DNA of 64,000 nt. It comes from Luteimonas sp. MC1825 (GTDB taxonomy: Bacteria; Pseudomonadota; Gammaproteobacteria; Xanthomonadales; Xanthomonadaceae). The stretch lies in NCBI RefSeq assembly GCF_014764385.1, contig NZ_CP061714.1, positions 1,302,001-1,366,000 of the forward strand. The letters run 5' to 3'. The notes below the pieces were generated by a model. It saw nothing but the letters and a program-made list of their open reading frames with translations. It was not told where the DNA came from and did no database searches. The position numbers and the translations under genes were made by a program. Below, in pieces: positions 1-64,000 of the stretch (position 1 is the first letter of the stretch; each line of letters starts with the position of its first letter).

Positions 1-3000
1 TCCGCGGCCTGCCGGGCCAGGCGCAGTCGGGTGGCGACCCATTCGCCGCGCTCGAAGGCCTCGGCGAGCTGCAGGTCATCGACGGGCGGCTGGCGGTGCT
101 CGCCCCGGCACTCGGCATCGATGCCGGGCTGAGCGAAGTCGACCTGCGCCTGCGCGTGGACGGTGCGCGCGTGCGCATCGCGGCGCGCGCATGGATGCGC
201 AAGGGTGTCTCGCCGCTGGACATCACCGCCGAACTCGATCGCGGCAGCGGCGATGGCCGTGCCTGGCTGGCGCTGCGCGATGCCGACCTGGAGGCCTGGT
301 CCGGCCTGCGCGCGGCGGGCGTCGGCGCGGCGGCGGGCACCGGCAGGATCCAGGCCTGGGCGGACCTGCGTGGCAACCGCGTCACTGCCCTGCAGGTCGC
401 GGGAAAGCTCGACGACGTGCGCCTGCGCGGCAGCGCGGTGGCGGGCGGCGTTCCGCCGTCGCTGGATTTCGGGCGCGTCGAGATCGATGCGCGCTGGTCG
501 GCGGTCGCGGGTGGCTGGCGCTTCGACGCGCCGCGGCTGCGCGTCGGTGCCGGCGACGACGCCCAGGTGCTCGACGGCCTGCTGCTCGCCGACGGGGCGC
601 GCCGCGCGCTGGTCGCCGATCGGATCGACGCCGGCCCGCTGCTGGGATTGGCGGCGCTCGCCGGCGCCATGCCGCCCGCAGTCGCCAAATGGCTCCTCGA
701 CACGCGTCCGGGCGGCGTGCTGCGCGCTGTGGATGTCGCGGGTGATGCCAGCGGCCGCTTCCGCGCCCGTGCGCATGTCGAGGGCCTGCGGTTCGACGCG
801 GTGGGCGACGCGCCGGGGGTGTCGGGACTCTCGGGCACGCTGTCCGGCGACGCCGACGGCGTGACCTTCGAATTCGACCGCCAGGCGACCCTGGGTTTCG
901 ACTGGCCGCGCGGCTTCGGGCCGCCGGCGCATGCGGTGCGCTTGGCCGGCCAGGTCACCGGCTGGCGCGACAGCGAGGGCTGGCACGTGGATACGCCGGC
1001 GCTGCGCGTGGCCGGCGACGGCTACGGTGCCGACGTGCGCGGTGGCCTGGTGTTCCAGGGCGACGGTTCGCGGCCGCGCGTGGACCTGGTCGCGGCCATC
1101 GACGACGCCAACATCGCCGTGGCCCGGCGGTTCTGGGTGCGGCACCGCATGCCGCGCGCGGCGCTGGCGTGGCTGGACGCGGCGCTCGTCGGCGGCCATG
1201 TGCGCGGCGGGCGTGCCGTGCTGTCCGGCGACCTCGACGACTGGCCGTTCAACGGCTCGGGGCAGGCCGCCGGTCCGGGGATGTTCCATGCGCGTGCACA
1301 ACTCGACGACGTGGTGCTGCGCTTCGATCCCGACTGGCCGCTGGCCGAGGGCCTCGATGGCGACGTCGATTTCGTCGCCGACGGGTTTTCGGTGGCCGGC
1401 AGCGCCCGCGTGGCCGGGGTGCCACTGCCGGCGCTGTCCGGCGGCATCGCGCATTTCGGCGACGCGCCGCTGCTGGTGCGCGCCGACATCGCCGGCGATG
1501 CCGGGCCGGTGCTCGCGCTGCTGCGTGCCAGCCCGCTCCGCAAGGGCCGCGAAGCGCTGCTGCAGGGGCTGTCCGCCACGGGTCCGCTGCGCGCGCAGTT
1601 CGCGCTCGACCTGCCGCTGCACCGCTCACCGGCAAGGCCGGTGATCTCCGGCCGGGTGCTGCTGGAAGGCGCCACGCTGGGCGACAGGCGCTGGGACGTG
1701 GCGTTCGAGGATGTCCGCGGCGAAGCGCGCTACGACGGGCAGGGCTTCGTCGCCGAAGGGCTGCGCGTGCGCCGCGACGGCCAGGCCGGCACGCTGGCGT
1801 TGCGCGCCGGCATCGGGCACGTCGCCGATCGCGGCAATGCCTTCGAGGCGGAACTCGGCGCCAGCCTGGCCGCGTCCGAGCTCGCCGCACGCGCGCCGCA
1901 GCTGGCCTGGCTCGGCGACCGCCTGCGCGGGCGTTCGCGCTGGACGCTGGCGGTCGCGATCCCGGTCGACGCCGGTGCCGACGGCGGTGGCGGGCGCCTG
2001 CAGCTGCGCTCGGACCTGGTGGGCACGCAGTTGCTGCTGCCGGCGCCACTCGACAAGGCGGCGGCCACGCCGCTGGCGGCTCGCATCGATGTCGACCTGC
2101 CGCTGGGCGAGGGCGACGTGGACGTGGTCCTCGGCAACCGGGTCGCGCTGCGCGCACGCAGCCGCGGCAACCGCACCGGGGTGCTCGCGGTGCTCGGCGG
2201 CAACCGCATCGAAGGCGAGCCGCCGGCCTCCGGGCTGGTGGTCAGCGGGCGCACCCCGGTGCTGGATGCGCTCGACTGGGCGGGCCTGGCCGGTGGCGGT
2301 GGTGGCGCGGACGGCGGCGCCGGTGGCGACGGGCTCGCGCTGCGCCGGATCGACGTGCAGGCCGGGCGCCTGCAGCTGCTGGGCAGCGCGTTCCCGCAGA
2401 CCCGCGTGGTGGCCGAACCGGTGGCGACGGGAACCGCGGTGCGCTTCGACGGACCCGCACTGGCCGGTGGCCTGCTGCTGCCGCGACGTTCCGGTGCGGC
2501 GCTGACCGCACGGCTGCAGCGCCTGCATTTCCCCGCACCGGGTGCGCGCGCTGGCGGTGGCCGGCAGACCGCCGACGCGAAGACAGAGGCCCTGCCGGGC
2601 GAGGCCATCGATCCGGCGCGCATCCCGCCACTCGACATCAGCGTCGACGACCTCCGCTTCGGCGCTGCCACGCTCGGCGCGGCCCGCCTGCGGACCCGAC
2701 CGACCGCGAACGGGCTGCAGGTCGAGGAGTTCCATGCCGTGCAGGGCCGCCAGCGCATCGACGTGGAAGGTGACTGGCTGGGGCGCGGCGAGGCGGCGCG
2801 CACACGCGTGGAGGTCACCCTGGCAAGCCGCGACTTCGGCAGCCTGCTGTCCGGCTTCGGCCTGGGCCAGCGGCTGGACGGCGGCGAAGGCGAGGCGAAC
2901 TTCGACGCCACCTGGCCTGGTGGCCCCGCGGGTTTCCGCCTCGACGCACTCCAGGGTCAACTGGCGGTGACCATCAAGGATGGCCGCCTGGTGGAGGTGG

Positions 3001-3479
3001 AACCCGGTGCCGGCCGCGTCCTCGGCCTGCTCAGCATCACCGAGCTGCCGAGGCGCCTCACCCTGGATTTCCGCGACTTCTTCTCGAAGGGTTTCGCCTT
3101 CAACCGCATCGGCGGCACGGTCGTGTTCGGTGGTGGCCAGGCGCGCAGCGACGACATGCTGATCGATGGCGCCGCGGCGGAGATCAGCATCCGCGGCACG
3201 GCCGACCTGCGCGCGCAGACCTACGACCAGCGCATCGAGGTCGTGCCGCGCACCGGCGGGTTGCTGACCGCGGTCGGGGCGCTCACCGCGGGCCCGGTCG
3301 GTGCCGCCGTCGGTGCGATGGCCAACGCGGTGTTCGAGCGGCCGCTGGGCCGCGTGGGCGCCAAGGTCTACCACGTCACCGGGCCGTGGAAGGACCCCAA
3401 GGTCGAGGTTGAAGGGCGCGAGGTGCCACCCGCGGCGGAGACGGCGCCGGTGGACAGGGAGCCGGGCGGCGCGGGTTGA
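1..3479 (+). CDS. yhdP: YhdP family AsmA-like envelope protein (3' part)
   Basis: The frame is open from base 3 to the TGA at 3477-3479, so the true start lies left of the window; about 1,160 residues are present and YhdP proteins are usually near 1,270. The protein is a long run of beta-rich AsmA/DUF3971-type segments. The most conserved part is the C-terminal end, with the stretch GRVLGLLSITELPRRLTLDF and later a Gly/Ala-rich hydrophobic segment (TAVGALTAGPVGAAVGAMAN). YhdP is an inner-membrane-anchored bridge which, with TamB and YdbH, carries phospholipids to the outer membrane. tldD follows 54 bp downstream on the same strand, a pairing common in this group. The family call is firm; the N-terminal anchor cannot be seen. 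Confidence 0.9.
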   Translation, partial: RGLPGQAQSGGDPFAALEGLGELQVIDGRLAVLAPALGIDAGLSEVDLRLRVDGARVRIAARAWMRKGVSPLDITAELDRGSGDGRAWLALRDADLEAWSGLRAAGVGAAAGTGRIQAWADLRGNRVTALQVAGKLDDVRLRGSAVAGGVPPSLDFGRVEIDARWSAVAGGWRFDAPRLRVGAGDDAQVLDGLLLADGARRALVADRIDAGPLLGLAALAGAMPPAVAKWLLDTRPGGVLRAVDVAGDASGRFRARAHVEGLRFDAVGDAPGVSGLSGTLSGDADGVTFEFDRQATLGFDWPRGFGPPAHAVRLAGQVTGWRDSEGWHVDTPALRVAGDGYGADVRGGLVFQGDGSRPRVDLVAAIDDANIAVARRFWVRHRMPRAALAWLDAALVGGHVRGGRAVLSGDLDDWPFNGSGQAAGPGMFHARAQLDDVVLRFDPDWPLAEGLDGDVDFVADGFSVAGSARVAGVPLPALSGGIAHFGDAPLLVRADIAGDAGPVLALLRASPLRKGREALLQGLSATGPLRAQFALDLPLHRSPARPVISGRVLLEGATLGDRRWDVAFEDVRGEARYDGQGFVAEGLRVRRDGQAGTLALRAGIGHVADRGNAFEAELGASLAASELAARAPQLAWLGDRLRGRSRWTLAVAIPVDAGADGGGGRLQLRSDLVGTQLLLPAPLDKAAATPLAARIDVDLPLGEGDVDVVLGNRVALRARSRGNRTGVLAVLGGNRIEGEPPASGLVVSGRTPVLDALDWAGLAGGGGGADGGAGGDGLALRRIDVQAGRLQLLGSAFPQTRVVAEPVATGTAVRFDGPALAGGLLLPRRSGAALTARLQRLHFPAPGARAGGGRQTADAKTEALPGEAIDPARIPPLDISVDDLRFGAATLGAARLRTRPTANGLQVEEFHAVQGRQRIDVEGDWLGRGEAARTRVEVTLASRDFGSLLSGFGLGQRLDGGEGEANFDATWPGGPAGFRLDALQGQLAVTIKDGRLVEVEPGAGRVLGLLSITELPRRLTLDFRDFFSKGFAFNRIGGTVVFGGGQARSDDMLIDGAAAEISIRGTADLRAQTYDQRIEVVPRTGGLLTAVGALTAGPVGAAVGAMANAVFERPLGRVGAKVYHVTGPWKDPKVEVEGREVPPAAETAPVDREPGGAG

Positions 3480-3533
3480 TTCGCTGCCCGGTGCCCGCAT
3501 GTTCCCGGGCTACGCTTTCCAGGACTCCAGCCG

Positions 3534-4976
3534 ATGACCCAAGCCCTTGCCCTTGCCGAAGCCCGCCTGCTGCTGCCCGCGGGCCTGGATGGCGGCGGCC
3601 TCGAACGTGCGTTCGGGCAATTGCTGGGGCCGGGCATCGATTTCGGCGACCTGTATTTCCAGCACGCGCGGCGCGAGAGCTGGTCGGTCGAGGACGGCAT
3701 CGTCAAGGACGGCTCGCACTCGATCGAGCAGGGCGTGGGCGTGCGCGCGATCAGCGGCGAGAAGACCGGGTTCGCGTATTCCGACGACATCAACGGCGCG
3801 GCGCTGCTTGCGGCGGCGCAATCGGCGCGCGCCATCGCGCGCAGCGGACACGAGCATGCGGCGAAGACGCTGGTGCCGGCCGGCGCGCGTTCGCTGTACG
3901 CGGCGACCGACCCGATCGACGCGATGGGCAACGACGCCAAGGTCGAGGCGCTGCGCCGCGTGGACCGGCTGCTGCGCGCCGCCGACCCGCGCGTGAAGCA
4001 GGTGATGGTGAGCCTGTCGGGCGGCGTCGACACGATCCTCGTGGCGCGCTCGGATGGCGTGGTCGCCGGCGACGTGCGCCCGCTGGTGCGGCTCAACGTG
4101 CAGGTGATCGTGGAGCAGGGCGGCCGCCGCGAGAGCGGCTACGCCGGCTACGGCGGCCGTTACTCCTACGAAGAGCTGCTCGGCGACGGGCGTCCGGAGC
4201 AGTTCGCGCGCGAGGCGCTGCGCCAGGCGCTGGTCAACCTCGATGCGATCGACGCGCCGGCCGGCATCATGCCGGTGGTGCTTGGCCCCGGCTGGCCCGG
4301 CGTGCTGCTGCACGAAGCGGTCGGCCACGGCCTGGAGGGCGATTTCAACCGCAAGGGCACCAGCACCTATGCCGGGCGCATGGGCCAGCGCGTGGCCGCG
4401 CCGGGCGTGACCATCGTCGACGACGGCACGCTCGACAACCGCCGCGGCTCGCTCAACGTCGATGACGAAGGCACGCCCACGCAGTGCACCACCCTGATCG
4501 AGGACGGCGTGCTCACCGGCTACATGCAGGACACGCTGAACGCGCGCCTGATGGGCGTGGCGCCGACCGGCAACGGCCGCCGCGAGTCGTTCGCGCACCT
4601 CGTCATGCCGCGCATGACCAATACCTACATGCGCGCCGGCCAGGACGACCCCGCCGACATGATCCGTTCGGTGAAGAAGGGCCTGTACGCGGTCAACTTC
4701 GGCGGCGGCCAGGTCGACATCACCAGCGGCAAGTACGTGTTCTCGGCCACCGAGGCCTACCTGATCGAGGACGGCAGGGTCACCGCGCCGGTGAAGGGCG
4801 CCACCCTGATCGGCAACGGCCCTGAGACGATGCAGAAGGTGCGCATGGTCGGGCATGACATGGCGCTCGACGACGGCGTGGGCGTCTGCGGCAAGGACGG
4901 CCAGAGCGTGCCGGTGGGCGTGGGCCAGCCGTCGCTGCTGATCGATGGCATCACCGTCGGCGGCACGCGCGCCTGA
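3534..4976 (+). CDS. tldD: TldD metalloprotease subunit
   Basis: 480 aa, matching the 481 aa of E. coli TldD. The zinc motif HEAVGH is at residues 260-265 in the context [13 protein letters not shown], and the C-terminal half carries the usual Gly-rich TldD signature. TldD pairs with TldE/PmbA (5648-7030) to form a heterodimeric protease that degrades unfolded peptides; in E. coli it processes microcin B17 and CcdA. Only TldD carries the metal site. The ATG at 3534 gives the full family length. Here the two partner genes are separated by darP on the other strand, so they are not simply co-transcribed with nothing between them. Confidence 0.95.
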
Positions 4977-4981
4977 TGCCG

Positions 4982-5040
4982 GCGCGCATTGCCATGCGCG
5001 CGGGAGGAGGACCGCCTGCCGGAGCCGGCATTGCCGGCTC
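4982..5040. terminator. Two tandem hairpins between convergent tldD and darP
   Basis: Two perfect GC-rich inverted repeats lie back to back: a 7-bp stem (4982-4988 with 4995-5001, loop TTGCCA) and an 8-bp stem (5022-5029 with 5033-5040, loop ATT). The second overlaps the darP stop codon. Neither is followed by a T-tract on either strand, so a role as a canonical intrinsic terminator is uncertain. Their position at a convergent junction suggests bidirectional termination or mRNA 3'-end protection. Confidence 0.4.
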
Positions 5041-5626
5041 AGGACGTGGCGTCGTCGCCGTCCGGGTTGGCGCCCCCGTCGTTGAACTGCTCGGTCTCGC
5101 CGTCGCCGGGCTGCAGCAGCGTGCGCACCTCGCGGAACAGCTCGCGGAACGCGCGCGGCGGCTTGTTCGCCTTGCGCTCGGCGAGCGCGTTGCGCACCAG
5201 CTGCCGCAGGCGCTGGCGGTCGGCGCCGGGGAACTCGTCCAGCAGCGCGGCCAGCGCGGCGTCGCCGTCGTCGCCGAGCAGGCGTTCGCGCCAGTCCTCG
5301 GCGCGGTGCAGGCGCGCGGCGTCGATGCGCGCGGCTTCGCCGCCCACTTCCAGCGCGTCGCGGAGCGCGTCCAGCGCGTCGTCGTCCTCGCGGCGCAGCT
5401 GCTTGGCCAGGAACGCGATCTCGCGCTTGCGCGCGATGTGCGAGGTGATGCGCCGCGCCCGTTCGATGAACTCCGGCAGGTCGTCGCCGAGCGGCAGCTT
5501 GTCCAGCCGACCCGGGTCCAGCGCCACCAGCTGCTGCGCGAGCGCCAGCACGTCGAGCGCCTCGCGGCGCTGCGCGCTGCGGCTCTCGCCAAGGAATTCG
5601 CCGGTGTCTTCGTTCTTGCCACGCAT
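5039..5626 (-). CDS. darP: Ribosome biogenesis factor DarP (YjgA, DUF615)
   Basis: 195 aa, starting at the ATG at 5626 ([17 protein letters not shown]). The family hallmarks are visible: a [20 protein letters not shown] opening, an [20 protein letters not shown] segment and a charged helical body, with a disordered acidic Gly/Asp tail. DarP/YjgA associates with late 50S precursors and helps maturation of the peptidyl-transferase region. A longer open frame continues upstream to 7243, but that part is the antisense shadow of pmbA. The gene sits head to head with pmbA with only 21 bp between the start codons, so at least one promoter must lie inside the other coding region. Confidence 0.92.
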
Positions 5627-5647
5627 GTGCCGCACCCCGTATAGACC

Positions 5648-7030
5648 ATGAAGGATAATCCATTGCAGACCCAGCCGACCGTAGTCCCGCCCGCCACGGA
5701 CGACAGCCGCGAGCGCCTGGCGCAGCTCCAGGGCATCACCGCGGAACTCCTCGACCGCGCGCGCGCCGCGGGCGCCAGCCAGGCCGAGGTGTCGTGCTCC
5801 GAGGAGCGCGGCCTGAACGTCAACGTGCGCATGGGCGCGGTGGAGACGGTCGAATCCACGCATGACCGCGGCATCGGCGTGACCGTGTACTTCGGGCAGC
5901 GCAAGGGCAGCGCGAGCACCGCCGACCTGCGCCCGGAGAGCCTGGAAGCGACCGTGGCGCAGGCCTGCGCGATTGCCCGCCACACGGAGGACGACCCGGC
6001 GGCCGGGCTTGCCGACGCCGCGCTGATGGCGCGCGAGGTACGCGAATTCGATACCTGGCATCCCTGGGCGCTGGATGCCGACCACGCGATCGACCTGGCG
6101 CTGGCCTGCGAGCAGGCCGGACGCGATGCCGACCCGCGGATTGCCAACTCCGACGGCGCGTCGGTCGGCAGCGGCACCTCGCTCAGCGTCTACGCCAACA
6201 GCCACGGCTTCGTCGGCGCCGAGCGCGACAGCCACCACAGCATCGGCTGCGCGTTGATCGCCGGCGAAGGCGACGCCATGCAGCGCGACGGCTGGTACAG
6301 CGTGGCGCTGGCGGCCGAAGACCTGCAGTCGCCGGCCGCGATCGGCCACCAGGCAGCGCAGCGCGCCGCAGCGCGCCTCGATCCCAAGCCGCTGGCGACC
6401 GGCCGCTACCCGGTGCTGTTCGCCTCCGAGGTCGCGCGTTCGCTGGTCGGGCACCTGCTGGGCGCGGTGTCCGGCGGCGCGCTGTACCGCGGCGCGAGCT
6501 TCCTGGTGGACAGCGTCGGCGAGCAGCTGTTCCCCGACTGGTTCGCGATCGACGAACGGCCGTTCCTGCAGCGCGGGCTGCGTTCGTCGGCCTACGACAG
6601 CGAGGGCGTGGCGACGCGCGAGTCGCCGCTGGTGGCCGGCGGCGTGCTGCAGCGCTACGTGCTGGGCAGCTATTCGGCGCGCAAGCTCGGGCTGCAGACC
6701 ACCGGCAATGCCGGCGGCGTGCACAACCTGGAGGTGGCGGCCAATGCCGGCGACCTCGAGGACATGCTGCGCGGCATGGGCCGCGGCCTGCTGGTCACCG
6801 AGTTGATGGGGCAGGGCGTGAACACCGTCACCGGCGACTATTCGCGCGGCGCCGCCGGGTTCTGGATCGAGGACGGCGTGGTCGCCTTCCCGGTGGACGG
6901 CATCACCATCGCCGGCAAGCTGCGCGAGATGTTCTCCGCCATCGACGCCGTAGGGCGCGACGTCGACCCGCGCTCGCACATCCGCACCGGCTCGATCCTC
7001 ATCGGTGGCATGACCGTCGCCGGGGAATGA
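5648..7030 (+). CDS. pmbA: PmbA/TldE metalloprotease subunit
   Basis: 460 aa (E. coli PmbA 450). It is homologous to TldD but lacks the HExxxH motif, as expected for TldE. The conserved end [20 protein letters not shown] followed by [13 protein letters not shown] is diagnostic. It forms the TldD/TldE heterodimer that cleaves unstructured peptides and matures modified peptides such as microcin B17. The ATG at 5648 lies next to the sequence TATAGACC, but that motif is only 2 nt from the ATG, too close to serve as a normal -10 box for this start. No clear Shine-Dalgarno sequence is visible, so the upstream control region probably overlaps darP. Confidence 0.95.
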
Positions 7031-7115
7031 GCCGGGTGCCATCGGTTGGGTTGCGCTGCCTCGCGGCATCCCCATGCTATAGGGAGGCCCGGATGCGCCG
7101 GCCAGGAGACCCGTG

Positions 7116-7559
7116 ATGCAACAGACCACCCATCTCGCCAGCACACCCGCCACCGGCAGCGAACGCCAATGGGCCGCGCTGGCGCACATTGCCGCCCTTG
7201 TCCTTGCGCTGTGCACCAGCTGGATCGCCGGCGTGGCCGGCATCCTCGGCGCCGGGGCCGTCTACCTGTTCAAGCGCGGCGACTCGTCGTTCGTCGCCAA
7301 CCATGCCCGCGAGGCGTTGAACTTCAACCTCAGCATGTTCATCTACGCCTGCATCGCCTTCGCGATCGGCGTGGTGCTGATCGGGGCCACCGTGCTCACG
7401 CTCGGCATCGGCATCATCCTCACCGCGCCGGCCGGACTGGCGCTGATGGTCGCCATCGCCGCGATCGCGCTGATGTGGCTGGTGTGCAGCATCATCGCCG
7501 CGGTGAAAGCCTGGAACGGCGAGTCCTACCGCTACCCGCTGACGATGCGCCTGTTCTGA
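7116..7559 (+). CDS. DUF4870-type small membrane protein
   Basis: 147 aa from the ATG at 7116; a GTG 3 nt upstream is in frame but less likely. AGGAG at 7104-7108 is a good Shine-Dalgarno sequence. The pattern is that of DUF4870: an [13 protein letters not shown] opening, [16 protein letters not shown] in the middle, and hydrophobic helices at about residues 20-45, 68-95 and 100-128. The function of the family is unknown. It ends 10 bp from the stop of the convergent ispA. A TATAGG element at 7078-7083 (preceded by TGC) could be an extended -10, but no -35 is recognisable. Confidence 0.8.
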
Positions 7560-7569
7560 CCCGCGCGCG

Positions 7570-8463
7570 TCAGTGCCTGCGCTCGACCGCGAATTCGGCG
7601 AGCGTGGCAAGCGTGGCGGCGCGCGGGCCGAACGGCGCCAGCGCGTAGCGGATGGTGGACGCGAGCGTCGCGAGGCGCCCGCGTGAGGCGTCCACGCCGA
7701 CCAGCGCCGGGAACGTGGCCTTGTCCTGCGCCGCGTCCTTGCCGGCGGTCTTGCCCATCGTGGCACTGTCGCCCTCGACATCGAGCAGGTCGTCGCGCAC
7801 CTGGAACGCAAGCCCGAGCGCGTCGGCGTAGGCGTCCAGGCGCAGGCGTGCGTCGGCATCCGCGCCGGCGACGATCGCGCCCATGCGCACGGCGGCGCGG
7901 ATCAGGGCACCGGTCTTGAGCGCATGCAGGTGCTCCAGCGCGACCAGCGTGGCCGATGCGTCGCCGGTTGCGGCCAGGTCGAGCGCCTGTCCGCCGCACA
8001 TGCCGGCGCCACCGGCCGCGGCGGCGAGTTCACGCAGCATTGCAACACGCACGGGATCGCTGGTCCCGGCGTCGGCCAGCACGGCGAAGGCCAACGCCTG
8101 CAGTGCGTCGCCGGCGAGGATGGCGGTGGCTTCATCGAATGCGACGTGCACGGTGGGCTGGCCGCGGCGCAGGGCATCGTCGTCCATCGCCGGCAGGTCG
8201 TCGTGGACCAGCGAATAGGCATGCACGAGCTCGATCGCCGCGGCGGCCGCGTCGAGTGCGTCCTCATCCGCGCCAAAGGCGGTGCCGGTGGCGTACACCA
8301 GCAGCGGGCGCATGCGCTTGCCGCCGAGCAGCACGGCATGGCGCATGGCCGCGTGCAGGCGCGGTTCGGCGGCAGGGTGGCGTTCCAGCGTACGTTCGAG
8401 GACGGCGTCGATGCGCTCGCGCCACGCTGCGATCCGCGCGGCCCTTGCCTCGGGGTCAGGCAT
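7570..8463 (-). CDS. ispA: Farnesyl diphosphate synthase (polyprenyl synthetase)
   Basis: 297 aa, the usual length. The first Asp-rich motif ([16 protein letters not shown]) and the second ([12 protein letters not shown]) are both intact, as is [20 protein letters not shown]. It condenses IPP with DMAPP/GPP to farnesyl diphosphate, the precursor used by UppS (28900-29670) and by quinone side-chain synthesis. Its ATG at 8463 overlaps the 3' end of xseB by 8 bp, so the two are translationally coupled. In many proteobacteria dxs follows ispA. Here the next gene is on the opposite strand, so dxs is elsewhere. Confidence 0.95.
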
Positions 8464-8725
8464 CGTCGATGTCGCGGCCCGGGAAGGGCTCGGCGCGCTC
8501 CGGTTGCTGTGGATCGGTCAGCAGGCGCACGCGGAGCTCGGCCTGCTCCAGTGCCTGCTGGCAGCGGCGGTAGAGGCCGACGCCGCGCTCATACGCGGCA
8601 AGCGAATCCTCGAGGCTCATCTCGCCGTGCTCCATCTTCTCCACCAGTTGCTCGAGCAGGTCGAGCGAGGCTTCGAAATCGGCGACGGGCGAGGCGTCGT
8701 TGGTGGTGGCGAGCTTGCGTGGCAT
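8456..8725 (-). CDS. xseB: Exodeoxyribonuclease VII small subunit
   Basis: 89 aa, helical and acidic, with the XseB pattern [20 protein letters not shown] and [20 protein letters not shown]. XseB binds several copies to the catalytic XseA subunit and forms the single-strand-specific exonuclease VII. xseA is not in the window. It precedes ispA with an 8-bp overlap, the common xseB-ispA arrangement, and lies 9 bp downstream of tilS, so tilS-xseB-ispA may be one transcript. Confidence 0.93.
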
Positions 8726-8734
8726 GCCGCCAGT

Positions 8735-10063
8735 TTACGCCATGTGCCGCCAATGGAGGCCTGCGCCACGGGCGCGCAGCCACGTGGCAAGGCGGGCCGA
8801 CAGCAGGCTGTCGCCGGCCGCGAGCAGGATGCCGTCGGCGGCCGTCAGCAGCGGCATGCGCGCGCGTTGCCAGGGCGGCAGCGCGTCGCGCTGGAGCAGG
8901 TCTTTCAGTGCATGCGAGTGCGTGCGGCCAGGGAGCACGATGCGTTCGCCGCCGCGCCGCGCATGCGCTGTCAGCGGTGCATCGAAGCCGTCCGCGCCGA
9001 GCAGCGACAGCGTGCCACCCCCGGGCAGCGGCAGCGGCGCGCGGCCGTCCCATCCGGTTTCCCAGTCCGCGGGCAGCGGCGCCAACTGGGCGCCGGCGTG
9101 CAGGCGGCCGCGCCACGCGTGGACCACCGCGCCCGCCCAGGCGAACGCCGCCACGCTGTCGCCGCGCGCCGGGAGCAGGTCGTCCGTGATGCGGGCGACG
9201 CCGGTGGCCGGCAATGGCGGCAGCGCCAGGTCGGCGATCCACGCGCGCAGCACGCGCGCACGCCGCGCCGCGGGCAGCGCGAGCAGGGCACTGATGGACA
9301 GGCCCGGATCGCCTGGCGACGTGGTCGGTGATGCATCGCGTGCCGCATGGAGCGCCCTCTGGTCGCCTGCGGCCAGCAGGTCGCTGGCCTCCGCGGACAG
9401 CGCCGCGCAGCGCGCGAGCGCGGCGTCGGCCTCGGGCCAGCGTGCGCGCAGCAGCGGCATGACCTGGTGGCGCAGGTAGTTGCGGTCGTGGACGGAGTCG
9501 GTGTTCGCCGGGTCGTCCAGCCACGCAAGCGCGTGCCGCGTGGCGTAGGCATGCAGCGTGGCGCGCGGCAGCGCCAGCAGCGGGCGCCACAGCCCGCCCC
9601 GTGCGAAACGGCGCCAGGCGCGCATCGATGCGAGTCCGTCGGGGCCGGATGCGCGCAACGCACGCAGCAGGAAGGTCTCGGCCTGGTCATCGCGATGGTG
9701 CGCCAGCGCGAGCACCTCGCCGTCGCCCAGCGCGGCGGCGAACGCGGCGTGCCGCGCCGCGCGCGCGGCCGCCTCCAGCCCGAGTCCCGCATCGCGCGCC
9801 ACGCCGACGCGCGCCACGTGCAAGGGCACGTCGAGCGTGGCGCAGGCGCGCGCACAGTGCGCGGCCCAGGCGTCGGCATCGGCGTGCAGTCCGTGGTGGA
9901 CATGGATCGCGCGCAGTCCGCGCGCGCGGATCGAGGCGTCGGCGGCCAGCAAGTGCAGCAGCACCGTGGAATCCAGCCCGCCGCTCAGCGCCACCAGCAC
10001 CGCACCGGCAGACACCGGGCAATCGGGCAGGGCGATGCTGTCGGGAAACGGAGGCGAGCGCAT
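8735..10063 (-). CDS. tilS: tRNA(Ile)-lysidine synthase
   Basis: 442 aa. The N-type ATP pyrophosphatase loop SGGLDS is at residues 27-32, and the downstream HHRDDQAETFLLRALR and NYLRHQVMPLL motifs identify TilS. The enzyme attaches lysine to C34 of tRNA-Ile(CAU), which changes both its decoding and its charging identity; it is essential in most bacteria. The C-terminal third is the variable substrate-binding region. It is divergent from the flavin oxidoreductase at 10168, with 104 bp between them. The ATG at 10063 gives MRSPPFPDSIALPDC; a start slightly downstream cannot be excluded. Confidence 0.93.
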   Translation of the reverse strand: MRSPPFPDSIALPDCPVSAGAVLVALSGGLDSTVLLHLLAADASIRARGLRAIHVHHGLHADADAWAAHCARACATLDVPLHVARVGVARDAGLGLEAAARAARHAAFAAALGDGEVLALAHHRDDQAETFLLRALRASGPDGLASMRAWRRFARGGLWRPLLALPRATLHAYATRHALAWLDDPANTDSVHDRNYLRHQVMPLLRARWPEADAALARCAALSAEASDLLAAGDQRALHAARDASPTTSPGDPGLSISALLALPAARRARVLRAWIADLALPPLPATGVARITDDLLPARGDSVAAFAWAGAVVHAWRGRLHAGAQLAPLPADWETGWDGRAPLPLPGGGTLSLLGADGFDAPLTAHARRGGERIVLPGRTHSHALKDLLQRDALPPWQRARMPLLTAADGILLAAGDSLLSARLATWLRARGAGLHWRHMA

Positions 10064-10167
10064 GCCACGATGGTGCCATGCCCCCGCAATGCAGTGATCC
10101 GTCGCCGGTCACCTGCCTGCGGCCGCGCTGCGCCTACAGTGGTCCGCCACGTCCGCGGAAGACCTCC

Positions 10168-11235
10168 ATGAGCCAGCTGTTCCAGCCACTGCGCCAGCGC
10201 GACATCGTGCTGCGCAACCGCATCGCCATATCGCCGATGTGCATGTATTCCTCGGTCGATGGCCTGCCGGGCGACTGGCACCTGGTGCACCTGGGCAGCC
10301 GCGCCGCGGGTGGCGCCGGCGTGGTGATGACCGAGGCCGCGGCGGTGTGCGCCGAGGGGCGCATCTCGCCGCAGGACGCGGGCATCTGGAACGACGCGCA
10401 GGCCGTGGCCTGGGCGCCGGTGGCGCGCTTCATCGCCGGCCAGGGCGCGGTGCCCGCCATGCAGCTCGCGCACGCCGGGCGCAAGGCCAGCACCCATGCA
10501 CCGTGGCGCGGCGATGGCGCGGTGCCGTTGGCGGACGGCGGCTGGACCGTCGTGGCGCCCTCGGCCGAAGCCTATGCCGACCACTATCCCCAGCCGCTGG
10601 AACTCGACGCGGACGGGATCGCGCGCGTGGTCGCGGATTTCCGCGCCGCCGCGGCACGTGCGCTGGATGCGGGCTTCCAGCTGGTCGAGCTCCATGCCGC
10701 GCATGGCTACCTGCTGCACCAGTTCCTGTCGCCGCTCGCCAACCGCCGCGACGATGCCTGGGGTGGCGGCTTCGAGGGCCGCACGCGGATCGTCCGCGAG
10801 GTGGTGTCCGCCGTGCGCGAGGCGTGGCCGGAGCGCCTGCCGTTGTGGATGCGGATCTCGGCCACCGACTGGGTCGATGGTGGCTGGGACGTGGAGCAGA
10901 GCGTGGAACTGGCGCGCGGCGTGAAGGCGCTGGGCGTCGACCTGATCGACGTGTCCAGCGGCGGACTGGACCGGCGGCAGGAGATCGCGACCGGCCCCGG
11001 CTACCAGGTGCCGTTCGCCGCGCGCATCCGCCGCGAGGCTGGCATCGCCACCGGCGCCGTGGGCCTGGTGACAGAAGCGGCGCAGGCCGAGCGGATCGTG
11101 GCCACCGGCGATGCCGACGTGGTGCTGGTGGCGCGCCAGTCGCTGCGCGATCCGTACTTTCCGATGCGCGCGGCAAAGGCGCTGGGCGTCACGCCCGCGG
11201 TGCCGGTGCAGTACCAGCGCGCCTGGGGCGACTAG
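10168..11235 (+). CDS. NADH:flavin oxidoreductase, YqjM-type old yellow enzyme
   Basis: 355 aa. The FMN-binding TIM-barrel signatures of the thermophilic-like OYE class are present: SPMCMYS at residues 22-28 (Cys25 and Tyr27 match the redox-sensing pair of YqjM), HAGRKAS, and HAAHGYLLHQFLSPLANRR. Such enzymes reduce activated C=C bonds of enals, enones, maleimides or nitro compounds; the native substrate is unknown. The ATG at 10168 has GGAAG about 6 nt upstream, while the frame itself stays open much further left. A TACAGT element at 10135-10140 is a possible -10. It converges with accA (24 bp gap). Confidence 0.9.
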   Translation: MSQLFQPLRQRDIVLRNRIAISPMCMYSSVDGLPGDWHLVHLGSRAAGGAGVVMTEAAAVCAEGRISPQDAGIWNDAQAVAWAPVARFIAGQGAVPAMQLAHAGRKASTHAPWRGDGAVPLADGGWTVVAPSAEAYADHYPQPLELDADGIARVVADFRAAAARALDAGFQLVELHAAHGYLLHQFLSPLANRRDDAWGGGFEGRTRIVREVVSAVREAWPERLPLWMRISATDWVDGGWDVEQSVELARGVKALGVDLIDVSSGGLDRRQEIATGPGYQVPFAARIRREAGIATGAVGLVTEAAQAERIVATGDADVVLVARQSLRDPYFPMRAAKALGVTPAVPVQYQRAWGD

Positions 11236-11259
11236 GCGGCCCAGGCGCGTGCGTGCCGC

Positions 11260-12219
11260 TCAGGCGGCTTCGTACGCGCCGTAGCTGCGCAGGCGCTTGT
11301 AGCGCCTGTCCAGCAGCAGCTCGCTGGACATGCCGTCGAGGGCGTCGAGTTCGTTGAGCAGCACGGCCTTCAGGCGCTTGGCCATCTGCTTCGGGTTGCG
11401 GTGCGCGCCGCCGATCGGCTCGCGTACCAGCTTGTCCACCAGGCCCAGGCCGAGCAGGCGCTTGGCGGTGAGACCGAGCTGCTCGGCGGCGTCGCGCGCC
11501 TTGCCGGCGTCCTTCCACAGGATCGAGGCGCAGCCTTCGGGCGAGATCACCGAATAGGTGCTGTATTCGAGCATCAGCGTGCGGTCGCCCACGCCGATCG
11601 CGAGCGCGCCACCCGAACCGCCTTCGCCGATCACCGTACATATGATCGGCGTCTTCAGCTCGGCCATTTCCATCAGGTTGCGGGCGATCGCCTCGGACTG
11701 GCCGCGTTCTTCGGCGCCGATGCCGGGGTAGGCGCCAGGCGTGTCGATGAAGGTCAGCAGCGGCAGCCTGAAGCGCTCGGCCATCTTCATCAGGCGCAGC
11801 GCCTTGCGGTAACCCTCGGGGCGCGGCATGCCGAAGTTGCGGCGCACCTTGGCCTTCGTGTCGCGGCCCTTCTGGTGGCCGATGATCATCACCGGGCGGC
11901 CACCGATGCGGCCGAGCCCGCCAACGATCGCCGGGTCGTCGGCGTACGCACGGTCGCCGGCCAGTTCCTGGAACTCGTCGCAGATGAAGCGGATGTAGTC
12001 GTTGATGTAGGGCCGCGCCGGGTGGCGCGCGAGCTGCGACACCTGCCACGGCGACAGGTCGCGGAAGATCTGCGCGGTGCGCAGGCGCAGCTTGTCCTGC
12101 AGCGTGCGCAGTTCGGCGTCCACGTTCACCGACGAGCCGGACCCGGCATGGCGCAGGTCCTGGATGCGCGCCTCGAGGTCGGCGATCGGCTGTTCGAAGT
12201 CGAGGTAATTCGGGTTCAT
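11260..12219 (-). CDS. accA: Acetyl-CoA carboxylase carboxyltransferase subunit alpha
   Basis: 319 aa from the ATG at 12219, identical in length to E. coli AccA; a GTG five codons upstream is also in frame. Conserved segments include [39 protein letters not shown] and [14 protein letters not shown]. With AccD it transfers the carboxyl group from biotin-BCCP to acetyl-CoA, the first committed step of fatty-acid synthesis. It lies 77 bp downstream of dnaE on the same strand, the classical dnaE-accA arrangement, and is probably read from the dnaE promoter. Confidence 0.96.
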
Positions 12220-12296
12220 CGACGGTCTTGGCACGGGAAAGCGGCCAGTCTAGCCGACGGCGCCCGCGAAGGCCGTACCCGGGCGTGCGGTCGCGA

Positions 12297-15866
<3,570 letters not shown>

Positions 15867-15890
15867 CGCGGGACCGGCGTGGCAACACGC

Positions 15891-15919
15891 AGGTTAGGTG
15901 CCCGCTCCCGCGCGGACAA
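15891..15919 (-). promoter_or_regulatory. Candidate dnaE promoter
   Basis: On the minus strand TTGTCC (15914-15919) and TAACCT (15891-15896) are separated by exactly 17 bp. Transcription would start near 15884, giving an 18-nt leader before the dnaE ATG. The region lies in the 84-bp gap between dnaE and the next gene, which supports it. No binding sites were recognised. Confidence 0.5.
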
Positions 15920-15950
15920 GGCTTGACAGCCCGATCCGCGCGGATCGCCC

Positions 15951-16586
15951 TCAGTGAACCTGGAACCGTGCCGCGCCGGCCTCGTCGAGGTAGGTGCTGC
16001 GACCGCGCTCGAGGATGTGCGCCAGCAGCCGCACCTCGGCCTCGCGCGCCTCCAGCCACTCGTCGCGTCCGAACGCGATCCCGTGCGGGCGTTCGCCGCG
16101 CAGGATCGCCTCCTCGAGCCGCAGGCGACGGAAATCGAGGTAGGCCTCGAGTTCATCGATCAGCGCCGGCATGGCCAGGTCGACCAGCAATGCGTAGTCG
16201 AGGCCACCAACCACCGGCACGGCGTCAGGCAACAGGCGCTCGGTGCCGTTGGCGTAGTCCTCCAGCAAACGGATGCGATCCTTGAGGCCGGGGTCAAGCT
16301 GCCAGGCGGGTTCCCGCGCGAGCATCCGCAGGGCACGCAGGCAACGCGCCCGCTGGCGGATGCCGGCGAGCCTGGAACTGGTCGTCTGTTGGCCGAGGAC
16401 CTGGCGCGTGGCGCTTGCGATGACGTCGAGCTGCGGGACATGCTCCGGTCCGGCCAGCGCGCTGGCCACGCTCTGGAACCGCGCGATGGTGCGCTGGTCG
16501 GGGACCCGGCCGGCGATGTGGTTGCGACGCGCGCGCCCCGAAGGGTCGGCCGTGGGCAACGGCAGAGTGTCGAGATGGACGTACAT
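15951..16586 (-). CDS. Hypothetical protein, weakly YkvA/DUF1232-like
   Basis: 211 aa, not recognised with certainty. It is soluble and helical. The segment ERLLPDAVPVVGGLDYALLV recalls the DUF1232 (YkvA) core, where a short helix-Pro-helix hairpin precedes an LD pair; this is only a resemblance. The C-terminal half is rich in Glu/Arg (YLDFRRLRLEEAILRGERPH). The ATG at 16586 is preceded by GGAG, which supports the start. It lies between rnhB and dnaE, genes that are adjacent in most gammaproteobacteria, and is divergent from the TPR regulator at 16770 (183-bp gap), so a regulatory link is possible but unproven. Confidence 0.7.
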   Translation of the reverse strand: MYVHLDTLPLPTADPSGRARRNHIAGRVPDQRTIARFQSVASALAGPEHVPQLDVIASATRQVLGQQTTSSRLAGIRQRARCLRALRMLAREPAWQLDPGLKDRIRLLEDYANGTERLLPDAVPVVGGLDYALLVDLAMPALIDELEAYLDFRRLRLEEAILRGERPHGIAFGRDEWLEAREAEVRLLAHILERGRSTYLDEAGAARFQVH

Positions 16587-16769
16587 GGCGTTCTCCGCAT
16601 GGAGCGCCTTCTGGCGGGATCCAAGCGTGCTGCAGTTTCCTCCGCGAAGCTTGACGGAACCGTGCGGGGACCATGATGGAAATGCGAGGGAATGCGACGT
16701 TGCCGGTCCGGGGCGGTTCCGGCGTTCTTACCGGGACCCGCTGCTGGGCGCTATCGGGCCGGCATTTCC

Positions 16770-18833
16770 ATGGTGGATGACGCACGCGTCTATCGATTCG
16801 GTGACGTCGAAGTCGACACCGCCGCACACCGGGTCGTGCGCGGCGGGCACCCCGTGGCGCTGGAACCCAAGGCCTACGCGGTCCTGCTGGCGCTGCTGGC
16901 GCAACCCGGTTACGCGATTTCGCGCGATGAACTGCTGGACCAGGTCTGGGGACACCGCCATGTCACGCCAGGCGTGCTGAACCGGGTGGTTGCACAGCTG
17001 CGCAAGGCGCTGGGCGATCATGCGGAGCATCCGCATTACATCCAGACCGTGCACGCGGTCGGGTACCGGTTCATGTGCGATCCGGAAGTGGATGTCGCCC
17101 CGGCACCACCCGTCGCATCGGAAATTTCAGACGGCATGCCCGCGGTGGAAATTTCGGCGGTGCACGACCTGGCCGAGGAACGGGGCGCGGGCCGGTCTCC
17201 CTGGCTGCGCGTGGTGGCGGTGGCAATGCTGGTCGTGCTCGCGGCGACCGCCTGGTGGCGCTTCGCCCCGCCCCAGGCCACGTCACCTACCGCGGCCACG
17301 ATCGCGCTTCGCCCGTTCACGATGGTCGGCGGCAGCGCCGCCGATGCCTGGTTCGCCGAAGGCCTCGCCGTGGAGTTGCACGACGCGCTGGCATCGGTGC
17401 CGGGCCTCAGGGTGGCGGCGCTGATGGACCCGGCGGATCCGCGCCGCAAGGCCGACGTGCGCGAGCTAGGGCGCATGCTCGATGTCCGCGCCGTGCTCGA
17501 CGCCAGCGTCCGCCGCGATGGCGACCGGGTGCGCATCAGCGCGCGCCTCAGCGATACCGGCACCGGCTACGTGTTGTGGAGCCGCAGTTATGAACACGCG
17601 CTTTCGGAAGTGTTCGACACCCAGGGCGCGATCGCCGCCGAGGTCGTCGAATCCATGCTGGGCGCGGTGCCGGGCCAGGGCGAGTCGCTGCGGCGGCGCC
17701 TCGCGCCGACGCGCAGCGTGGCGGCGTTCGAGGCCTACCTGCGCGGCGTGGAACTCGCGCGCTCCCCGCTCGACCGCGAGCGCAGTGGCCAGGCCGCGGA
17801 GGCGTTTCGCGCGGCGCTCGCCGAGGACGCGGAGTTCGCCCGCGCACAGGCGGCGCTGTGCACCACGGAAACCCGGCGCTTCGAGTACTGGAACGATGCC
17901 GAGGCCCACCAGCGTGCGCTGGCGGCCTGCAGGCGGGCGCTGGAGATGGTGCCGGTGCCGCCGGAGGCGTCGCTCGCCCTCGGCAACCTGCTGCGCGTGG
18001 ATGGCGAGCTGGACAAGGCCGAGGTCCATTTCAACGCCGCCAGCCACGCACCGGCGGTCGCGGCGCTGGCGCATGTCGGCCTCGGCAAGGTGGCGGCGGC
18101 GCGTGGCGATGTCGCAGGGTCGCGCCGGCAGTTCGACCGGGCGCTGGCGCTGGCGCCGCAGGACGCGCGGGTTCACGCCGAGACCGGCTACCAGGCGTAT
18201 CGCGACGGGCGTCTGGGGGACGCGCGGCGCGCCTACCGCCGCGCCCTGGAACTGGACCCCGACAACGCCGGCAACTGGAACACCCTCGGGTTCCTGCACC
18301 TGTTGGCGGGCGAGGACGACGAGGCTTCACGCGCCTTCGAGCGGTCGATCGCGATCACGCCCAGCGCCGACGTGCTGGCGAACTTCGCGCTCCTGCGCGG
18401 CCAGGCCGGCGATCACGAGGGCGCGGTCGCGCTGTACCGGCGCGCGCTCGAACTCGACCCCGACGACTACATCAACTGGGGCAACCTGGCCGACGGCCTG
18501 CGCGCCAGCGGCGCCGCACCGGCGGAGGTGCGGGCGGCCTACAGTGAGGCGGAGCAGCGCGTGCGCCGCTACCTGGGCATCAACGAGGGAGACGGCTATG
18601 CCCAGGCCGCGCTGGGCTGGTACTGCGCCAACCTCGGCAAGCGTGACGAGGCACTTGCCCTGGTGCGGACGTCCGGCGCCGCGGAAACCGGCGATCGCGC
18701 GGAGATCGCGCTCTACAACGCCGAGAGCCTGGCGATGCTGGGCCTGCGCGAGGCCGCGCGCCAGGAGTTCGAACGCGCGCGCGAAGCAGGGATTTCGGAC
18801 GCCCGGATCCGCGCAAGCCAGCTCCGCGAATGA
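16770..18833 (+). CDS. Membrane-anchored winged-helix regulator with TolB-like and TPR domains
   Basis: 687 aa from the ATG at 16770 (MVDDARVYRFGDVEVD); the frame is open further upstream, but that part is not conserved in style. Order: an OmpR/CadC-type winged helix at about residues 1-100 (DELLDQVWGHRHVTPGVLNR, ending HAVGYRF); a linker; one transmembrane helix at about 146-165; a periplasmic TolB-N/adenylate-cyclase-associated segment at about 175-310 (ALRPFTMVGGSAADAWFAEG); then about eight TPR-like repeats, clearest in ARRAYRRALELDPDNAGNWN. This is a ToxR/CadC-like one-component layout, able to bind DNA in the cytoplasm while sensing outside. Ligand and targets are unknown. Its divergent neighbour at 15951-16586 is a natural candidate target. 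Confidence 0.85.
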   Translation: MVDDARVYRFGDVEVDTAAHRVVRGGHPVALEPKAYAVLLALLAQPGYAISRDELLDQVWGHRHVTPGVLNRVVAQLRKALGDHAEHPHYIQTVHAVGYRFMCDPEVDVAPAPPVASEISDGMPAVEISAVHDLAEERGAGRSPWLRVVAVAMLVVLAATAWWRFAPPQATSPTAATIALRPFTMVGGSAADAWFAEGLAVELHDALASVPGLRVAALMDPADPRRKADVRELGRMLDVRAVLDASVRRDGDRVRISARLSDTGTGYVLWSRSYEHALSEVFDTQGAIAAEVVESMLGAVPGQGESLRRRLAPTRSVAAFEAYLRGVELARSPLDRERSGQAAEAFRAALAEDAEFARAQAALCTTETRRFEYWNDAEAHQRALAACRRALEMVPVPPEASLALGNLLRVDGELDKAEVHFNAASHAPAVAALAHVGLGKVAAARGDVAGSRRQFDRALALAPQDARVHAETGYQAYRDGRLGDARRAYRRALELDPDNAGNWNTLGFLHLLAGEDDEASRAFERSIAITPSADVLANFALLRGQAGDHEGAVALYRRALELDPDDYINWGNLADGLRASGAAPAEVRAAYSEAEQRVRRYLGINEGDGYAQAALGWYCANLGKRDEALALVRTSGAAETGDRAEIALYNAESLAMLGLREAARQEFERAREAGISDARIRASQLRE

Positions 18834-18864
18834 TCCCGCGCGCCGGCGTGCCGCGTCCGCTGAA

Positions 18865-19539
18865 TCAAGGGGCGGACACGCCGAGGTCCGCGAACAGGTC
18901 GCGGGACTCGGATGCGCGCACCGGCGCGAAGCTCCTGCGATGCTCGGGGCAGGGGCCGTGCGCGCGCAGGGCCTGCAGGTGAGCGGGCGTGCCATAGCCC
19001 TTGTGCGCATCGAAGCCGTAGTGCGGATAGCACGCATGCAGCGCCTGCAGGGCGCGGTCGCGGGTGACCTTGGCGAGGATCGACGCGGCCATGATGCTGC
19101 GGTCCCGCGCGTCGCCGCCCACCCAGGCCTCGGCCGGGCAGGGCAGTCCGCGTGGCAGCGCGTTGCCGTCGATGCGTGCGCAGCCGGCGGCATGGGCGAC
19201 GCCTTCGACGGCCTGGCGCATGCCCAGCATGGTCGCCTGGTGGATGTTGAGCCGGTCGATCTCGGAGGCGGCGATCGTCACCACGTGCCAGGCCAGCGCG
19301 CGCTCGACGATGCGCGCATACAGGGTTTCGCGCCGCGATGCGCACAGCTGCTTGGAGTCGTCGAGTCCGTTGACGCGCGGCCGCGCCGGGTCGAACACCA
19401 CCGCGGCCACCACGACCGGGCCCGCCAGCGGGCCGCGGCCGGCTTCGTCGACGCCCGCGACCAGCAGGGTCGCCGCGAGGCTGCAGTCATGCCCATCGCT
19501 GCGGGTGATGCCGCCGGCGCGTGGGGGGCGCTGCCTCAT
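18865..19539 (-). CDS. rnhB: Ribonuclease HII
   Basis: 224 aa. The catalytic motif [17 protein letters not shown] carries the first Asp-Glu pair; KVTRDRAL and [10 protein letters not shown] complete the family pattern. It removes RNA from RNA-DNA hybrids and single ribonucleotides from DNA. The start is set by coupling: the ATG at 19539 overlaps the lpxB TGA as ATGA (19536-19539), although the frame is open much further upstream as a shadow of lpxB. It is the last gene of the lpxD-fabZ-lpxA-lpxB-rnhB series and converges with the TPR regulator (31-bp gap). Confidence 0.94.
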
Positions 19540-20729
19540 GCCGGCGCCTCTGCGGACGCGGCGACGTGGTGGCGAGGATCGACGAGTTCGGCCACCGCGC
19601 CGGCGGCCTCGTGCGAGGCGTCGCGGCGCAGCATCAGGTGCAGTTCGCGGTAGCGCGGCGCGAGAGCCGCGACCGCATCGGGGTCGGCAAACCAGGCCAG
19701 CACCGCCTCCGCCAGCTTCTCCGGCGTGCAGTCGTCCTGCATCAGTTCGGGCGCGATGGTTTCGCCGGCCAGCACGTTGGGCAGCGCGTAGCGGTCGACC
19801 TTCAGCAGGCCGAGGCCCTTGACGATCGCATGCGTGGTCGGCGCGATGCGGTAGCCGACCACCATCGGCCGCTTGGCCAGCATGGTTTCGAGCGTCGCGG
19901 TGCCTGAGGCGAGCAGCACCACGTCGGCGGCGAACATCGCGTCGCGCGCCTGGCCGTCCAGCAGGTGGACCGCGGGCAGGGTATGGGCCGGACCGGGGAG
20001 CAGCGCGGACAGGGCACCGCGGCACGCGGCGTTCGCTGCCGGCACCAGGACCTGCAGGCCGGGAATGCGCTGCCCGACCCGTGCCGCCGCCGCCAGGAAG
20101 GTGGGGCCGAGGCGTCCGATCTCGCCGAGCCGCGAGCCGGGCAGTACGGCCAGGACCGGTGCGTCGCTGGGCAGGCCAAGCCGCGCGCGCGCGGCGGCGC
20201 GATCGGGTTCGAGCGGCATGGCATCGGCCATCGGGTGGCCGACGAAGCGCGCATCCACGCCGTGGCGGGCGTAGATCGCCGGCTCCATCGGGAACAGGCA
20301 CAGCACGCGGTCGGCGCTGCGGCCGATCTTCGCCGCGCGGCCCTGGCGCCAGGCCCACACCGAGGGGCTGACGTAATGCACGGTGCGGATGCCACGGGAC
20401 TTGAGCTGGCGTTCCAGCCCGAGGTTGAAGTCGGGCGCATCGATGCCGATGAACACGTCCGGGCGCCAGTCGACAAGGCGCGCACGCAGCCCGCGTCGCA
20501 GCGCCAGCAGCCGCGGCAGGTGCGCGAGCACTTCGCTGAGGCCCATCACCGCCAGCTCGCCGGCGTCGTGCCAGGTGTCGACGCCGGCGGCGCGCATCGC
20601 ATCGCCGCCGACGCCTGCGAACCCGGCATCCGGGAAACGCGCCCGCAGGCTGTCGACCAGCCCCGCGCCGAGCAGGTCGCCCGAGGCCTCGCCGGCCACC
20701 AGCGCGAAGCGCGGCGCGCGCGCGCTCAC
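19536..20729 (-). CDS. lpxB: Lipid-A-disaccharide synthase
   Basis: 397 aa, starting at GTG (20729) within a GTGA overlap with the lpxA stop. [20 protein letters not shown] is the family N-terminus, and [15 protein letters not shown] is the conserved core. It joins UDP-2,3-diacylglucosamine and lipid X to make the lipid A disaccharide at the inner face of the inner membrane. Four-base overlaps on both sides (lpxA-lpxB and lpxB-rnhB) point to tight translational coupling, so expression should track LpxA. Confidence 0.97.
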
Positions 20730-21511
20730 CGCAGCAGCGGCCGTTCGCCGGCCTCGATGAAGTCGAGCATGCGCCGCACGTCGTCGCTGTCGGCGGCCAT
20801 CGCCGCGAGCCTGGCGCGCGCGTCGTCCAGGCTGTCGCCGGACATGTACACCGCGCGGTAGGCGCGGCGGATCGCGGCGATACGCTCACCGTCGAACCCG
20901 CGGCGCTTCAGGCCCTCGGCGTTGATCCCGCGCGGCCGGCCGTAGCCGTCCTGCGCGACCATCAGGTAGGGCGCGACGTCGCCGTTGACGAACGCGCCCA
21001 TGCCCACGAAGGCATGGTCGCCGACCCGGCAGAACTGGTGCACCCCGGCAAAGCCGCTGAGGATGACGTGGTCACCGACCGAGACATGGCCGGCCAGGGT
21101 GGCATTGTTGGAGAACACGCAGTGGTTGCCGACCACGCAGTCGTGCGCCACGTGCGCGTAGGCCAGCAGCCAGTTGTCGTCGCCGATGCGGGTGACGCCG
21201 CCACCGCCCAAGGTGCCGCGGCTGATGGTCACGAACTCGCGGATGACGTTGCGGTCGCCGATCACCAGTTCGACGCGCTCGCCGCGGTACTTCTTGTCCT
21301 GCGGCTCGCCGCCGATCGCGGCATGGCCGTGGACACGGTTGTCGCGGCCGATGCGGGTGGGCCCCTGGATGCTGCAGTGGCCGCCGATGCGGCTGCCATC
21401 GCCGATCTCGACGTCGGCGCCGATCGAGGTGAACGGGCCGATCGTGACCCCTTCGCCGATCCGCGCAGCAGGATCGACGACCGCGCTGGCGTGGATCGTC
21501 GTGGCGGCCAT
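20726..21511 (-). CDS. lpxA: UDP-N-acetylglucosamine O-acyltransferase
   Basis: 261 aa (E. coli 262). Hexapeptide repeats of the left-handed beta helix run through the first two thirds ([20 protein letters not shown]). The catalytic His is in [15 protein letters not shown], and the C-terminal helical region is intact. It performs the first step of lipid A synthesis, moving a 3-hydroxyacyl chain from ACP to UDP-GlcNAc. One base separates it from fabZ, whose substrates it shares. Confidence 0.97.
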
Positions 21512-21512
21512 C

Positions 21513-21971
21513 TCAGTCCTTGACCTCGGCGCACAGGATGTCTGCGCACGCGACCTGTTCGCCGTCGACGCTGGCGAGGCCGCAATAGAGCGTCATGTTG
21601 CGGATCTCGCGCTTGATGGTGACCTCGAGGTCGAGGCGGTCGCCGGGCTCGACCATGCGCGAGAAGCGCGCGTTGTCGATCTTCACCAGGTACGACAGGC
21701 GTCCTTCGGCGGTGCCGCCCTGCGACAGCTGGGTGAGCACGCCGCCGGCCTGCGCCAGTGCCTCGACCACCAGCACGCCCGGCATCACCGGGCGATCGGG
21801 GAAGTGCCCCTGGAAATACGCTTCGTTCACCGTGACGTTCTTGTAGGCGAGGACGCGCCTGTGCGCCTCGAATTCGACCACGCGGTCGACCAGCAGGAAC
21901 GGATAGCGGTGCGGCAGCATGGTACGGATGGCATTGACGCCGATCGGCAACTGCACGGCGGGTGGGGTCAT
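21513..21971 (-). CDS. fabZ: 3-hydroxyacyl-ACP dehydratase FabZ
   Basis: 152 aa. The hot-dog fold active site is complete: His56 in [14 protein letters not shown] and Glu70 in LVVEALAQ. FabZ dehydrates 3-hydroxyacyl-ACP in the fatty-acid elongation cycle and competes with LpxA/LpxD for the same hydroxyacyl-ACP pool, which explains its place in this operon. Its ATG overlaps the lpxD stop by 4 bp (21968-21971). Confidence 0.97.
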
Positions 21972-22993
21972 GGTGTCTCCTTGTCGAGGCGCTGCACCTG
22001 CCGGGCCAGCGCGTCGAGTTGCCTGAAGCGAGCGGCGCTCTTGCGCCAGCTCCGCGTGTCCATCAGTGGCGTGCCGGAAGAATACTCGCCCGGCGCGTCG
22101 ATCGAACTGGTGACCAGGGCCATCGCGTTGATCATCGCGCGGTCGCAGACGGTGAGGTGGCCGAGGATGCCGGCGCCACCACCGACCAGGCAGTAGCGGC
22201 CGATCACCGCGCTGCCGGCAACCGCCGCGCAGCCGGCCATGGCGGTATGCGCGCCGATGCGGACGTTGTGGCCGATCTGGATCTGGTTGTCGAGGCGCAC
22301 GTCCTCCTCGAGCACGGTGTCTTCGATGGCACCACGGTCGATGGTGGTGTTGGCGCCGATCTCGCAGTCGTCGCCGACGCGCACGCCGCCCTGCTGCGGC
22401 ACCTTGGTCCAGCGCCCGCCGTCCATCGCCAGGCCGAAACCGTCGGCGCCGAGCACGGCACCCGGGTGGATCAGCACGCGCTCGCCCAGTCGCACGCGGC
22501 GCACCAGGGTGACGCGCGCCACGAGATGGCTGCCCGCGCCGACCACGCAGTCTTCGCCGATCACGCAGCCCGCGCCGATGATCGCGCCCGCACCCACCAC
22601 CGAGCGCTCGCCGATGACCACGAAGGGACCGATCTCGGCGGAAGGATCGACTTTCGCCCCGGACCCGACCACCGCGCTGGCGTGCACGCCAGCGCGCGGC
22701 GCCCGCGGTGGATCGAACAGCGCGGCGATGCGCGCGAACGCGACGTAGGGGTCGCGCGCGACCAGCAGCGTGCGGTCAAGACCGTCGGCGTCCGACTCGC
22801 CCACCACCACCACGCCTGCCGCGGAGCCGGTCAGCTGGCTGCGGTAGCGCGGATTGGACAGGAACGAAAGCTGCCGCGGGCCGGCACCGGACAGCGTGGC
22901 GACCGCGTCGACCTCGGTCCCGCCGTCACCGCGCAGCACCAGCCCGAAGCGTTCGGCCAGCGCCGCCGCCGTCAGGGTCGTGGTCGAGTGCAT
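21968..22993 (-). CDS. lpxD: UDP-3-O-(3-hydroxyacyl)glucosamine N-acyltransferase
   Basis: 341 aa, exactly the E. coli length. An N-terminal uridine-binding domain (LSFLSNPRYRSQL) is followed by a long hexapeptide-repeat beta helix; the catalytic His is in the GHNVRIGAHTAMAG region. It adds the second acyl chain in lipid A synthesis. It starts 13 bp downstream of the bamA stop. In E. coli and Pseudomonas, skp (ompH) stands between these two genes; here it is absent. Confidence 0.97.
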   Translation of the reverse strand: MHSTTTLTAAALAERFGLVLRGDGGTEVDAVATLSGAGPRQLSFLSNPRYRSQLTGSAAGVVVVGESDADGLDRTLLVARDPYVAFARIAALFDPPRAPRAGVHASAVVGSGAKVDPSAEIGPFVVIGERSVVGAGAIIGAGCVIGEDCVVGAGSHLVARVTLVRRVRLGERVLIHPGAVLGADGFGLAMDGGRWTKVPQQGGVRVGDDCEIGANTTIDRGAIEDTVLEEDVRLDNQIQIGHNVRIGAHTAMAGCAAVAGSAVIGRYCLVGGGAGILGHLTVCDRAMINAMALVTSSIDAPGEYSSGTPLMDTRSWRKSAARFRQLDALARQVQRLDKETP

Positions 22994-23006
22994 GGGATGC
23001 CCGCCG

Positions 23007-25469
23007 TTAGAACGCGCCGCCGAAGGTGAACTGCAGGCGCTCGATCTCGTCGCCTTCCTTCTTGCGCAGCGGGAACGCGTAGCTGATCGAGATCGGCCCG
23101 ACCGGTGCGCGCCACATCAGCGCCACGCCGGCCGACGAACGCAGTTCGCCGGTATCGAACGCGTCCATGTCCTTGAACACGTTGCCGAAGTCGACGAACG
23201 CCGAGACGCGCGCCGCGGGCGAGTCGAGCAGGGTGGGGAAGAACATCTCCAGCGCGCCGATGGTCTTCACCGCGCCGCCGACGACCTGGCGGTAGTTGCT
23301 GCCGAACGCGGACTCGCGCGGGCCCAGGGTGTTGTCGCGGAACCCGCGTACCGAGCGCGCACCACCGGCGTAGAAGTTCTCGAAGAACGGCAGGCCGTCG
23401 GCGATCGCGTTGCGGCGCTGCGGCAGGTCGTCGGTGTCCTCGGGCGAGTCCGGGTCGTAGACGATGCCTTCGCGGGCCGGCCCGTAACTGTCGCCGTAGC
23501 CGATCTCGGCGCGGGTGTTGAGCACCAGCGCGCGCGAGATGGGCCAGTACTTGGAAAACTCGTAGTTGAGCTTGTAGTACTCGGCGGTGGAGCCCGGCAG
23601 GGTGACCTCGGCCGAGATCCGCTGCAGCGTGCCGCGGCTCGGCTGCAGGAAATCGTTGCGGGTATCGCGGGCCCAGCCCACCTCGCCGCGCCAGGCGTGG
23701 AAGGTGCGCTGGCCGATGACATCGATGTAATCGACGATCGACTGCGGCGAGCTTCCGCGGAATGCGAAGATCTGGTTGCTGTCGATGCCGAACATCGCCG
23801 AGAAGCTGTCGTGTTCGGAAATCGGGATGCCGAGCATGACCTGCGCGGCGCGGCTGGTCGACGAGTACTGCGCGGTGTTGAACTCGGAGTTGTCGAATTC
23901 GCGCCACCAGACGTTGTAGCCGAGCGACAGGCCGTCATCGGTGAAGTAGGGGTTCACGTACGAGAACGAGTAGCGCTGCAGGTAGACGTTGCGCTGCGCC
24001 TCGATCGAGATCCGGTTGCCGCTGCCCAGGAAGTTGTTCTGCGACAGCTGCACCGACGTGGTCATGCCGCTGAGCTGCGAGTAGCCGAGGCCGAACATGA
24101 AGCTGCCCGACGTGGTCTCGGTGACGCTGAACTCCACGTCGACCAGGTCGTTGCTGCCGGCGACCGGCTTGCTCTCGACGTTGACGCTGCCGGATTCGAA
24201 GAAGCCGAGGCGCTGCAGGCGGACCTTGGAACGGTCGATCGCGGCCTGCGAATACCACGCGCCCTCGAACTGGCGCATCTCGCGGCGCATGACCTCGTCG
24301 GAGGTGCGCGAGTTGCCCTTGAACACGATGCGGCGCACGTTGACGCGCGGACCCGGCACCACCTGCAGGTTGATCGAGACCTTGCGGTTCTCGCGGTCGA
24401 TGTCGGGGATCACGTTGACCTGGGCGAACGCGTAGCCGATGTTGCTGAGCGTGGCGGTGATCTGGTCGGAGCTGAACTCGAGGAGCGCGCGTGAGAACGA
24501 CATGCCCGACTGCATCAGCACCAGCTTCTCGATGTCCTCCTTGGGCAGCACCGTGTCGCCGGTGACCTCGACCTTGTCGACGGTGAACACCTCGCCCTCG
24601 GTGAGCCCTGCGGTGATGTACATCTCGCGCCGGTCGGGGCTGATCGCGACCTGGATGTTGTCTTCGCTGAAGTCGACGTAGCCGCGGTCGAGGTAGAAGT
24701 TGCGCAGCTTCTCGCGGTCGCCCTCGAGTTTCTCGCGCGAGTACTGGTCGTCGCGGCGGTACCAGCTGAGCCAGTTGCTCTCGCCGGACTCCCAGCTGTC
24801 GGTGAGCTCCTCGTCGTCGAAGGTCTCGTTGCCGACCAGGTTGATGTGGCTGATCTTGGCCGCCTTGCCTTCCTTGACGTTGATGGTCACGTCGACGCGG
24901 TTGCGGTCGAGCGTCGACACCGTCGGCGTGATCTCGACGTTGTACTTGCCGCGGTTGTTGTACTGGCGGGTGAGTTCCTGGGTGACGCGGTCGAGCGCGA
25001 GGCGGTCGAAGGTCTCGCCCTCGGCCAGGCCGATGTCGCGCAGGCCCTTGCTCAGGTCCTCGGTCTTGATGTCCTTGTTGCCGACCAGCGTGAGCTTGTT
25101 GATGGCCGGGCGCTCGGTCACCGTCACCACCAGGATGTCGCCCTGGCGGCCGATGCGCACGTCCTCGAAGAAGCCGGTCTTGTACAGCGCGCGGATGGCG
25201 TCGCCGACGCGGCTGCTGTCGACCGTATCGCCACGTTCGATCGGCAGGTACGTGAATACGGTGCCGGCGCCGATGCGCTGCAGGCCGTCGACACGGATGT
25301 CGCTGACCGTGAAGGCGCCCCGGGACACGGCTGTACTTGCCGGCGTGGCGGGCGGCGGCGCAATGCCGAAGGCGGCCTGCGGATCGACCGGCTGCTGGGC
25401 CAGGGCCGGGGTCGCGAGCGACGAGGCCAGGGCGAGGGCGAGCAGGCGGCGTTTCGGGTATCGCGTCAT
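23007..25469 (-). CDS. bamA: Outer-membrane protein assembly factor BamA
   Basis: 820 aa from the ATG at 25469; a TTG one codon upstream gives no better start. A signal peptide of about 24 residues ends ATPALA. Five POTRA domains follow (for example FTVSDIRVDGLQRIGAGTVF), then the 16-strand barrel with the VRGF loop-6 motif in ARSVRGFRDNTLGPR. It ends in an aromatic residue (LQFTFGGAF), the signal recognised by BAM itself. BamA folds and inserts beta-barrel proteins such as the pilus usher encoded at 35802-38252. It lies 63 bp downstream of rseP on the same strand. Confidence 0.97.
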   Translation of the reverse strand: MTRYPKRRLLALALASSLATPALAQQPVDPQAAFGIAPPPATPASTAVSRGAFTVSDIRVDGLQRIGAGTVFTYLPIERGDTVDSSRVGDAIRALYKTGFFEDVRIGRQGDILVVTVTERPAINKLTLVGNKDIKTEDLSKGLRDIGLAEGETFDRLALDRVTQELTRQYNNRGKYNVEITPTVSTLDRNRVDVTINVKEGKAAKISHINLVGNETFDDEELTDSWESGESNWLSWYRRDDQYSREKLEGDREKLRNFYLDRGYVDFSEDNIQVAISPDRREMYITAGLTEGEVFTVDKVEVTGDTVLPKEDIEKLVLMQSGMSFSRALLEFSSDQITATLSNIGYAFAQVNVIPDIDRENRKVSINLQVVPGPRVNVRRIVFKGNSRTSDEVMRREMRQFEGAWYSQAAIDRSKVRLQRLGFFESGSVNVESKPVAGSNDLVDVEFSVTETTSGSFMFGLGYSQLSGMTTSVQLSQNNFLGSGNRISIEAQRNVYLQRYSFSYVNPYFTDDGLSLGYNVWWREFDNSEFNTAQYSSTSRAAQVMLGIPISEHDSFSAMFGIDSNQIFAFRGSSPQSIVDYIDVIGQRTFHAWRGEVGWARDTRNDFLQPSRGTLQRISAEVTLPGSTAEYYKLNYEFSKYWPISRALVLNTRAEIGYGDSYGPAREGIVYDPDSPEDTDDLPQRRNAIADGLPFFENFYAGGARSVRGFRDNTLGPRESAFGSNYRQVVGGAVKTIGALEMFFPTLLDSPAARVSAFVDFGNVFKDMDAFDTGELRSSAGVALMWRAPVGPISISYAFPLRKKEGDEIERLQFTFGGAF

Positions 25470-25532
25470 CAAATGCGTCCGGGTGTGGCGGTTCGGGGGT
25501 ATACGGGTCGTGCAGCGGTCTTGCGGGTGGCG

Positions 25533-26888
25533 TCAGCGCACCAGTTGCAGGATGTCGTTGTAGAACGCCAGGCCCATCAGGCCGGCGAGCATCGCAAGTC
25601 CGACGTACTGGCCGGCAACCATCGCGCGCTCGCCGAGCGGGCTGCCCTTGACCAACTCGATAAGGTAATACAACAGGTGACCGCCGTCCAAGATCGGGAT
25701 CGGCAGCAGGTTGATGATGGCCAGGCTGAGCGACAGCAGGGCGAGGAAGCTGAGGAACCACGCGGGCCCCAGGTTCGCCGAAGCATTGGCGTAGCGGGCG
25801 ATGGTGATCGGGCCGGACACGTTTTCCGCCGATGCGCGGCCGGTCAGCAGGCGCCGGATCATGCCCAGCGAGTCGCTGGCCAGGCGCCCGGTCTCGGCGA
25901 CCGCGGCCGGCAGCGCGGCCAGCGGACCATGGCGCAGCAGGGCATCGGGCGTCGGCGCCCGGGCGGCATCGGGGGTGATGCCGAGCGCCCAGAAGGGTTC
26001 GCGGCCCTCGACTTCGGCCAGGGCAGGGGCGAGTTCCAGCGCCAGGCGCTCACCGTCGCGCTGCACCTCGACCATTCCGGTGCCACCCTGCTCGCCCAGC
26101 GCCTGCACCAGCGGGCCGATCGCGTCGAACGAGTCCACGGGGTTGCCGTCGATGGCGGTGATGCGGTCGCCGTCGGCCAGCACGCCCCAGGCGGCGCCGT
26201 CCTCGCGCACGCTGCCCACCACCGCCGGCAGCAGGTGGCTGCGCGGCACCAGGCCGATCGCGCGGACCGCGCGGCGCTCGTCCATGTCGGCGGGCAGGGT
26301 GGACAGCCGCAGGGCGCGGGTGGCCTCGTCGCCGGCGGCGGTGCGAACGCGCACGTCCAGGTCGCCACGGTCCATCGCCGCGGTCGTCAGGGCGATCGCC
26401 GCCTCGCTCCAGGTCGGCGTGGCGCGTTCGCCGACCGCGAGCACCGTGTCGCCGGGCGCGAGGCCGGCCTCGGCGGCGATGCCCGAAACCTGGCCCAGCA
26501 CCGGCATGAAATCAGGCCGGCCGATCACGAACATCGCCCACAGCAGCGCGACGCACAGCAGCAGGTTGGCCAGCGGGCCCGCGGCGACGATGGCGATCCG
26601 GCGCCACACGGATTTGCGGTTGAAGGCCTGCCCGGCCTCGGCCGGGTCGACGTCGCCCTCGCGCTCGTCGAGCATCTTCACGTAGCCGCCGAGCGGCAGC
26701 GCGGCGATGACGTATTCGGTGCCGTCGCGGCCGCGGCGCGACCACAGCGGCTTGCCGAAGCCGATCGAGAAGCGCAGCACCTTGACGCCGTTGCGGCGCG
26801 CCACCCAGTAGTGGCCGAATTCGTGGAATGTCACCAGCACGCCAAGGCTGACGATCATCCACCACACGGAACCGAGGAACGTACTCAT
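25533..26888 (-). CDS. rseP: Site-2 intramembrane zinc protease RseP
   Basis: 451 aa. The zinc motif HEFGH is at residues 22-26 in the first membrane helix; two PDZ domains follow in the periplasm (the second around DGDRITAIDGNPVDSF); the C-terminal motif ILDGGHLLYYLIE supplies the third metal ligand. RseP cuts the anti-sigma factor RseA, releasing sigma-E under envelope stress, and also clears signal-peptide remnants. It directly precedes bamA, whose failure is one cause of that stress. Confidence 0.96.
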   Translation of the reverse strand: MSTFLGSVWWMIVSLGVLVTFHEFGHYWVARRNGVKVLRFSIGFGKPLWSRRGRDGTEYVIAALPLGGYVKMLDEREGDVDPAEAGQAFNRKSVWRRIAIVAAGPLANLLLCVALLWAMFVIGRPDFMPVLGQVSGIAAEAGLAPGDTVLAVGERATPTWSEAAIALTTAAMDRGDLDVRVRTAAGDEATRALRLSTLPADMDERRAVRAIGLVPRSHLLPAVVGSVREDGAAWGVLADGDRITAIDGNPVDSFDAIGPLVQALGEQGGTGMVEVQRDGERLALELAPALAEVEGREPFWALGITPDAARAPTPDALLRHGPLAALPAAVAETGRLASDSLGMIRRLLTGRASAENVSGPITIARYANASANLGPAWFLSFLALLSLSLAIINLLPIPILDGGHLLYYLIELVKGSPLGERAMVAGQYVGLAMLAGLMGLAFYNDILQLVR

Positions 26889-26909
26889 GGGGGCGCGGAT
26901 CCGTGTGCG

Positions 26910-28079
26910 TCAGGCGCGGTGGCGGGACAGGGCGGCGGTGGCGACGCGGCGGGCTTCGCCATCGGCTTCGCGCAGTACGTCGAGCGAGTCGGCGGCGCGC
27001 GCGGGCAGCGCCTCCAGGGTCTCCGCGACCAGCGCGGGAATGGACAGGAAGCCTACCCGGCCCTGAAGGAAGGCTGAAACCGCGATCTCGTTGGCGGCAT
27101 TGAGCACCGCCGGCGCAGTTCCGCCGGCAGCCAGGGCGGCATAGGCGAGGCCGAGGCAGGGGAAGGCGGCGGTGTCCGGCGCCTCGAAGTCGAGCCGGCC
27201 ATGCGCCAGCAGGTCGAGGCCGGCGACGCCCGACTGCACCCGCTCCGGCCAGCCCAACCCCACCGCCAGCGCCGTGCGCATGTCGGGCAGCCCCAGCTGC
27301 GCGAGGGTGGAGCCGTCGATGAACTCGACCAGCGAATGCACCAGGCTCTGCGGGTGGACGAGCACGTCGACCCGGCCCGGCGCCAGGCCGAACAGGTGGC
27401 AGGCCTCGATCACCTCGAGGCCCTTGTTCATGAGCGTGGCTGAATCCACCGAGATCTTCGGGCCCATGGACCACTTGGGGTGGGCCACGGCCTGCGCCGG
27501 GGTGACATCGGCCAGCGCGGCGCGGTCGCGCCCGCGGAACGGCCCGCCGGAGGCGGTCAGCACGATGCGCCGCACTCCAGCGGCGGCGCCGTCGCCGGGC
27601 AGGCACTGGAAGATGGCGTTGTGCTCGCTGTCGATCGGGATGATCCGTGCGCCGCCGTCGCGGGCCGCGGCCATCAGCAGCTCGCCGGCCAGTACCAGCG
27701 ATTCCTTGTTGGCCAGCAGCAGGCGCTTGCCGGCGCGCGCCGCGGCCAGCGTGGAATCGAGGCCGGCGGCACCGACGATCGCGGCCACGACCGTGTCGCA
27801 CGCCGGGCCCGAGGCGAGCGCGTCGATGGCGGCGGCCCCGGCATGCGCGCGCGTCGCCAGGCCGGCATCGGCCAGGCCGTCGCGCAGCGCGGCAAAGCCT
27901 GCGTCATCGGCGATCACCGCGTCGTCGGGGCGGTGCGTGCGGCACAGCGCGACCAACGCCGCGACGTTGCTGCCGGCGGCCAGCACGCTGGCGCGCATCG
28001 TGTCCGGATGGCGCGCCACGACGTCGAGCGCGGACGCACCGATCGAGCCGGTCGCGCCGAGGATCGCCACGCGTTGCAT
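26910..28079 (-). CDS. dxr: 1-deoxy-D-xylulose 5-phosphate reductoisomerase
   Basis: 389 aa from the ATG at 28079. The NADPH-binding start [20 protein letters not shown], the substrate motif [14 protein letters not shown] and the flexible-loop region [20 protein letters not shown] are intact. It commits DOXP to the MEP isoprenoid pathway and so feeds IspA and UppS. The start is fixed by a TGATG overlap: the last A of the cdsA stop is the first base of the dxr ATG. The gene order uppS-cdsA-dxr-rseP is that of Pseudomonas; E. coli has dxr before uppS. Confidence 0.97.
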
Positions 28080-28903
28080 CAGAAGCCCAGCCAGAACTTG
28101 CCGAGCGCGAACACCGGGAGGGCGGCGAGCACGCTGTCGAGCCGGTCCATGATTCCGCCATGGCCGGGGATCAGGTTGCCCGAGTCCTTGGCGCCGACAT
28201 GGCGCTTGAGCAGGCTCTCGAACAGGTCGCCCACGACCGAAAACAGCACCGTCAGCAGCGCCACCAGCGCCACCAGCGCAAGTTGCGCCGGCGACGTGCC
28301 CAGCAGCCACGCACCGAGCACCGCGACCAGGATGCCCACGGCCAGGCCGCCGACCAGGCCGGCGACGGTCTTGTTGGGACTGATGCGCGGTGCCAGCTTG
28401 CGCTTGCCCCAGGCGCGGCCGGCGAAGTACGCGCCGGTGTCGGTGGCCCAGACGGTGGCCAGGGCGAGCAGCAGCCAGCCCGGGCCGTCGTGGTGCAGCA
28501 GCGCGAGCGCGCACCAGGCGGGTATCACCGCCAGCGTCGCCGCGGCCAGCTTGAACACCCGCGCATTGGTGTCGTGGTCGGACGCGAAGTCGTAATGCAC
28601 CAGCCACAGCATGGCCAGCAGCCACCACACCACGCCCACCACCAGCGCCAGCTTGAACAGCACCATCGTGCCGCCCGACCCGCCGGTGGCCCACGCCAGG
28701 GCGACCATCAGCAGCAGGTTGAGCACCAGCAACGCGCCGCGCGCCAGCGTGTCCTCGATCTCGGCCAGCGCGAACCACTCCCACATGCCGGCGAGGAAGA
28801 CGATCGCGGCGAGCAGCACCATCCACTGGGTCGGCAGCAGGAGCACGGCGGCGATGGTGGCCGGCCCCATGATGAAGGCGGCGAGGAGGCGGGTGCGGGT
28901 CAT
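28079..28903 (-). CDS. cdsA: Phosphatidate cytidylyltransferase
   Basis: 274 aa, a polytopic membrane enzyme with about eight hydrophobic helices. The CTP-transferase signature is present near the C-terminus ([20 protein letters not shown]). It makes CDP-diacylglycerol, the precursor of all phospholipids. The start at 28903 overlaps the uppS stop as ATGA; the longer open frame upstream is uppS read in another frame. It is coupled on both sides (uppS-cdsA-dxr). Confidence 0.96.
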
Positions 28904-29670
28904 GGCGTCGGGGTGTCCGTGGTCGGTGCGGCGGCCACGGCCACCTGGTCGCCGGTCAGCCCGAAACGGCGCTCGCGGCTGGCGAAGGCGTCGAGCGCCT
29001 GTTGGAGGGTCGCGGCGTCGAGGTCGGGCCACAGCAGGTCGGTGAACCACAGTTCGGTGTAGGCCAGCTGCCACAGCAGGAAATTGCTGATGCGCAGGTC
29101 GCCGCCGGTGCGGATGAACAGGTCGGGTGCCGGCAGGTCGGCCAGCGCCAGGCGCGCGGCGAGCGCCGCCTCGTCGATGTCGTCCGGCGACATGCGGCCG
29201 GCGGCGACTTCCACGGCCAGTTCGCGCGCGGCGCGGGCGATGTCCTGCCGCCCGCCGTAGCTGGCGGCGATCGACAGTGCCAGCCGGCGATTGCCCGCGG
29301 TCAGTGCCTCGGCCGCCTGCATGCGCGCGGCGATGGCCGGGTCGAAGCGGCCACGCTCGCCGATGAAACGCACGCGCACGCCGCGCCGGTGCAGTTCGCC
29401 GACTTCGCGCTCCAGCGCATTGAGGAACAGCTTCATCAGCGCCCCGACCTCTTCGGCGGGACGGCCCCAGTTCTCGCTGGAAAACGCGAACAACGTGAGC
29501 GCCTGGATGCCGCGCTCGATGCAGAAATCGATGCACAGGTTGACCGCGCGCGCGCCGGCGCGATGGCCGATGGCGCGCGGGCGCTTGCGACGTGCCGCCC
29601 AGCGGCCATTGCCGTCCATGATGACGGCGACGTGGCGCGGTACCGGTTGCGATGTGGCCGTGGCGCTCAT
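28900..29670 (-). CDS. uppS: Undecaprenyl diphosphate synthase
   Basis: 256 aa. [12 protein letters not shown] carries the catalytic Asp at residue 19; [14 protein letters not shown] and [20 protein letters not shown] are the other cis-prenyltransferase motifs. It extends farnesyl diphosphate to C55, the lipid carrier for peptidoglycan and O-antigen. It starts 10 bp after frr and overlaps cdsA by 4 bp. Confidence 0.97.
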
Positions 29671-29680
29671 CGTGCCGCCA

Positions 29681-30238
29681 TCAGACCGCCATCAGCTCCT
29701 GCTCTTTGGCCTTCACCACTTCATCGACGTCCTTGATCGCCTCGTCGGTGATCTTCTGGATCTCGATTTCGCTGCGGCGCTCGTCGTCCTCCGAGATCGC
29801 CTTTTCCTTGAGCATGTCCTTGACCTGCTGGTTGGCGTCGCGGCGGATGTTGCGGATCGCGACCTTCGCGCTCTCGCCTTCGCTGTGCACGACCTTGGTC
29901 AGGTCGCGACGGCGCTCCTCGGTCAGCGCCGGCAGGTTGATGCGGATGACCATGCCCGAGGTGTTGGGCGTCAGGCCGAGGTCGGAGGCCAGGATCGCCT
30001 TCTCCACGGCACTGACCATCGGCTTTTCCCACGGCGTGATGGTCAGGGTGCGCGCGTCGCTGACCGTGACGGAGGCGACCTGCGTCAGCGGCATGTCGGA
30101 GCCGTAATAGTTGACCCTCAGGTGGTCGACCAGCGCGGTGGAGGCGCGCCCGGTGCGCACCTTGCCCAGGTCGTGGCGCAGGGCCTCGACGCTCTTCGCC
30201 ATGCGCGTCTGCGCGTCCTTCTTGATCTGGTTGGGCAT
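29681..30238 (-). CDS. frr: Ribosome recycling factor
   Basis: 185 aa, the exact family length. The start [20 protein letters not shown], the core [15 protein letters not shown] and the end [17 protein letters not shown] are typical. With EF-G it splits post-termination ribosomes. In most bacteria frr directly follows pyrH. Here a CDF transporter gene stands between, and a perfect TATAAT box lies in the frr upstream gap (30269-30274), so frr probably has its own promoter. Confidence 0.97.
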
Positions 30239-30268
30239 CGTGGCCTCGCTGCGGTAAGCAAGCGGCGG

Positions 30269-30274
30269 ATTATA
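30269..30274 (-). promoter_or_regulatory. TATAAT -10 box upstream of frr
   Basis: A perfect TATAAT is present on the minus strand in the 60-bp gap between the CDF transporter stop and frr. Transcription would start near 30262, about 23 nt before the frr ATG. The 17-18 bp upstream position shows no TTGACA-like -35, so this is a partial promoter call. Confidence 0.45.
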
Positions 30275-30298
30275 GGCGATGCCGGGACACGCGCGGCC

Positions 30299-31258
30299 TC
30301 ACTCGCGCGCCGGAACGCCGCCGTCGTGCTCGTGTCCGCCACAGGCGGCGCCGCTCCGCTCGACCTGCAGCGTGGCGTGGCCGATGCCGAAGCGCGCCGC
30401 AAGCGATGCGCCCAGGTCATGCAGGAAGCGGTCGTCGTCGTCGCCCGACGGGCGCACCAGGTGCGCGGTCATCGCCACTTCGCCGGCGCCCAGCGACCAG
30501 ATGTGCACGTGGTGCACCGAGTCGACCCCCGCTTGCGCGGCGAGGAACGTGCGCACCGCGGCCTGGTCGATCCCCGTCGGCACCGCGTCCATCGCGGCGT
30601 CGAAGCTGTCGCGCAGCAGCCGCGCCGCGCCGACCGCGACCACCACGCCGACCAGGAGTGCGGTGGCAGGGTCCAGCCAGGTCCAGCCCCAGGCCAGCAT
30701 GCCGATGCCGGCCACCACCGTGGCCAGCGAGATCGCGGCATCGGCCAGCAGGTGCAGGTAGGCACCGCGGCGGTTGAGGTCGTGGCCGTGCCCGCCTTGC
30801 ACCAGCAGCGCGCTGCCGAGGTTGACCGCTATGCCGATGGTGGCGACGACCACGATGGTCATGCCGGGGAGTTCGGGCGGGGCGGACAGGCGGCGCAGCG
30901 CCTCCCAGGCCAGCGCGCCGGACAGGCCCACGAGCAGGGTGGCATTGGCCAGCGGCGAGAGCAGGGTGGCGCGTCGCCAGCCGTAGGTGTGGCGTTCGGT
31001 GGCCGGCCATTGGGCCATGGCCGCCGCACCCCAGGCGAGCGCCAGTCCGAGCACGTCGCCGAGGTTGTGCAGCGCGTCGGACAGCAGCGCCAGTGAGTTG
31101 GTCAGGAACCCGTAGCCCGCCTCGAGCACGGTGTAGGCGAGGTTGACCAGGGTGACGGTGGCGAAGGCGCGCGTCGACGAACCCGGGGAAGGGCCGTGCT
31201 GATGGCTGCTGCCATGGCCGTGGTCATGGTGATGGCCGGGGTCGTGTGGGGCGTGCAT
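30299..31258 (-). CDS. CDF-family metal cation exporter (ZitB/CzcD-like)
   Basis: 319 aa. It opens with a His-rich stretch (HHHDHGHGSSHQHG) typical of zinc-type CDF proteins, followed by six membrane helices and a cytoplasmic metallochaperone-like C-terminal domain. The transport-site motifs are visible in helix 2 (LSDALHNLGDVLGL) and helix 5 (LHLLADAAISL), giving the H/D pairs for zinc. It should export Zn2+ (possibly Cd2+ or Co2+) by proton antiport. It is inserted between pyrH and frr, on the same strand, 59 bp after pyrH. No metal-responsive regulator is adjacent. Confidence 0.9.
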   Translation of the reverse strand: MHAPHDPGHHHDHGHGSSHQHGPSPGSSTRAFATVTLVNLAYTVLEAGYGFLTNSLALLSDALHNLGDVLGLALAWGAAAMAQWPATERHTYGWRRATLLSPLANATLLVGLSGALAWEALRRLSAPPELPGMTIVVVATIGIAVNLGSALLVQGGHGHDLNRRGAYLHLLADAAISLATVVAGIGMLAWGWTWLDPATALLVGVVVAVGAARLLRDSFDAAMDAVPTGIDQAAVRTFLAAQAGVDSVHHVHIWSLGAGEVAMTAHLVRPSGDDDDRFLHDLGASLAARFGIGHATLQVERSGAACGGHEHDGGVPARE

Positions 31259-31317
31259 GGTTTCGAGCCTGCCAGCCGCCGCGGGCGGACACTATTCCAG
31301 CGGCGGCTGGTTGCGCG

Positions 31318-32040
31318 TCAGCTGCGGCCCTGCACCAGCGTGCCGATCGGCTCGCCGCGCAGGATGCGCAGGAGCTGGCCCGGCTGCTCCATGTCGAAGA
31401 TGCGCAGCGGCATGTCGGCGTCGCGGCACAGCGCGAACGCGGCGGTGTCCATCACCTGCAGGTCGCGGCTGAGCACTTCGTCATAGGTCAGGCGGTCGAA
31501 GCGCTTTGCGCCGGGGTGCTTCTTCGGGTCGGCGTCGTACACGCCGTCGACCTTGGTGGCCTTGAGCAGCAGGTCGGCGCCGATCTCGATCGCGCGCAGG
31601 GCGGCGCCGGAATCGGTGGTGAAGAACGGATTGCCGGTGCCGGCGGCGAAGATCGCGATGCGGCCCTTCTCGAGGTGGCGGATCGCGCGGCGGCGGATGT
31701 AGTCCTCGCAGACGTCGTTGATCTTGATCGCGCTCATCACCCGCGCGCGTGCGCCGAGCTTCTCCAGCGCGTCCTGCATGGCCAGCGCGTTGATCACGGT
31801 GGCCAGCATGCCCATCTGGTCGCCGGTGACGCGGTCCATGCCGCCCGCCGCCAGGCCCGCGCCGCGGAAGATGTTGCCGCCGCCCACCACCACGCCGATC
31901 TCGGCGCCGGCATGCTGCGCTTCGATGATCTCGCGCGCCAGGCGGCCGATGACCTTTGGGTCGATGCCGTAGTCCTCGGCGCCCATCAGCGCCTCGCCGG
32001 ACAGCTTGAGCAGGACACGGCGGTAGGCGAGTTGCGACAT
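31318..32040 (-). CDS. pyrH: UMP kinase
   Basis: 240 aa from the ATG at 32040 ([20 protein letters not shown]). The amino-acid-kinase fold motifs [12 protein letters not shown] and [16 protein letters not shown] are intact. It phosphorylates UMP to UDP for RNA, DNA and UDP-sugar synthesis, including the UDP-GlcNAc used by LpxA. The open frame upstream of 32040 covers the terminator region and is not coding. A GGAG lies 6-9 nt before the ATG. Confidence 0.96.
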
Positions 32041-32068
32041 GGGGAGACTCCGGCGGAAAGCGGCGTGG

Positions 32069-32074
32069 ATTCTA
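32069..32074 (-). promoter_or_regulatory. TAGAAT -10 box upstream of pyrH
   Basis: TAGAAT on the minus strand, 28 nt before the pyrH ATG and downstream of the tsf terminator. This places it where a separate pyrH promoter would be needed. The expected -35 position has no good match to TTGACA. Confidence 0.4.
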
Positions 32075-32109
32075 TCCGATCGCGCCACGACAGGCGGCCG
32101 GACGCGCAG

Positions 32110-32137
32110 AAAAAAGGCCGCGGAATGATCCGCGGCC
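32110..32137 (-). terminator. Intrinsic terminator after rpsB-tsf
   Basis: On the minus strand an 8-bp GC stem (32130-32137 with 32116-32123, loop of 6) is followed directly by six T residues (32110-32115). This is a strong Rho-independent terminator, 55 nt after the tsf stop. It separates rpsB-tsf from pyrH. Confidence 0.88.
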
Positions 32138-32191
32138 CGGTGTGGCAGTACGACGGGATTGACCCGCATCGGGCGATGCGGTGGCCGGGCC

Positions 32192-33061
32192 TCAGGCCAG
32201 GCCGGCCTGCTTCATCACTTCGGCGGCGTAATCCTCGACCACCTTCTCGATGCCCTCGCCAACCGCCAGGCGCTCGAAGCGCACGACGTCGGCGCCGGCG
32301 GCCTTCAACACCTGCTCGACGGTCTGGTTGGTGTCGAGCACGTAGGCCTGGCCGTACAGCGAGACCTCGTTGACGATCTTGGCGACCTTGCCGCCGATGA
32401 TCTTCTCGAGGATCTCGGCCGGCTTGGCGCGGTCCTTTTCGGACATCTTGGCCAGCTCGATTTCCTTTTCCTTGGCAAGGAACTCGGCCGGAACGTCGGC
32501 CGCCTTGTTGTAGGGCGGGTTCATCGCGGCCACGTGCATGGCCAGGCCACGCGCGAGCTCGACATCGCCACCCTTGAGCTCGACCAGCACGCCGATGCGG
32601 CCGCCGTGCACGTAGGCGGCGACGTTGTCGGTGCTGGCGATGGTGGCCATGCGGCGCACCTGCACGTTCTCGCCGACCTTGGCGATCAGCGCGGCGCGCG
32701 CCTCGTCGACGGTCTTGCCGTCAACGGTGGCGGACTTCAGCGCGTCGATGTCCTGCACGCCAAGCGCGGCGTCGGCCACGGCCTGGGTGAAGGCGAGGAA
32801 GTTCTCGTCCTTGGCGACGAAGTCGGTCTCGGAGTTGATTTCGACCAGCACGGCGCGGCCGTCGGCCTGCGCGGCCACGATGCGGCCTTCGGCGGCGACG
32901 CGGTCGGCCTTCTTGTCGGCCTTGGCCAGGCCGGACTTGCGCAGCGCCTCGGCGGCGGCGTCGACGTTGCCGCCGGCCTCGGTCAGGGCCTTCTTGCATT
33001 CCATCATGCCGGCGCCGGTGCGCTCGCGCAGTTCCTTGACCAGGGTTGCGGTGATTTCCAT
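32192..33061 (-). CDS. tsf: Elongation factor Ts
   Basis: 289 aa (E. coli 283). The N-terminal UBA-like region [20 protein letters not shown] and the EF-Tu-contact motif [12 protein letters not shown] are present. It releases GDP from EF-Tu. It is cotranscribed with rpsB, 87 bp upstream, and followed by an intrinsic terminator. Confidence 0.97.
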
Positions 33062-33148
33062 GGGGACCTCGGTAGCTGTGGGTTCGATGGTCGGCGGCCG
33101 CGCACGATGGCGCGGTCGCCTGGTACGCCGCTGGGGCGCAGGTGTGGC

Positions 33149-34033
33149 TTACTCGGCCGCAGGCGTCGCGTCGGCAGCCTTCGCCTCATCGGCGACAGGT
33201 GCCGCGTCGGCGGCCGGGGCGTCGGCCGCGGCCTCGTCAGCACCCTTGGCGGCGTCCGTGGGCTTGGCCTTGCGGGCCGGGGCGCGGCGCGGCTTGTCGC
33301 CATCGGCGCCTTCGCTGAAGTCTTCCTCGCGCACGTTGGCGGCGCTCGGCGCGGCAGCCTTGCCCTCGAGCACGGCGTCGGCCGCGGCGCGGGCGTACAG
33401 CTGCACGGCGCGGATGGCGTCGTCGTTGCCGGGGATGGCGTAGTCGACCAGGGCCGGGTCGTAGTTGGTGTCGACCACCGCGATCACCGGGATGCCGAGC
33501 TTCTTGGCTTCCTTGATGGCGATGTCTTCATGGCCGATGTCGATCACGAACAGCGCGTCGGGCAGGCGGTTCATTTCCTTGATGCCGCCCAGCGAGGCCA
33601 GCAGCTTCTCGCGCTCGCGGCGCAGGCCGAGGACTTCGTGCTTGACCAGCTTGTCGAAGCTGCCGTCGGTCTCGCCGGCTTCCAGCATCTTCAGGCGCGA
33701 CACCGACTGCTTCACGGTGCGGAAGTTGGTCAGCGTGCCGCCGAGCCAGCGCTGGGTCATGTACGGCATGTTGCAACGCTCGGCTTCTTCCTTGATCGGA
33801 TCGCGCGCGCTGCGCTTGGTGCCGACGAACAGGATCATGCCGCGCTTCTGCGCGATGCCCGAGATGAAGTTCATCGCGTCGGTGAACAGCGGAACGGTCT
33901 TCTCGAGGTTGATGATGTGGATCTTGCCGCGGGCGCCGAAGATGTACGGCGCCATCTTGGGGTTCCAGTAGCGGGTCTGGTGGCCGAAATGGACGCCGGC
34001 TTCCAGCATCTGGCGCATGGTGACCTGGGACAT
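33149..34033 (-). CDS. rpsB: 30S ribosomal protein S2
   Basis: 294 aa from the ATG at 34033 ([20 protein letters not shown]), with an AGGAG Shine-Dalgarno sequence. The core is clear ([40 protein letters not shown]). E. coli S2 has 241 residues. Here a tail of about 55 residues is added: first a basic patch ([12 protein letters not shown]), then an Ala/Asp-rich acidic end. S2 joins late at the platform side of the 30S and contacts S1; the tail is of unknown function. A leader of about 260 nt precedes the gene. Confidence 0.96.
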
Positions 34034-34292
34034 TGCATGTGACTCCTGATGGGGAACCCGGCCGCCGGAAGGGTAGGGGCGGCTCGCCACCGCGGCCCGC
34101 GAGGGCGACAGTCGGCGAAAGGTTCCGGGGTTGGGCCTCCCCGCTGCCTCCGTATCCAGATCCCGGGTCCTCGTGGACCAGGGACACCCCGGAACGGGTG
34201 TTTGCAGCAGGTGTGTATTCGCCTGCGTCCCTCGCTGAGGGATGCGCCATGCCCGGCGTGGGCAGCATTGCGGCAAGACCTGCCGGCAAAGC
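34034..34292 (-). ncRNA. rpsB mRNA leader, candidate S2 autoregulatory element
   Basis: About 259 nt lie between the predicted start site and the rpsB ATG, with no gene in them. Several stem-loops are visible by eye on the minus strand: CCCTC-AGC-GAGGG near the 5' end, a 6-bp stem formed by ACACCC and GGGTGT, and a GGGG...CCCC pairing near the middle. Structured rpsB leaders bound by S2 are known in gammaproteobacteria and repress the rpsB-tsf operon. Whether this one fits the published consensus was not tested. Confidence 0.5.
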
Positions 34293-34298
34293 CCGACG

Positions 34299-34328
34299 AT
34301 CATAGCGCCCGCGGCGGTCCGCTGGCAA
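34299..34328 (-). promoter_or_regulatory. rpsB-tsf promoter
   Basis: TTGCCA (34323-34328) and TATGAT (34299-34304) on the minus strand are separated by 18 bp; each matches the sigma-70 consensus at 5 of 6 positions. Transcription would begin near 34292. The promoter falls just after the stop of the small pilus-associated gene at 34347-34607. Confidence 0.7.
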
Positions 34329-34346
34329 CCAGACGCCGGTCGGGGA

Positions 34347-34607
34347 TCAGAATACGACCGTCGTGACCGGAGCCGCATCCTCGGTCGCCGCGGCCCCCGT
34401 GCCGTCGACGGGCGCGTTGTCGATCCGGTAGGGCTGCGGGGAGGAACACGTGACCCGCAGCGCATCGGGCCAGGCAGGTTCGCGCGACTGGATGGTGCAC
34501 GCGTCCACCAGGACGAGCGTGACGCGCATCGGCACCTGGTCGCTTGCCTCGCCAGCGCCCGTTGCAAGCAATGCGAGGCACAGGACGAACATGCGCAGGG
34601 CGGACAT
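34347..34607 (-). CDS. Small secreted mini spore-coat-U-like protein
   Basis: 86 aa with a signal peptide ([21 protein letters not shown]). The mature part looks like the two ends of a spore coat protein U (SCPU) domain: a first strand with Cys ([14 protein letters not shown]), a second Cys strand ([13 protein letters not shown]) and a closing TTVVF that matches the donor-strand end of SCPU pilins. About 70 residues of the usual domain middle are missing. It is the last gene on the pilus strand, 139 bp after the tip gene. It could be a minor pilin, an assembly or termination factor, or a decayed pilin. The open frame, signal peptide and paired Cys favour a functional gene. Confidence 0.6.
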
Positions 34608-34746
34608 CGGCGGGGGTTGGCACGAAGGTGGAAGGGATGCGCCGCATCATCCCCCTCGACATCCACCAACGTTGGAACCCCTGGCCGATCTGTGACCTGC
34701 ATCGCCCCGCGACCGGACGCCGTAGACACTCCGGGCCCAGGGGACG

Positions 34747-35805
34747 TCAGAACACCAGCGTGATGGTGACGGTATCCGAATAGCTTCCGGCCGCCGGCGT
34801 CGGCTGCGCAGGGACGCGCCCATGCACCGTCAGGCTCTGCGTGGCATTGGTGCCGGTTCCGATGCTGTTGTCGGTGGCGATCGCCTTCCCACCCCAGCGC
34901 TGCGTGCGCTGCGCGTCCCGGTACAGCTCATAACGCAGGTAGTTGCCGTTCGGCCCGGCCATCCGCCGGGTGGTGCCTGCGGCATTGCTCCCGTCGTCCA
35001 GGCCCACGCGCCAGGGTGTCCCCGCGGGGCAACGCAACTGGATGGTCGAGGTCTGGTCGCGATTGCCCGGAAGCGAGGCGACGGCACCGAAGTCCAGGTC
35101 GGTGGCGGTGCTGACGTGGCAGGTGTTGGCGAAGGTCGCGCTGACATGCGTATAGAAGGTGACGCTCGGGGTTGCGTCCAGCAGGCAGCGCTCGGGGCCG
35201 GGGGCGGTGGGAGCGTTCCCGGGGCTGCCCTCGTTGTACGCGTAGCGGATCTGGCCGCCATGGATCTGGCTCTGGAACCCGTAGGTAGCCGGCAGGCTCT
35301 GTCCAGCGCGTGCCCGGGCGTGGACGGGGAGGTAGGCGGTGCCTTGGTCGCCGGTCGTGTTCGTTCGCACATCCAGCACTGTGCTGTGCAGGACGTAACC
35401 ACTGCTGCCCGCATTGGGGGGGATGAGCTGCGAATGGGCCGGGTCGGCATACAGGTCGTAGGCCATCTGCGCGCCGTTGTAGTTGGTCATCCAGCGCGGA
35501 TTGATGCCGGGGATCGGGGTTCCCTCCGGGATGAACATGCAGATGCGATAGGCGATGGCCGGACGTCCATTTCCGCGATTGCAGGTGATCGCAAGGCTGT
35601 CGCTGGTGGACTTGCCCGTGCCGCCGACCTCGCCAAATGCGATGGCCAGGCTTCCCGTGGACCAGCAGCTCTGGGCGTGGGCGGGCAGCAGTGTGCCGCC
35701 GCCGAGAAGAAGCAGCAGGAAGGCCGGTTTCCATGCAGCGGTCGTGCGGTGCCGCCGCATCACGGCGCACGTACCCGTGCTGGAAGGAAGCGGCATGCGG
35801 TTCAT
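34747..35805 (-). CDS. Two-domain SCPU pilus tip protein (CsuE-like)
   Basis: 352 aa from the ATG at 35805, which overlaps the usher stop as ATGA. An internal ATG at 35760 gives a more standard signal peptide ([18 protein letters not shown]) and is an alternative. Two SCPU domains follow: the first begins at [15 protein letters not shown], the second at [16 protein letters not shown] and ends [11 protein letters not shown]. Two tandem SCPU domains on the last subunit gene of the operon match CsuE, the adhesive tip of archaic chaperone-usher pili. The N-terminal domain would carry the binding loops. The surface it binds is unknown. Confidence 0.8.
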
Positions 35806-38252
35806 CGGCATATCAGGTCGCCTGGCTCGTCGGGGGCTCCGCTGCCCGCGGGGAGGGTGGGCGCGGCCATGCACAGCTGGTCGCCGGTCTGGACGCGCAG
35901 GCGCATCCCCTCCGGCAGGTCCGTGAGCCACACCATTCCACCATGGCCGACCACGGTATCGGGTGCCCGGTCGGCATCGAATTCGCCGTCCGCGGGTTCC
36001 AGCCACACCCGGCTGCCGACGGGCAACAAGCTGCCTGCGTGGTCGCGCAGCACCAGGTCCACGGGATGGATGCGCTTCATCTTGAACGCCGCCAGCATGC
36101 CGCTGCGACGCTGCGGCACGGCATCGATGCTGGTTTCGCCCAGTTGGGTGTCGACCGGCAGGTCAAGCGGATCGATCGACAGCCGGTTGGCCTGCCATGC
36201 GTTCAGGCGGCTGACCAGCAGCAGCCCGTTCGCGTCGGTGTGACCCACGACCCGGTTCTCCAGGCGCACCGGAACACCGGCAAAACCGCTCGTGTCCACC
36301 ACCGCGAACGCGTCGTCGACCCGGCGCATGGCGTAGGCGTGGCCGCGCACGAGTACGAGCCCGCCGCTGGCGCTGCCGTAGGTCGTGGTGGCCGACGGCG
36401 TGTTGCCATCGCCGCGCCAGTGGTTGGCGCCCAGTGTCCACTGCCCGTTCTGGCTGAGCCGGGAGACTTCGGCCTGCGCGCCCGGCTGGTCGCCGGCCGT
36501 GGCCTGGGCGCGCCATCCCCAGCCGCCCAGGTCGCTGTTCGGGGCGCGGTGCGCGCCCATCGACAGCCCGCGGCTGCGATCGCCATGGCGTGCACTCGCG
36601 GACACCGAAGCGTGGCGGTCCAGCGGCATCGACCAGTACAGATAGGCGCTGTCGCCGGCGTCGTCGTCGAGCCCGCGACTGAGGCTGACGCTCACCGTCG
36701 CGTTGCGCGGCAGCTGTCGCGACCAGTTGAGCGTGGCATAGCGGCGCGCCTGGTTGTCCTGGTCGGCCTGCAGGATGTAGCTGGCGCCGAGCTGACCGAG
36801 CCGGGTGTTGAAGCCGGCGAAGGCCTGGTCGGTGCGGCGTGGCAGCGCGCCGGTTTCGAGGCTGCCGGCGTCGCGGAATCCGGCGCTGCGGTGGGTGCTC
36901 GAGGCGAACAGGTTGAACGCCGGCGAGTTCCACTGGTAGCCAAGGCTGCCGAGCGTGCCGTTGTGCCCGGCGTGGCGGCTGCCGGCCGCGGCACCGGTCA
37001 GCAGGCCACCGCGCGCGCCCACGCGCCAGCCGCCCCCGACGCCCGCCAGTTGCAGGCCCGGGGCAAGCTGGGTGTGGCCTTCGAGCGTGGCGCGGTCGCT
37101 CATGCCGCGGCGGGCGGTCGCACTGAACACAGGATCATCGGCGTAGTCGAAGGACTGCTGGCCGTAGCTCCGACGCATCGCACCCAGCTCCACCGACCAG
37201 TCCACCAGCCCGGCCTCGAGCAGTTGCGGCGTGCCATACAGGGCGAAATCCAGCACCCGGCGCTGGCCGTTGATGTCGGTGAGCACCATCTGCGCCTGCC
37301 CGGCACCACTGAGCATCGGCGCGCTGTCGATCACGAACTGCCCGGGCTGCACGCGCTGGCTGGACTGCTGGATGCCGTTGATCAGGATGTCGACGGTCGA
37401 CGGCAGCACCGCTTCGCCGGCGAAGGAGGCCAGCGGGGTTGTGATGCGGTATGGCTGCAGCGCGAAGTTGCGCGAGATGCGGATCCCGCCGATGCGGGTC
37501 GGGCGCGTCCACGACAGCGCGCCGGTAAGCGTGTCGCCGACGGTCACGGTGAGCATGCGCTCCGGGTCGTCGTATTCCCAGAACGAGTCCAGGCGCACTG
37601 CCTCGTGCCCGTCGCGCGCGCCGCGCGCGCGGAAGGCGCGGCTGCTGCCGGTGTTGACGAACACGCCGGGCCCCAGGCCGAAGAGGCGCAACTCGTTCCA
37701 CGCGCCGAGGCTGGAACTGTTGTCGTCGTGCTGCCCGTAGACGTCGTAGTTCAGGATCAGGCCCGGGATGCGGCTGGCGGGGTCGGCCTGCAGCGGAGCG
37801 GGGGTGACGTAGCCGCCGCGCGCCTGCGCGGCCCCCAACAGGTCCAGCGGTGCAAGCAGGGCCAGGTGCTGCCGCGCTTCGTCGTACTGCACCTGCAGGC
37901 CCGGCAGGGCGTCCAGCGCGACCAGGCCCTGCGCTGTTGCGCTGCCCGTCCAGCGCAATCCCAGCCCGCGCAGCGTGGCGGCACTTGCGTGGAGCCGCCG
38001 GTGGACCAGGACGAAGCGCGCCAGCGTGCCGGTGGCGACCTCGTTGAGTGAAACGTCGAGGTAGAGCTCCTGGCTGCCAGGCGTTGTGGCTGCCTGTGCG
38101 CTGTCCGCTTCATCGGCCATGACCGCGGCCGCGCCCGCGCCGCGCGCCTGCACGCCGACCGGGACCGCGGACAGCGACAGGGCAATGGCCAGCACGGACA
38201 GTTCAGGGAGTCGGCGATGAAAGCGGCAGGATCTGCGGGTCCTGGTCGTCAT
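35802..38252 (-). CDS. Outer-membrane usher of an archaic chaperone-usher pilus (CsuD-like)
   Basis: 816 aa with a signal peptide (LAIALSLSAVPVGVQA). The usher pattern is present: an N-terminal domain with LYLDVSLNEVATGTLARFVL, the barrel segment RIGGIRISRNFALQPYRITT, a plug domain (STVDILINGIQQSSQRVQPG) and C-terminal domains ending DEPGDLICR. The usher is the outer-membrane pore that receives chaperone-subunit complexes and extrudes the fibre. Its start lies 50 bp inside the chaperone gene, an unusually long overlap, and its stop overlaps the tip gene by 4 bp. Confidence 0.88.
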   Translation of the reverse strand: MTTRTRRSCRFHRRLPELSVLAIALSLSAVPVGVQARGAGAAAVMADEADSAQAATTPGSQELYLDVSLNEVATGTLARFVLVHRRLHASAATLRGLGLRWTGSATAQGLVALDALPGLQVQYDEARQHLALLAPLDLLGAAQARGGYVTPAPLQADPASRIPGLILNYDVYGQHDDNSSSLGAWNELRLFGLGPGVFVNTGSSRAFRARGARDGHEAVRLDSFWEYDDPERMLTVTVGDTLTGALSWTRPTRIGGIRISRNFALQPYRITTPLASFAGEAVLPSTVDILINGIQQSSQRVQPGQFVIDSAPMLSGAGQAQMVLTDINGQRRVLDFALYGTPQLLEAGLVDWSVELGAMRRSYGQQSFDYADDPVFSATARRGMSDRATLEGHTQLAPGLQLAGVGGGWRVGARGGLLTGAAAGSRHAGHNGTLGSLGYQWNSPAFNLFASSTHRSAGFRDAGSLETGALPRRTDQAFAGFNTRLGQLGASYILQADQDNQARRYATLNWSRQLPRNATVSVSLSRGLDDDAGDSAYLYWSMPLDRHASVSASARHGDRSRGLSMGAHRAPNSDLGGWGWRAQATAGDQPGAQAEVSRLSQNGQWTLGANHWRGDGNTPSATTTYGSASGGLVLVRGHAYAMRRVDDAFAVVDTSGFAGVPVRLENRVVGHTDANGLLLVSRLNAWQANRLSIDPLDLPVDTQLGETSIDAVPQRRSGMLAAFKMKRIHPVDLVLRDHAGSLLPVGSRVWLEPADGEFDADRAPDTVVGHGGMVWLTDLPEGMRLRVQTGDQLCMAAPTLPAGSGAPDEPGDLICR

Positions 38253-39006
38253 TCAGTCTCACCCTGAGGCTTGCGCCGCGGAGCCCGTCGGCGGGCAGGG
38301 ACAGCGGCCATTGCATGCGCTGGCCAGCGAGGACGTAGCCCACCAGTCCGGCAATGAGCGGCGTCTCGGCTCCGGCAGCGTCGATCCGTACCAGGTCGCT
38401 CAGCCGCACGCGGCGCGTGCCAAGGTTGACCACCGTCATGCGCGCGTCCTCGCCGGTCCCCTCCACGACGGTGGACAGCGTGGAGGCATCGGTGGGCGCG
38501 CGGGGCCCGGGTGCGTCCTGCGGCGTGGCGCCCGCAGGCAGCACGAAGACCGGCACCGAGTACTGCAACAGGAACTGCAGGCCCGACGAGGCCGGTTGCC
38601 CGGGGTCTGGCAACTCGTCGACGAGCAGGCGGAAAGCGCGCTCCGACGGCACCGCGCCGGCCTGCGGCCGCACGATGCGCACCAGCTGTCGCTGGCCGGG
38701 TGCGATCCGCACGATCGGCGGGCTGGGCAGCAGCTCGCGGCTCGGCTCGAGCCGATCAGCTGCGGCATCCTGTGACCACGCCATCACCCGGACCTGCGCC
38801 TGGATGGGCTGGTCGCCGGTGTTGCTCAACCACAGGGCCTCGGCCTGCTCGCCCGCCTCCAGTTCCACGGAAATGGGGGCGACCTGCAGGCTGGCGGCGC
38901 CGACCGGCAGCGCCGCGAGCATGCCCAGCCCCGCCAGCGCGAACGCCAGCCATCGGAACGGCCGGCGCCGCGGTGCCGGGGCGGAGTGGAGGTGCGTCCG
39001 GGTCAT
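38203..39006 (-). CDS. Periplasmic pilus chaperone (CsuC/PapD-like)
   Basis: 267 aa from the ATG at 39006; an ATG at 39021 is also in frame. A long signal region ends near ALPVGAA. The two-immunoglobulin-domain chaperone pattern follows: SLQVAPISVELEAGEQAEAL, LWLSNTGDQPIQAQVRVMAW and the subunit-binding strand region FLLQYSVPVFVLPAG. It caps SCPU subunits by donor-strand complementation and hands them to the usher. It lies 28 bp after the major subunit gene. Confidence 0.88.
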   Translation of the reverse strand: MTRTHLHSAPAPRRRPFRWLAFALAGLGMLAALPVGAASLQVAPISVELEAGEQAEALWLSNTGDQPIQAQVRVMAWSQDAAADRLEPSRELLPSPPIVRIAPGQRQLVRIVRPQAGAVPSERAFRLLVDELPDPGQPASSGLQFLLQYSVPVFVLPAGATPQDAPGPRAPTDASTLSTVVEGTGEDARMTVVNLGTRRVRLSDLVRIDAAGAETPLIAGLVGYVLAGQRMQWPLSLPADGLRGASLRVRLNDDQDPQILPLSSPTP

Positions 39007-39034
39007 GGCCGCCGATCGCATCCGGGACCGATGC

Positions 39035-39559
39035 TCAGTACACCACCCGCGCGGTGACCGTGTCGGTGTAGGTGCCGGCCGGGAAGTTGGTGGACGGCAC
39101 GCGTCCATGCACGGTGTAGGTCTGGCTCGCGGCGTTGCCGGTGCCGGTCTGCATGTTGACGGCGGTGGTGTTGCCCCAGAAGTTGCTGAAGCCGCCGTCG
39201 CGGTACAGGTCATACGGCACGTAGGCGCCACCGCTGAACATGCGACGATCACCCGCCGCCGGTGCCGCCGCATCGGCCGCCGAGTTGACGCCGCCGGTGA
39301 GGCCGATGGCGTAGGGCGTGCCCGCCGAGCAGTTCACGTTCAGGGTGCCCGTGGCAGTCACCGGTGCGCCGGTGGAGCGGGTGTGGCTCAGGAAGTCGAT
39401 GTCGGTCGGCGCGGTGGCGCTGATGGTGCACGACTCCTGGATCACGATGCGGACCTGGAAGGTGGCGCTGTCTTCGGCCGCGTGCGCGCTGGCGATCATG
39501 CCAAGGGACAGGGCGCTGGCGAGAACGGAAAGCGTGATGGACTGCTTGGAGAGATGCAT
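39035..39559 (-). CDS. Spore coat protein U family major pilin (CsuA/B-like)
   Basis: 174 aa from the ATG at 39559, with a signal peptide (ITLSVLASALSLGMIASAHA) and GGGAA upstream as ribosome site. The single SCPU domain has both conserved Cys residues (ESCTISATAPTDIDF and TLNVNCSAGTPYAIGL) and ends TYTDTVTARVVY, the strand used in donor-strand exchange. As first gene of the operon it is the likely main fibre subunit. The region upstream holds a sigma-54 promoter. Confidence 0.88.
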   Translation of the reverse strand: MHLSKQSITLSVLASALSLGMIASAHAAEDSATFQVRIVIQESCTISATAPTDIDFLSHTRSTGAPVTATGTLNVNCSAGTPYAIGLTGGVNSAADAAAPAAGDRRMFSGGAYVPYDLYRDGGFSNFWGNTTAVNMQTGTGNAASQTYTVHGRVPSTNFPAGTYTDTVTARVVY

Positions 39560-39611
39560 AGTGGTTCCCAGAGTGAGTGTGACGGGCCGCACGCTTGCGG
39601 ACGGAGATCCT

Positions 39612-39631
39612 CAAGCAAAGGGCGTGCCAAC
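39612..39631 (-). promoter_or_regulatory. Sigma-54 (RpoN) promoter of the pilus operon
   Basis: On the minus strand the sequence reads TTGGCACG-CCCT-TTGCT. The -24 GG and -12 GC dinucleotides are exactly 10 nt apart and every consensus base of TGGCACG-N4-TTGC is met. Transcription would start about 45 nt before the pilin ATG. Expression would then need RpoN and an ATP-dependent enhancer-binding protein; no such gene lies nearby, and no activator site was recognised in the 200 bp upstream. Confidence 0.85.
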
Positions 39632-39816
39632 TCCGGAAGACCCGCGGGCCATCATGTCTGCAGTGGCGTACGCAGCGGTATGGTCGGATCCGGGCAGCGT
39701 TCGCCCGCGGAATCCCGCGATGGCGGAGCACGGCGGCCGAGCTGCCGCAGCACGTCACATTCCGGGCATTCGCTGACCATGCGCGCGCCGTCCTGCGGGC
39801 TGGCAGCCGGGTGGGC

Positions 39817-39822
39817 GATAAT
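39817..39822 (+). promoter_or_regulatory. GATAAT -10 box of map, possibly leaderless
   Basis: GATAAT ends 6 nt before the map ATG, so the expected start of transcription is the A of the ATG itself. There is no Shine-Dalgarno sequence before map, which agrees with leaderless translation. The -35 position is weak. Confidence 0.45.
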
Positions 39823-39828
39823 GGCCCG

Positions 39829-40605
39829 ATGACCATTACCCCCAAGACCCCCGAACAGATCGAGAAGATGCGCGTTTCCGGCGCCCTGGCCGCCGAGGTG
39901 CTGCAGGTGGTCGCCCCGCACGTGGTGCCGGGCGTGACCACCGAGGAGCTCGACCGCATCTGCCATGACCATATCGTCAACGTGCAGCAGGCCACGCCGG
40001 CCAACGTCGGCTACAAGGGCTATCCCAAGGCGACCTGCATCTCGGTCAACAACGTCATCTGCCACGGCATCCCCAACGACGCCAAGGTCCTGAAGGACGG
40101 CGACATCATCAATATCGACGTCACCGTCATCAAGGACGGCTGGCACGGCGACACCAGCCGCATGTATTTCGTCGGCACGCCGTCGGTGATGGCCAGGCGC
40201 CTGGTGGAGGTGACGCGCGAGGCGATGTTCCGCGGCATCCGTGCGGTGAAGCCGGGCGCCACGCTGGGCGACATCGGCCACGCCATCCAGTCCTACGCCG
40301 AGGCCGAACGCTTCAGCGTGGTGCGCGAGTACTGCGGCCACGGCATCGGGCAGGTCTACCACGAGGAGCCGCAGGTGCTGCACTACGGCCGCCCGGGCGA
40401 AGGCCTGGTGCTGGCCGAGGGCATGACCTTCACCATCGAGCCGATGATCAACGAGGGCGCGCGCCACACGCGCCTGCTGCCTGACGGCTGGACCGTGGTC
40501 ACCAAGGACCGCAAGCTGTCCGCGCAGTGGGAGCACATGGTCGCGGTGACCGCCGACGGGGTCGAGATCCTGACCCGCCTGCCCGGCGACGACAACGGGC
40601 TCTGA
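39829..40605 (+). CDS. map: Methionine aminopeptidase, type I
   Basis: 258 aa from the ATG at 39829; the frame is open back to 39595 but that part is not conserved in style. All five metal ligands are recognisable: Asp in NIDVTVIKDG and WHGDTSRM, His in CGHGIGQVYHEEP, Glu in FTIEPMI and Glu in WEHMVAV. It removes the initiator methionine from nascent proteins. It begins the map-glnD-dapD-yffB-dapE operon; one base separates its stop from glnD. In E. coli map stands divergently next to rpsB; here the pilus operon lies between. Confidence 0.96.
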   Translation: MTITPKTPEQIEKMRVSGALAAEVLQVVAPHVVPGVTTEELDRICHDHIVNVQQATPANVGYKGYPKATCISVNNVICHGIPNDAKVLKDGDIINIDVTVIKDGWHGDTSRMYFVGTPSVMARRLVEVTREAMFRGIRAVKPGATLGDIGHAIQSYAEAERFSVVREYCGHGIGQVYHEEPQVLHYGRPGEGLVLAEGMTFTIEPMINEGARHTRLLPDGWTVVTKDRKLSAQWEHMVAVTADGVEILTRLPGDDNGL

Positions 40606-40606
40606 G

Positions 40607-43237
40607 ATGTCCACCGCCGCGCCCATGCCCCCGGACGCGACCGGTTGCGCGCCGCGCGAAGGCGATGCCGGCTGGGTGCTCGCGCAGCGCGACGCGCTGC
40701 TGCAGGGCGATGCGGATCTTGCCGGGCGCTTCGACCTCGGCATCGACGCCGATCGCCTGATCGCACAGCGCGCGCGCGCGGTCGACGCCATCGTGGTCGC
40801 GGCCTGGGAGCGCTGCATTCCCGCAGGCGCCGATGCGGCACTGTTCGCCGTTGGCGGCTACGGCCGTGGCGAGCTGTTCCCGCAGTCCGACATCGACCTG
40901 CTGGTGCTGGCCGAGCCCGACTCGCAGCTGCGCCATCGCGAGGCGCTGGCGCGCTTCATCGCCCTGCTCTGGGATGCCGGACTCGCGGCCAGCCACGCCA
41001 CGCGGTCGCCCGTGCAGTGCACCGAAGCCGCCGCCGACCTGACGGTGATGACCGCGCTGCTGGATGCGCGCGCGCTGGTCGCGGACGCGGATGCGTTGGC
41101 CACCCTGGCACGTGCGATCGCGCCGGACCGCGCGTGGCCGGCGCGCGACTTTTTCCTGGCCAAGGCGGACGAACTGGCGCGCCGCCACGCGCGCTTCGGC
41201 GACACCTCGGACAACCTCGAACCCAACCTCAAGGAAGGCCCGGGCGGCCTGCGTGACCTGCAGACCGTGGGCTGGATGGCGCGCCGCGCGTTCGGCACGC
41301 ACGAGCTGCAGCCGCTGGTCGCACTGGGCCAGGTCGGTGCCGACGAGGCCGCGGCGCTGGAGCGCGAGCGCCGCGCGCTGGGGCGCCTGCGGTTCGGCCT
41401 GCACCTGGTGGCCGGGCGCGCCGAGGAACGGCTGCGCTTCGACCACCAGAAGCCGCTGGCCGCGCGCCTCGGCTTCGCCGACGACCGTGACAACCTCGGC
41501 GTCGAGCAGATGATGCAGGGCTTCTACCAGAGCGCCGCGGTGGTGCGCCGGATCGGCGACCGCCTGCTGCAGCGCTTCGAGGAGCACTTCGACGGCACCG
41601 CCGCGCCCGAGCCGGTGGATGACGACTTCGAGCTGCGCCGTGGCTACCTCGCCGCCCGCGAGCATCACTGGCCGCATGGCGACATCGGCGCGGTGTTCGC
41701 GCTGTTCGCCACCTGGGCGCGGCTTGGCGAACTGCGCGGATTGCACACGCACACTGCGCGTGCGCTGGCCGAAGCGCTCCCCGTGCTGCCGGCCTATGGC
41801 GACGCCACGTCCGCGGCGCGTGCGGCGTTCATGGCGCTGCTCCGCGGGCCGTCGCCGGTGCGCACGCTGGAACGCATGGCGCGCCTGGGCGTACTGGGGC
41901 GCTGGATCCCGGCGTTCGCCCAGGTGTCCGGGCGCATGCAGTTCGACCTGTTCCACGTGTACACCGTCGACCAGCACACGCTGGCGGTGCTGCGCAATCT
42001 GGCGGCATTTGCCAACGATGATGGCGACGCGCGCTTCTCGATGGCGCACGAGGTCTGGCCGACGTTGCGCAAGCCGGAATTGCTGTTGCTGGCGGGGCTG
42101 TTCCACGACATCGCCAAGGGACGCGGTGGCGACCATTCCGAGCTCGGCGCGGTCGACGCGCGCGCCTTCGGCGAAGCGCACGGCCTCGGCGAGGGTGACA
42201 CCGCGCTGGTGGAATGGCTGGTACGCAGGCACCTGCTGATGTCGATCACCGCGCAGAAGCAGGACATCAGCGATCCGGCCGTGATCCACCGCTTCGCCAC
42301 GGAAGTCGCCGACCGCGAGCGCCTTGACCATCTCTACCTGCTCACCTGCGCCGATATCGCAGGCACCTCGCCCAAGCTGTGGAACGCCTGGAAGGATCGG
42401 CTGCTGGCCGACCTGCGCAACGCGACGCGCCTGGCGCTTCGCCGCGGCCTGGAACATCCCGTGGCCGCCGGTGAGCGCATCGTGGAGGCGCACGCCGCGG
42501 CCAAGGCGCTGCTGGTCGCGGACGGGGTGGGCGATGACGAGGCCGAGGTGCTGCTCCGGCAGTTCCCGGAGGCGAGCTTCCTGCGCGCGCGGCCCGAGCA
42601 GATCGCATGGCAGGCCGGCGCGCTGCGCGAAGCCGGTGACGCCGGGGTCGTGGTGCGCGCGCGGCTGCTGGCCGCCGCCAGCCAGGCGATGGAGGTGTTC
42701 GTGCATGGCGATGACCGCGACGGCCTGTTCGCGGCGATCGTGATCACGCTCGACCGCCTGGGCCTGGAGATCCAGCACGCGCGCGCACTGGACGGGCCGG
42801 GCGGCGCCATCTTCGACAGCTTCCAGGTGCTTCCCGCCGACGCGCGTGCCGAGGGTGACGCGCAGGGCATCGCGCGCAGGCTGGCGGCGGTGCTCGCCGC
42901 ACCGCTGGACCGCGTGCGTCCGGCGCGGCGCGCGCAGCCGCGCCACCTGCGTCATTTCCGCATCCCGCCGCAGGTCGACTTCGCCACTGCCGCAGACGGC
43001 GGTGCCACCGTGCTCAGCCTGGTCTGCACCGACCGGCCAGGCCTGCTGGCCGACGTCGCGCATGTCCTGCGCCGCGAAGGCCTGCGCGTGCACGACGCAC
43101 GCATCGCCACCTTCGGCGCACGCGCCGAGGACGTGTTCCGGATCACCGGACAGGACAACACACCGCTGGACCAGGACGCCTGTGCACGGCTGCACGACGC
43201 GCTGCTGGCCAGGATCGATGGAGAACCCCCCGCATGA
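40607..43237 (+). CDS. glnD: [Protein-PII] uridylyltransferase/uridylyl-removing enzyme
   Basis: 876 aa. Order: a nucleotidyltransferase domain with [19 protein letters not shown] (about residues 85-103); a helical GlnD linker ([20 protein letters not shown]); an HD phosphohydrolase domain ([20 protein letters not shown]); and two C-terminal ACT domains, the second at [18 protein letters not shown]. It uridylylates PII under nitrogen limitation and reverses this when glutamine is high. Its TGA overlaps the dapD ATG (ATGA). Confidence 0.96.
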
Positions 43238-44256
43238 CCACGAAGAAGAAGCTGCCGGCGAAGAAGGCAGCCAGCGCGAAGGCCACCGCCGAGGCGAAGG
43301 CCACCGCGCCGTCGACGGCCGCGAAACCCACGCCAGCCACCGCCCCCGCGCCGGCCACCAAGTCCGCGAAGAAAGCCTCCAGGCCCGCGCCCTCGGTGGC
43401 CGTCGAACCGGCCGCCAGGAAGCCGGAACATGACCTGGCCTTCATGATCAACAGCGCCTGGGAGCGACGCGCCACGCTGACGCCGGAGGAACTCGAGGGC
43501 TCGACCCGGCCACTGGTGGAGCGCGTGATCGACGGCCTCGACAGTGGCCGCCTGCGCGTCGCCGAGCCGGACGGCGCCGGTGGCTGGACGGTCAACGAAT
43601 GGCTGAAGAAGGCGGTGCTGCTGTACTTCCGCGTCCAGGAGATGGAGGTGATGGAAGGCTGGCCGTCGCCGTACTGGGACAAGATCCCGCTGCGCTTCGA
43701 GGATTTCGACGAAGCCGCGTTCCGCAAGGCCGGTGTGCGCGTGGTGCCGGGCGCCATCGCGCGGCGCGGAAGCTTCATCGACAGGGACGTGGTGCTGATG
43801 CCGTCGTTCGTCAACATCGGCGCGCACATCGGCACCGGCACCATGGTCGATACCTGGGCGACGGTCGGCTCCTGCGCGCAGGTCGGCAAGCACTGCCACA
43901 TTTCCGGAGGCGCCGGCATCGGCGGCGTGCTGGAGCCGCTGCAGGCAACGCCCACGATCATCGAGGACCACTGCTTCATCGGCGCGCGTTCCGAAGTCGT
44001 GGAAGGTGTGATCGTCGGCCACCACAGCGTGATCGGCATGGGCGTGTTCCTCGGCCAGTCGACGCGCATCTACAACCGCATGACAGGCGAGACCAGCTAC
44101 GGCGTGGTGCCGCCGGGCAGCGTGGTGGTGGCGGGCTCGCTGCCGTCCGCGGACGGCACGCATTCGCTGTACTGCGCGGTGATCGTCAAGCAGGTCGACG
44201 CGCGCACGCGCGCGAAGACCTCGGTCAATGACCTGCTGCGCGGGCACGCGCTCTGA
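43234..44256 (+). CDS. dapD: Tetrahydrodipicolinate N-succinyltransferase with histone-H1-like N-terminal extension
   Basis: 340 aa; E. coli DapD has 274. The catalytic hexapeptide-repeat core begins near residue 65 ([14 protein letters not shown]) and is well conserved ([35 protein letters not shown]). Ahead of it is an extension of about 64 residues made almost only of Ala, Lys, Pro, Thr and Ser ([20 protein letters not shown]). The start is supported by the ATGA overlap with glnD, and no internal ATG lies before the core except Met71. It makes N-succinyl-2-amino-6-ketopimelate for lysine and peptidoglycan. The extension may be disordered and could bind nucleic acid or anionic surfaces; its role is unknown. 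Confidence 0.94.
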
Positions 44257-44275
44257 GCGCGCGCGGAGGCCGGCG

Positions 44276-44635
44276 ATGACCACCCTGTACGGGCTCGACA
44301 ACTGCGACAGCTGCCGCAAGGCGCGCAAGTGGCTGGACCGCTTCGGCATCGCGCACACGTTCGTCGACTACCGCGCCAGCAAGCCGGAGCCCGAGGTGCT
44401 GCAGGAGTGGGCGGCGCAGGCCGGCGGCTTTGCGCTGCTGGTCAACAAGGCGTCGACCACCTGGCGCCAGCTGCCGGAGCACCGCAAGGCGGCGGGCTCG
44501 GATGCCGAATGGAGGCTGCTGCTGCGCGAGTACCCGCAGCTGGTCCGGCGCCCGGTGGTCGTCACCGACGATGGCGTGCTCAGCCAGGGCTTCAGCGACA
44601 ACAGCTTCAGGAAGCGCTTTGGAGTGGACGCGTGA
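44276..44635 (+). CDS. Spx/ArsC-family protein, YffB type
   Basis: 119 aa from the ATG at 44276. The glutaredoxin-like fold starts [17 protein letters not shown], with a CxxC pair, and ends with [16 protein letters not shown]. YffB-type proteins resemble ArsC in sequence but lack its arsenate-reductase surroundings; a GSH-dependent thiol role has been suggested. Its place between dapD and dapE is conserved in many gammaproteobacteria. The stop overlaps the dapE GTG by 4 bp. It should not be counted as an arsenate reductase. Confidence 0.88.
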
Positions 44636-45765
44636 GCGAGGTGCTGGCGCTGACCAAGGAACTGGTCATGCGCGCGTCGGTGACGCCGGACGATGCCGGC
44701 TGCCAGGTGCTGCTCGCCGAGCGCCTGGCGCGCGCCGGGTTCGGCTGCGAGCCGCTGCGCTTCGGCGCGGTCGACAACCTGTGGGCCACGCACGGCGAGA
44801 GTGGGCCGGTGCTGGTGCTTCTGGGCCATACCGACGTCGTGCCGCCGGGCCCGCGCGAAACCTGGGCCAGCGACCCGTTCGTGCCCGAGGTGCGCGACGG
44901 CAGGCTGTACGGTCGCGGCACCGCCGACATGAAAGGCAGCGTGGCGGCGTTCGTGGTCGCCATGGAGCGTTTCGTGGCCGCGCACCCGGACCATCGCGGC
45001 ACCGTCGCGCTGCTGCTGACCTCCGACGAGGAGGGTGATGCGATCGACGGCGTGCGCCGGGTGGCGCAGGTGTTCCGCGAACGCGGCCAGCGCATCGACT
45101 GGTGCATTACCGGTGAACCTTCATCGAGCTCGCGCCTCGGTGACCTGGTGCGCGTCGGCCGTCGCGGTTCGCTGTCGGCGACGTTGCTGGTGCGCGGCAT
45201 CCAAGGGCATGTCGCGTACCCGGAGAAGGCCCGCAACCCGGTGCACGCCGCATTGCCGGCGCTCGCGGAACTGACCGCGCGAAGCTGGGACGACGGCTTC
45301 GAGAGCTTCCCGCCCACCAGCCTGCAGGTCAGCAACGTGCAGGCCGGTACCGGCGCGGGCAACGTGATCCCGGGTGAGTTCACGGTGCACTTCAACCTGC
45401 GCTACAACCCGCACTGGGATGCGTCGCGGCTGGAGTCGACGATCGAATCGATGCTGGCCCGCCATGGCCTCGACTTCGACGTTGGCTGGCATCGCAGCGG
45501 CGAGCCGTTCCACACGCCGGAAGGGCCGCTGCGCGCCGCCGCGCGCGAGGTGCTGGCGCGCATGACCGGCAGCGAGCCCGAGGAGAGCACGGGTGGCGGC
45601 ACCTCGGATGCGCGCTTCATCGCGCCGCTGGGTGCGCAGTGCATCGAGATCGGGCCTGTGAACGCCAGCATCCACCAGGTCGACGAGCATGTGGCGGTTG
45701 CCGATCTCGAAGCGCTGCCCGGGATCTACCAGGCGCTGATCGAGCACCTGCTCACTCCCGCCTGA
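44632..45765 (+). CDS. dapE: Succinyl-diaminopimelate desuccinylase
   Basis: 377 aa from a GTG at 44632 that overlaps the preceding stop (GTGA). The di-zinc M20 peptidase site is complete: His66 and Asp68 in [11 protein letters not shown], Asp in [11 protein letters not shown], the Glu pair in [11 protein letters not shown], Glu in ITGEPSSSS and His in [10 protein letters not shown]. It releases succinate from N-succinyl-LL-diaminopimelate. With DapD it covers two steps of lysine and meso-DAP synthesis in one operon. It is followed by a long hairpin at the convergent junction. Confidence 0.96.
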
Positions 45766-45774
45766 GCCGCAAAC

Positions 45775-45807
45775 GGCGACGGCCACCGGAATGCGGTGGC
45801 CGTCGCC
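45775..45807. terminator. 13-bp hairpin between convergent dapE and the secreted Gly/Asn protein
   Basis: A perfect 13-bp inverted repeat (45775-45787 with 45795-45807) surrounds a 7-nt loop. It starts 9 nt after the dapE stop and ends 33 nt before the stop of the convergent gene. The flanks carry only short A/T runs (ATTAT on one side, GTTT on the other), so it may be a weak-tract bidirectional terminator. Confidence 0.6.
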
Positions 45808-45839
45808 ATTATCAGGTGGCCGGTACGCGGCCGCGACGT

Positions 45840-46535
45840 TCAGGGCTTGCCGGGACCCTTGCCGTTTCCGTTGCCGTTTCCGTTGTTGCCATTGCCGCGG
45901 CCCTTGCCGTTGCCCTGGCTACCCTTGCCATTGCCATTGCCATTGCCTCGGCCCTGGCTTGCACCCTGGCCTTTGCCCGGCGCGGCATGCTCCGCGTGCC
46001 CGCGGCCCGGCCTGTCGTGCGAGGCCTTGCCGCCGCGGCGATCCGGGCGCGACCAGTCGACGCGCACGTCACGGTCGATCACGATCGGATGGCCCCAGCG
46101 GCCGTAGGTATCCACCTGGCCGCGCTTGAGCGCGTGGAACGCCGGTGAACCGGGCTTGATGCCCAAGCGCTGCGCGGTCGCGCCCCAACCCTGGCCGGGG
46201 TGGCGGTCGTACTCGCGCACGACGTCGCGGCACGGGATGCGCAGCGAATGCGCAAGCGCGCAGGCGTAGTACACGTCGCCCGGGGCCCAGCGGCGCTGGT
46301 CAAGCAGTTCGACCAGCAGCGGGCGCGGCGCACCGTAATAGCCGGTCATCTCGTCCATGAACGGGTCGCGGTACTGGCGGCCATAGTCGTTGATCTCGCC
46401 CAGGCGTGAATCGACCCAGACATCGCCGGTGCGGGTGTTGTAGCCGATGGTCTGGGCGGATGCGGTGGCGGCGGTGGCTGCCAGGCCAAGGCCCAGCGCG
46501 AGTACGAGCGTGCGGATGCGGTGGTTCCGGGTCAT
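45840..46535 (-). CDS. Secreted protein with Gly/Asn/Lys low-complexity tail
   Basis: 231 aa with a signal peptide (LVLALGLGLAATAATASA) and an AAGGAG ribosome site. The middle contains GQGWGATAQRLGIKPGSPAF followed by HALKRGQ, a motif I associate with exported hypothetical proteins in this group; its function is unknown. The last 55 residues or so are a basic, disordered tail of G, N, K and Q (GNGNGNGKGSQGNGKGRGNG), encoded by near-repeats of CCGTTG/CCATTG read on the plus strand. Such tails could bind surface polymers or nucleic acids. It is convergent with dapE and divergent from the asnB leader. Confidence 0.72.
   Translation of the reverse strand: MTRNHRIRTLVLALGLGLAATAATASAQTIGYNTRTGDVWVDSRLGEINDYGRQYRDPFMDEMTGYYGAPRPLLVELLDQRRWAPGDVYYACALAHSLRIPCRDVVREYDRHPGQGWGATAQRLGIKPGSPAFHALKRGQVDTYGRWGHPIVIDRDVRVDWSRPDRRGGKASHDRPGRGHAEHAAPGKGQGASQGRGNGNGNGKGSQGNGKGRGNGNNGNGNGNGKGPGKP
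45846..45960. repeat. Imperfect hexamer tract encoding the Gly/Asn tail
   Basis: Repeated TTGCCG, TTGCCA and TTTCCG units lie in tandem. They encode Gly-Asn and Gly-Lys pairs on the minus strand. The tract is prone to length change by slippage in whole multiples of six, which would keep the frame. Confidence 0.6.
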
Positions 46536-46656
46536 GTTCGTTCGCTCCTTGAGGGTGGCGACATTCTGGATCCCCAGGCGATGAATCGGGGGTGATGCAT
46601 CGGCACCCGTGCGGAACGCGTTCAGCGGGTGGGAGGAAAGAGGGCGTCACGCGCGC

Positions 46657-46686
46657 TTGACGGCCACGTGGAGTGGAGGCTAGTTT
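46657..46686 (+). promoter_or_regulatory. Candidate promoter of the asnB leader
   Basis: TTGACG (46657-46662) and TAGTTT (46681-46686) are separated by 18 bp. The -35 is good, the -10 weak. The predicted start, near 46693, would be at or just before the leader ORF ATG (46694), so the leader peptide might be translated from a leaderless mRNA. An upstream promoter with GGAGG (46675-46679) as ribosome site is the alternative. Confidence 0.4.
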
Positions 46687-46693
46687 CGAGGCC

Positions 46694-46786
46694 ATGTCCC
46701 GCCACCCCGCCGCCACGCGCACTGCCTGCAACCGCAACAATCGCGGTTCGGACAATCGCGTGCGCGATCCGCGGGCGGGCGACTAG
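46694..46786 (+). CDS. Asn-rich leader peptide of asnB
   Basis: 30 codons from ATG to TAG, reading MSRHPAATRTAC, then NRNNRGSDNR, then VRDPRAGD. Four of the 30 codons are Asn (46730-46732, 46736-46741 and 46754-46756), three of them within four positions. The ORF lies directly upstream of an intrinsic terminator and then asnB, the enzyme that makes asparagine. This is the arrangement of ribosome-mediated attenuation: lack of Asn-tRNA would stall the ribosome at these codons and allow read-through. Not previously known to me for asnB. See the findings for the pairing analysis. Confidence 0.72.
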   Translation: MSRHPAATRTACNRNNRGSDNRVRDPRAGD

Positions 46787-46812
46787 GCAGGCGACACCAG
46801 CCAGGCAACCCG

Positions 46813-46842
46813 AAACCCGCGCCCGGCGCGGGTTTTTCGTTT
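46813..46842 (+). terminator. Attenuator terminator upstream of asnB
   Basis: A 10-bp stem (46813-46822 with 46826-46835, loop of 3) is followed by a T run (46833-46837, then CGTTT). It stands 27 nt after the leader stop codon and 50 nt before the asnB ATG. No other gene on this strand ends here, so its position only makes sense as a terminator acting on the asnB transcript itself. Confidence 0.85.
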
Positions 46843-46891
46843 CCGCGCAGGCGTTCCACCGCCGGTGATTGCCGGCACAAGGAGCTACGCC

Positions 46892-48616
46892 ATGTGTTCC
46901 ATCCTCGGCATCTTCGACCTTCGCCTCGGGGCCGACGTGTCCCTGCTTCGTCCCCTGGCGCTGTCGCTCTCGACGCTGCAGCGCCATCGCGGTCCGGACT
47001 GGTCCGGCGTGCATGCCGAACCGGCCGCACTCCTCGTGCACGAGCGGCTGGCGATCGTCGACCCGGCCGGCGGCGCGCAGCCGCTGCGTTCGGCCGACGG
47101 CAGCCTGGTGCTGGCGGTCAATGGCGAGATCTACAACCATCGCGAGCTGCAGGACGGGCTGCAGGATGGCTACGCGTTCCAGACCGGTTCCGACTGCGAG
47201 GTGATCAACGCGTTGTACAGCCATCACGCCGGTCGCGCGGATACCGGCGCAGAGGCGGATGACATCGGCCCGTGGCTGGCGCGGCTCAACGGCATCTTCG
47301 CGTTCGCCCTGTGGGACAGCGTGCGCGGTCGCGCGGTGATTGCGCGGGATCCGATCGGCGTCTGCCCGCTCTACTGGGGCCATGACGGTGACGGCCGGCT
47401 GTGGGTCGCATCCGAAATGAAGGCGCTGGCCCGGCACTGCGACGACGTGGCGCAGTTCCCTCCGGGCCACTGGTACGACACCGCGACCGGCACGCTGCAC
47501 CGCTACTTCTCTCCCGCGTGGCGCGACCATGACGCGACGCGCGGCATGGTGGTCGCAGCGGACGCGCTGCGGCACGCCTTCGAAGCGGCCGTCCATCGGC
47601 AGATGATGAGCGACGTGCCCTACGGCGTGCTGCTGTCGGGCGGGCTGGATTCGTCGCTGGTCGCCGCCTGCGCGGCGCGTTTCGCACGGCGGCGGATCGA
47701 GGATGACGACGCGTCCGAAGCGTGGTGGCCACGGCTGCACTCGTTCGCCATCGGCCTGGAAGGCTCGCCAGACCTCGCAGCGGCGGAAGTCGCGGCCGCC
47801 GCACTCGGCACCGTGCACCACGGTTTCATCTACACCTTGCAGGAAGGCATCGACGCGGTGCCGGAGGTGATCCGGCACATCGAAAGCCACGACGTGACCA
47901 CGGTGCGCGCATCCACGCCGATGTACCTGCTGGCACGGCGCATCAAGGCGATGGGCGTGAAGATGGTGCTGTCGGGCGAGGGCAGCGACGAGATCTTCGG
48001 CGGCTACCTGTACTTCCACAAGGCGCCCGACGCGCGCGCGTTCCACGAGGAGACGGTGCGCAAGCTCGATGCGCTGTACCAGTACGACTGCCTGCGCGCC
48101 AACAAGGCGATGATGGCCTGGGGCGTCGAGGCGCGCGTGCCGTTCCTCGACCTGGAGTTCCTCGACCTGGCGATGGGCATGGACGCGCACGAGAAAATGG
48201 TGCGCCAGCGCGGCACGGCGCGCCCGCCGATCGAGAAGGCGGTGCTGCGCGAGGCATTCGACGGGTTGCTGCCCGACGCCATCCTGTGGCGGCAGAAGGA
48301 GCAGTTCAGCGATGGCGTCGGTTACGGCTGGATCGACGGGCTGAAGGCGCATGCCGCGCAGGTCGTCGGCGCGCGCGCATTCGCCGAAGCGGCTCAGCGC
48401 TTTCCGTACGCGCCGCCGCTGACGCGCGAAGCGTACTGGTACCGCAGCCTGTTCGACGATGCATTCCCCGGCGCGGCCTGCGCGCGCACCGTGCCCGGTG
48501 GGCCGTCGATCGCCTGTTCGTCGCCCGCGGCGATTGCCTGGGACGCGGCGTTCGCAGGCCAGGCTGATCCGTCCGGGCGCGCAGTGATCGGCGTGCACCA
48601 GCCCGCCGGCGTGTGA
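46892..48616 (+). CDS. asnB: Asparagine synthase B, glutamine-hydrolysing
   Basis: 574 aa from the ATG at 46892, preceded by AAGGAG. Cys2 follows the initiator Met and becomes the N-terminal nucleophile of the glutaminase domain (MCSILGIF, RHRGPDWSG, NGEIYNHRELQ). The C-terminal synthetase domain has the PP-loop LLSGGLDSSL and LSGEGSDEIFGGYLYFHKAP. It makes Asn from Asp with glutamine and ATP. The frame is open upstream to 46865, but the Cys2 rule fixes the start. Control is probably by the attenuator just upstream. It converges with the acylase gene (12-bp gap). Confidence 0.96.
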   Translation: MCSILGIFDLRLGADVSLLRPLALSLSTLQRHRGPDWSGVHAEPAALLVHERLAIVDPAGGAQPLRSADGSLVLAVNGEIYNHRELQDGLQDGYAFQTGSDCEVINALYSHHAGRADTGAEADDIGPWLARLNGIFAFALWDSVRGRAVIARDPIGVCPLYWGHDGDGRLWVASEMKALARHCDDVAQFPPGHWYDTATGTLHRYFSPAWRDHDATRGMVVAADALRHAFEAAVHRQMMSDVPYGVLLSGGLDSSLVAACAARFARRRIEDDDASEAWWPRLHSFAIGLEGSPDLAAAEVAAAALGTVHHGFIYTLQEGIDAVPEVIRHIESHDVTTVRASTPMYLLARRIKAMGVKMVLSGEGSDEIFGGYLYFHKAPDARAFHEETVRKLDALYQYDCLRANKAMMAWGVEARVPFLDLEFLDLAMGMDAHEKMVRQRGTARPPIEKAVLREAFDGLLPDAILWRQKEQFSDGVGYGWIDGLKAHAAQVVGARAFAEAAQRFPYAPPLTREAYWYRSLFDDAFPGAACARTVPGGPSIACSSPAAIAWDAAFAGQADPSGRAVIGVHQPAGV

Positions 48617-48628
48617 CGCCTGCGCGCC

Positions 48629-50989
48629 TCAGCGCGGTGCGAGCACCAGTGCATGTTCGGCCTTGCCCGGCAGGAACGGCGTGGGCCGGCCGTGTACCCA
48701 GTCGTCGTGGCCCGCGCCCCAGAACGGCGACAGCGGATGGCCGCTCTGTCCGCCGGGCATGTGGATGAAGCCGTCGGCCTCGCGGCCGGGTGACACCACC
48801 ATGCGCTGCGACGCGCCGAAGGCCGGGCCCTGCACGCGCGGCATGTGGGTGTCGCCGGGCAGCGCATCGGCCGGCATGCACAGCCACCCGCGCGCCGGCC
48901 TGGGCAGCGCGGACGCCAGCGGATGGCAGATGCGCGCGGTGTTGTATTCCCCCCAGTTGCGCGCGGCCAGCGGGCCCTGGGCCGACAGTTCGTCGCGCAC
49001 CGCCACGGCGGCATCCTCGAACAGCGCCTCCCAGCTGGCGAAGCGTCGCGGCAGCAGGTGCGCCGGCCGCTGCGACACCAGCGGCCAGGCCACGCCTTCC
49101 AGCTGCGGCAGCGCCGGCATCGCGAAGTCGTCGCCGAGTGCCGCGCGTGCGGGCGCCAGCAGACCATCGGCGATGCGCTCGTTGACCGCGATCCGCCAGG
49201 CACGCACCACGCGGTAGCTGGTGGACGCGGGATCGGCGCGACCCTCCCACTCCGCCGCGGCTGCGGAGAGGACCGCGAGTGCCGGCGTGGGCGATGTCGC
49301 CGAGCGCTCGCGCAACAGCCGCCACCAGCGCGCGAGGAACAGCGCGCGGTCGTCAAGCTGGATGGCGAGCAGGTCGCGCTCGTTGAAGCGGTCGGCCGCT
49401 CGCAGCGCGTCGCGGATCTGCGCGCCGCGCGCACCGAGCGCGTAGCCGCCGTCACCGATGCGTTCCAGCGAGGGCCCGCTCACCACGCGGCTGTTGGCCG
49501 TCCACAGGCGATCCACGGTGGGCGAGGCGAGGGTCGGGGCGTTGCGGGTGCTGGCCGCCCACGGCGGACACGCGTCGCTGCCCGCCTCCGTGACGGGTTG
49601 CACCGGCGTGCAGCCGGATGCGCGCTGCGGCAGCGGGCCGATCAGCCGCCATGCGATGCGACCACCACGGTCGCCGATGACGAGGTTCTGGGTGGGCATG
49701 GCGGCATCGCGCGCCAGCACCAGGGCATGGTCGATGCCGCGGGCGCGCGCCATGCCGGCCAGGCCGAAGTTGACCGCGCCCGGCAGGTGCGCCGTCCAGC
49801 GCAGGCTGAGCACGCGGCCATCGTCGAGTTCGTGCAAAACCGTGCCCCACGGCGTTTCGCGCACGTCCAGCGCCACCGGGTCCGCGCCGGCGACCAGGAT
49901 CGTCTCGCGGTGCGTTTCCACCGCGGCGCACCCGCGGGCCGGGCTCGGGCCGCAGGGCGTTTCCAGCGCCCAGTCGAGGTAGTCACCGTAGCTGTTGGTG
50001 AAGCCCCAGGCCACGTGGCGATTCGAGCCCACGATCACCGCGGGCAGGCCGGGCAGGGTGAAGCCGGACACATCCACGCCGCCGGATTGCGCGCCCGCAT
50101 CAGCGTAGTGCAGGCGCGCGCGAAACCAGGTGCCGGGCGCACGCAGGCCGAGGTGCATGTCGTCGGCGACGATGGCGCGGCCATCCGCGGTCAGAGTGCC
50201 GGCCACCGCGAAGTTGTTGCTGCCCGGCTCCGGCGCGTCGGGCAGCGGACCAGTGCCGCCGTGGTCCGGCGCGGGCAGCCGGCGCAGGTCGAGGACGTCC
50301 GCGCCGGGCAGCGTGGCATCGCCGATCGCATCGCCGGACAACGGCGCGTCCCAGCTGGAGCCGGCATGGGTGACCAGCGCATGCAGCGCCGCGGGCAGGT
50401 GCGGGCGCACCTTCCACAGCGCGAGCTCGCGCGCGTTGCCGGCGTCCTGCAGGTCGAAGTACATCGCGAATGCGACCAGCGCCGAGTCCTCGGCACGCCA
50501 CGGCTCCGGCGCGGTGCGCAGCAGCAGGTAGGGCCATGGGCGCACATCGAGCGCGGCCAGCCCGGCATTGACGCCTTCGACATAGGCATCGAGCTGCGCG
50601 CGCCGGTCGCCGAGGATGGCGTCGAGATTGGCCGCGATGCGTGCGCGCATCCGGTGCACGCGATGCGCGCGGTCGGCATCCAGCGCGACCGGGCCGAACA
50701 GCGCGGCGAGTTCGCCGGCCGCGGTGCGGCGCATCAGGTCCATTTCGAAGTAGCGTTCCTGCGCGTGCACGTAGCCCAGAGCGCGCATCGCATCGGCCTC
50801 GGTGCCGGCGTCGATGGTGGCCACGCCGAGCGCATCGCGGGTCACGGTGACCGGTGCCGCGAGGCCGGACAGCCCGGCATTGCCGTCGAGCAGCGGCAGG
50901 CTGGCGCGCAGCGCCCACCATCCCGCCAGCGCGGCCAGCGCCACGCACAGCAACATCAACGCCGCCAGCCGCAGGCACCAGCGCACCAT
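48629..50989 (-). CDS. Penicillin acylase family protein (Ntn hydrolase)
   Basis: 786 aa with an N-terminal hydrophobic segment (LAALMLLCVALAALAGWWAL) acting as signal or anchor. The alpha-chain motif ALGYVHAQERYFEMDLMRR is followed by the autoprocessing site at about Ser257 (PEPGSNNFAVAG), where the precursor would be cut to expose the catalytic Ser. Conserved DDMHLGLRAPGTWFRARLHY and NRHVAWGFTNSYGDYLD follow. The family hydrolyses amide bonds of beta-lactams, acyl-homoserine lactones or lipopeptides; the substrate here is unknown. It lies 39 bp after parC on the same strand. Confidence 0.9.
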   Translation of the reverse strand: MVRWCLRLAALMLLCVALAALAGWWALRASLPLLDGNAGLSGLAAPVTVTRDALGVATIDAGTEADAMRALGYVHAQERYFEMDLMRRTAAGELAALFGPVALDADRAHRVHRMRARIAANLDAILGDRRAQLDAYVEGVNAGLAALDVRPWPYLLLRTAPEPWRAEDSALVAFAMYFDLQDAGNARELALWKVRPHLPAALHALVTHAGSSWDAPLSGDAIGDATLPGADVLDLRRLPAPDHGGTGPLPDAPEPGSNNFAVAGTLTADGRAIVADDMHLGLRAPGTWFRARLHYADAGAQSGGVDVSGFTLPGLPAVIVGSNRHVAWGFTNSYGDYLDWALETPCGPSPARGCAAVETHRETILVAGADPVALDVRETPWGTVLHELDDGRVLSLRWTAHLPGAVNFGLAGMARARGIDHALVLARDAAMPTQNLVIGDRGGRIAWRLIGPLPQRASGCTPVQPVTEAGSDACPPWAASTRNAPTLASPTVDRLWTANSRVVSGPSLERIGDGGYALGARGAQIRDALRAADRFNERDLLAIQLDDRALFLARWWRLLRERSATSPTPALAVLSAAAAEWEGRADPASTSYRVVRAWRIAVNERIADGLLAPARAALGDDFAMPALPQLEGVAWPLVSQRPAHLLPRRFASWEALFEDAAVAVRDELSAQGPLAARNWGEYNTARICHPLASALPRPARGWLCMPADALPGDTHMPRVQGPAFGASQRMVVSPGREADGFIHMPGGQSGHPLSPFWGAGHDDWVHGRPTPFLPGKAEHALVLAPR

Positions 50990-51028
50990 GCACGATCCTC
51001 CCCCTCAGGAAGGATCGATTATGCGGTC

Positions 51029-53272
51029 TTATTCCACCGAGAGCGCGTCGACCTTCTGCCATCCACGCGGCAGCAGGCCACCGCGACTGCCGCGCGCCGC
51101 CATGTAGGGTTCCAGCTCGCGCCAGGACAGGGTCATGGTGCGCGCGCCTGACTTCACCGAAAGGCTGCCGCCCTCCGGCACCGAGACGATCGCCACCACG
51201 CGTTCGGTGGCACGCTTGGGCTTCGGGATCTCGATGATCTTGTTGCCCTTGCCGCGGTCGAGCTCGGGAAGTTCCGACACCGGGAACACCAGCAGGTGTC
51301 CGGCACTGGTCACCGCCACGATCCGGTCGCGCTCCACGCTCGCAACCGGCGCCGGCTGCAGCACGCGTGCCTCGGGCGACAGCGACAGCATCGCCTTGCC
51401 GGCCTTCTGCCGTCCGGTCAGGTTCTCGAAGCGGGTGACGAAGCCGTAGCCCGCCGATGACGCCAGCGCGAAGCGGCTGTCGTTCTCGCCGCTGGCCATC
51501 GCCACGAACGCCGCGCCCGCCACCGGCGAGAAGCGCCCGGTCAGCGGCTCGCCATTGCCACGCGCCGACGGCAGGCCGTGCGCGAGGGTGGAATAGCTGC
51601 GTCCGGTGGAGTCGAGGAAGGCCACCTGCTGCGAGGTGCGCCCACGCACCGCCTGCAGCGGCGCGTCGCCTTCGCGGTAGGACAGCGCCGAGGCCTCGAC
51701 GTCATGGCCCTTGGCCGCGCGTACCCAGCCCTTCTGGCTGAGCACGATGGTCACCGGCTCGCTGGCCACGAGGTCGGTCTCGGCCAGTGCCTGCGCGGCA
51801 CCGCGCTCGACCAGCGGCGAGCGGCGGGCGTCGCCGAACTTCTTCGCGTCCGCCAGCAGCTCGTCCTTGACCATCTTGCGCAGCTTCGCCTTGCTGCCGA
51901 GCGTGGCCACGAGCGATTCGCATTCGGCGGCCAGCGCATCCTGTTCGCCGCGGATCTTCATTTCCTCCAGCCGCGCCAGCTGCCGCAGCCTGGTTTCCAG
52001 GATGTAGTCGACCTGCTCGTCGTCGAGCGCGAAGCGCGCCTGCAGGACGGCCTTGGGCTCGTCCTCGGTGCGGATGATGCGGATCACTTCGTCGAGATTG
52101 AGGAACGCCACCAGCAGGCCTTCCAGCATGTGCAGGCGGCGCTCGACCTTGTCCAGGCGGTGCTGCAGGCGGCGGGTGACGGTGTCGGCGCGGAACACCA
52201 GCCATTCCGCCAACAGCGTGCGCAGGTCCTTGACCTGCGGCCGGCCGTCGAGGCCGATGATGTTGAGGTTGACCCGGTGGCTCTTCTCCAGGTCGGTGGT
52301 CGCGAACAGGTGGCCCATCAGCTGGTCGGCATCGACGCGGTTGGAGCGCGGGATCAGCACCAGGCGCACCGCGTTGGCGTGGTCGGACTCGTCGCGGATG
52401 TCCTCCAGCCACGGCAGCTTCTTGGCGCGCATCTGCGCGGCGATCTGTTCGATCACCTTGCCGGGGCTGGCCTGGTAGGGCAGCGTGGTGATGACGATGT
52501 TGGCGCCTTCGCGGTCGAAGGTGGCGCGCGAACGCACGCTGCCGTGGCCGGTCTCGTAGATCGCGCGCAGGTCGACCGCCGGGGTGATGATCTCCGCGCC
52601 CGTGGGGTAGTCGGGGCCGCGCACGTGCTCGCAGAGGTCGGCGACCGTGGCTTCGGGGTCGTCGATCAGGCGCACGCAGGCGCTGACCACTTCATTGAGG
52701 TTGTGCGGCGGCACGTCGGTGGCCATGCCCACGGCGATGCCGGTGGTGCCGTTGAGCAGCAGGTGCGGCAGGCGCGCCGGGAGCCAGGTCGGCTCCTCGA
52801 GCGTGCCGTCGAAGTTGGGCACCCAGTCGACCGTGCCGTGGCCGAGTTCGCCGAGCAGCGCCTCGGCGATCGGCGTGAGCTTGGACTCGGTGTAGCGCAT
52901 GGCCGCGAACGACTTGGGATCGTCGGCCGAGCCGAAGTTGCCCTGGCCCTCGATCAGCGGGTAGCGGTACGAGAACGGCTGCGCCATCAGCACCAGGGCT
53001 TCATAGCAGGCGCTGTCGCCGTGCGGGTGGTACTTGCCGATCACGTCGCCCACGGTGCGCGCGGATTTCTTGGGCTTGGCGCCGGCGCCCAGGCCGAGCT
53101 CGCTCATCGCGAAGATGATCCGGCGCTGCACCGGCTTCAGGCCGTCGCCGATGAAGGGCAGGGCGCGGTCGAGCACCACGTACATCGAATAGTCGAGATA
53201 CGCGCGCTCGGCGTACTCGCGCAGCGGGATCTGTTCGAAGCCGTGGAAAACGGGGCGGACGGTGTCGTTCAT
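51029..53272 (-). CDS. parC: DNA topoisomerase IV subunit A
   Basis: 747 aa (E. coli 752). The catalytic Tyr127 is in [13 protein letters not shown]. The quinolone region reads [15 protein letters not shown], with Ser87 and Glu91 in the positions of E. coli Ser80 and Glu84, thus the sensitive form. ParC and ParE decatenate daughter chromosomes; parE is not in the window. A TAGAAT -10 box lies at 53300-53305, 28 nt before the ATG, between parC and the ars block. Confidence 0.97.
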
Positions 53273-53299
53273 CGGGACTGCAAGGACCGGGGGACGGCA

Positions 53300-53305
53300 A
53301 TTCTA
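53300..53305 (-). promoter_or_regulatory. TAGAAT -10 box upstream of parC
   Basis: TAGAAT on the minus strand would start transcription near 53293, about 20 nt before the parC ATG. Upstream on the same strand lies a short GC hairpin with five T residues (53327-53342), a possible weak terminator for arsC. This arrangement would separate parC from the ars genes. Confidence 0.4.
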
Positions 53306-53351
53306 CCGGCCGCCGTGAGCCACGCGAAAAACCCGCGCCGGGGCTGCGTCG

Positions 53352-53765
53352 TCAGGCGCCGGCCCGCGGATCGGTGACGACCTCGCCATCTTCCTTGGTG
53401 AACGGCGTCGGGAGCGGCGGCAGGATGTCGAGCACGGCCTCGGACGGCCGGCTCAGCTGCACGCCGCGGTCGGTGCGCACGAAGGGACGGTTGATGAGCA
53501 CGGGTTCGGCGAGCATGGCGTCGAGCAGGGCGTCTTCGGACAGCGCAGGGTTGTCGAGGCCCAGCTCCGCATACTTCGCCTCCTTGGCGCGGATCGCATC
53601 GCGCACGCCAATGCCGGCGTCGCGGATCAGCGCGACGAGCTCTTCGCGCGACGGCGTGTCGGTCAGGTACGCGACGACTTGCGGTTCGATGCCGGCGTGG
53701 CGGATCAAGGCAAGCGTGTTGCGCGAGGTGCCGCAGCGGGGGTTGTGGTAGATCGTGGCGTGCAT
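53352..53765 (-). CDS. arsC: Arsenate reductase, glutaredoxin-dependent (ArsC)
   Basis: 137 aa from the ATG at 53765 (R773 ArsC has 141). Cys11 is in TIYHNPRCGTSRN, and the conserved Arg residues appear in AEPVLINRPFVRTDRGVQLSRP. It reduces As(V) to As(III) using glutathione and glutaredoxin. It is 10 bp after arsH in a two-gene unit transcribed away from arsR. The window has a second arsenate reductase of a different fold at 56284-56775. Confidence 0.93.
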   Translation of the reverse strand: MHATIYHNPRCGTSRNTLALIRHAGIEPQVVAYLTDTPSREELVALIRDAGIGVRDAIRAKEAKYAELGLDNPALSEDALLDAMLAEPVLINRPFVRTDRGVQLSRPSEAVLDILPPLPTPFTKEDGEVVTDPRAGA

Positions 53766-53775
53766 GGGGGCCTCC

Positions 53776-54540
53776 TCAGGTGCAGCAGGATCGGGCGGGC
53801 AATGTGTTGCCGGGTGCCGCTTCGACTGCCGAGCTGGCCGCCGCCAGCGCACGGGCAGCAAGGTCACCCTTGCGCTCACTGTAGCGGTTGGTCAGATGGT
53901 CGCTGCGGCCACGCACCAGCAGGGTGAACTTCACCAGCTCCTCGACCACGTCGACCACGCGGTCGTAGTACGGCGACGGCTTCATGCGGCCGGCGTCGTC
54001 GAACTCCTGCCAGGCCTTGGGCACCGACGACTGGTTTGGGATGGTCACCATCCTCATCCAGCGCCCGAGCAGGCGCAGGGCGTTGACCACGTTGAACGAC
54101 TGCGAGCCGCCGCAGACCTGCATCACCGCCAGCGTCCGGCCCTGCGTTGGGCGTACGCCACCTTCCTCCAGCGGCAGCCAGTCGATCTGGTTCTTGAATA
54201 CCGCGCTCACCGCGCCATGGCGTTCCGGACTCACCCACACCTGGCCTTCGGACCACAGCGACAGCGCGCGCAGCTCCGCCACCTTCGGGTGGTCGGCATC
54301 GACGCTGCCCTGCATCGGCAGGCCATGGGGATCGAACACGCGGGTTTCCGCGCCGAAGTGGCGCAGCAGGCGCTCGGCCTCGAGCGCGAGCTTGCGGCTG
54401 CACGACTCCGGGCGCAGCGAACCGTACAGGAGCAGGATCCGTGGCGGATGCCCGCTGCCGGTCCCCGGTGCCAGTGGATCGAGAAACGAAACCGGCACCG
54501 CGTCGGGTACCAGGTTCGGGAGTCCGGCATGCGTCGTCAT
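53776..54540 (-). CDS. arsH: NADPH-dependent flavoprotein ArsH
   Basis: 254 aa from the ATG at 54540; a TTG five codons upstream is in frame. The flavodoxin-like motif [20 protein letters not shown] and the ArsH core [19 protein letters not shown] are clear. ArsH oxidises trivalent organoarsenicals such as methylarsenite to the less toxic pentavalent forms. It ends in two adjacent Cys residues (ARSCCT). It is divergent from arsR; 38 bp separate the two start codons and hold the shared operator. Confidence 0.94.
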
Positions 54541-54542
54541 GG

Positions 54543-54581
54543 TTGCCTCACGCAAAATGTTTCGACTATTCTAGAAACATG
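54543..54581. promoter_or_regulatory. Bidirectional arsR/arsH promoter with ArsR operator
   Basis: An inverted repeat TGTTTC (54558-54563) / GAAACA (54574-54579) with a 10-bp spacer covers two overlapping -10 boxes: TATTCT for arsR on plus (54567-54572) and TAGAAT for arsH on minus (54568-54573). TTGCCT (54543-54548) lies 18 bp upstream of the arsR -10. Binding of ArsR to the repeat would block both directions. The right arm includes the A of the arsR ATG, and the arsR mRNA would begin at that base, so it is probably leaderless. Confidence 0.7.
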
Positions 54582-54929
54582 GAACTGAAAAGCGCAACCG
54601 CCGCATTGGCCGCCCTGGGGCACCCGACGCGTCTGGCGGTGTTCCGCCTGCTGGTCGAGGCCGGGCCCGAAGGCCATACGCCGGGGGAGATCATGGATGC
54701 GCTGTCGCTGCCCGGCGCCACCCTGTCGTTCCATCTCAAGGAACTCACCGCGGCGGGCCTGATCGACGGCGAAGCACAGGGCCGGCACATTTCCTATCGC
54801 GCCGATTTCAGCGCGATGAACGGCCTGGTCGAGTTCCTGACCCGGAACTGCTGTGGCGGCGACCAGGGCCGTTGCCCGCCTGCATCCCGACCGGTCCCCG
54901 CTGGCGCCCGCAAAGCGCGTGGAGCCTGA
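54579..54929 (+). CDS. arsR: Arsenite-responsive repressor ArsR
   Basis: 116 aa from the ATG at 54579. The winged helix is typical (LAALGHPTRLAVFRLL, PGATLSFHLKELTAAGLIDG). Instead of the classical ELCVCDL pair in helix 3, the Cys residues sit at the C-terminus: Cys91, Cys92 and Cys99 in NCCGGDQGRC. This places it with the Acidithiobacillus-type ArsR sensors, which bind As(III) with C-terminal Cys. No Shine-Dalgarno sequence is present. It probably represses both arsH-arsC and its own operon. Confidence 0.93.
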   Translation: MELKSATAALAALGHPTRLAVFRLLVEAGPEGHTPGEIMDALSLPGATLSFHLKELTAAGLIDGEAQGRHISYRADFSAMNGLVEFLTRNCCGGDQGRCPPASRPVPAGARKARGA

Positions 54930-54932
54930 GAC

Positions 54933-56219
54933 GTGCTGCTCGCGCTGCTGATCTTCATCGCCACCATCGCCCTGGTCATCTGGCAACCGAAAGGCCTCGG
55001 CGTCGGCTGGAGTGCGTCGCTCGGCGCGGTGCTGGCGCTGCTGACGGGCGTCGTCGGCGTAGCCGACATCGCCACGGTCTGGGGCTTCGTCTGGAACGCC
55101 ACCTTCACCTTCGTCTCGGTGATCCTCATCAGCTTGGTGCTCGACGAGGCGGGCTTCTTCGAATGGGCGGCGCTGCACGTGGCGCGCTGGGGCGGGGGCA
55201 ACGGGCGCAGGCTGTTCGTCTTCCTCGTGCTGCTCGGTGCGGCGGTGGCGGCGCTGTTCGCCAACGACGGGGCGGCGCTCATCCTGACGCCGATCGTGAT
55301 CGCGATGCTGCTGGCGCTGAAGTTCAGCCCCGCGGCCACCCTGGCGTTCGTGATGGGCGCGGGATTCATCGCCGACACCGCGAGCCTGCCGCTGGTGGTG
55401 TCCAACCTGGTCAACATCGTCTCGGTCGATTACTTCGACATCGGCTTCGCCGAGTACGCCTCGGTGATGGTCCCGGTCAACCTGGTTTCGGTGGCCGCAA
55501 CGCTTGCCGTGCTGCTGTGGTTCTTCCGCCGCGACATTCCCGGGACCTACGACGTGACGCAGTTGCGGGATCCGGCTCTGGCCATCATCGATCGCGCCAC
55601 CTTCAACGCCGGCTGGGTCGTGCTGGTCCTGTTGCTGGTCGGGTTTTTCAGGCTCGAACGCCTGGGCGTGCCGATCAGCGCGGTGGCCGGGGCCGGCGCG
55701 CTGGCGTTGCTGGTGGTGGCCGGGAGGGGGCACAGGATCTCGACCCGCAAGGTGGTGCGCGATGCGCCGTGGCAGATCGTGGTGTTCTCGCTGGGCATGT
55801 ACCTCGTGGTCTATGGCCTGCGCAACAACGGATTGACCGACCACCTGGCCGGGTTGCTCGACGCGTTCGCCAGCCATGGCGCGTGGGCCGCGACCTTCGG
55901 CACCGGCCTGCTCTCGGCCTTCCTGTCGTCGGTCATGAACAACATGCCCACCGTGCTGGTGGGCGCACTGGCCATCGACGCCAGCCAGGCAGAGGGGCCG
56001 GTGCGCGAGGCGATGGTGTACGCAAACGTCATCGGCAGCGACCTGGGACCCAAGTTCACCCCGATCGGCAGCCTGGCCACGCTGCTGTGGCTGCATGTGC
56101 TTGCGCGCAAGGGCATCCGCATCACCTGGGGCTACTACTTCAAGGTCGGCATGGTCCTGACCCTGCCCGTGCTGCTGGCGACGCTGGCCGCGCTGGTGCT
56201 GCGCCTGGGACTCGCGTGA
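54933..56219 (+). CDS. arsB: Arsenite efflux permease ArsB
   Basis: 428 aa, starting at GTG 3 bp after arsR (E. coli ArsB 429). It has about twelve membrane helices. Conserved segments include [38 protein letters not shown] and [20 protein letters not shown]. It exports As(III) and Sb(III) by proton antiport; no ArsA ATPase is encoded here. It removes the product of both arsenate reductases. Confidence 0.95.
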
Positions 56220-56283
56220 GCGGCGCTCGGCGGGCCCGGCCACTCCCAACCTGTTTTCCCCGCCCACTGCCGAGGTGACCGCC

Positions 56284-56775
56284 ATGAAGGACCGATACAA
56301 CATCCTGTTCGTATGCACCGGCAATTCGGCCCGCAGCATCATGGCCGAAGCCGTGGCCAACCGCCTCGGCGGCGAACGCATGCGCGCCTTCAGCGCGGGG
56401 AGCCATCCGCAAGGCCATGTGCACCGCGGCGCGCTGCAGGTGCTGGACGCCGCCGGCCTTGCGACATCCGGACTGCGCAGCAAGAGCTGGGAGGAATTCG
56501 CGGCTGCGGATGCACCGGTGATGGACCTGGTGATCACCGTCTGCGACCGCGCTGCGGCAGAGGCCTGCCCCCACTGGCCCGGTCATCCGGTCACCGCACA
56601 CTGGAGCGTTCCCGATCCGGCCGCCGTCGAAGGCAGTCCGGAGCAGGTGGAGCGGGCCTTCAGCCTTGCGCTGCAGATGCTGCACCAGCGGATCTCGTTG
56701 CTGCTGTCCCTGCGCCCCGGTGACTGGGACCGTCTTGCCATCGAATCCCTTGCCGCAATGGAGACCAACGCATGA
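56284..56775 (+). CDS. arsC: Arsenate reductase, low-molecular-weight phosphatase type
   Basis: 163 aa from the ATG at 56284, with GAGG 8 nt upstream; a GTG at 56275 is an alternative. The P-loop is CTGNSARS, with Cys11, and the C-terminal [16 protein letters not shown] carries the Asp-Pro general acid. This fold reduces As(V) through a Cys relay linked to thioredoxin or mycothiol/glutaredoxin. It is unrelated to the ArsC at 53352-53765, so the block has two mechanistically different reductases. Its stop overlaps the GAPDH ATG (ATGA). Confidence 0.92.
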
Positions 56776-57779
56776 CCATCCGTGTCGGCATCAACGGCTT
56801 CGGCCGCATGGGTCGCCTGACGCTGCGCGCGGCGTGGGACGAGGCGGACATCGAGTTCGTCCACATCAACGATCCCGCAGGCGACGCGGCCACGCTGGCG
56901 CACCTGCTGAACTTCGATTCGGTCCACGGCCGCTGGGACCGCGCGATCGCCGCCGACGGCGATGTGCTGGTCGTCGACGGCAGGCGCATCCCGGTCACGC
57001 GCAACAAGGAACTTGCGGCCAGCGACTGGTCGGCTTGCGACGTCGTGGTCGAAGCGTCCGGCAGGTTCCGCAAGCCCGATGTCCTGCAGCCCTATCTCGA
57101 CCAGGGCGTGAAGCGCGTGGTGGTGACGGCTCCGATCAAGGCGCCGGGAACACTGGACGTGGTGATGGGCGTCAACCACGCGCGCTTCGATCCGGCGGCC
57201 CACCGCATCGTGTCGGCGGCGTCATGCACCACCAACTGCTTCGCGCCGGTGGTGAAGGTGATCCACGAGGGCCTGGGCATCCGCCATGGCAGCCTGACCA
57301 CCATCCACAGCCTGACCAACACCCAGACCATCGTGGACGCGCCGCACAAGGACCTGCGCCGCGCGCGTTCCTGCGGCAGCAGCCTGATTCCGACGTCGAC
57401 CGGCTCGGCCACGGCCATCGCCGAGATCTTCCCCGAGCTGCGTGGTCGGCTTGACGGACATGCTGTCCGTGTTCCGCTGACCAACGCCTCGCTGACCGAC
57501 TGCGTGTTCGAGGTCGAACGGGCGACCACGGTGGAGGAGGTCAACGACATGCTGCGCACGGCGGCGGAGGGCGATCTGGCGGGCATCCTCGGCTTTGAGA
57601 CGCGCCCTCTGGTCTCGATCGATTACCGGACCGATCCGCGATCGGGGATCGTGGACGCGCTGTCGACGCTGGTGGTCAACGGGACGCAGGTCAAGATCTA
57701 CGCCTGGTACGACAACGAGTGGGGTTACGTGAACCGCACTGCGGAGCTCGTGCGGATGGTCGGCGACGTGGACCGCTAG
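56772..57779 (+). CDS. Ars-associated glyceraldehyde-3-phosphate dehydrogenase
   Basis: 335 aa. It has the NAD-binding start [16 protein letters not shown], the catalytic Cys152 in [13 protein letters not shown] and the end [18 protein letters not shown]. In ars operons this GAPDH acts with arsenate in place of phosphate to make 1-arseno-3-phosphoglycerate, which ArsJ exports; the pair gives As(V) resistance without reduction. The coupling by overlap with arsC2 and the 2-bp gap to arsJ support that role rather than central glycolysis. A housekeeping gap gene should exist elsewhere. Confidence 0.93.
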
Positions 57780-57781
57780 CC

Positions 57782-59008
57782 ATGGCCGTGCGCCTGTCCC
57801 CCGGGGTGCGCCAGTACATGCTGGTCACCGGCAACTACTGGGCGTTCACCCTCACAGATGGCGCGCTGCGCATGCTGGTGGTGCTGCACTTCCACCAGCT
57901 CGGCTACAGCCCGCTGCAGATCGCCATGCTGTTCCTGTTCTACGAGATCTTCGGCGTCATCACCAATCTTGTCGGTGGTTGGCTGGGCGCACGGATCGGG
58001 CTCAATCGCACCATGAACATCGGGCTGGGCCTGCAGGTGATCGCACTGGCGATGCTGCTGGTCCCGGCGAGTTGGCTGGTGGTGCCCTGGGTGATGGCCG
58101 CGCAGGCCCTGTCGGGCGTGGCCAAGGACCTCAACAAGATGAGCGCCAAGAGCAGCATCAAGCTGCTCGTTCCCGGCGATCAGCAGGGTTCGCTGTTCCG
58201 CTGGGTCGCTGCACTGACCGGATCGAAGAACGCGCTCAAGGGCGTCGGTTTCTTCATGGGCGGCGCGCTGCTGACGGCCATCGGATTCAGGCCGGCGATC
58301 CTGGTGATGGCGGCGGCGCTGGCCGTGGTGTGGGGGCTGGGCCTGGCGACGCTGAAGCGCGACCTGGGCAAGGCCAGCGGCAAGCCGAAGTTTCGCGACA
58401 TCTTTTCCAAGAGCCGGGCGATCAACCTGCTGTCGGCCGCGCGCATGTTCCTGTTCGGCGCGCGCGACGTGTGGTTCGTCGTCGCGCTGCCGGTGTTCCT
58501 TGCCGGAGTGCTCGGCTGGGATTTCTGGCAGGTTGGCGGGTTCCTTGCGGCATGGGTGATCGGCTACGGCATCGTGCAGGCGCTTGCGCCGTACTTCACC
58601 GGGCGTCGGCGTGGCGATGTCCCGGGCGGCCGCGCCGCAACCGCCTGGGCGGCAGCGCTTGCCGTGGTGCCGGCGGCGATGGCGCTACTGTTGTTCCAGG
58701 GCGTGTCCCCGAAGTGGGTGCTGCTTATGGGCCTGGCCGTGTTCGGTGTGCTGTTCGCTATCAACTCGTCGCTGCACAGCTATCTGATCATCAGCCATGC
58801 CGACGCCGACGGCGTTTCGCTGGACGTGGGCTTCTACTACATGGCCAACGCCATGGGCCGGCTGCTGGGTACGGTGCTGTCCGGCTGGGTATACCAGGCC
58901 GCGGGGCTGGAGGCCTGCCTTGCAATCTCCGCCGTGCTCGTCGCGCTTGCCGCGATCATTTCGATCGGACTGCCGCAGCATCACCCTTCCGGGGCGTCGT
59001 CCGCATGA
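57782..59008 (+). CDS. arsJ: Organoarsenical efflux MFS transporter ArsJ
   Basis: 408 aa from the ATG at 57782, 2 bp after the GAPDH stop; the frame is open upstream but non-conserved. It has twelve hydrophobic segments, with ArsJ features such as [20 protein letters not shown] and [20 protein letters not shown]. It exports 1-arseno-3-phosphoglycerate, which then breaks down to arsenate outside. The stop overlaps the arsO ATG by 4 bp. Confidence 0.93.
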
Positions 59009-60102
59009 GCACCACGCGGGACCTTGACGTGGATGTGCTGGTGATCGGGGGCGGGCAGGCCGCGCTCGCCACCGCGTACTTCCTGCGGCGCACGGGACTG
59101 TCGTTCCTGCTGGTCGACGCCGAGGATGGCCCCGGCGGGGCGTGGCGGCACGCATGGGATTCGTTGACGCTGTTCTCCCCCGCCACATGGAGTTCGATCG
59201 CGGGCCGGCAGATGGTGTCGCAAAGGGAAGGGTATCCCGCGCGCGACGACGTGCTCGCCTACCTGTCCGACTACGAGGCGTACTACGCGATCCCGGTCGA
59301 GCGGCCCGCGCTGGTGCAGTCCGTGCACCGCGCGGACGGCCGCCTCGTCGCATCCGGCGCGGGCCGGCGATGGTCGGCCCGCGCGATCGTCAGTGCGACC
59401 GGCACCTGGCGCAATCCCTTTGTTCCGGAGTATCCCGGGGCGGCCCTGTTTGCCGGCGAGCAGCTCCACTCCTCGCACTACGTCGAGCCGGAGCGTTTTA
59501 CGGGGAAGAAGGTGCTGGTCGTGGGTGGAGGCAACTCGGGCGCGCAGATCCTCGCGGAGGTGTCGCGGGTGGCCGAGGCACGCTGGGTCACGCAGCAGGC
59601 GCCGTCCTTCCTGCCCGACGACGTCGATGGCCGCGTGCTGTTCGCGCGCGCCACCGAGCGCTGGAGGGCGCAGCAGGCTGGCAAGGTCGTGGACGTGCCC
59701 GTCGGCGGACTCGGTGACATCGTGATGGTGCCGCCGGTGCGCGAGGCCCGCGGGCGCGGCGTGCTCCATGCGGTGGCACCGTTCGAACGTTTCACCGCCA
59801 CCGGCGTGGCGTGGGCCGACGGCCGCGCGGAGCAGGTGGATGCCGTGATCTGGTGCACCGGATTCAGGCCTGCACTGGGCCACCTGCAGCCGCTGGACGT
59901 GCTTGAAGCCGATGGCCGCGTTCTCGTCGACGGTACGCGCTCGGTGAGATGCCCGCAGCTCTGGCTGGTCGGCTACGGCGACTGGACCGGCGCGGCCTCG
60001 GCCACGCTGGTCGGCGTGACACGCTACGCCAGGGACACCGTAGCCGGGATCAGCGCCGCACTCGAGCCAGTTCCCCAGAACTCGCCGAACGCCTCGCCAT
60101 AG
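59005..60102 (+). CDS. arsO: ArsO-family NAD(P)H flavin monooxygenase
   Basis: 365 aa from the ATG at 59005 (ATGA overlap with arsJ). Two dinucleotide folds are visible: [20 protein letters not shown] for FAD and [17 protein letters not shown] for NAD(P)H, plus the end motif [20 protein letters not shown]. ArsO is often found in ars operons, but its substrate is unsettled. Oxidation of an organoarsenical is a plausible guess from the company of arsH and arsJ. It is the last gene of the operon; its last bases overlap the relic at 60097-60212. Confidence 0.87.
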
Positions 60103-60212
60103 CGGCAGCACCGGCACGTGGCGGGTGCGCAGCACGTGGGTGGTGGTGCTGCCCACGATCATGTTGCGGATCCGCGAATGTCCTGGGCACCCAGGACAAC
60201 GAAACCGGGGCG
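60097..60212 (-). pseudogene. Frameshifted 3' fragment of a universal stress protein gene
   Basis: The minus strand encodes GFVVLGAQ in one frame and, after a loss of one base near 60181, HSRIRNMIVGSTTTHVLRTR followed by HVPVL in another. Joined, they match the C-terminal UspA nucleotide-binding motif (GxQGHSR...GSTTTHVLR...VPVL). No start, no N-terminal two thirds and no proper end are present: the 5' side stops at the terminator at 60220 and the 3' side runs into arsO. It is a decayed relic lying at the boundary of the ars block. Confidence 0.65.
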
Positions 60213-60219
60213 GAGGCAC

Positions 60220-60244
60220 AAAAAACCCCGCTTTCGCGGGGTTT
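60220..60244 (-). terminator. Intrinsic terminator after tRNA-Leu
   Basis: On the minus strand a 9-bp stem (60236-60244 with 60223-60231, loop of 4) is followed by six T residues (60220-60225, partly in the stem). It lies 45 nt after the encoded CCA of tRNA-Leu. On the plus strand only TTT follows, so it is mainly a terminator for the tRNA transcript. It could also stop arsO read-through less efficiently. Confidence 0.85.
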
Positions 60245-60288
60245 CGTGTCATCTCGTCGAAGGGCGTGGCCCCCCGACATGTTGCAGA

Positions 60289-60375
60289 TGGTGCCCGGAA
60301 GAGGACTCGAACCTCCACGGAGTTGCCCCCGCTAGCACCTGAAGCTAGTGCGTCTACCAATTCCGCCACCCGGGC
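60289..60375 (-). tRNA. tRNA-Leu (anticodon CAG)
   Basis: 87 nt including the encoded 3' CCA. The 7-bp acceptor stem pairs GCCCGGG with TCCGGGC. The D arm holds AATTGGTAGACGC; the anticodon stem CTAGC/GCTAG closes the loop TTCAGGT, giving CAG; a long variable arm and the T loop GGTTCGAGTCC follow. It reads CUG, the dominant Leu codon in this GC-rich genome. Confidence 0.96.
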
Positions 60376-60387
60376 AGGTGGGCGCGT

Positions 60388-60416
60388 ATGTTGCAATGCG
60401 GTGCACCCGGTGTCAA
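60388..60416 (-). promoter_or_regulatory. tRNA-Leu promoter
   Basis: A perfect TTGACA -35 (60411-60416, minus strand) is followed 17 bp later by CAACAT (60388-60393) as a weak -10. Transcription would start near 60381, some 6 nt before the mature tRNA 5' end. The strong -35 makes the call reasonable despite the -10. Confidence 0.5.
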
Positions 60417-60449
60417 CGCCTGTGTGAGAAGTTCACCACGGCCCGCGCG

Positions 60450-60455
60450 TACAAT
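60450..60455 (+). promoter_or_regulatory. TACAAT -10 box of rnr, possibly leaderless
   Basis: TACAAT ends 6 nt before the rnr ATG at 60462, so the transcript would begin at the ATG. No Shine-Dalgarno sequence is present. No clear -35 is visible at 17 bp. The geometry is the same as at map and arsR. Confidence 0.45.
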
Positions 60456-60461
60456 TGCGCG

Positions 60462-63119
60462 ATGACAAAGACCACAGGCAAGGGCGGCAGCGGCCGCGAC
60501 ATCTCTTCCGCCAAGGCGAAGAGCGGCAAGGCGCAGGGCGACCAGCCCGGGAAGGGCGAGACCGGCGGCAAGGAACACGGCGCACATCCGCCATCGCCGC
60601 GCGCAAAGCCGGCCGCGCTGCCCGGCTGGATGCCCGATCCGGCACTGGTGCGCGCGATGTCGGCTTCATCGCGTGGCACGACGGCCAAGGCGCGCGACAC
60701 GACGCGCGACGCGCCTCCGGATTCCCCCGCACAGGCCGAGGCGCAGAAGCCTGCCGCGCCCAAGACTCCGCCTCCCCAGGCGCGATCCACGCGCGCACCC
60801 ACGCGCAGGGACGCACCGCAGCCGCACCGGAAGCAGGCACCGGCGCCTGCCGCGGGTATGCCGTTCCAGGATCCGCAGGCCGCACGTGAAGCCGGCCGCT
60901 ACGAGCATCCGATCGCCAGCCGCGAAGCGATCCTTGAAGTGCTGGCCGGCGCCGATGGCCCGATGGATGCCGAAGCACTCGCCGCGCGCCTCGGCCTGCT
61001 CGAGCCGCACCGCGCCGACGCGCTGGACAAGCGCCTGGGTGCGATGGTTCGCGACGGCCAGATCCTCAAAAACCGGCGCGGCGGCTTCGTGCCGGCGCGC
61101 CAGCTCGACCTGATCCCGGGCACGGTGATCGCCAACCCGGAAGGCTTCGGCTTCCTGCGGCCGGAAACCGGCCACGGCGACGACCTGTTCCTGCCGCCGG
61201 CGGAAATGCGCAAGGTGATGCATGGCGACCGCGTGCTCGCGTCGGTCACCGGCGTCAACCGCCGCGGCCGCGAGGGTGCGATCGTCGAAGTGCTGGAGCG
61301 TCGCGTCACGCGCCTCATCGGCCGCTTCGCGCTGGAGTCCGGCATCAGCTACGTGGTGCCGGATGACAAGCGCATCCAGCGCAACATCCAGATTCCGGCA
61401 GATGCACGCCAGGAGGCACGCGACGGCCAGCTCGTGGTCTGCGCGATCGTCACCCCGCCCGACAACCATCGCCCGCCGATCGGCCGCATCCTCGCGGTGC
61501 TCGGCGACAAGCTCACCGCGTCGATCGCGGTCGAGGCCGCGATCCACGGCCATGACATCCCGCACGAGTTCCCGCCCGAGGTGCTCGACGAGGCCATGGC
61601 CGTGCCGCTGGAGGTGGACGCCGCGTCCGCCGAGCGCCGTCTGGACCTGCGCCGCCTGCCGCTGGTGACCATCGACGGCGAGGACGCCAAGGACTTCGAC
61701 GACGCCGTCTATTGCGAGCCCAACCGCGACGGTTTCCGCCTGATCGTGGCGATCGCCGACGTCTCGCACTACATCCGCCCGTCGGCGCCGCTCGATGTCG
61801 AGGCGCAGAAGCGCGCGACGTCGGTGTATTTCCCCGGCTTCGTCGTACCGATGCTCCCGGAAACGCTGTCCAACGGCATCTGTTCGTTGAAGCCCAAGGT
61901 CGATCGCCTGTGCTTCGCCTGCGACATGCAGGTCGACCGCAAGGGCAACGTGGTGTCGTCGTCGTTCCACGAGGCGGTGATGAACTCGCACGCGCGCCTG
62001 ACCTACACCCAGGTCTGGAACGCGGTCGGCGAGGGCGTCCCCGAGGCCGATCGCGACGCCGCCCAGGCCTTCATCGGCGCGCAGCTGCCGCAGGTTCGCC
62101 AGCTGCACCAGCTGTTCCAGGTGCTGGAGAAGGCGCGCCGCCAGCGCGGCGCGATCGACTTCGAGACCTCCGAGGTGCGCTTCGTGCTCGGCCCGCAGGG
62201 CGAGGTGACCCAAGCCGGCATGATCCAGCGCAACGACGCGCACAAGCTGATCGAGGAATGCATGATCGCGGCCAATGTGCAGGCCGCGCTGTTCCTGCTC
62301 GAAGCCGCGGTGCCGGCGCCGTTCCGCGACCACGACCGGCCGCCGGAAGCCAAGTACGCCGACCTGCTGGAGTTCCTGAAGGAATTCCAGCTGCGCCTGC
62401 CGACCTGGCAGAAGGTGCAGCCCAGGGACTACCGCAAGCTGCTGGAGACCGTGCGCGAGCGCCCGGACGCGGCGCTGCTGGAGTCGGTGCTGCTGCGCAG
62501 CCAGTCGCTGGCGGTGTACGCGCCGGAGAACATCGGCCATTTCGGGCTGGCGCTGGAGGCGTACGCGCACTTCACGTCGCCGATCCGCCGCTACGCCGAC
62601 CTGCTGGTGCACCGCGCCATCAAGCACGCGCTCAGCGGCGGCAAGGCCGCCAATTACGAATACTCCGCGCACCAGATGACCGCGCTGTCGCTGCAGTGCT
62701 CGGAGCGTTCGCGGCGCGCCGACGAGGCGCAGCGCGAGGTCGACGAGCGCTACCGCGCGGCATGGATGGAAGAGCACATCGGCCGCGAGTTCGACGGCGT
62801 GGTGAGCGGCGTGACCAGCTTCGGCCTGTTCATCGAACTGGCCGAGTCCAAGGTCAACGGCCTGGTGCACGTGACCCAGTTGCCCAACGACTTCTACCAC
62901 TTCGACCCGATCCGCAAGACCCTGACCGGGCAGCGATCGGAGCGCGAATACCGTCTGGGCGACAGCGTGCGCATCGTGGTGCTCAAGGCCAGCGTGGAGG
63001 AGTTGAAGATCGACTTCCGTCTGGTCGGCGAAGGCCAGGGCACGCCCGGTGACCCGGGTGAGCCGCGCGGGCAAGCGCCGCGCGGCCAGCCGGCGAAGCG
63101 CGCGAAGAAGAAGTACTGA
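60462..63119 (+). CDS. rnr: Ribonuclease R with N-terminal low-complexity extension
   Basis: 885 aa from the ATG at 60462 (E. coli 813). The canonical protein begins near residue 133 (MPFQDPQAAREAGRYEHPIA), with the winged helix, two cold-shock domains, the RNB catalytic domain (IDGEDAKDFDDAVYCEPNRD holds the metal Asp residues) and an S1 domain (REFDGVVSGVTSFGLFIELA). It ends in a basic tail (KRAKKKY). The first 132 residues are rich in Ala, Pro, Lys and Arg, with one more ordered motif (LPGWMPDPALVRAM). An internal ATG at 60858 fits the E. coli length but has no ribosome site. It degrades structured RNA 3'-5'; rlmB follows, 20 bp on. Confidence 0.94.
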   Translation: MTKTTGKGGSGRDISSAKAKSGKAQGDQPGKGETGGKEHGAHPPSPRAKPAALPGWMPDPALVRAMSASSRGTTAKARDTTRDAPPDSPAQAEAQKPAAPKTPPPQARSTRAPTRRDAPQPHRKQAPAPAAGMPFQDPQAAREAGRYEHPIASREAILEVLAGADGPMDAEALAARLGLLEPHRADALDKRLGAMVRDGQILKNRRGGFVPARQLDLIPGTVIANPEGFGFLRPETGHGDDLFLPPAEMRKVMHGDRVLASVTGVNRRGREGAIVEVLERRVTRLIGRFALESGISYVVPDDKRIQRNIQIPADARQEARDGQLVVCAIVTPPDNHRPPIGRILAVLGDKLTASIAVEAAIHGHDIPHEFPPEVLDEAMAVPLEVDAASAERRLDLRRLPLVTIDGEDAKDFDDAVYCEPNRDGFRLIVAIADVSHYIRPSAPLDVEAQKRATSVYFPGFVVPMLPETLSNGICSLKPKVDRLCFACDMQVDRKGNVVSSSFHEAVMNSHARLTYTQVWNAVGEGVPEADRDAAQAFIGAQLPQVRQLHQLFQVLEKARRQRGAIDFETSEVRFVLGPQGEVTQAGMIQRNDAHKLIEECMIAANVQAALFLLEAAVPAPFRDHDRPPEAKYADLLEFLKEFQLRLPTWQKVQPRDYRKLLETVRERPDAALLESVLLRSQSLAVYAPENIGHFGLALEAYAHFTSPIRRYADLLVHRAIKHALSGGKAANYEYSAHQMTALSLQCSERSRRADEAQREVDERYRAAWMEEHIGREFDGVVSGVTSFGLFIELAESKVNGLVHVTQLPNDFYHFDPIRKTLTGQRSEREYRLGDSVRIVVLKASVEELKIDFRLVGEGQGTPGDPGEPRGQAPRGQPAKRAKKKY

Positions 63120-63139
63120 GCGCGACCGCCAGGGCACTT

Positions 63140-63898
63140 ATGACAAGCAAGCAGAACCAGTGGATCGTCGGCATCAATGCGGTCGCGTCGGCGATCGAGC
63201 ACGATGCAGACAATGTGCGCGAAGTGTTGCTGGAGGCGGGCGGCAAGAACCCCCGTATCGGCGACATCGAGGACAACGCGCGCCGACGCGGCATCGACGT
63301 GCGCCGCGTGGCGCAGCAGGCGCTGGACGGCGTGGCCGGTGGCCTGCGCCACCAGGGCGCGGTGGCGCGCTACGCCGCGGCGAAAACCTTCGACGAGGAT
63401 GCGCTGCCGGGCCTGGTGGAGGCGGCCGAAGGCCGTGCGCTGCTGCTGGTGCTCGATGGCGTACAGGACCCGCACAACCTCGGCGCCTGCCTGCGCAGCG
63501 CCGCCGCGGCGGGCGTGACCGCGGTGCTGATCCCCAAGGACAAGGCGGTGCAGGTCAACGCCACGGTGCGCAAGACCTCGGCGGGCGCCGCGGACAGCAT
63601 CCCGGTGGTGCGCGTGACCAACCTCGCGCGCAGCCTGCGCGAGCTGCAGAAGCAGGGCGTGTGGATCTACGGGCTGGCGGGTGACGCCGCCGCGTCGCTG
63701 TACGCCATCGACCTGCGCGGCAATGTGGCCCTGGTGCTGGGTGGCGAAGGCGAAGGCCTGCGTCGCTTGACCCGCGACATGTGCGACCAGCTGGTGTCGC
63801 TGCCGATGCCCGGTGCCATCGCGGCCGGCGTTGAAAGCCTCAATGTGTCGGTGGCCGCCGGCGTGTGCCTGTTCGAGGCGGTCCGCCAGCGCGTCTAG
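63140..63898 (+). CDS. rlmB: 23S rRNA 2'-O-methyltransferase RlmB (G2251)
   Basis: 252 aa. An N-terminal substrate-binding domain (QWIVGINAVASAIEHDADNV) precedes the SPOUT methyltransferase domain with its three motifs: LDGVQDPHNLGACLRSAAA, ALVLGGEGEGLRRLTRDMC and PMPGAIAAGVESLNVSVAAG. It methylates G2251 in the peptidyl-transferase P loop. It is cotranscribed with rnr as in E. coli. Its TAG overlaps the stop codon of a gene on the opposite strand. Confidence 0.95.
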   Translation: MTSKQNQWIVGINAVASAIEHDADNVREVLLEAGGKNPRIGDIEDNARRRGIDVRRVAQQALDGVAGGLRHQGAVARYAAAKTFDEDALPGLVEAAEGRALLLVLDGVQDPHNLGACLRSAAAAGVTAVLIPKDKAVQVNATVRKTSAGAADSIPVVRVTNLARSLRELQKQGVWIYGLAGDAAASLYAIDLRGNVALVLGGEGEGLRRLTRDMCDQLVSLPMPGAIAAGVESLNVSVAAGVCLFEAVRQRV

Positions 63899-64000
63899 GC
63901 GGGCAGGGTGTCGCCGCCGGCAGTCGGGGTGCCCTGCGCGCCGCCGGCACTGTCCGAGGCACCTGCCTCGGGCGCCGGCTGGGCATGCCGGCCCCAGGCG
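63895..64000 (-). CDS. 3' end of an unidentified gene on the minus strand
   Basis: The frame ending in TAG (63895-63897, minus strand) is open to the window edge for 34 codons and has G/C at most third positions. It reads AWGRHAQPAPEAG followed by an Ala/Gly/Ser/Thr-rich end (ASDSAGGAQGTPTAGGDTLP, then A). This resembles a disordered C-terminal tail. No family can be named. Its stop overlaps that of rlmB by two bases. Confidence 0.4.
   Translation of the reverse strand, partial: AWGRHAQPAPEAGASDSAGGAQGTPTAGGDTLPA

Follow-up and report, generated by a model that had tools for sequence, protein, structure and literature searches.

What controls the expression of asnB in Luteimonas sp. MC1825, and does the short asparagine-containing open reading frame in front of the gene take part? 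The gene lies in a 64,000-nucleotide stretch of the genome (contig NZ_CP061714.1, positions 1,302,001 to 1,366,000; hereafter the window, in whose numbering all positions are given). It encodes a glutamine-hydrolysing asparagine synthase B of 574 residues (46892-48616, plus strand), which matches the NCBIfam equivalog model NF006949 with 794.4 bits against a cut-off of 499. A first-pass annotation of the window had read the leader frame and the terminator behind it as an attenuator responding to asparagine starvation, and the analysis described here supports that interpretation: the element is very probably a classical ribosome-mediated transcription attenuator sensing charged tRNA-Asn, and it probably acts from a leaderless mRNA.

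Architecture of the asnB leader

The element lies on the plus strand and begins with a promoter-like pair of hexamers, TTGACG at the −35 position (46657-46662) and, after an 18-nt spacer, TAGTTT at the −10 position (46681-46686), 7 nt before the leader ATG. A strict consensus promoter scan of 46000-47200 reported no promoter and missed this pair too. The leader frame runs from ATG 46694 to TAG 46784-46786 (46694-46786, 30 codons and a stop) and is translated as MSRHPAATRTACNRNNRGSDNRVRDPRAGD. Its sensor codons (46730-46756) are AAC 46730, AAC 46736, AAT 46739 and AAT 46754; four Asn codons in 30 are, for the window alone, weak evidence.

Two predicted structures compete for the sequence around and behind the stop codon. 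Segment 2, the predicted 5' arm of the antiterminator (46770-46779), lies directly 5' of the leader stop and consists of CGCGGG (46770-46775) and CGGG (46776-46779). Its partner is segment 3 (46809-46822): in the register shared with relatives CGCGGG pairs with CCCGCG at 46816-46821, and duplex prediction adds the pairing of CGGG with CCCG at 46809-46812. The alternative use of segment 3 is as the left arm of an intrinsic terminator (46812-46841), in which 46812-46822 pairs with segment 4 (46826-46836) through 11 pairs, one of them G-U, around a CCG loop. The right arm ends in a T-run and is followed by the T-rich tail TCGTTTCCG; the fold has an energy of −19.1 kcal/mol and a z-score of −2.73.

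The leader frame with its four Asn codons, the terminator and the asnB start at 46892 are thus all in the sequence as first annotated. The terminator had been given as a 10-bp stem at 46813-46842; it is present, with 11 pairs spanning 46812-46836. The stems put forward for a pause hairpin (46742-46746 with 46769-46773, 46755-46759 with 46764-46768) are complementary as claimed; a ribosome that covers segment 2 while at the stop would make such a 1:2 hairpin dispensable. The antiterminator that had been suggested, CGGGCG with CGCCCG (46776-46781 with 46820-46825), can pair, but the register common to relatives sits 5' of it.

Going upstream, the first plus-strand gene to have a family match encodes a peptidase M20 and ends at 45765, about 1 kb away. 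The terminator is unlikely to belong to an unrelated upstream transcript, which would have told against an attenuator, because of this distance and because leader and terminator are kept as a unit across families. Between this gene and the leader lies a minus-strand frame of 231 residues (45840-46535), oriented away from the leader; its start is signal-like and its tail a Gly-Asn-Gly-Lys repeat. As it has no Pfam match, it does not count as a confirmed gene.

Conservation of the Asn leader

At E ≤ 1e-100, 269 of 297 genomes of the family have asnB; in the order it is found in 128 of 200. Upstream regions were taken from 30 family loci, 80 named loci and 140 further loci, hand-picked from the matches listed. 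The 168 distinct regions kept come from the whole-genome families f1, f2 and f12 and from named records, which include Lysobacter, Luteimonas, Thermomonas, Arenimonas, Pseudoxanthomonas, Stenotrophomonas, Xanthomonas, Rhodanobacter, Dyella, Fulvimonas and Frateuria. Left out beforehand were exact duplicates over the last 262 bases, three records whose titles name other phyla (L047, L052, L058), 37 distant regions (L078-L114), the other families of the order (L224-L254), and two regions (L222, L223) whose asnB is 64% and 62% identical and has no leader.

An Asn-rich leader frame precedes asnB in 166 of these 168 regions upstream of close orthologues, as the attenuator reading had predicted of the frame and its Asn codons. 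It has an ATG in 161; in three (L032, L043, L176) the Asn frame is without an ATG in the retrieved sequence, so that they are counted as carriers and stand outside the 161 leaders analysed; and in two (L015, L031) it lies further upstream, with 341 and 422 nt between leader stop and asnB against a median of 105. In these two the terminator is still directly behind the leader and the extra sequence comes after it. The two close orthologues without the element (L163, L173) have no cluster of four Asn codons within 1.3-1.4 kb upstream; in L163 a single long frame contains three Asn within nine codons, which was not counted.

Between −300 and −50, a cluster of at least four Asn in nine codons is present on the coding strand in 91.1% of the 168 regions, against 0% on the other strand and 0.2% of 840 dinucleotide shuffles; Thr shows the second-largest gap (39.9% coding, 4.8% other strand, 7.9% shuffles). 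The median length of the leaders is 32 residues (18-67), and their median number of Asn is 6 (3-10). Between equal-length leaders at least 60% identical, differences at Asn codons are synonymous in 120 cases and non-synonymous in 125, against 196 and 765 at other codons, these being pairs of sequences and not independent events. Of the 401 Asn codons that the leaders of 63 loci contain, 198 are AAT, against 86 of 541 in the asnB genes of these loci, and the share is higher in the leader at 58 of the 63.

A terminator and a probable antiterminator sharing one arm

Behind 159 of the 161 leaders, and behind none of 805 shuffles, stands a hairpin with four or more T and an energy of at most −15 kcal/mol, and in 149 of the 161 the strong hairpin starts 20-30 nt past the leader stop. 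A more lenient search finds a match after every one of the 161 leaders (median 10 pairs, −21.7 kcal/mol); it also passes 159 of the 805 shuffles, and the stricter line was therefore used. In all 161 leaders the stop precedes the hairpin, and both alternative stems carry compensating changes in the alignment, in keeping with what the first-pass annotation had proposed to look for.

Segment 2 starts a median of 5 nt past the last Asn codon and ends a median of 3 nt before the stop. Its pairing with segment 3 has a median of −20.1 kcal/mol, compared with −14.6 for shuffled segment 2 and −18.6 for swapped segment 3. The sequence's own segment 3 does better than the mean of the swapped ones in 111 of 161, and the own pairing beats shuffled segment 2 by 2 standard deviations in 84 of 161; the effect of swapping is modest because the core is alike in many sequences.

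Covariation was scored on a sequence-only alignment of 160 distinct rows against 500 shuffles, which ignore relatedness. Paired cells make up 75.9% of the antiterminator (69.9% in shuffles) and 93.6% of the terminator (86.0%), and cells changed on both sides number 109 in the antiterminator (65 ± 6 in shuffles) and 206 in the terminator (69 ± 13); none of the 500 shuffles reaches any of these four values. The number of pair types is less telling: 16 in the terminator, reached by 13 of 500 shuffles, and 13 in the antiterminator, not above the shuffles (mean 14.4, reached by 484 of 500). When the register is slid, pairing falls to 32-42% in the antiterminator and 24-57% in the terminator.

One pair of the antiterminator core (columns 28:80) is G-C in 144 rows and A-U in 16, with no mismatch in the 160 rows. 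In 14 of the 16 A-U rows the terminator keeps a G-U pair instead, which fits conservation of the antiterminator itself. Mismatches in core columns 26-31 number 10, 15, 0, 9, 17 and 25, and some rows need another antiterminator register. The paired and doubly changed cells point to a mutually exclusive antiterminator that shares one arm with the terminator.

Ribosome position and choice of fold

In a folding model with the ribosome placed on the leader and the transcript cut off ahead of segment 4, the median probability that segment 3 pairs upstream is 0.70 when the ribosome stands on the best Asn codon and 0.19 when it stands on the stop. The window's own leader behaves alike (0.69 against 0.05), and so do the E. 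coli leaders thrL, leuL and trpL, which reach at best 0.56, 0.37 and 0.71 under stall against 0.00-0.01 on the stop; the hisL control is unscored, the perfect-stem search finding no hairpin in it. The difference between stall and stop exceeds 0.3 in 136 of the 161 leaders, and a median of 4 further bases of segment 4 are then required by the terminator. In 14 of the 161, segment 3 is mostly paired even when the ribosome stands on the stop. In this model a ribosome on the sensor codons leaves segment 2 free, and one on the stop covers it.

In full-length transcripts at equilibrium, no Asn stall brings the terminator probability down to 0.5 in 80% of the 161 leaders, and the E. coli controls keep the terminator at 0.97-1.00 under stall. 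As a test of switching, equilibrium folding is therefore uninformative for most of the sequences and for the controls. Because the terminator outcompetes the antiterminator at equilibrium in most sequences, switching has to be kinetic, which holds for the E. coli controls too. In 31 of the 161 leaders the probability on the stop minus that under the best stall exceeds 0.7 at equilibrium; here the antiterminator wins outright, for example in a Xanthomonas and a Stenotrophomonas leader (L062, L074).

Promoter position and a probable leaderless start

The distance between promoter and leader is kept. When the 161 leaders are aligned on the ATG, which was set as the last one in frame ahead of the Asn cluster, TTG starts at −37, −36 or −35 in 131, with 18 occurrences elsewhere between −42 and −25. 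T stands at −7 in 59% and A at −11 in 52%; the −10 box of the window is one base further from its ATG. This spacing would put +1 at about the A of the leader ATG, and the leader mRNA should therefore start at or next to the AUG; most likely it is leaderless. Leaderless attenuator leaders have been reported in Sinorhizobium meliloti and Streptomyces lividans (PMC7298713; PMC8079986).

A bolder proposal would make this an order-wide class of attenuators with an obligately leaderless mRNA, which read Asn-tRNA together with the capacity for leaderless initiation, and whose terminated RNA of about 145 nt persists as a leaderless small mRNA or a regulator in trans, as is reported of S. meliloti trpL. 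In the obligately leaderless case a ribosome would have to join a bare 5' AUG behind the polymerase. This proposal is judged unlikely as it stands.

Charging of tRNA-Asn and a proposed mechanism

A leader-peptide attenuator is expected to sense a tRNA whose charging depends on the free amino acid. The genome has an asparaginyl-tRNA synthetase (AsnRS, TIGR00457) and no match to GatB (TIGR00133). In the sample of the order, 56 of 200 genomes have a gatB match and 128 this asnB, and none has both (lists were compared for the 94 genomes outside f1, and the 34 of f1 were compared by eye). The synthetase and the mutual exclusion of asnB and gatB imply that in the sampled leader-bearing genomes tRNA-Asn is most likely charged with free asparagine, and the same dependence on the free amino acid most likely holds in the window's genome.

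Comparison shows that the Asn frame, the terminator and the promoter position are kept, that the alternative pairing has compensating changes, and that AsnRS comes with no GatB match; the sequence of events would then be as follows. Transcription would start at or next to the leader AUG, as the promoter geometry suggests, and a ribosome would load on the 5' end with no Shine-Dalgarno site. When Asn-tRNA is ample, the ribosome would run through the Asn codons to the stop and cover segment 2, so that segments 3 and 4 form the terminator and the transcript ends near 46840. When Asn-tRNA is scarce, it would stall on the Asn codons and leave segment 2 free just downstream; segment 2 would pair with segment 3 once this is made, the terminator would be delayed or prevented, and polymerase would read through into asnB. 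AsnB makes asparagine, with which AsnRS would charge tRNA-Asn, and the expected physiological response would close the loop.

Alternative explanations

The least improbable alternative, itself very improbable, is that the leader frame encodes a functional small peptide, or is part of a trans-acting small RNA, with the terminator ending a short gene and asnB starting downstream of it. Such a product would fit the leader lengths (18-67 residues) and the motifs that recur at the C-terminus, among them LPRAGD and RPMRVCD, and the S. meliloti trp leader peptide is reported to act in trans (PMC7298713). However, the recurrent C-terminus is the translation of segment 2, a stretch that covaries with the terminator arm at the level of bases, whereas the N-terminal halves differ between genera as judged by eye. 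The Asn codons adjoin segment 2, and the downstream gene makes asparagine. No consensus promoter was found between terminator and asnB, in a scan that missed the leader promoter as well.

Less probable still is an element that senses something other than Asn-tRNA, be it a metabolite riboswitch, a T-box, or Rho-dependent or translational control, although a riboswitch is conceivable in principle wherever a leader has a terminator. In the window only tRNA reaches the Rfam gathering threshold: none of the Rfam leader families (Thr_leader RF00506 and others) does, and the T-box covariance model has no match at that level. In 14 relatives searched at E ≤ 1 the matches are below threshold: Thr_leader at the element with 30.1 bits in L041 and 28.6 in L054 (threshold 55), and STnc320 on the other strand at the element with 29.6 bits in L054 (threshold 50). 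A riboswitch or T-box is thus without Rfam support in the window and in these relatives. Moreover, exchange between AAC and AAT with Asn kept exceeds the synonymy of other codons, which a metabolite sensor would not require.

The window by itself, with just four Asn codons in 30, might have been a chance frame near another transcript's terminator, but the comparison with relatives (166 of 168 regions; the Asn cluster on the reverse strand and in shuffles at 0% and 0.2%; hairpins at 159 of 161 against 0 of 805) leaves chance practically no room. By far the most probable reading is the attenuator responding to charged tRNA-Asn.

Distribution beyond close relatives

In other families of the order (f4, f5, f7, f9, f10) an Asn leader precedes asnB in 1 of 31 regions, and the remaining 30 have none. 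These families have asnB without the leader, and the attenuator is therefore one solution among others. The single case (L232, from genome G367 of family f7) has an Asn-rich leader with its own terminator and an asnB that is 63% identical; the 11 other f7 regions sampled have no such leader. Its antiterminator pairing has −14.0 kcal/mol against −7.7 ± 2.5 for shuffles. The ATG lies well downstream of a −10-like box, so that this leader is not leaderless, and because the ATG is not at the predicted +1 the case may be independent.

Among the 37 named distant regions, at least three Asn in eight codons occur in five (L095, L099, L104, L109, L111). One of these, in a record titled Rubrivirga sp. 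and thus from another phylum (L111), has a frame with NLTNANRNP followed by a strong terminator, some 100-200 nt upstream of asnB; in the single stretch tried, its antiterminator pairing does not exceed that of shuffles. Records titled Rhodococcus, Holophagales and Deltaproteobacteria (L047, L052, L058) carry an asnB 71-77% identical to that of the window and no leader. They may reflect either transfer or mislabelled or mixed assemblies.

Other amino acid genes of this genome were also inspected. No leader was seen by eye in the roughly 400 bases upstream of the aspartokinase gene. The hisG gene is directly preceded by a regulator-like minus-strand frame of 108 codons (L265:2118-2441), perhaps the HisR reported for this order (PMC9413887). 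The large subunit of acetolactate synthase (TIGR00118) has no match in the whole genome, which would be compatible with a possible auxotrophy for branched-chain amino acids.

Relation to known systems and significance

The closest parallels are thrL, leuL and trpL of E. coli: each has a leader frame with codons for the cognate amino acid, a stop before the terminator, competition between 2:3 and 3:4 pairing, and the same in-silico behaviour with stalled and finishing ribosomes. The asnB element differs in its Asn sensor, in its target, an asparagine synthase gene, and in its apparently leaderless leader, whereas E. coli attenuator leaders possess ribosome binding sites. Asn-responsive T-boxes of Firmicutes likewise couple tRNA-Asn charging to asparagine genes, but they bind the tRNA directly and use neither leader peptide nor ribosome. 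Among leaderless systems, S. meliloti trpL senses Trp instead of Asn, belongs to a distant bacterium and is reported to act in trans too, through both RNA and peptide (PMC7298713). In S. lividans, RNA-seq has revealed leaderless Leu, Trp, Ilv, Met and Thr leader peptides (PMC8079986); none of the eight leaders described there is for Asn, several are without a clear terminator, and the word asparagine is absent from the main text.

No prior report of an Asn attenuator was found among the open papers retrieved, judged mainly by title and the opening lines of the abstract; a mention in the proteobacterial survey of 2004 (Vitreschak) is possible. The main text of Naville and Gautheret 2010 (PMC2965389) contains neither 'asn' nor 'asparagine', and Seliverstov 2005 (PMC1262725) names, in the text available, trp, ilv, cys, leu and ile. 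Xanthomonas AsnB2 appears in the accessible text of PMC3771888 only as a test gene for a small RNA, while PMC5009743 and PMC11282234, as far as their available text goes, treat other subjects. No NCBIfam model matches any of three leaders tried. The mechanism is classical; what appears to be new is that asparagine is the amino acid sensed and that the setting spans the order and seems to be leaderless.

With this attenuator, asparagine would become one of the amino acids to which leader-peptide attenuation responds. The antiterminators, which range from weak to very strong and lie on apparently leaderless transcripts, form a natural series that suits tests of how leaderless initiation is coupled to transcription. 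The element would supply a regulator of asnB for Lysobacter, Xanthomonas, Stenotrophomonas, Luteimonas, Rhodanobacter, Dyella and their kin, going by record titles, and it would tie the regulation of the gene to the route by which this lineage charges its tRNA-Asn.
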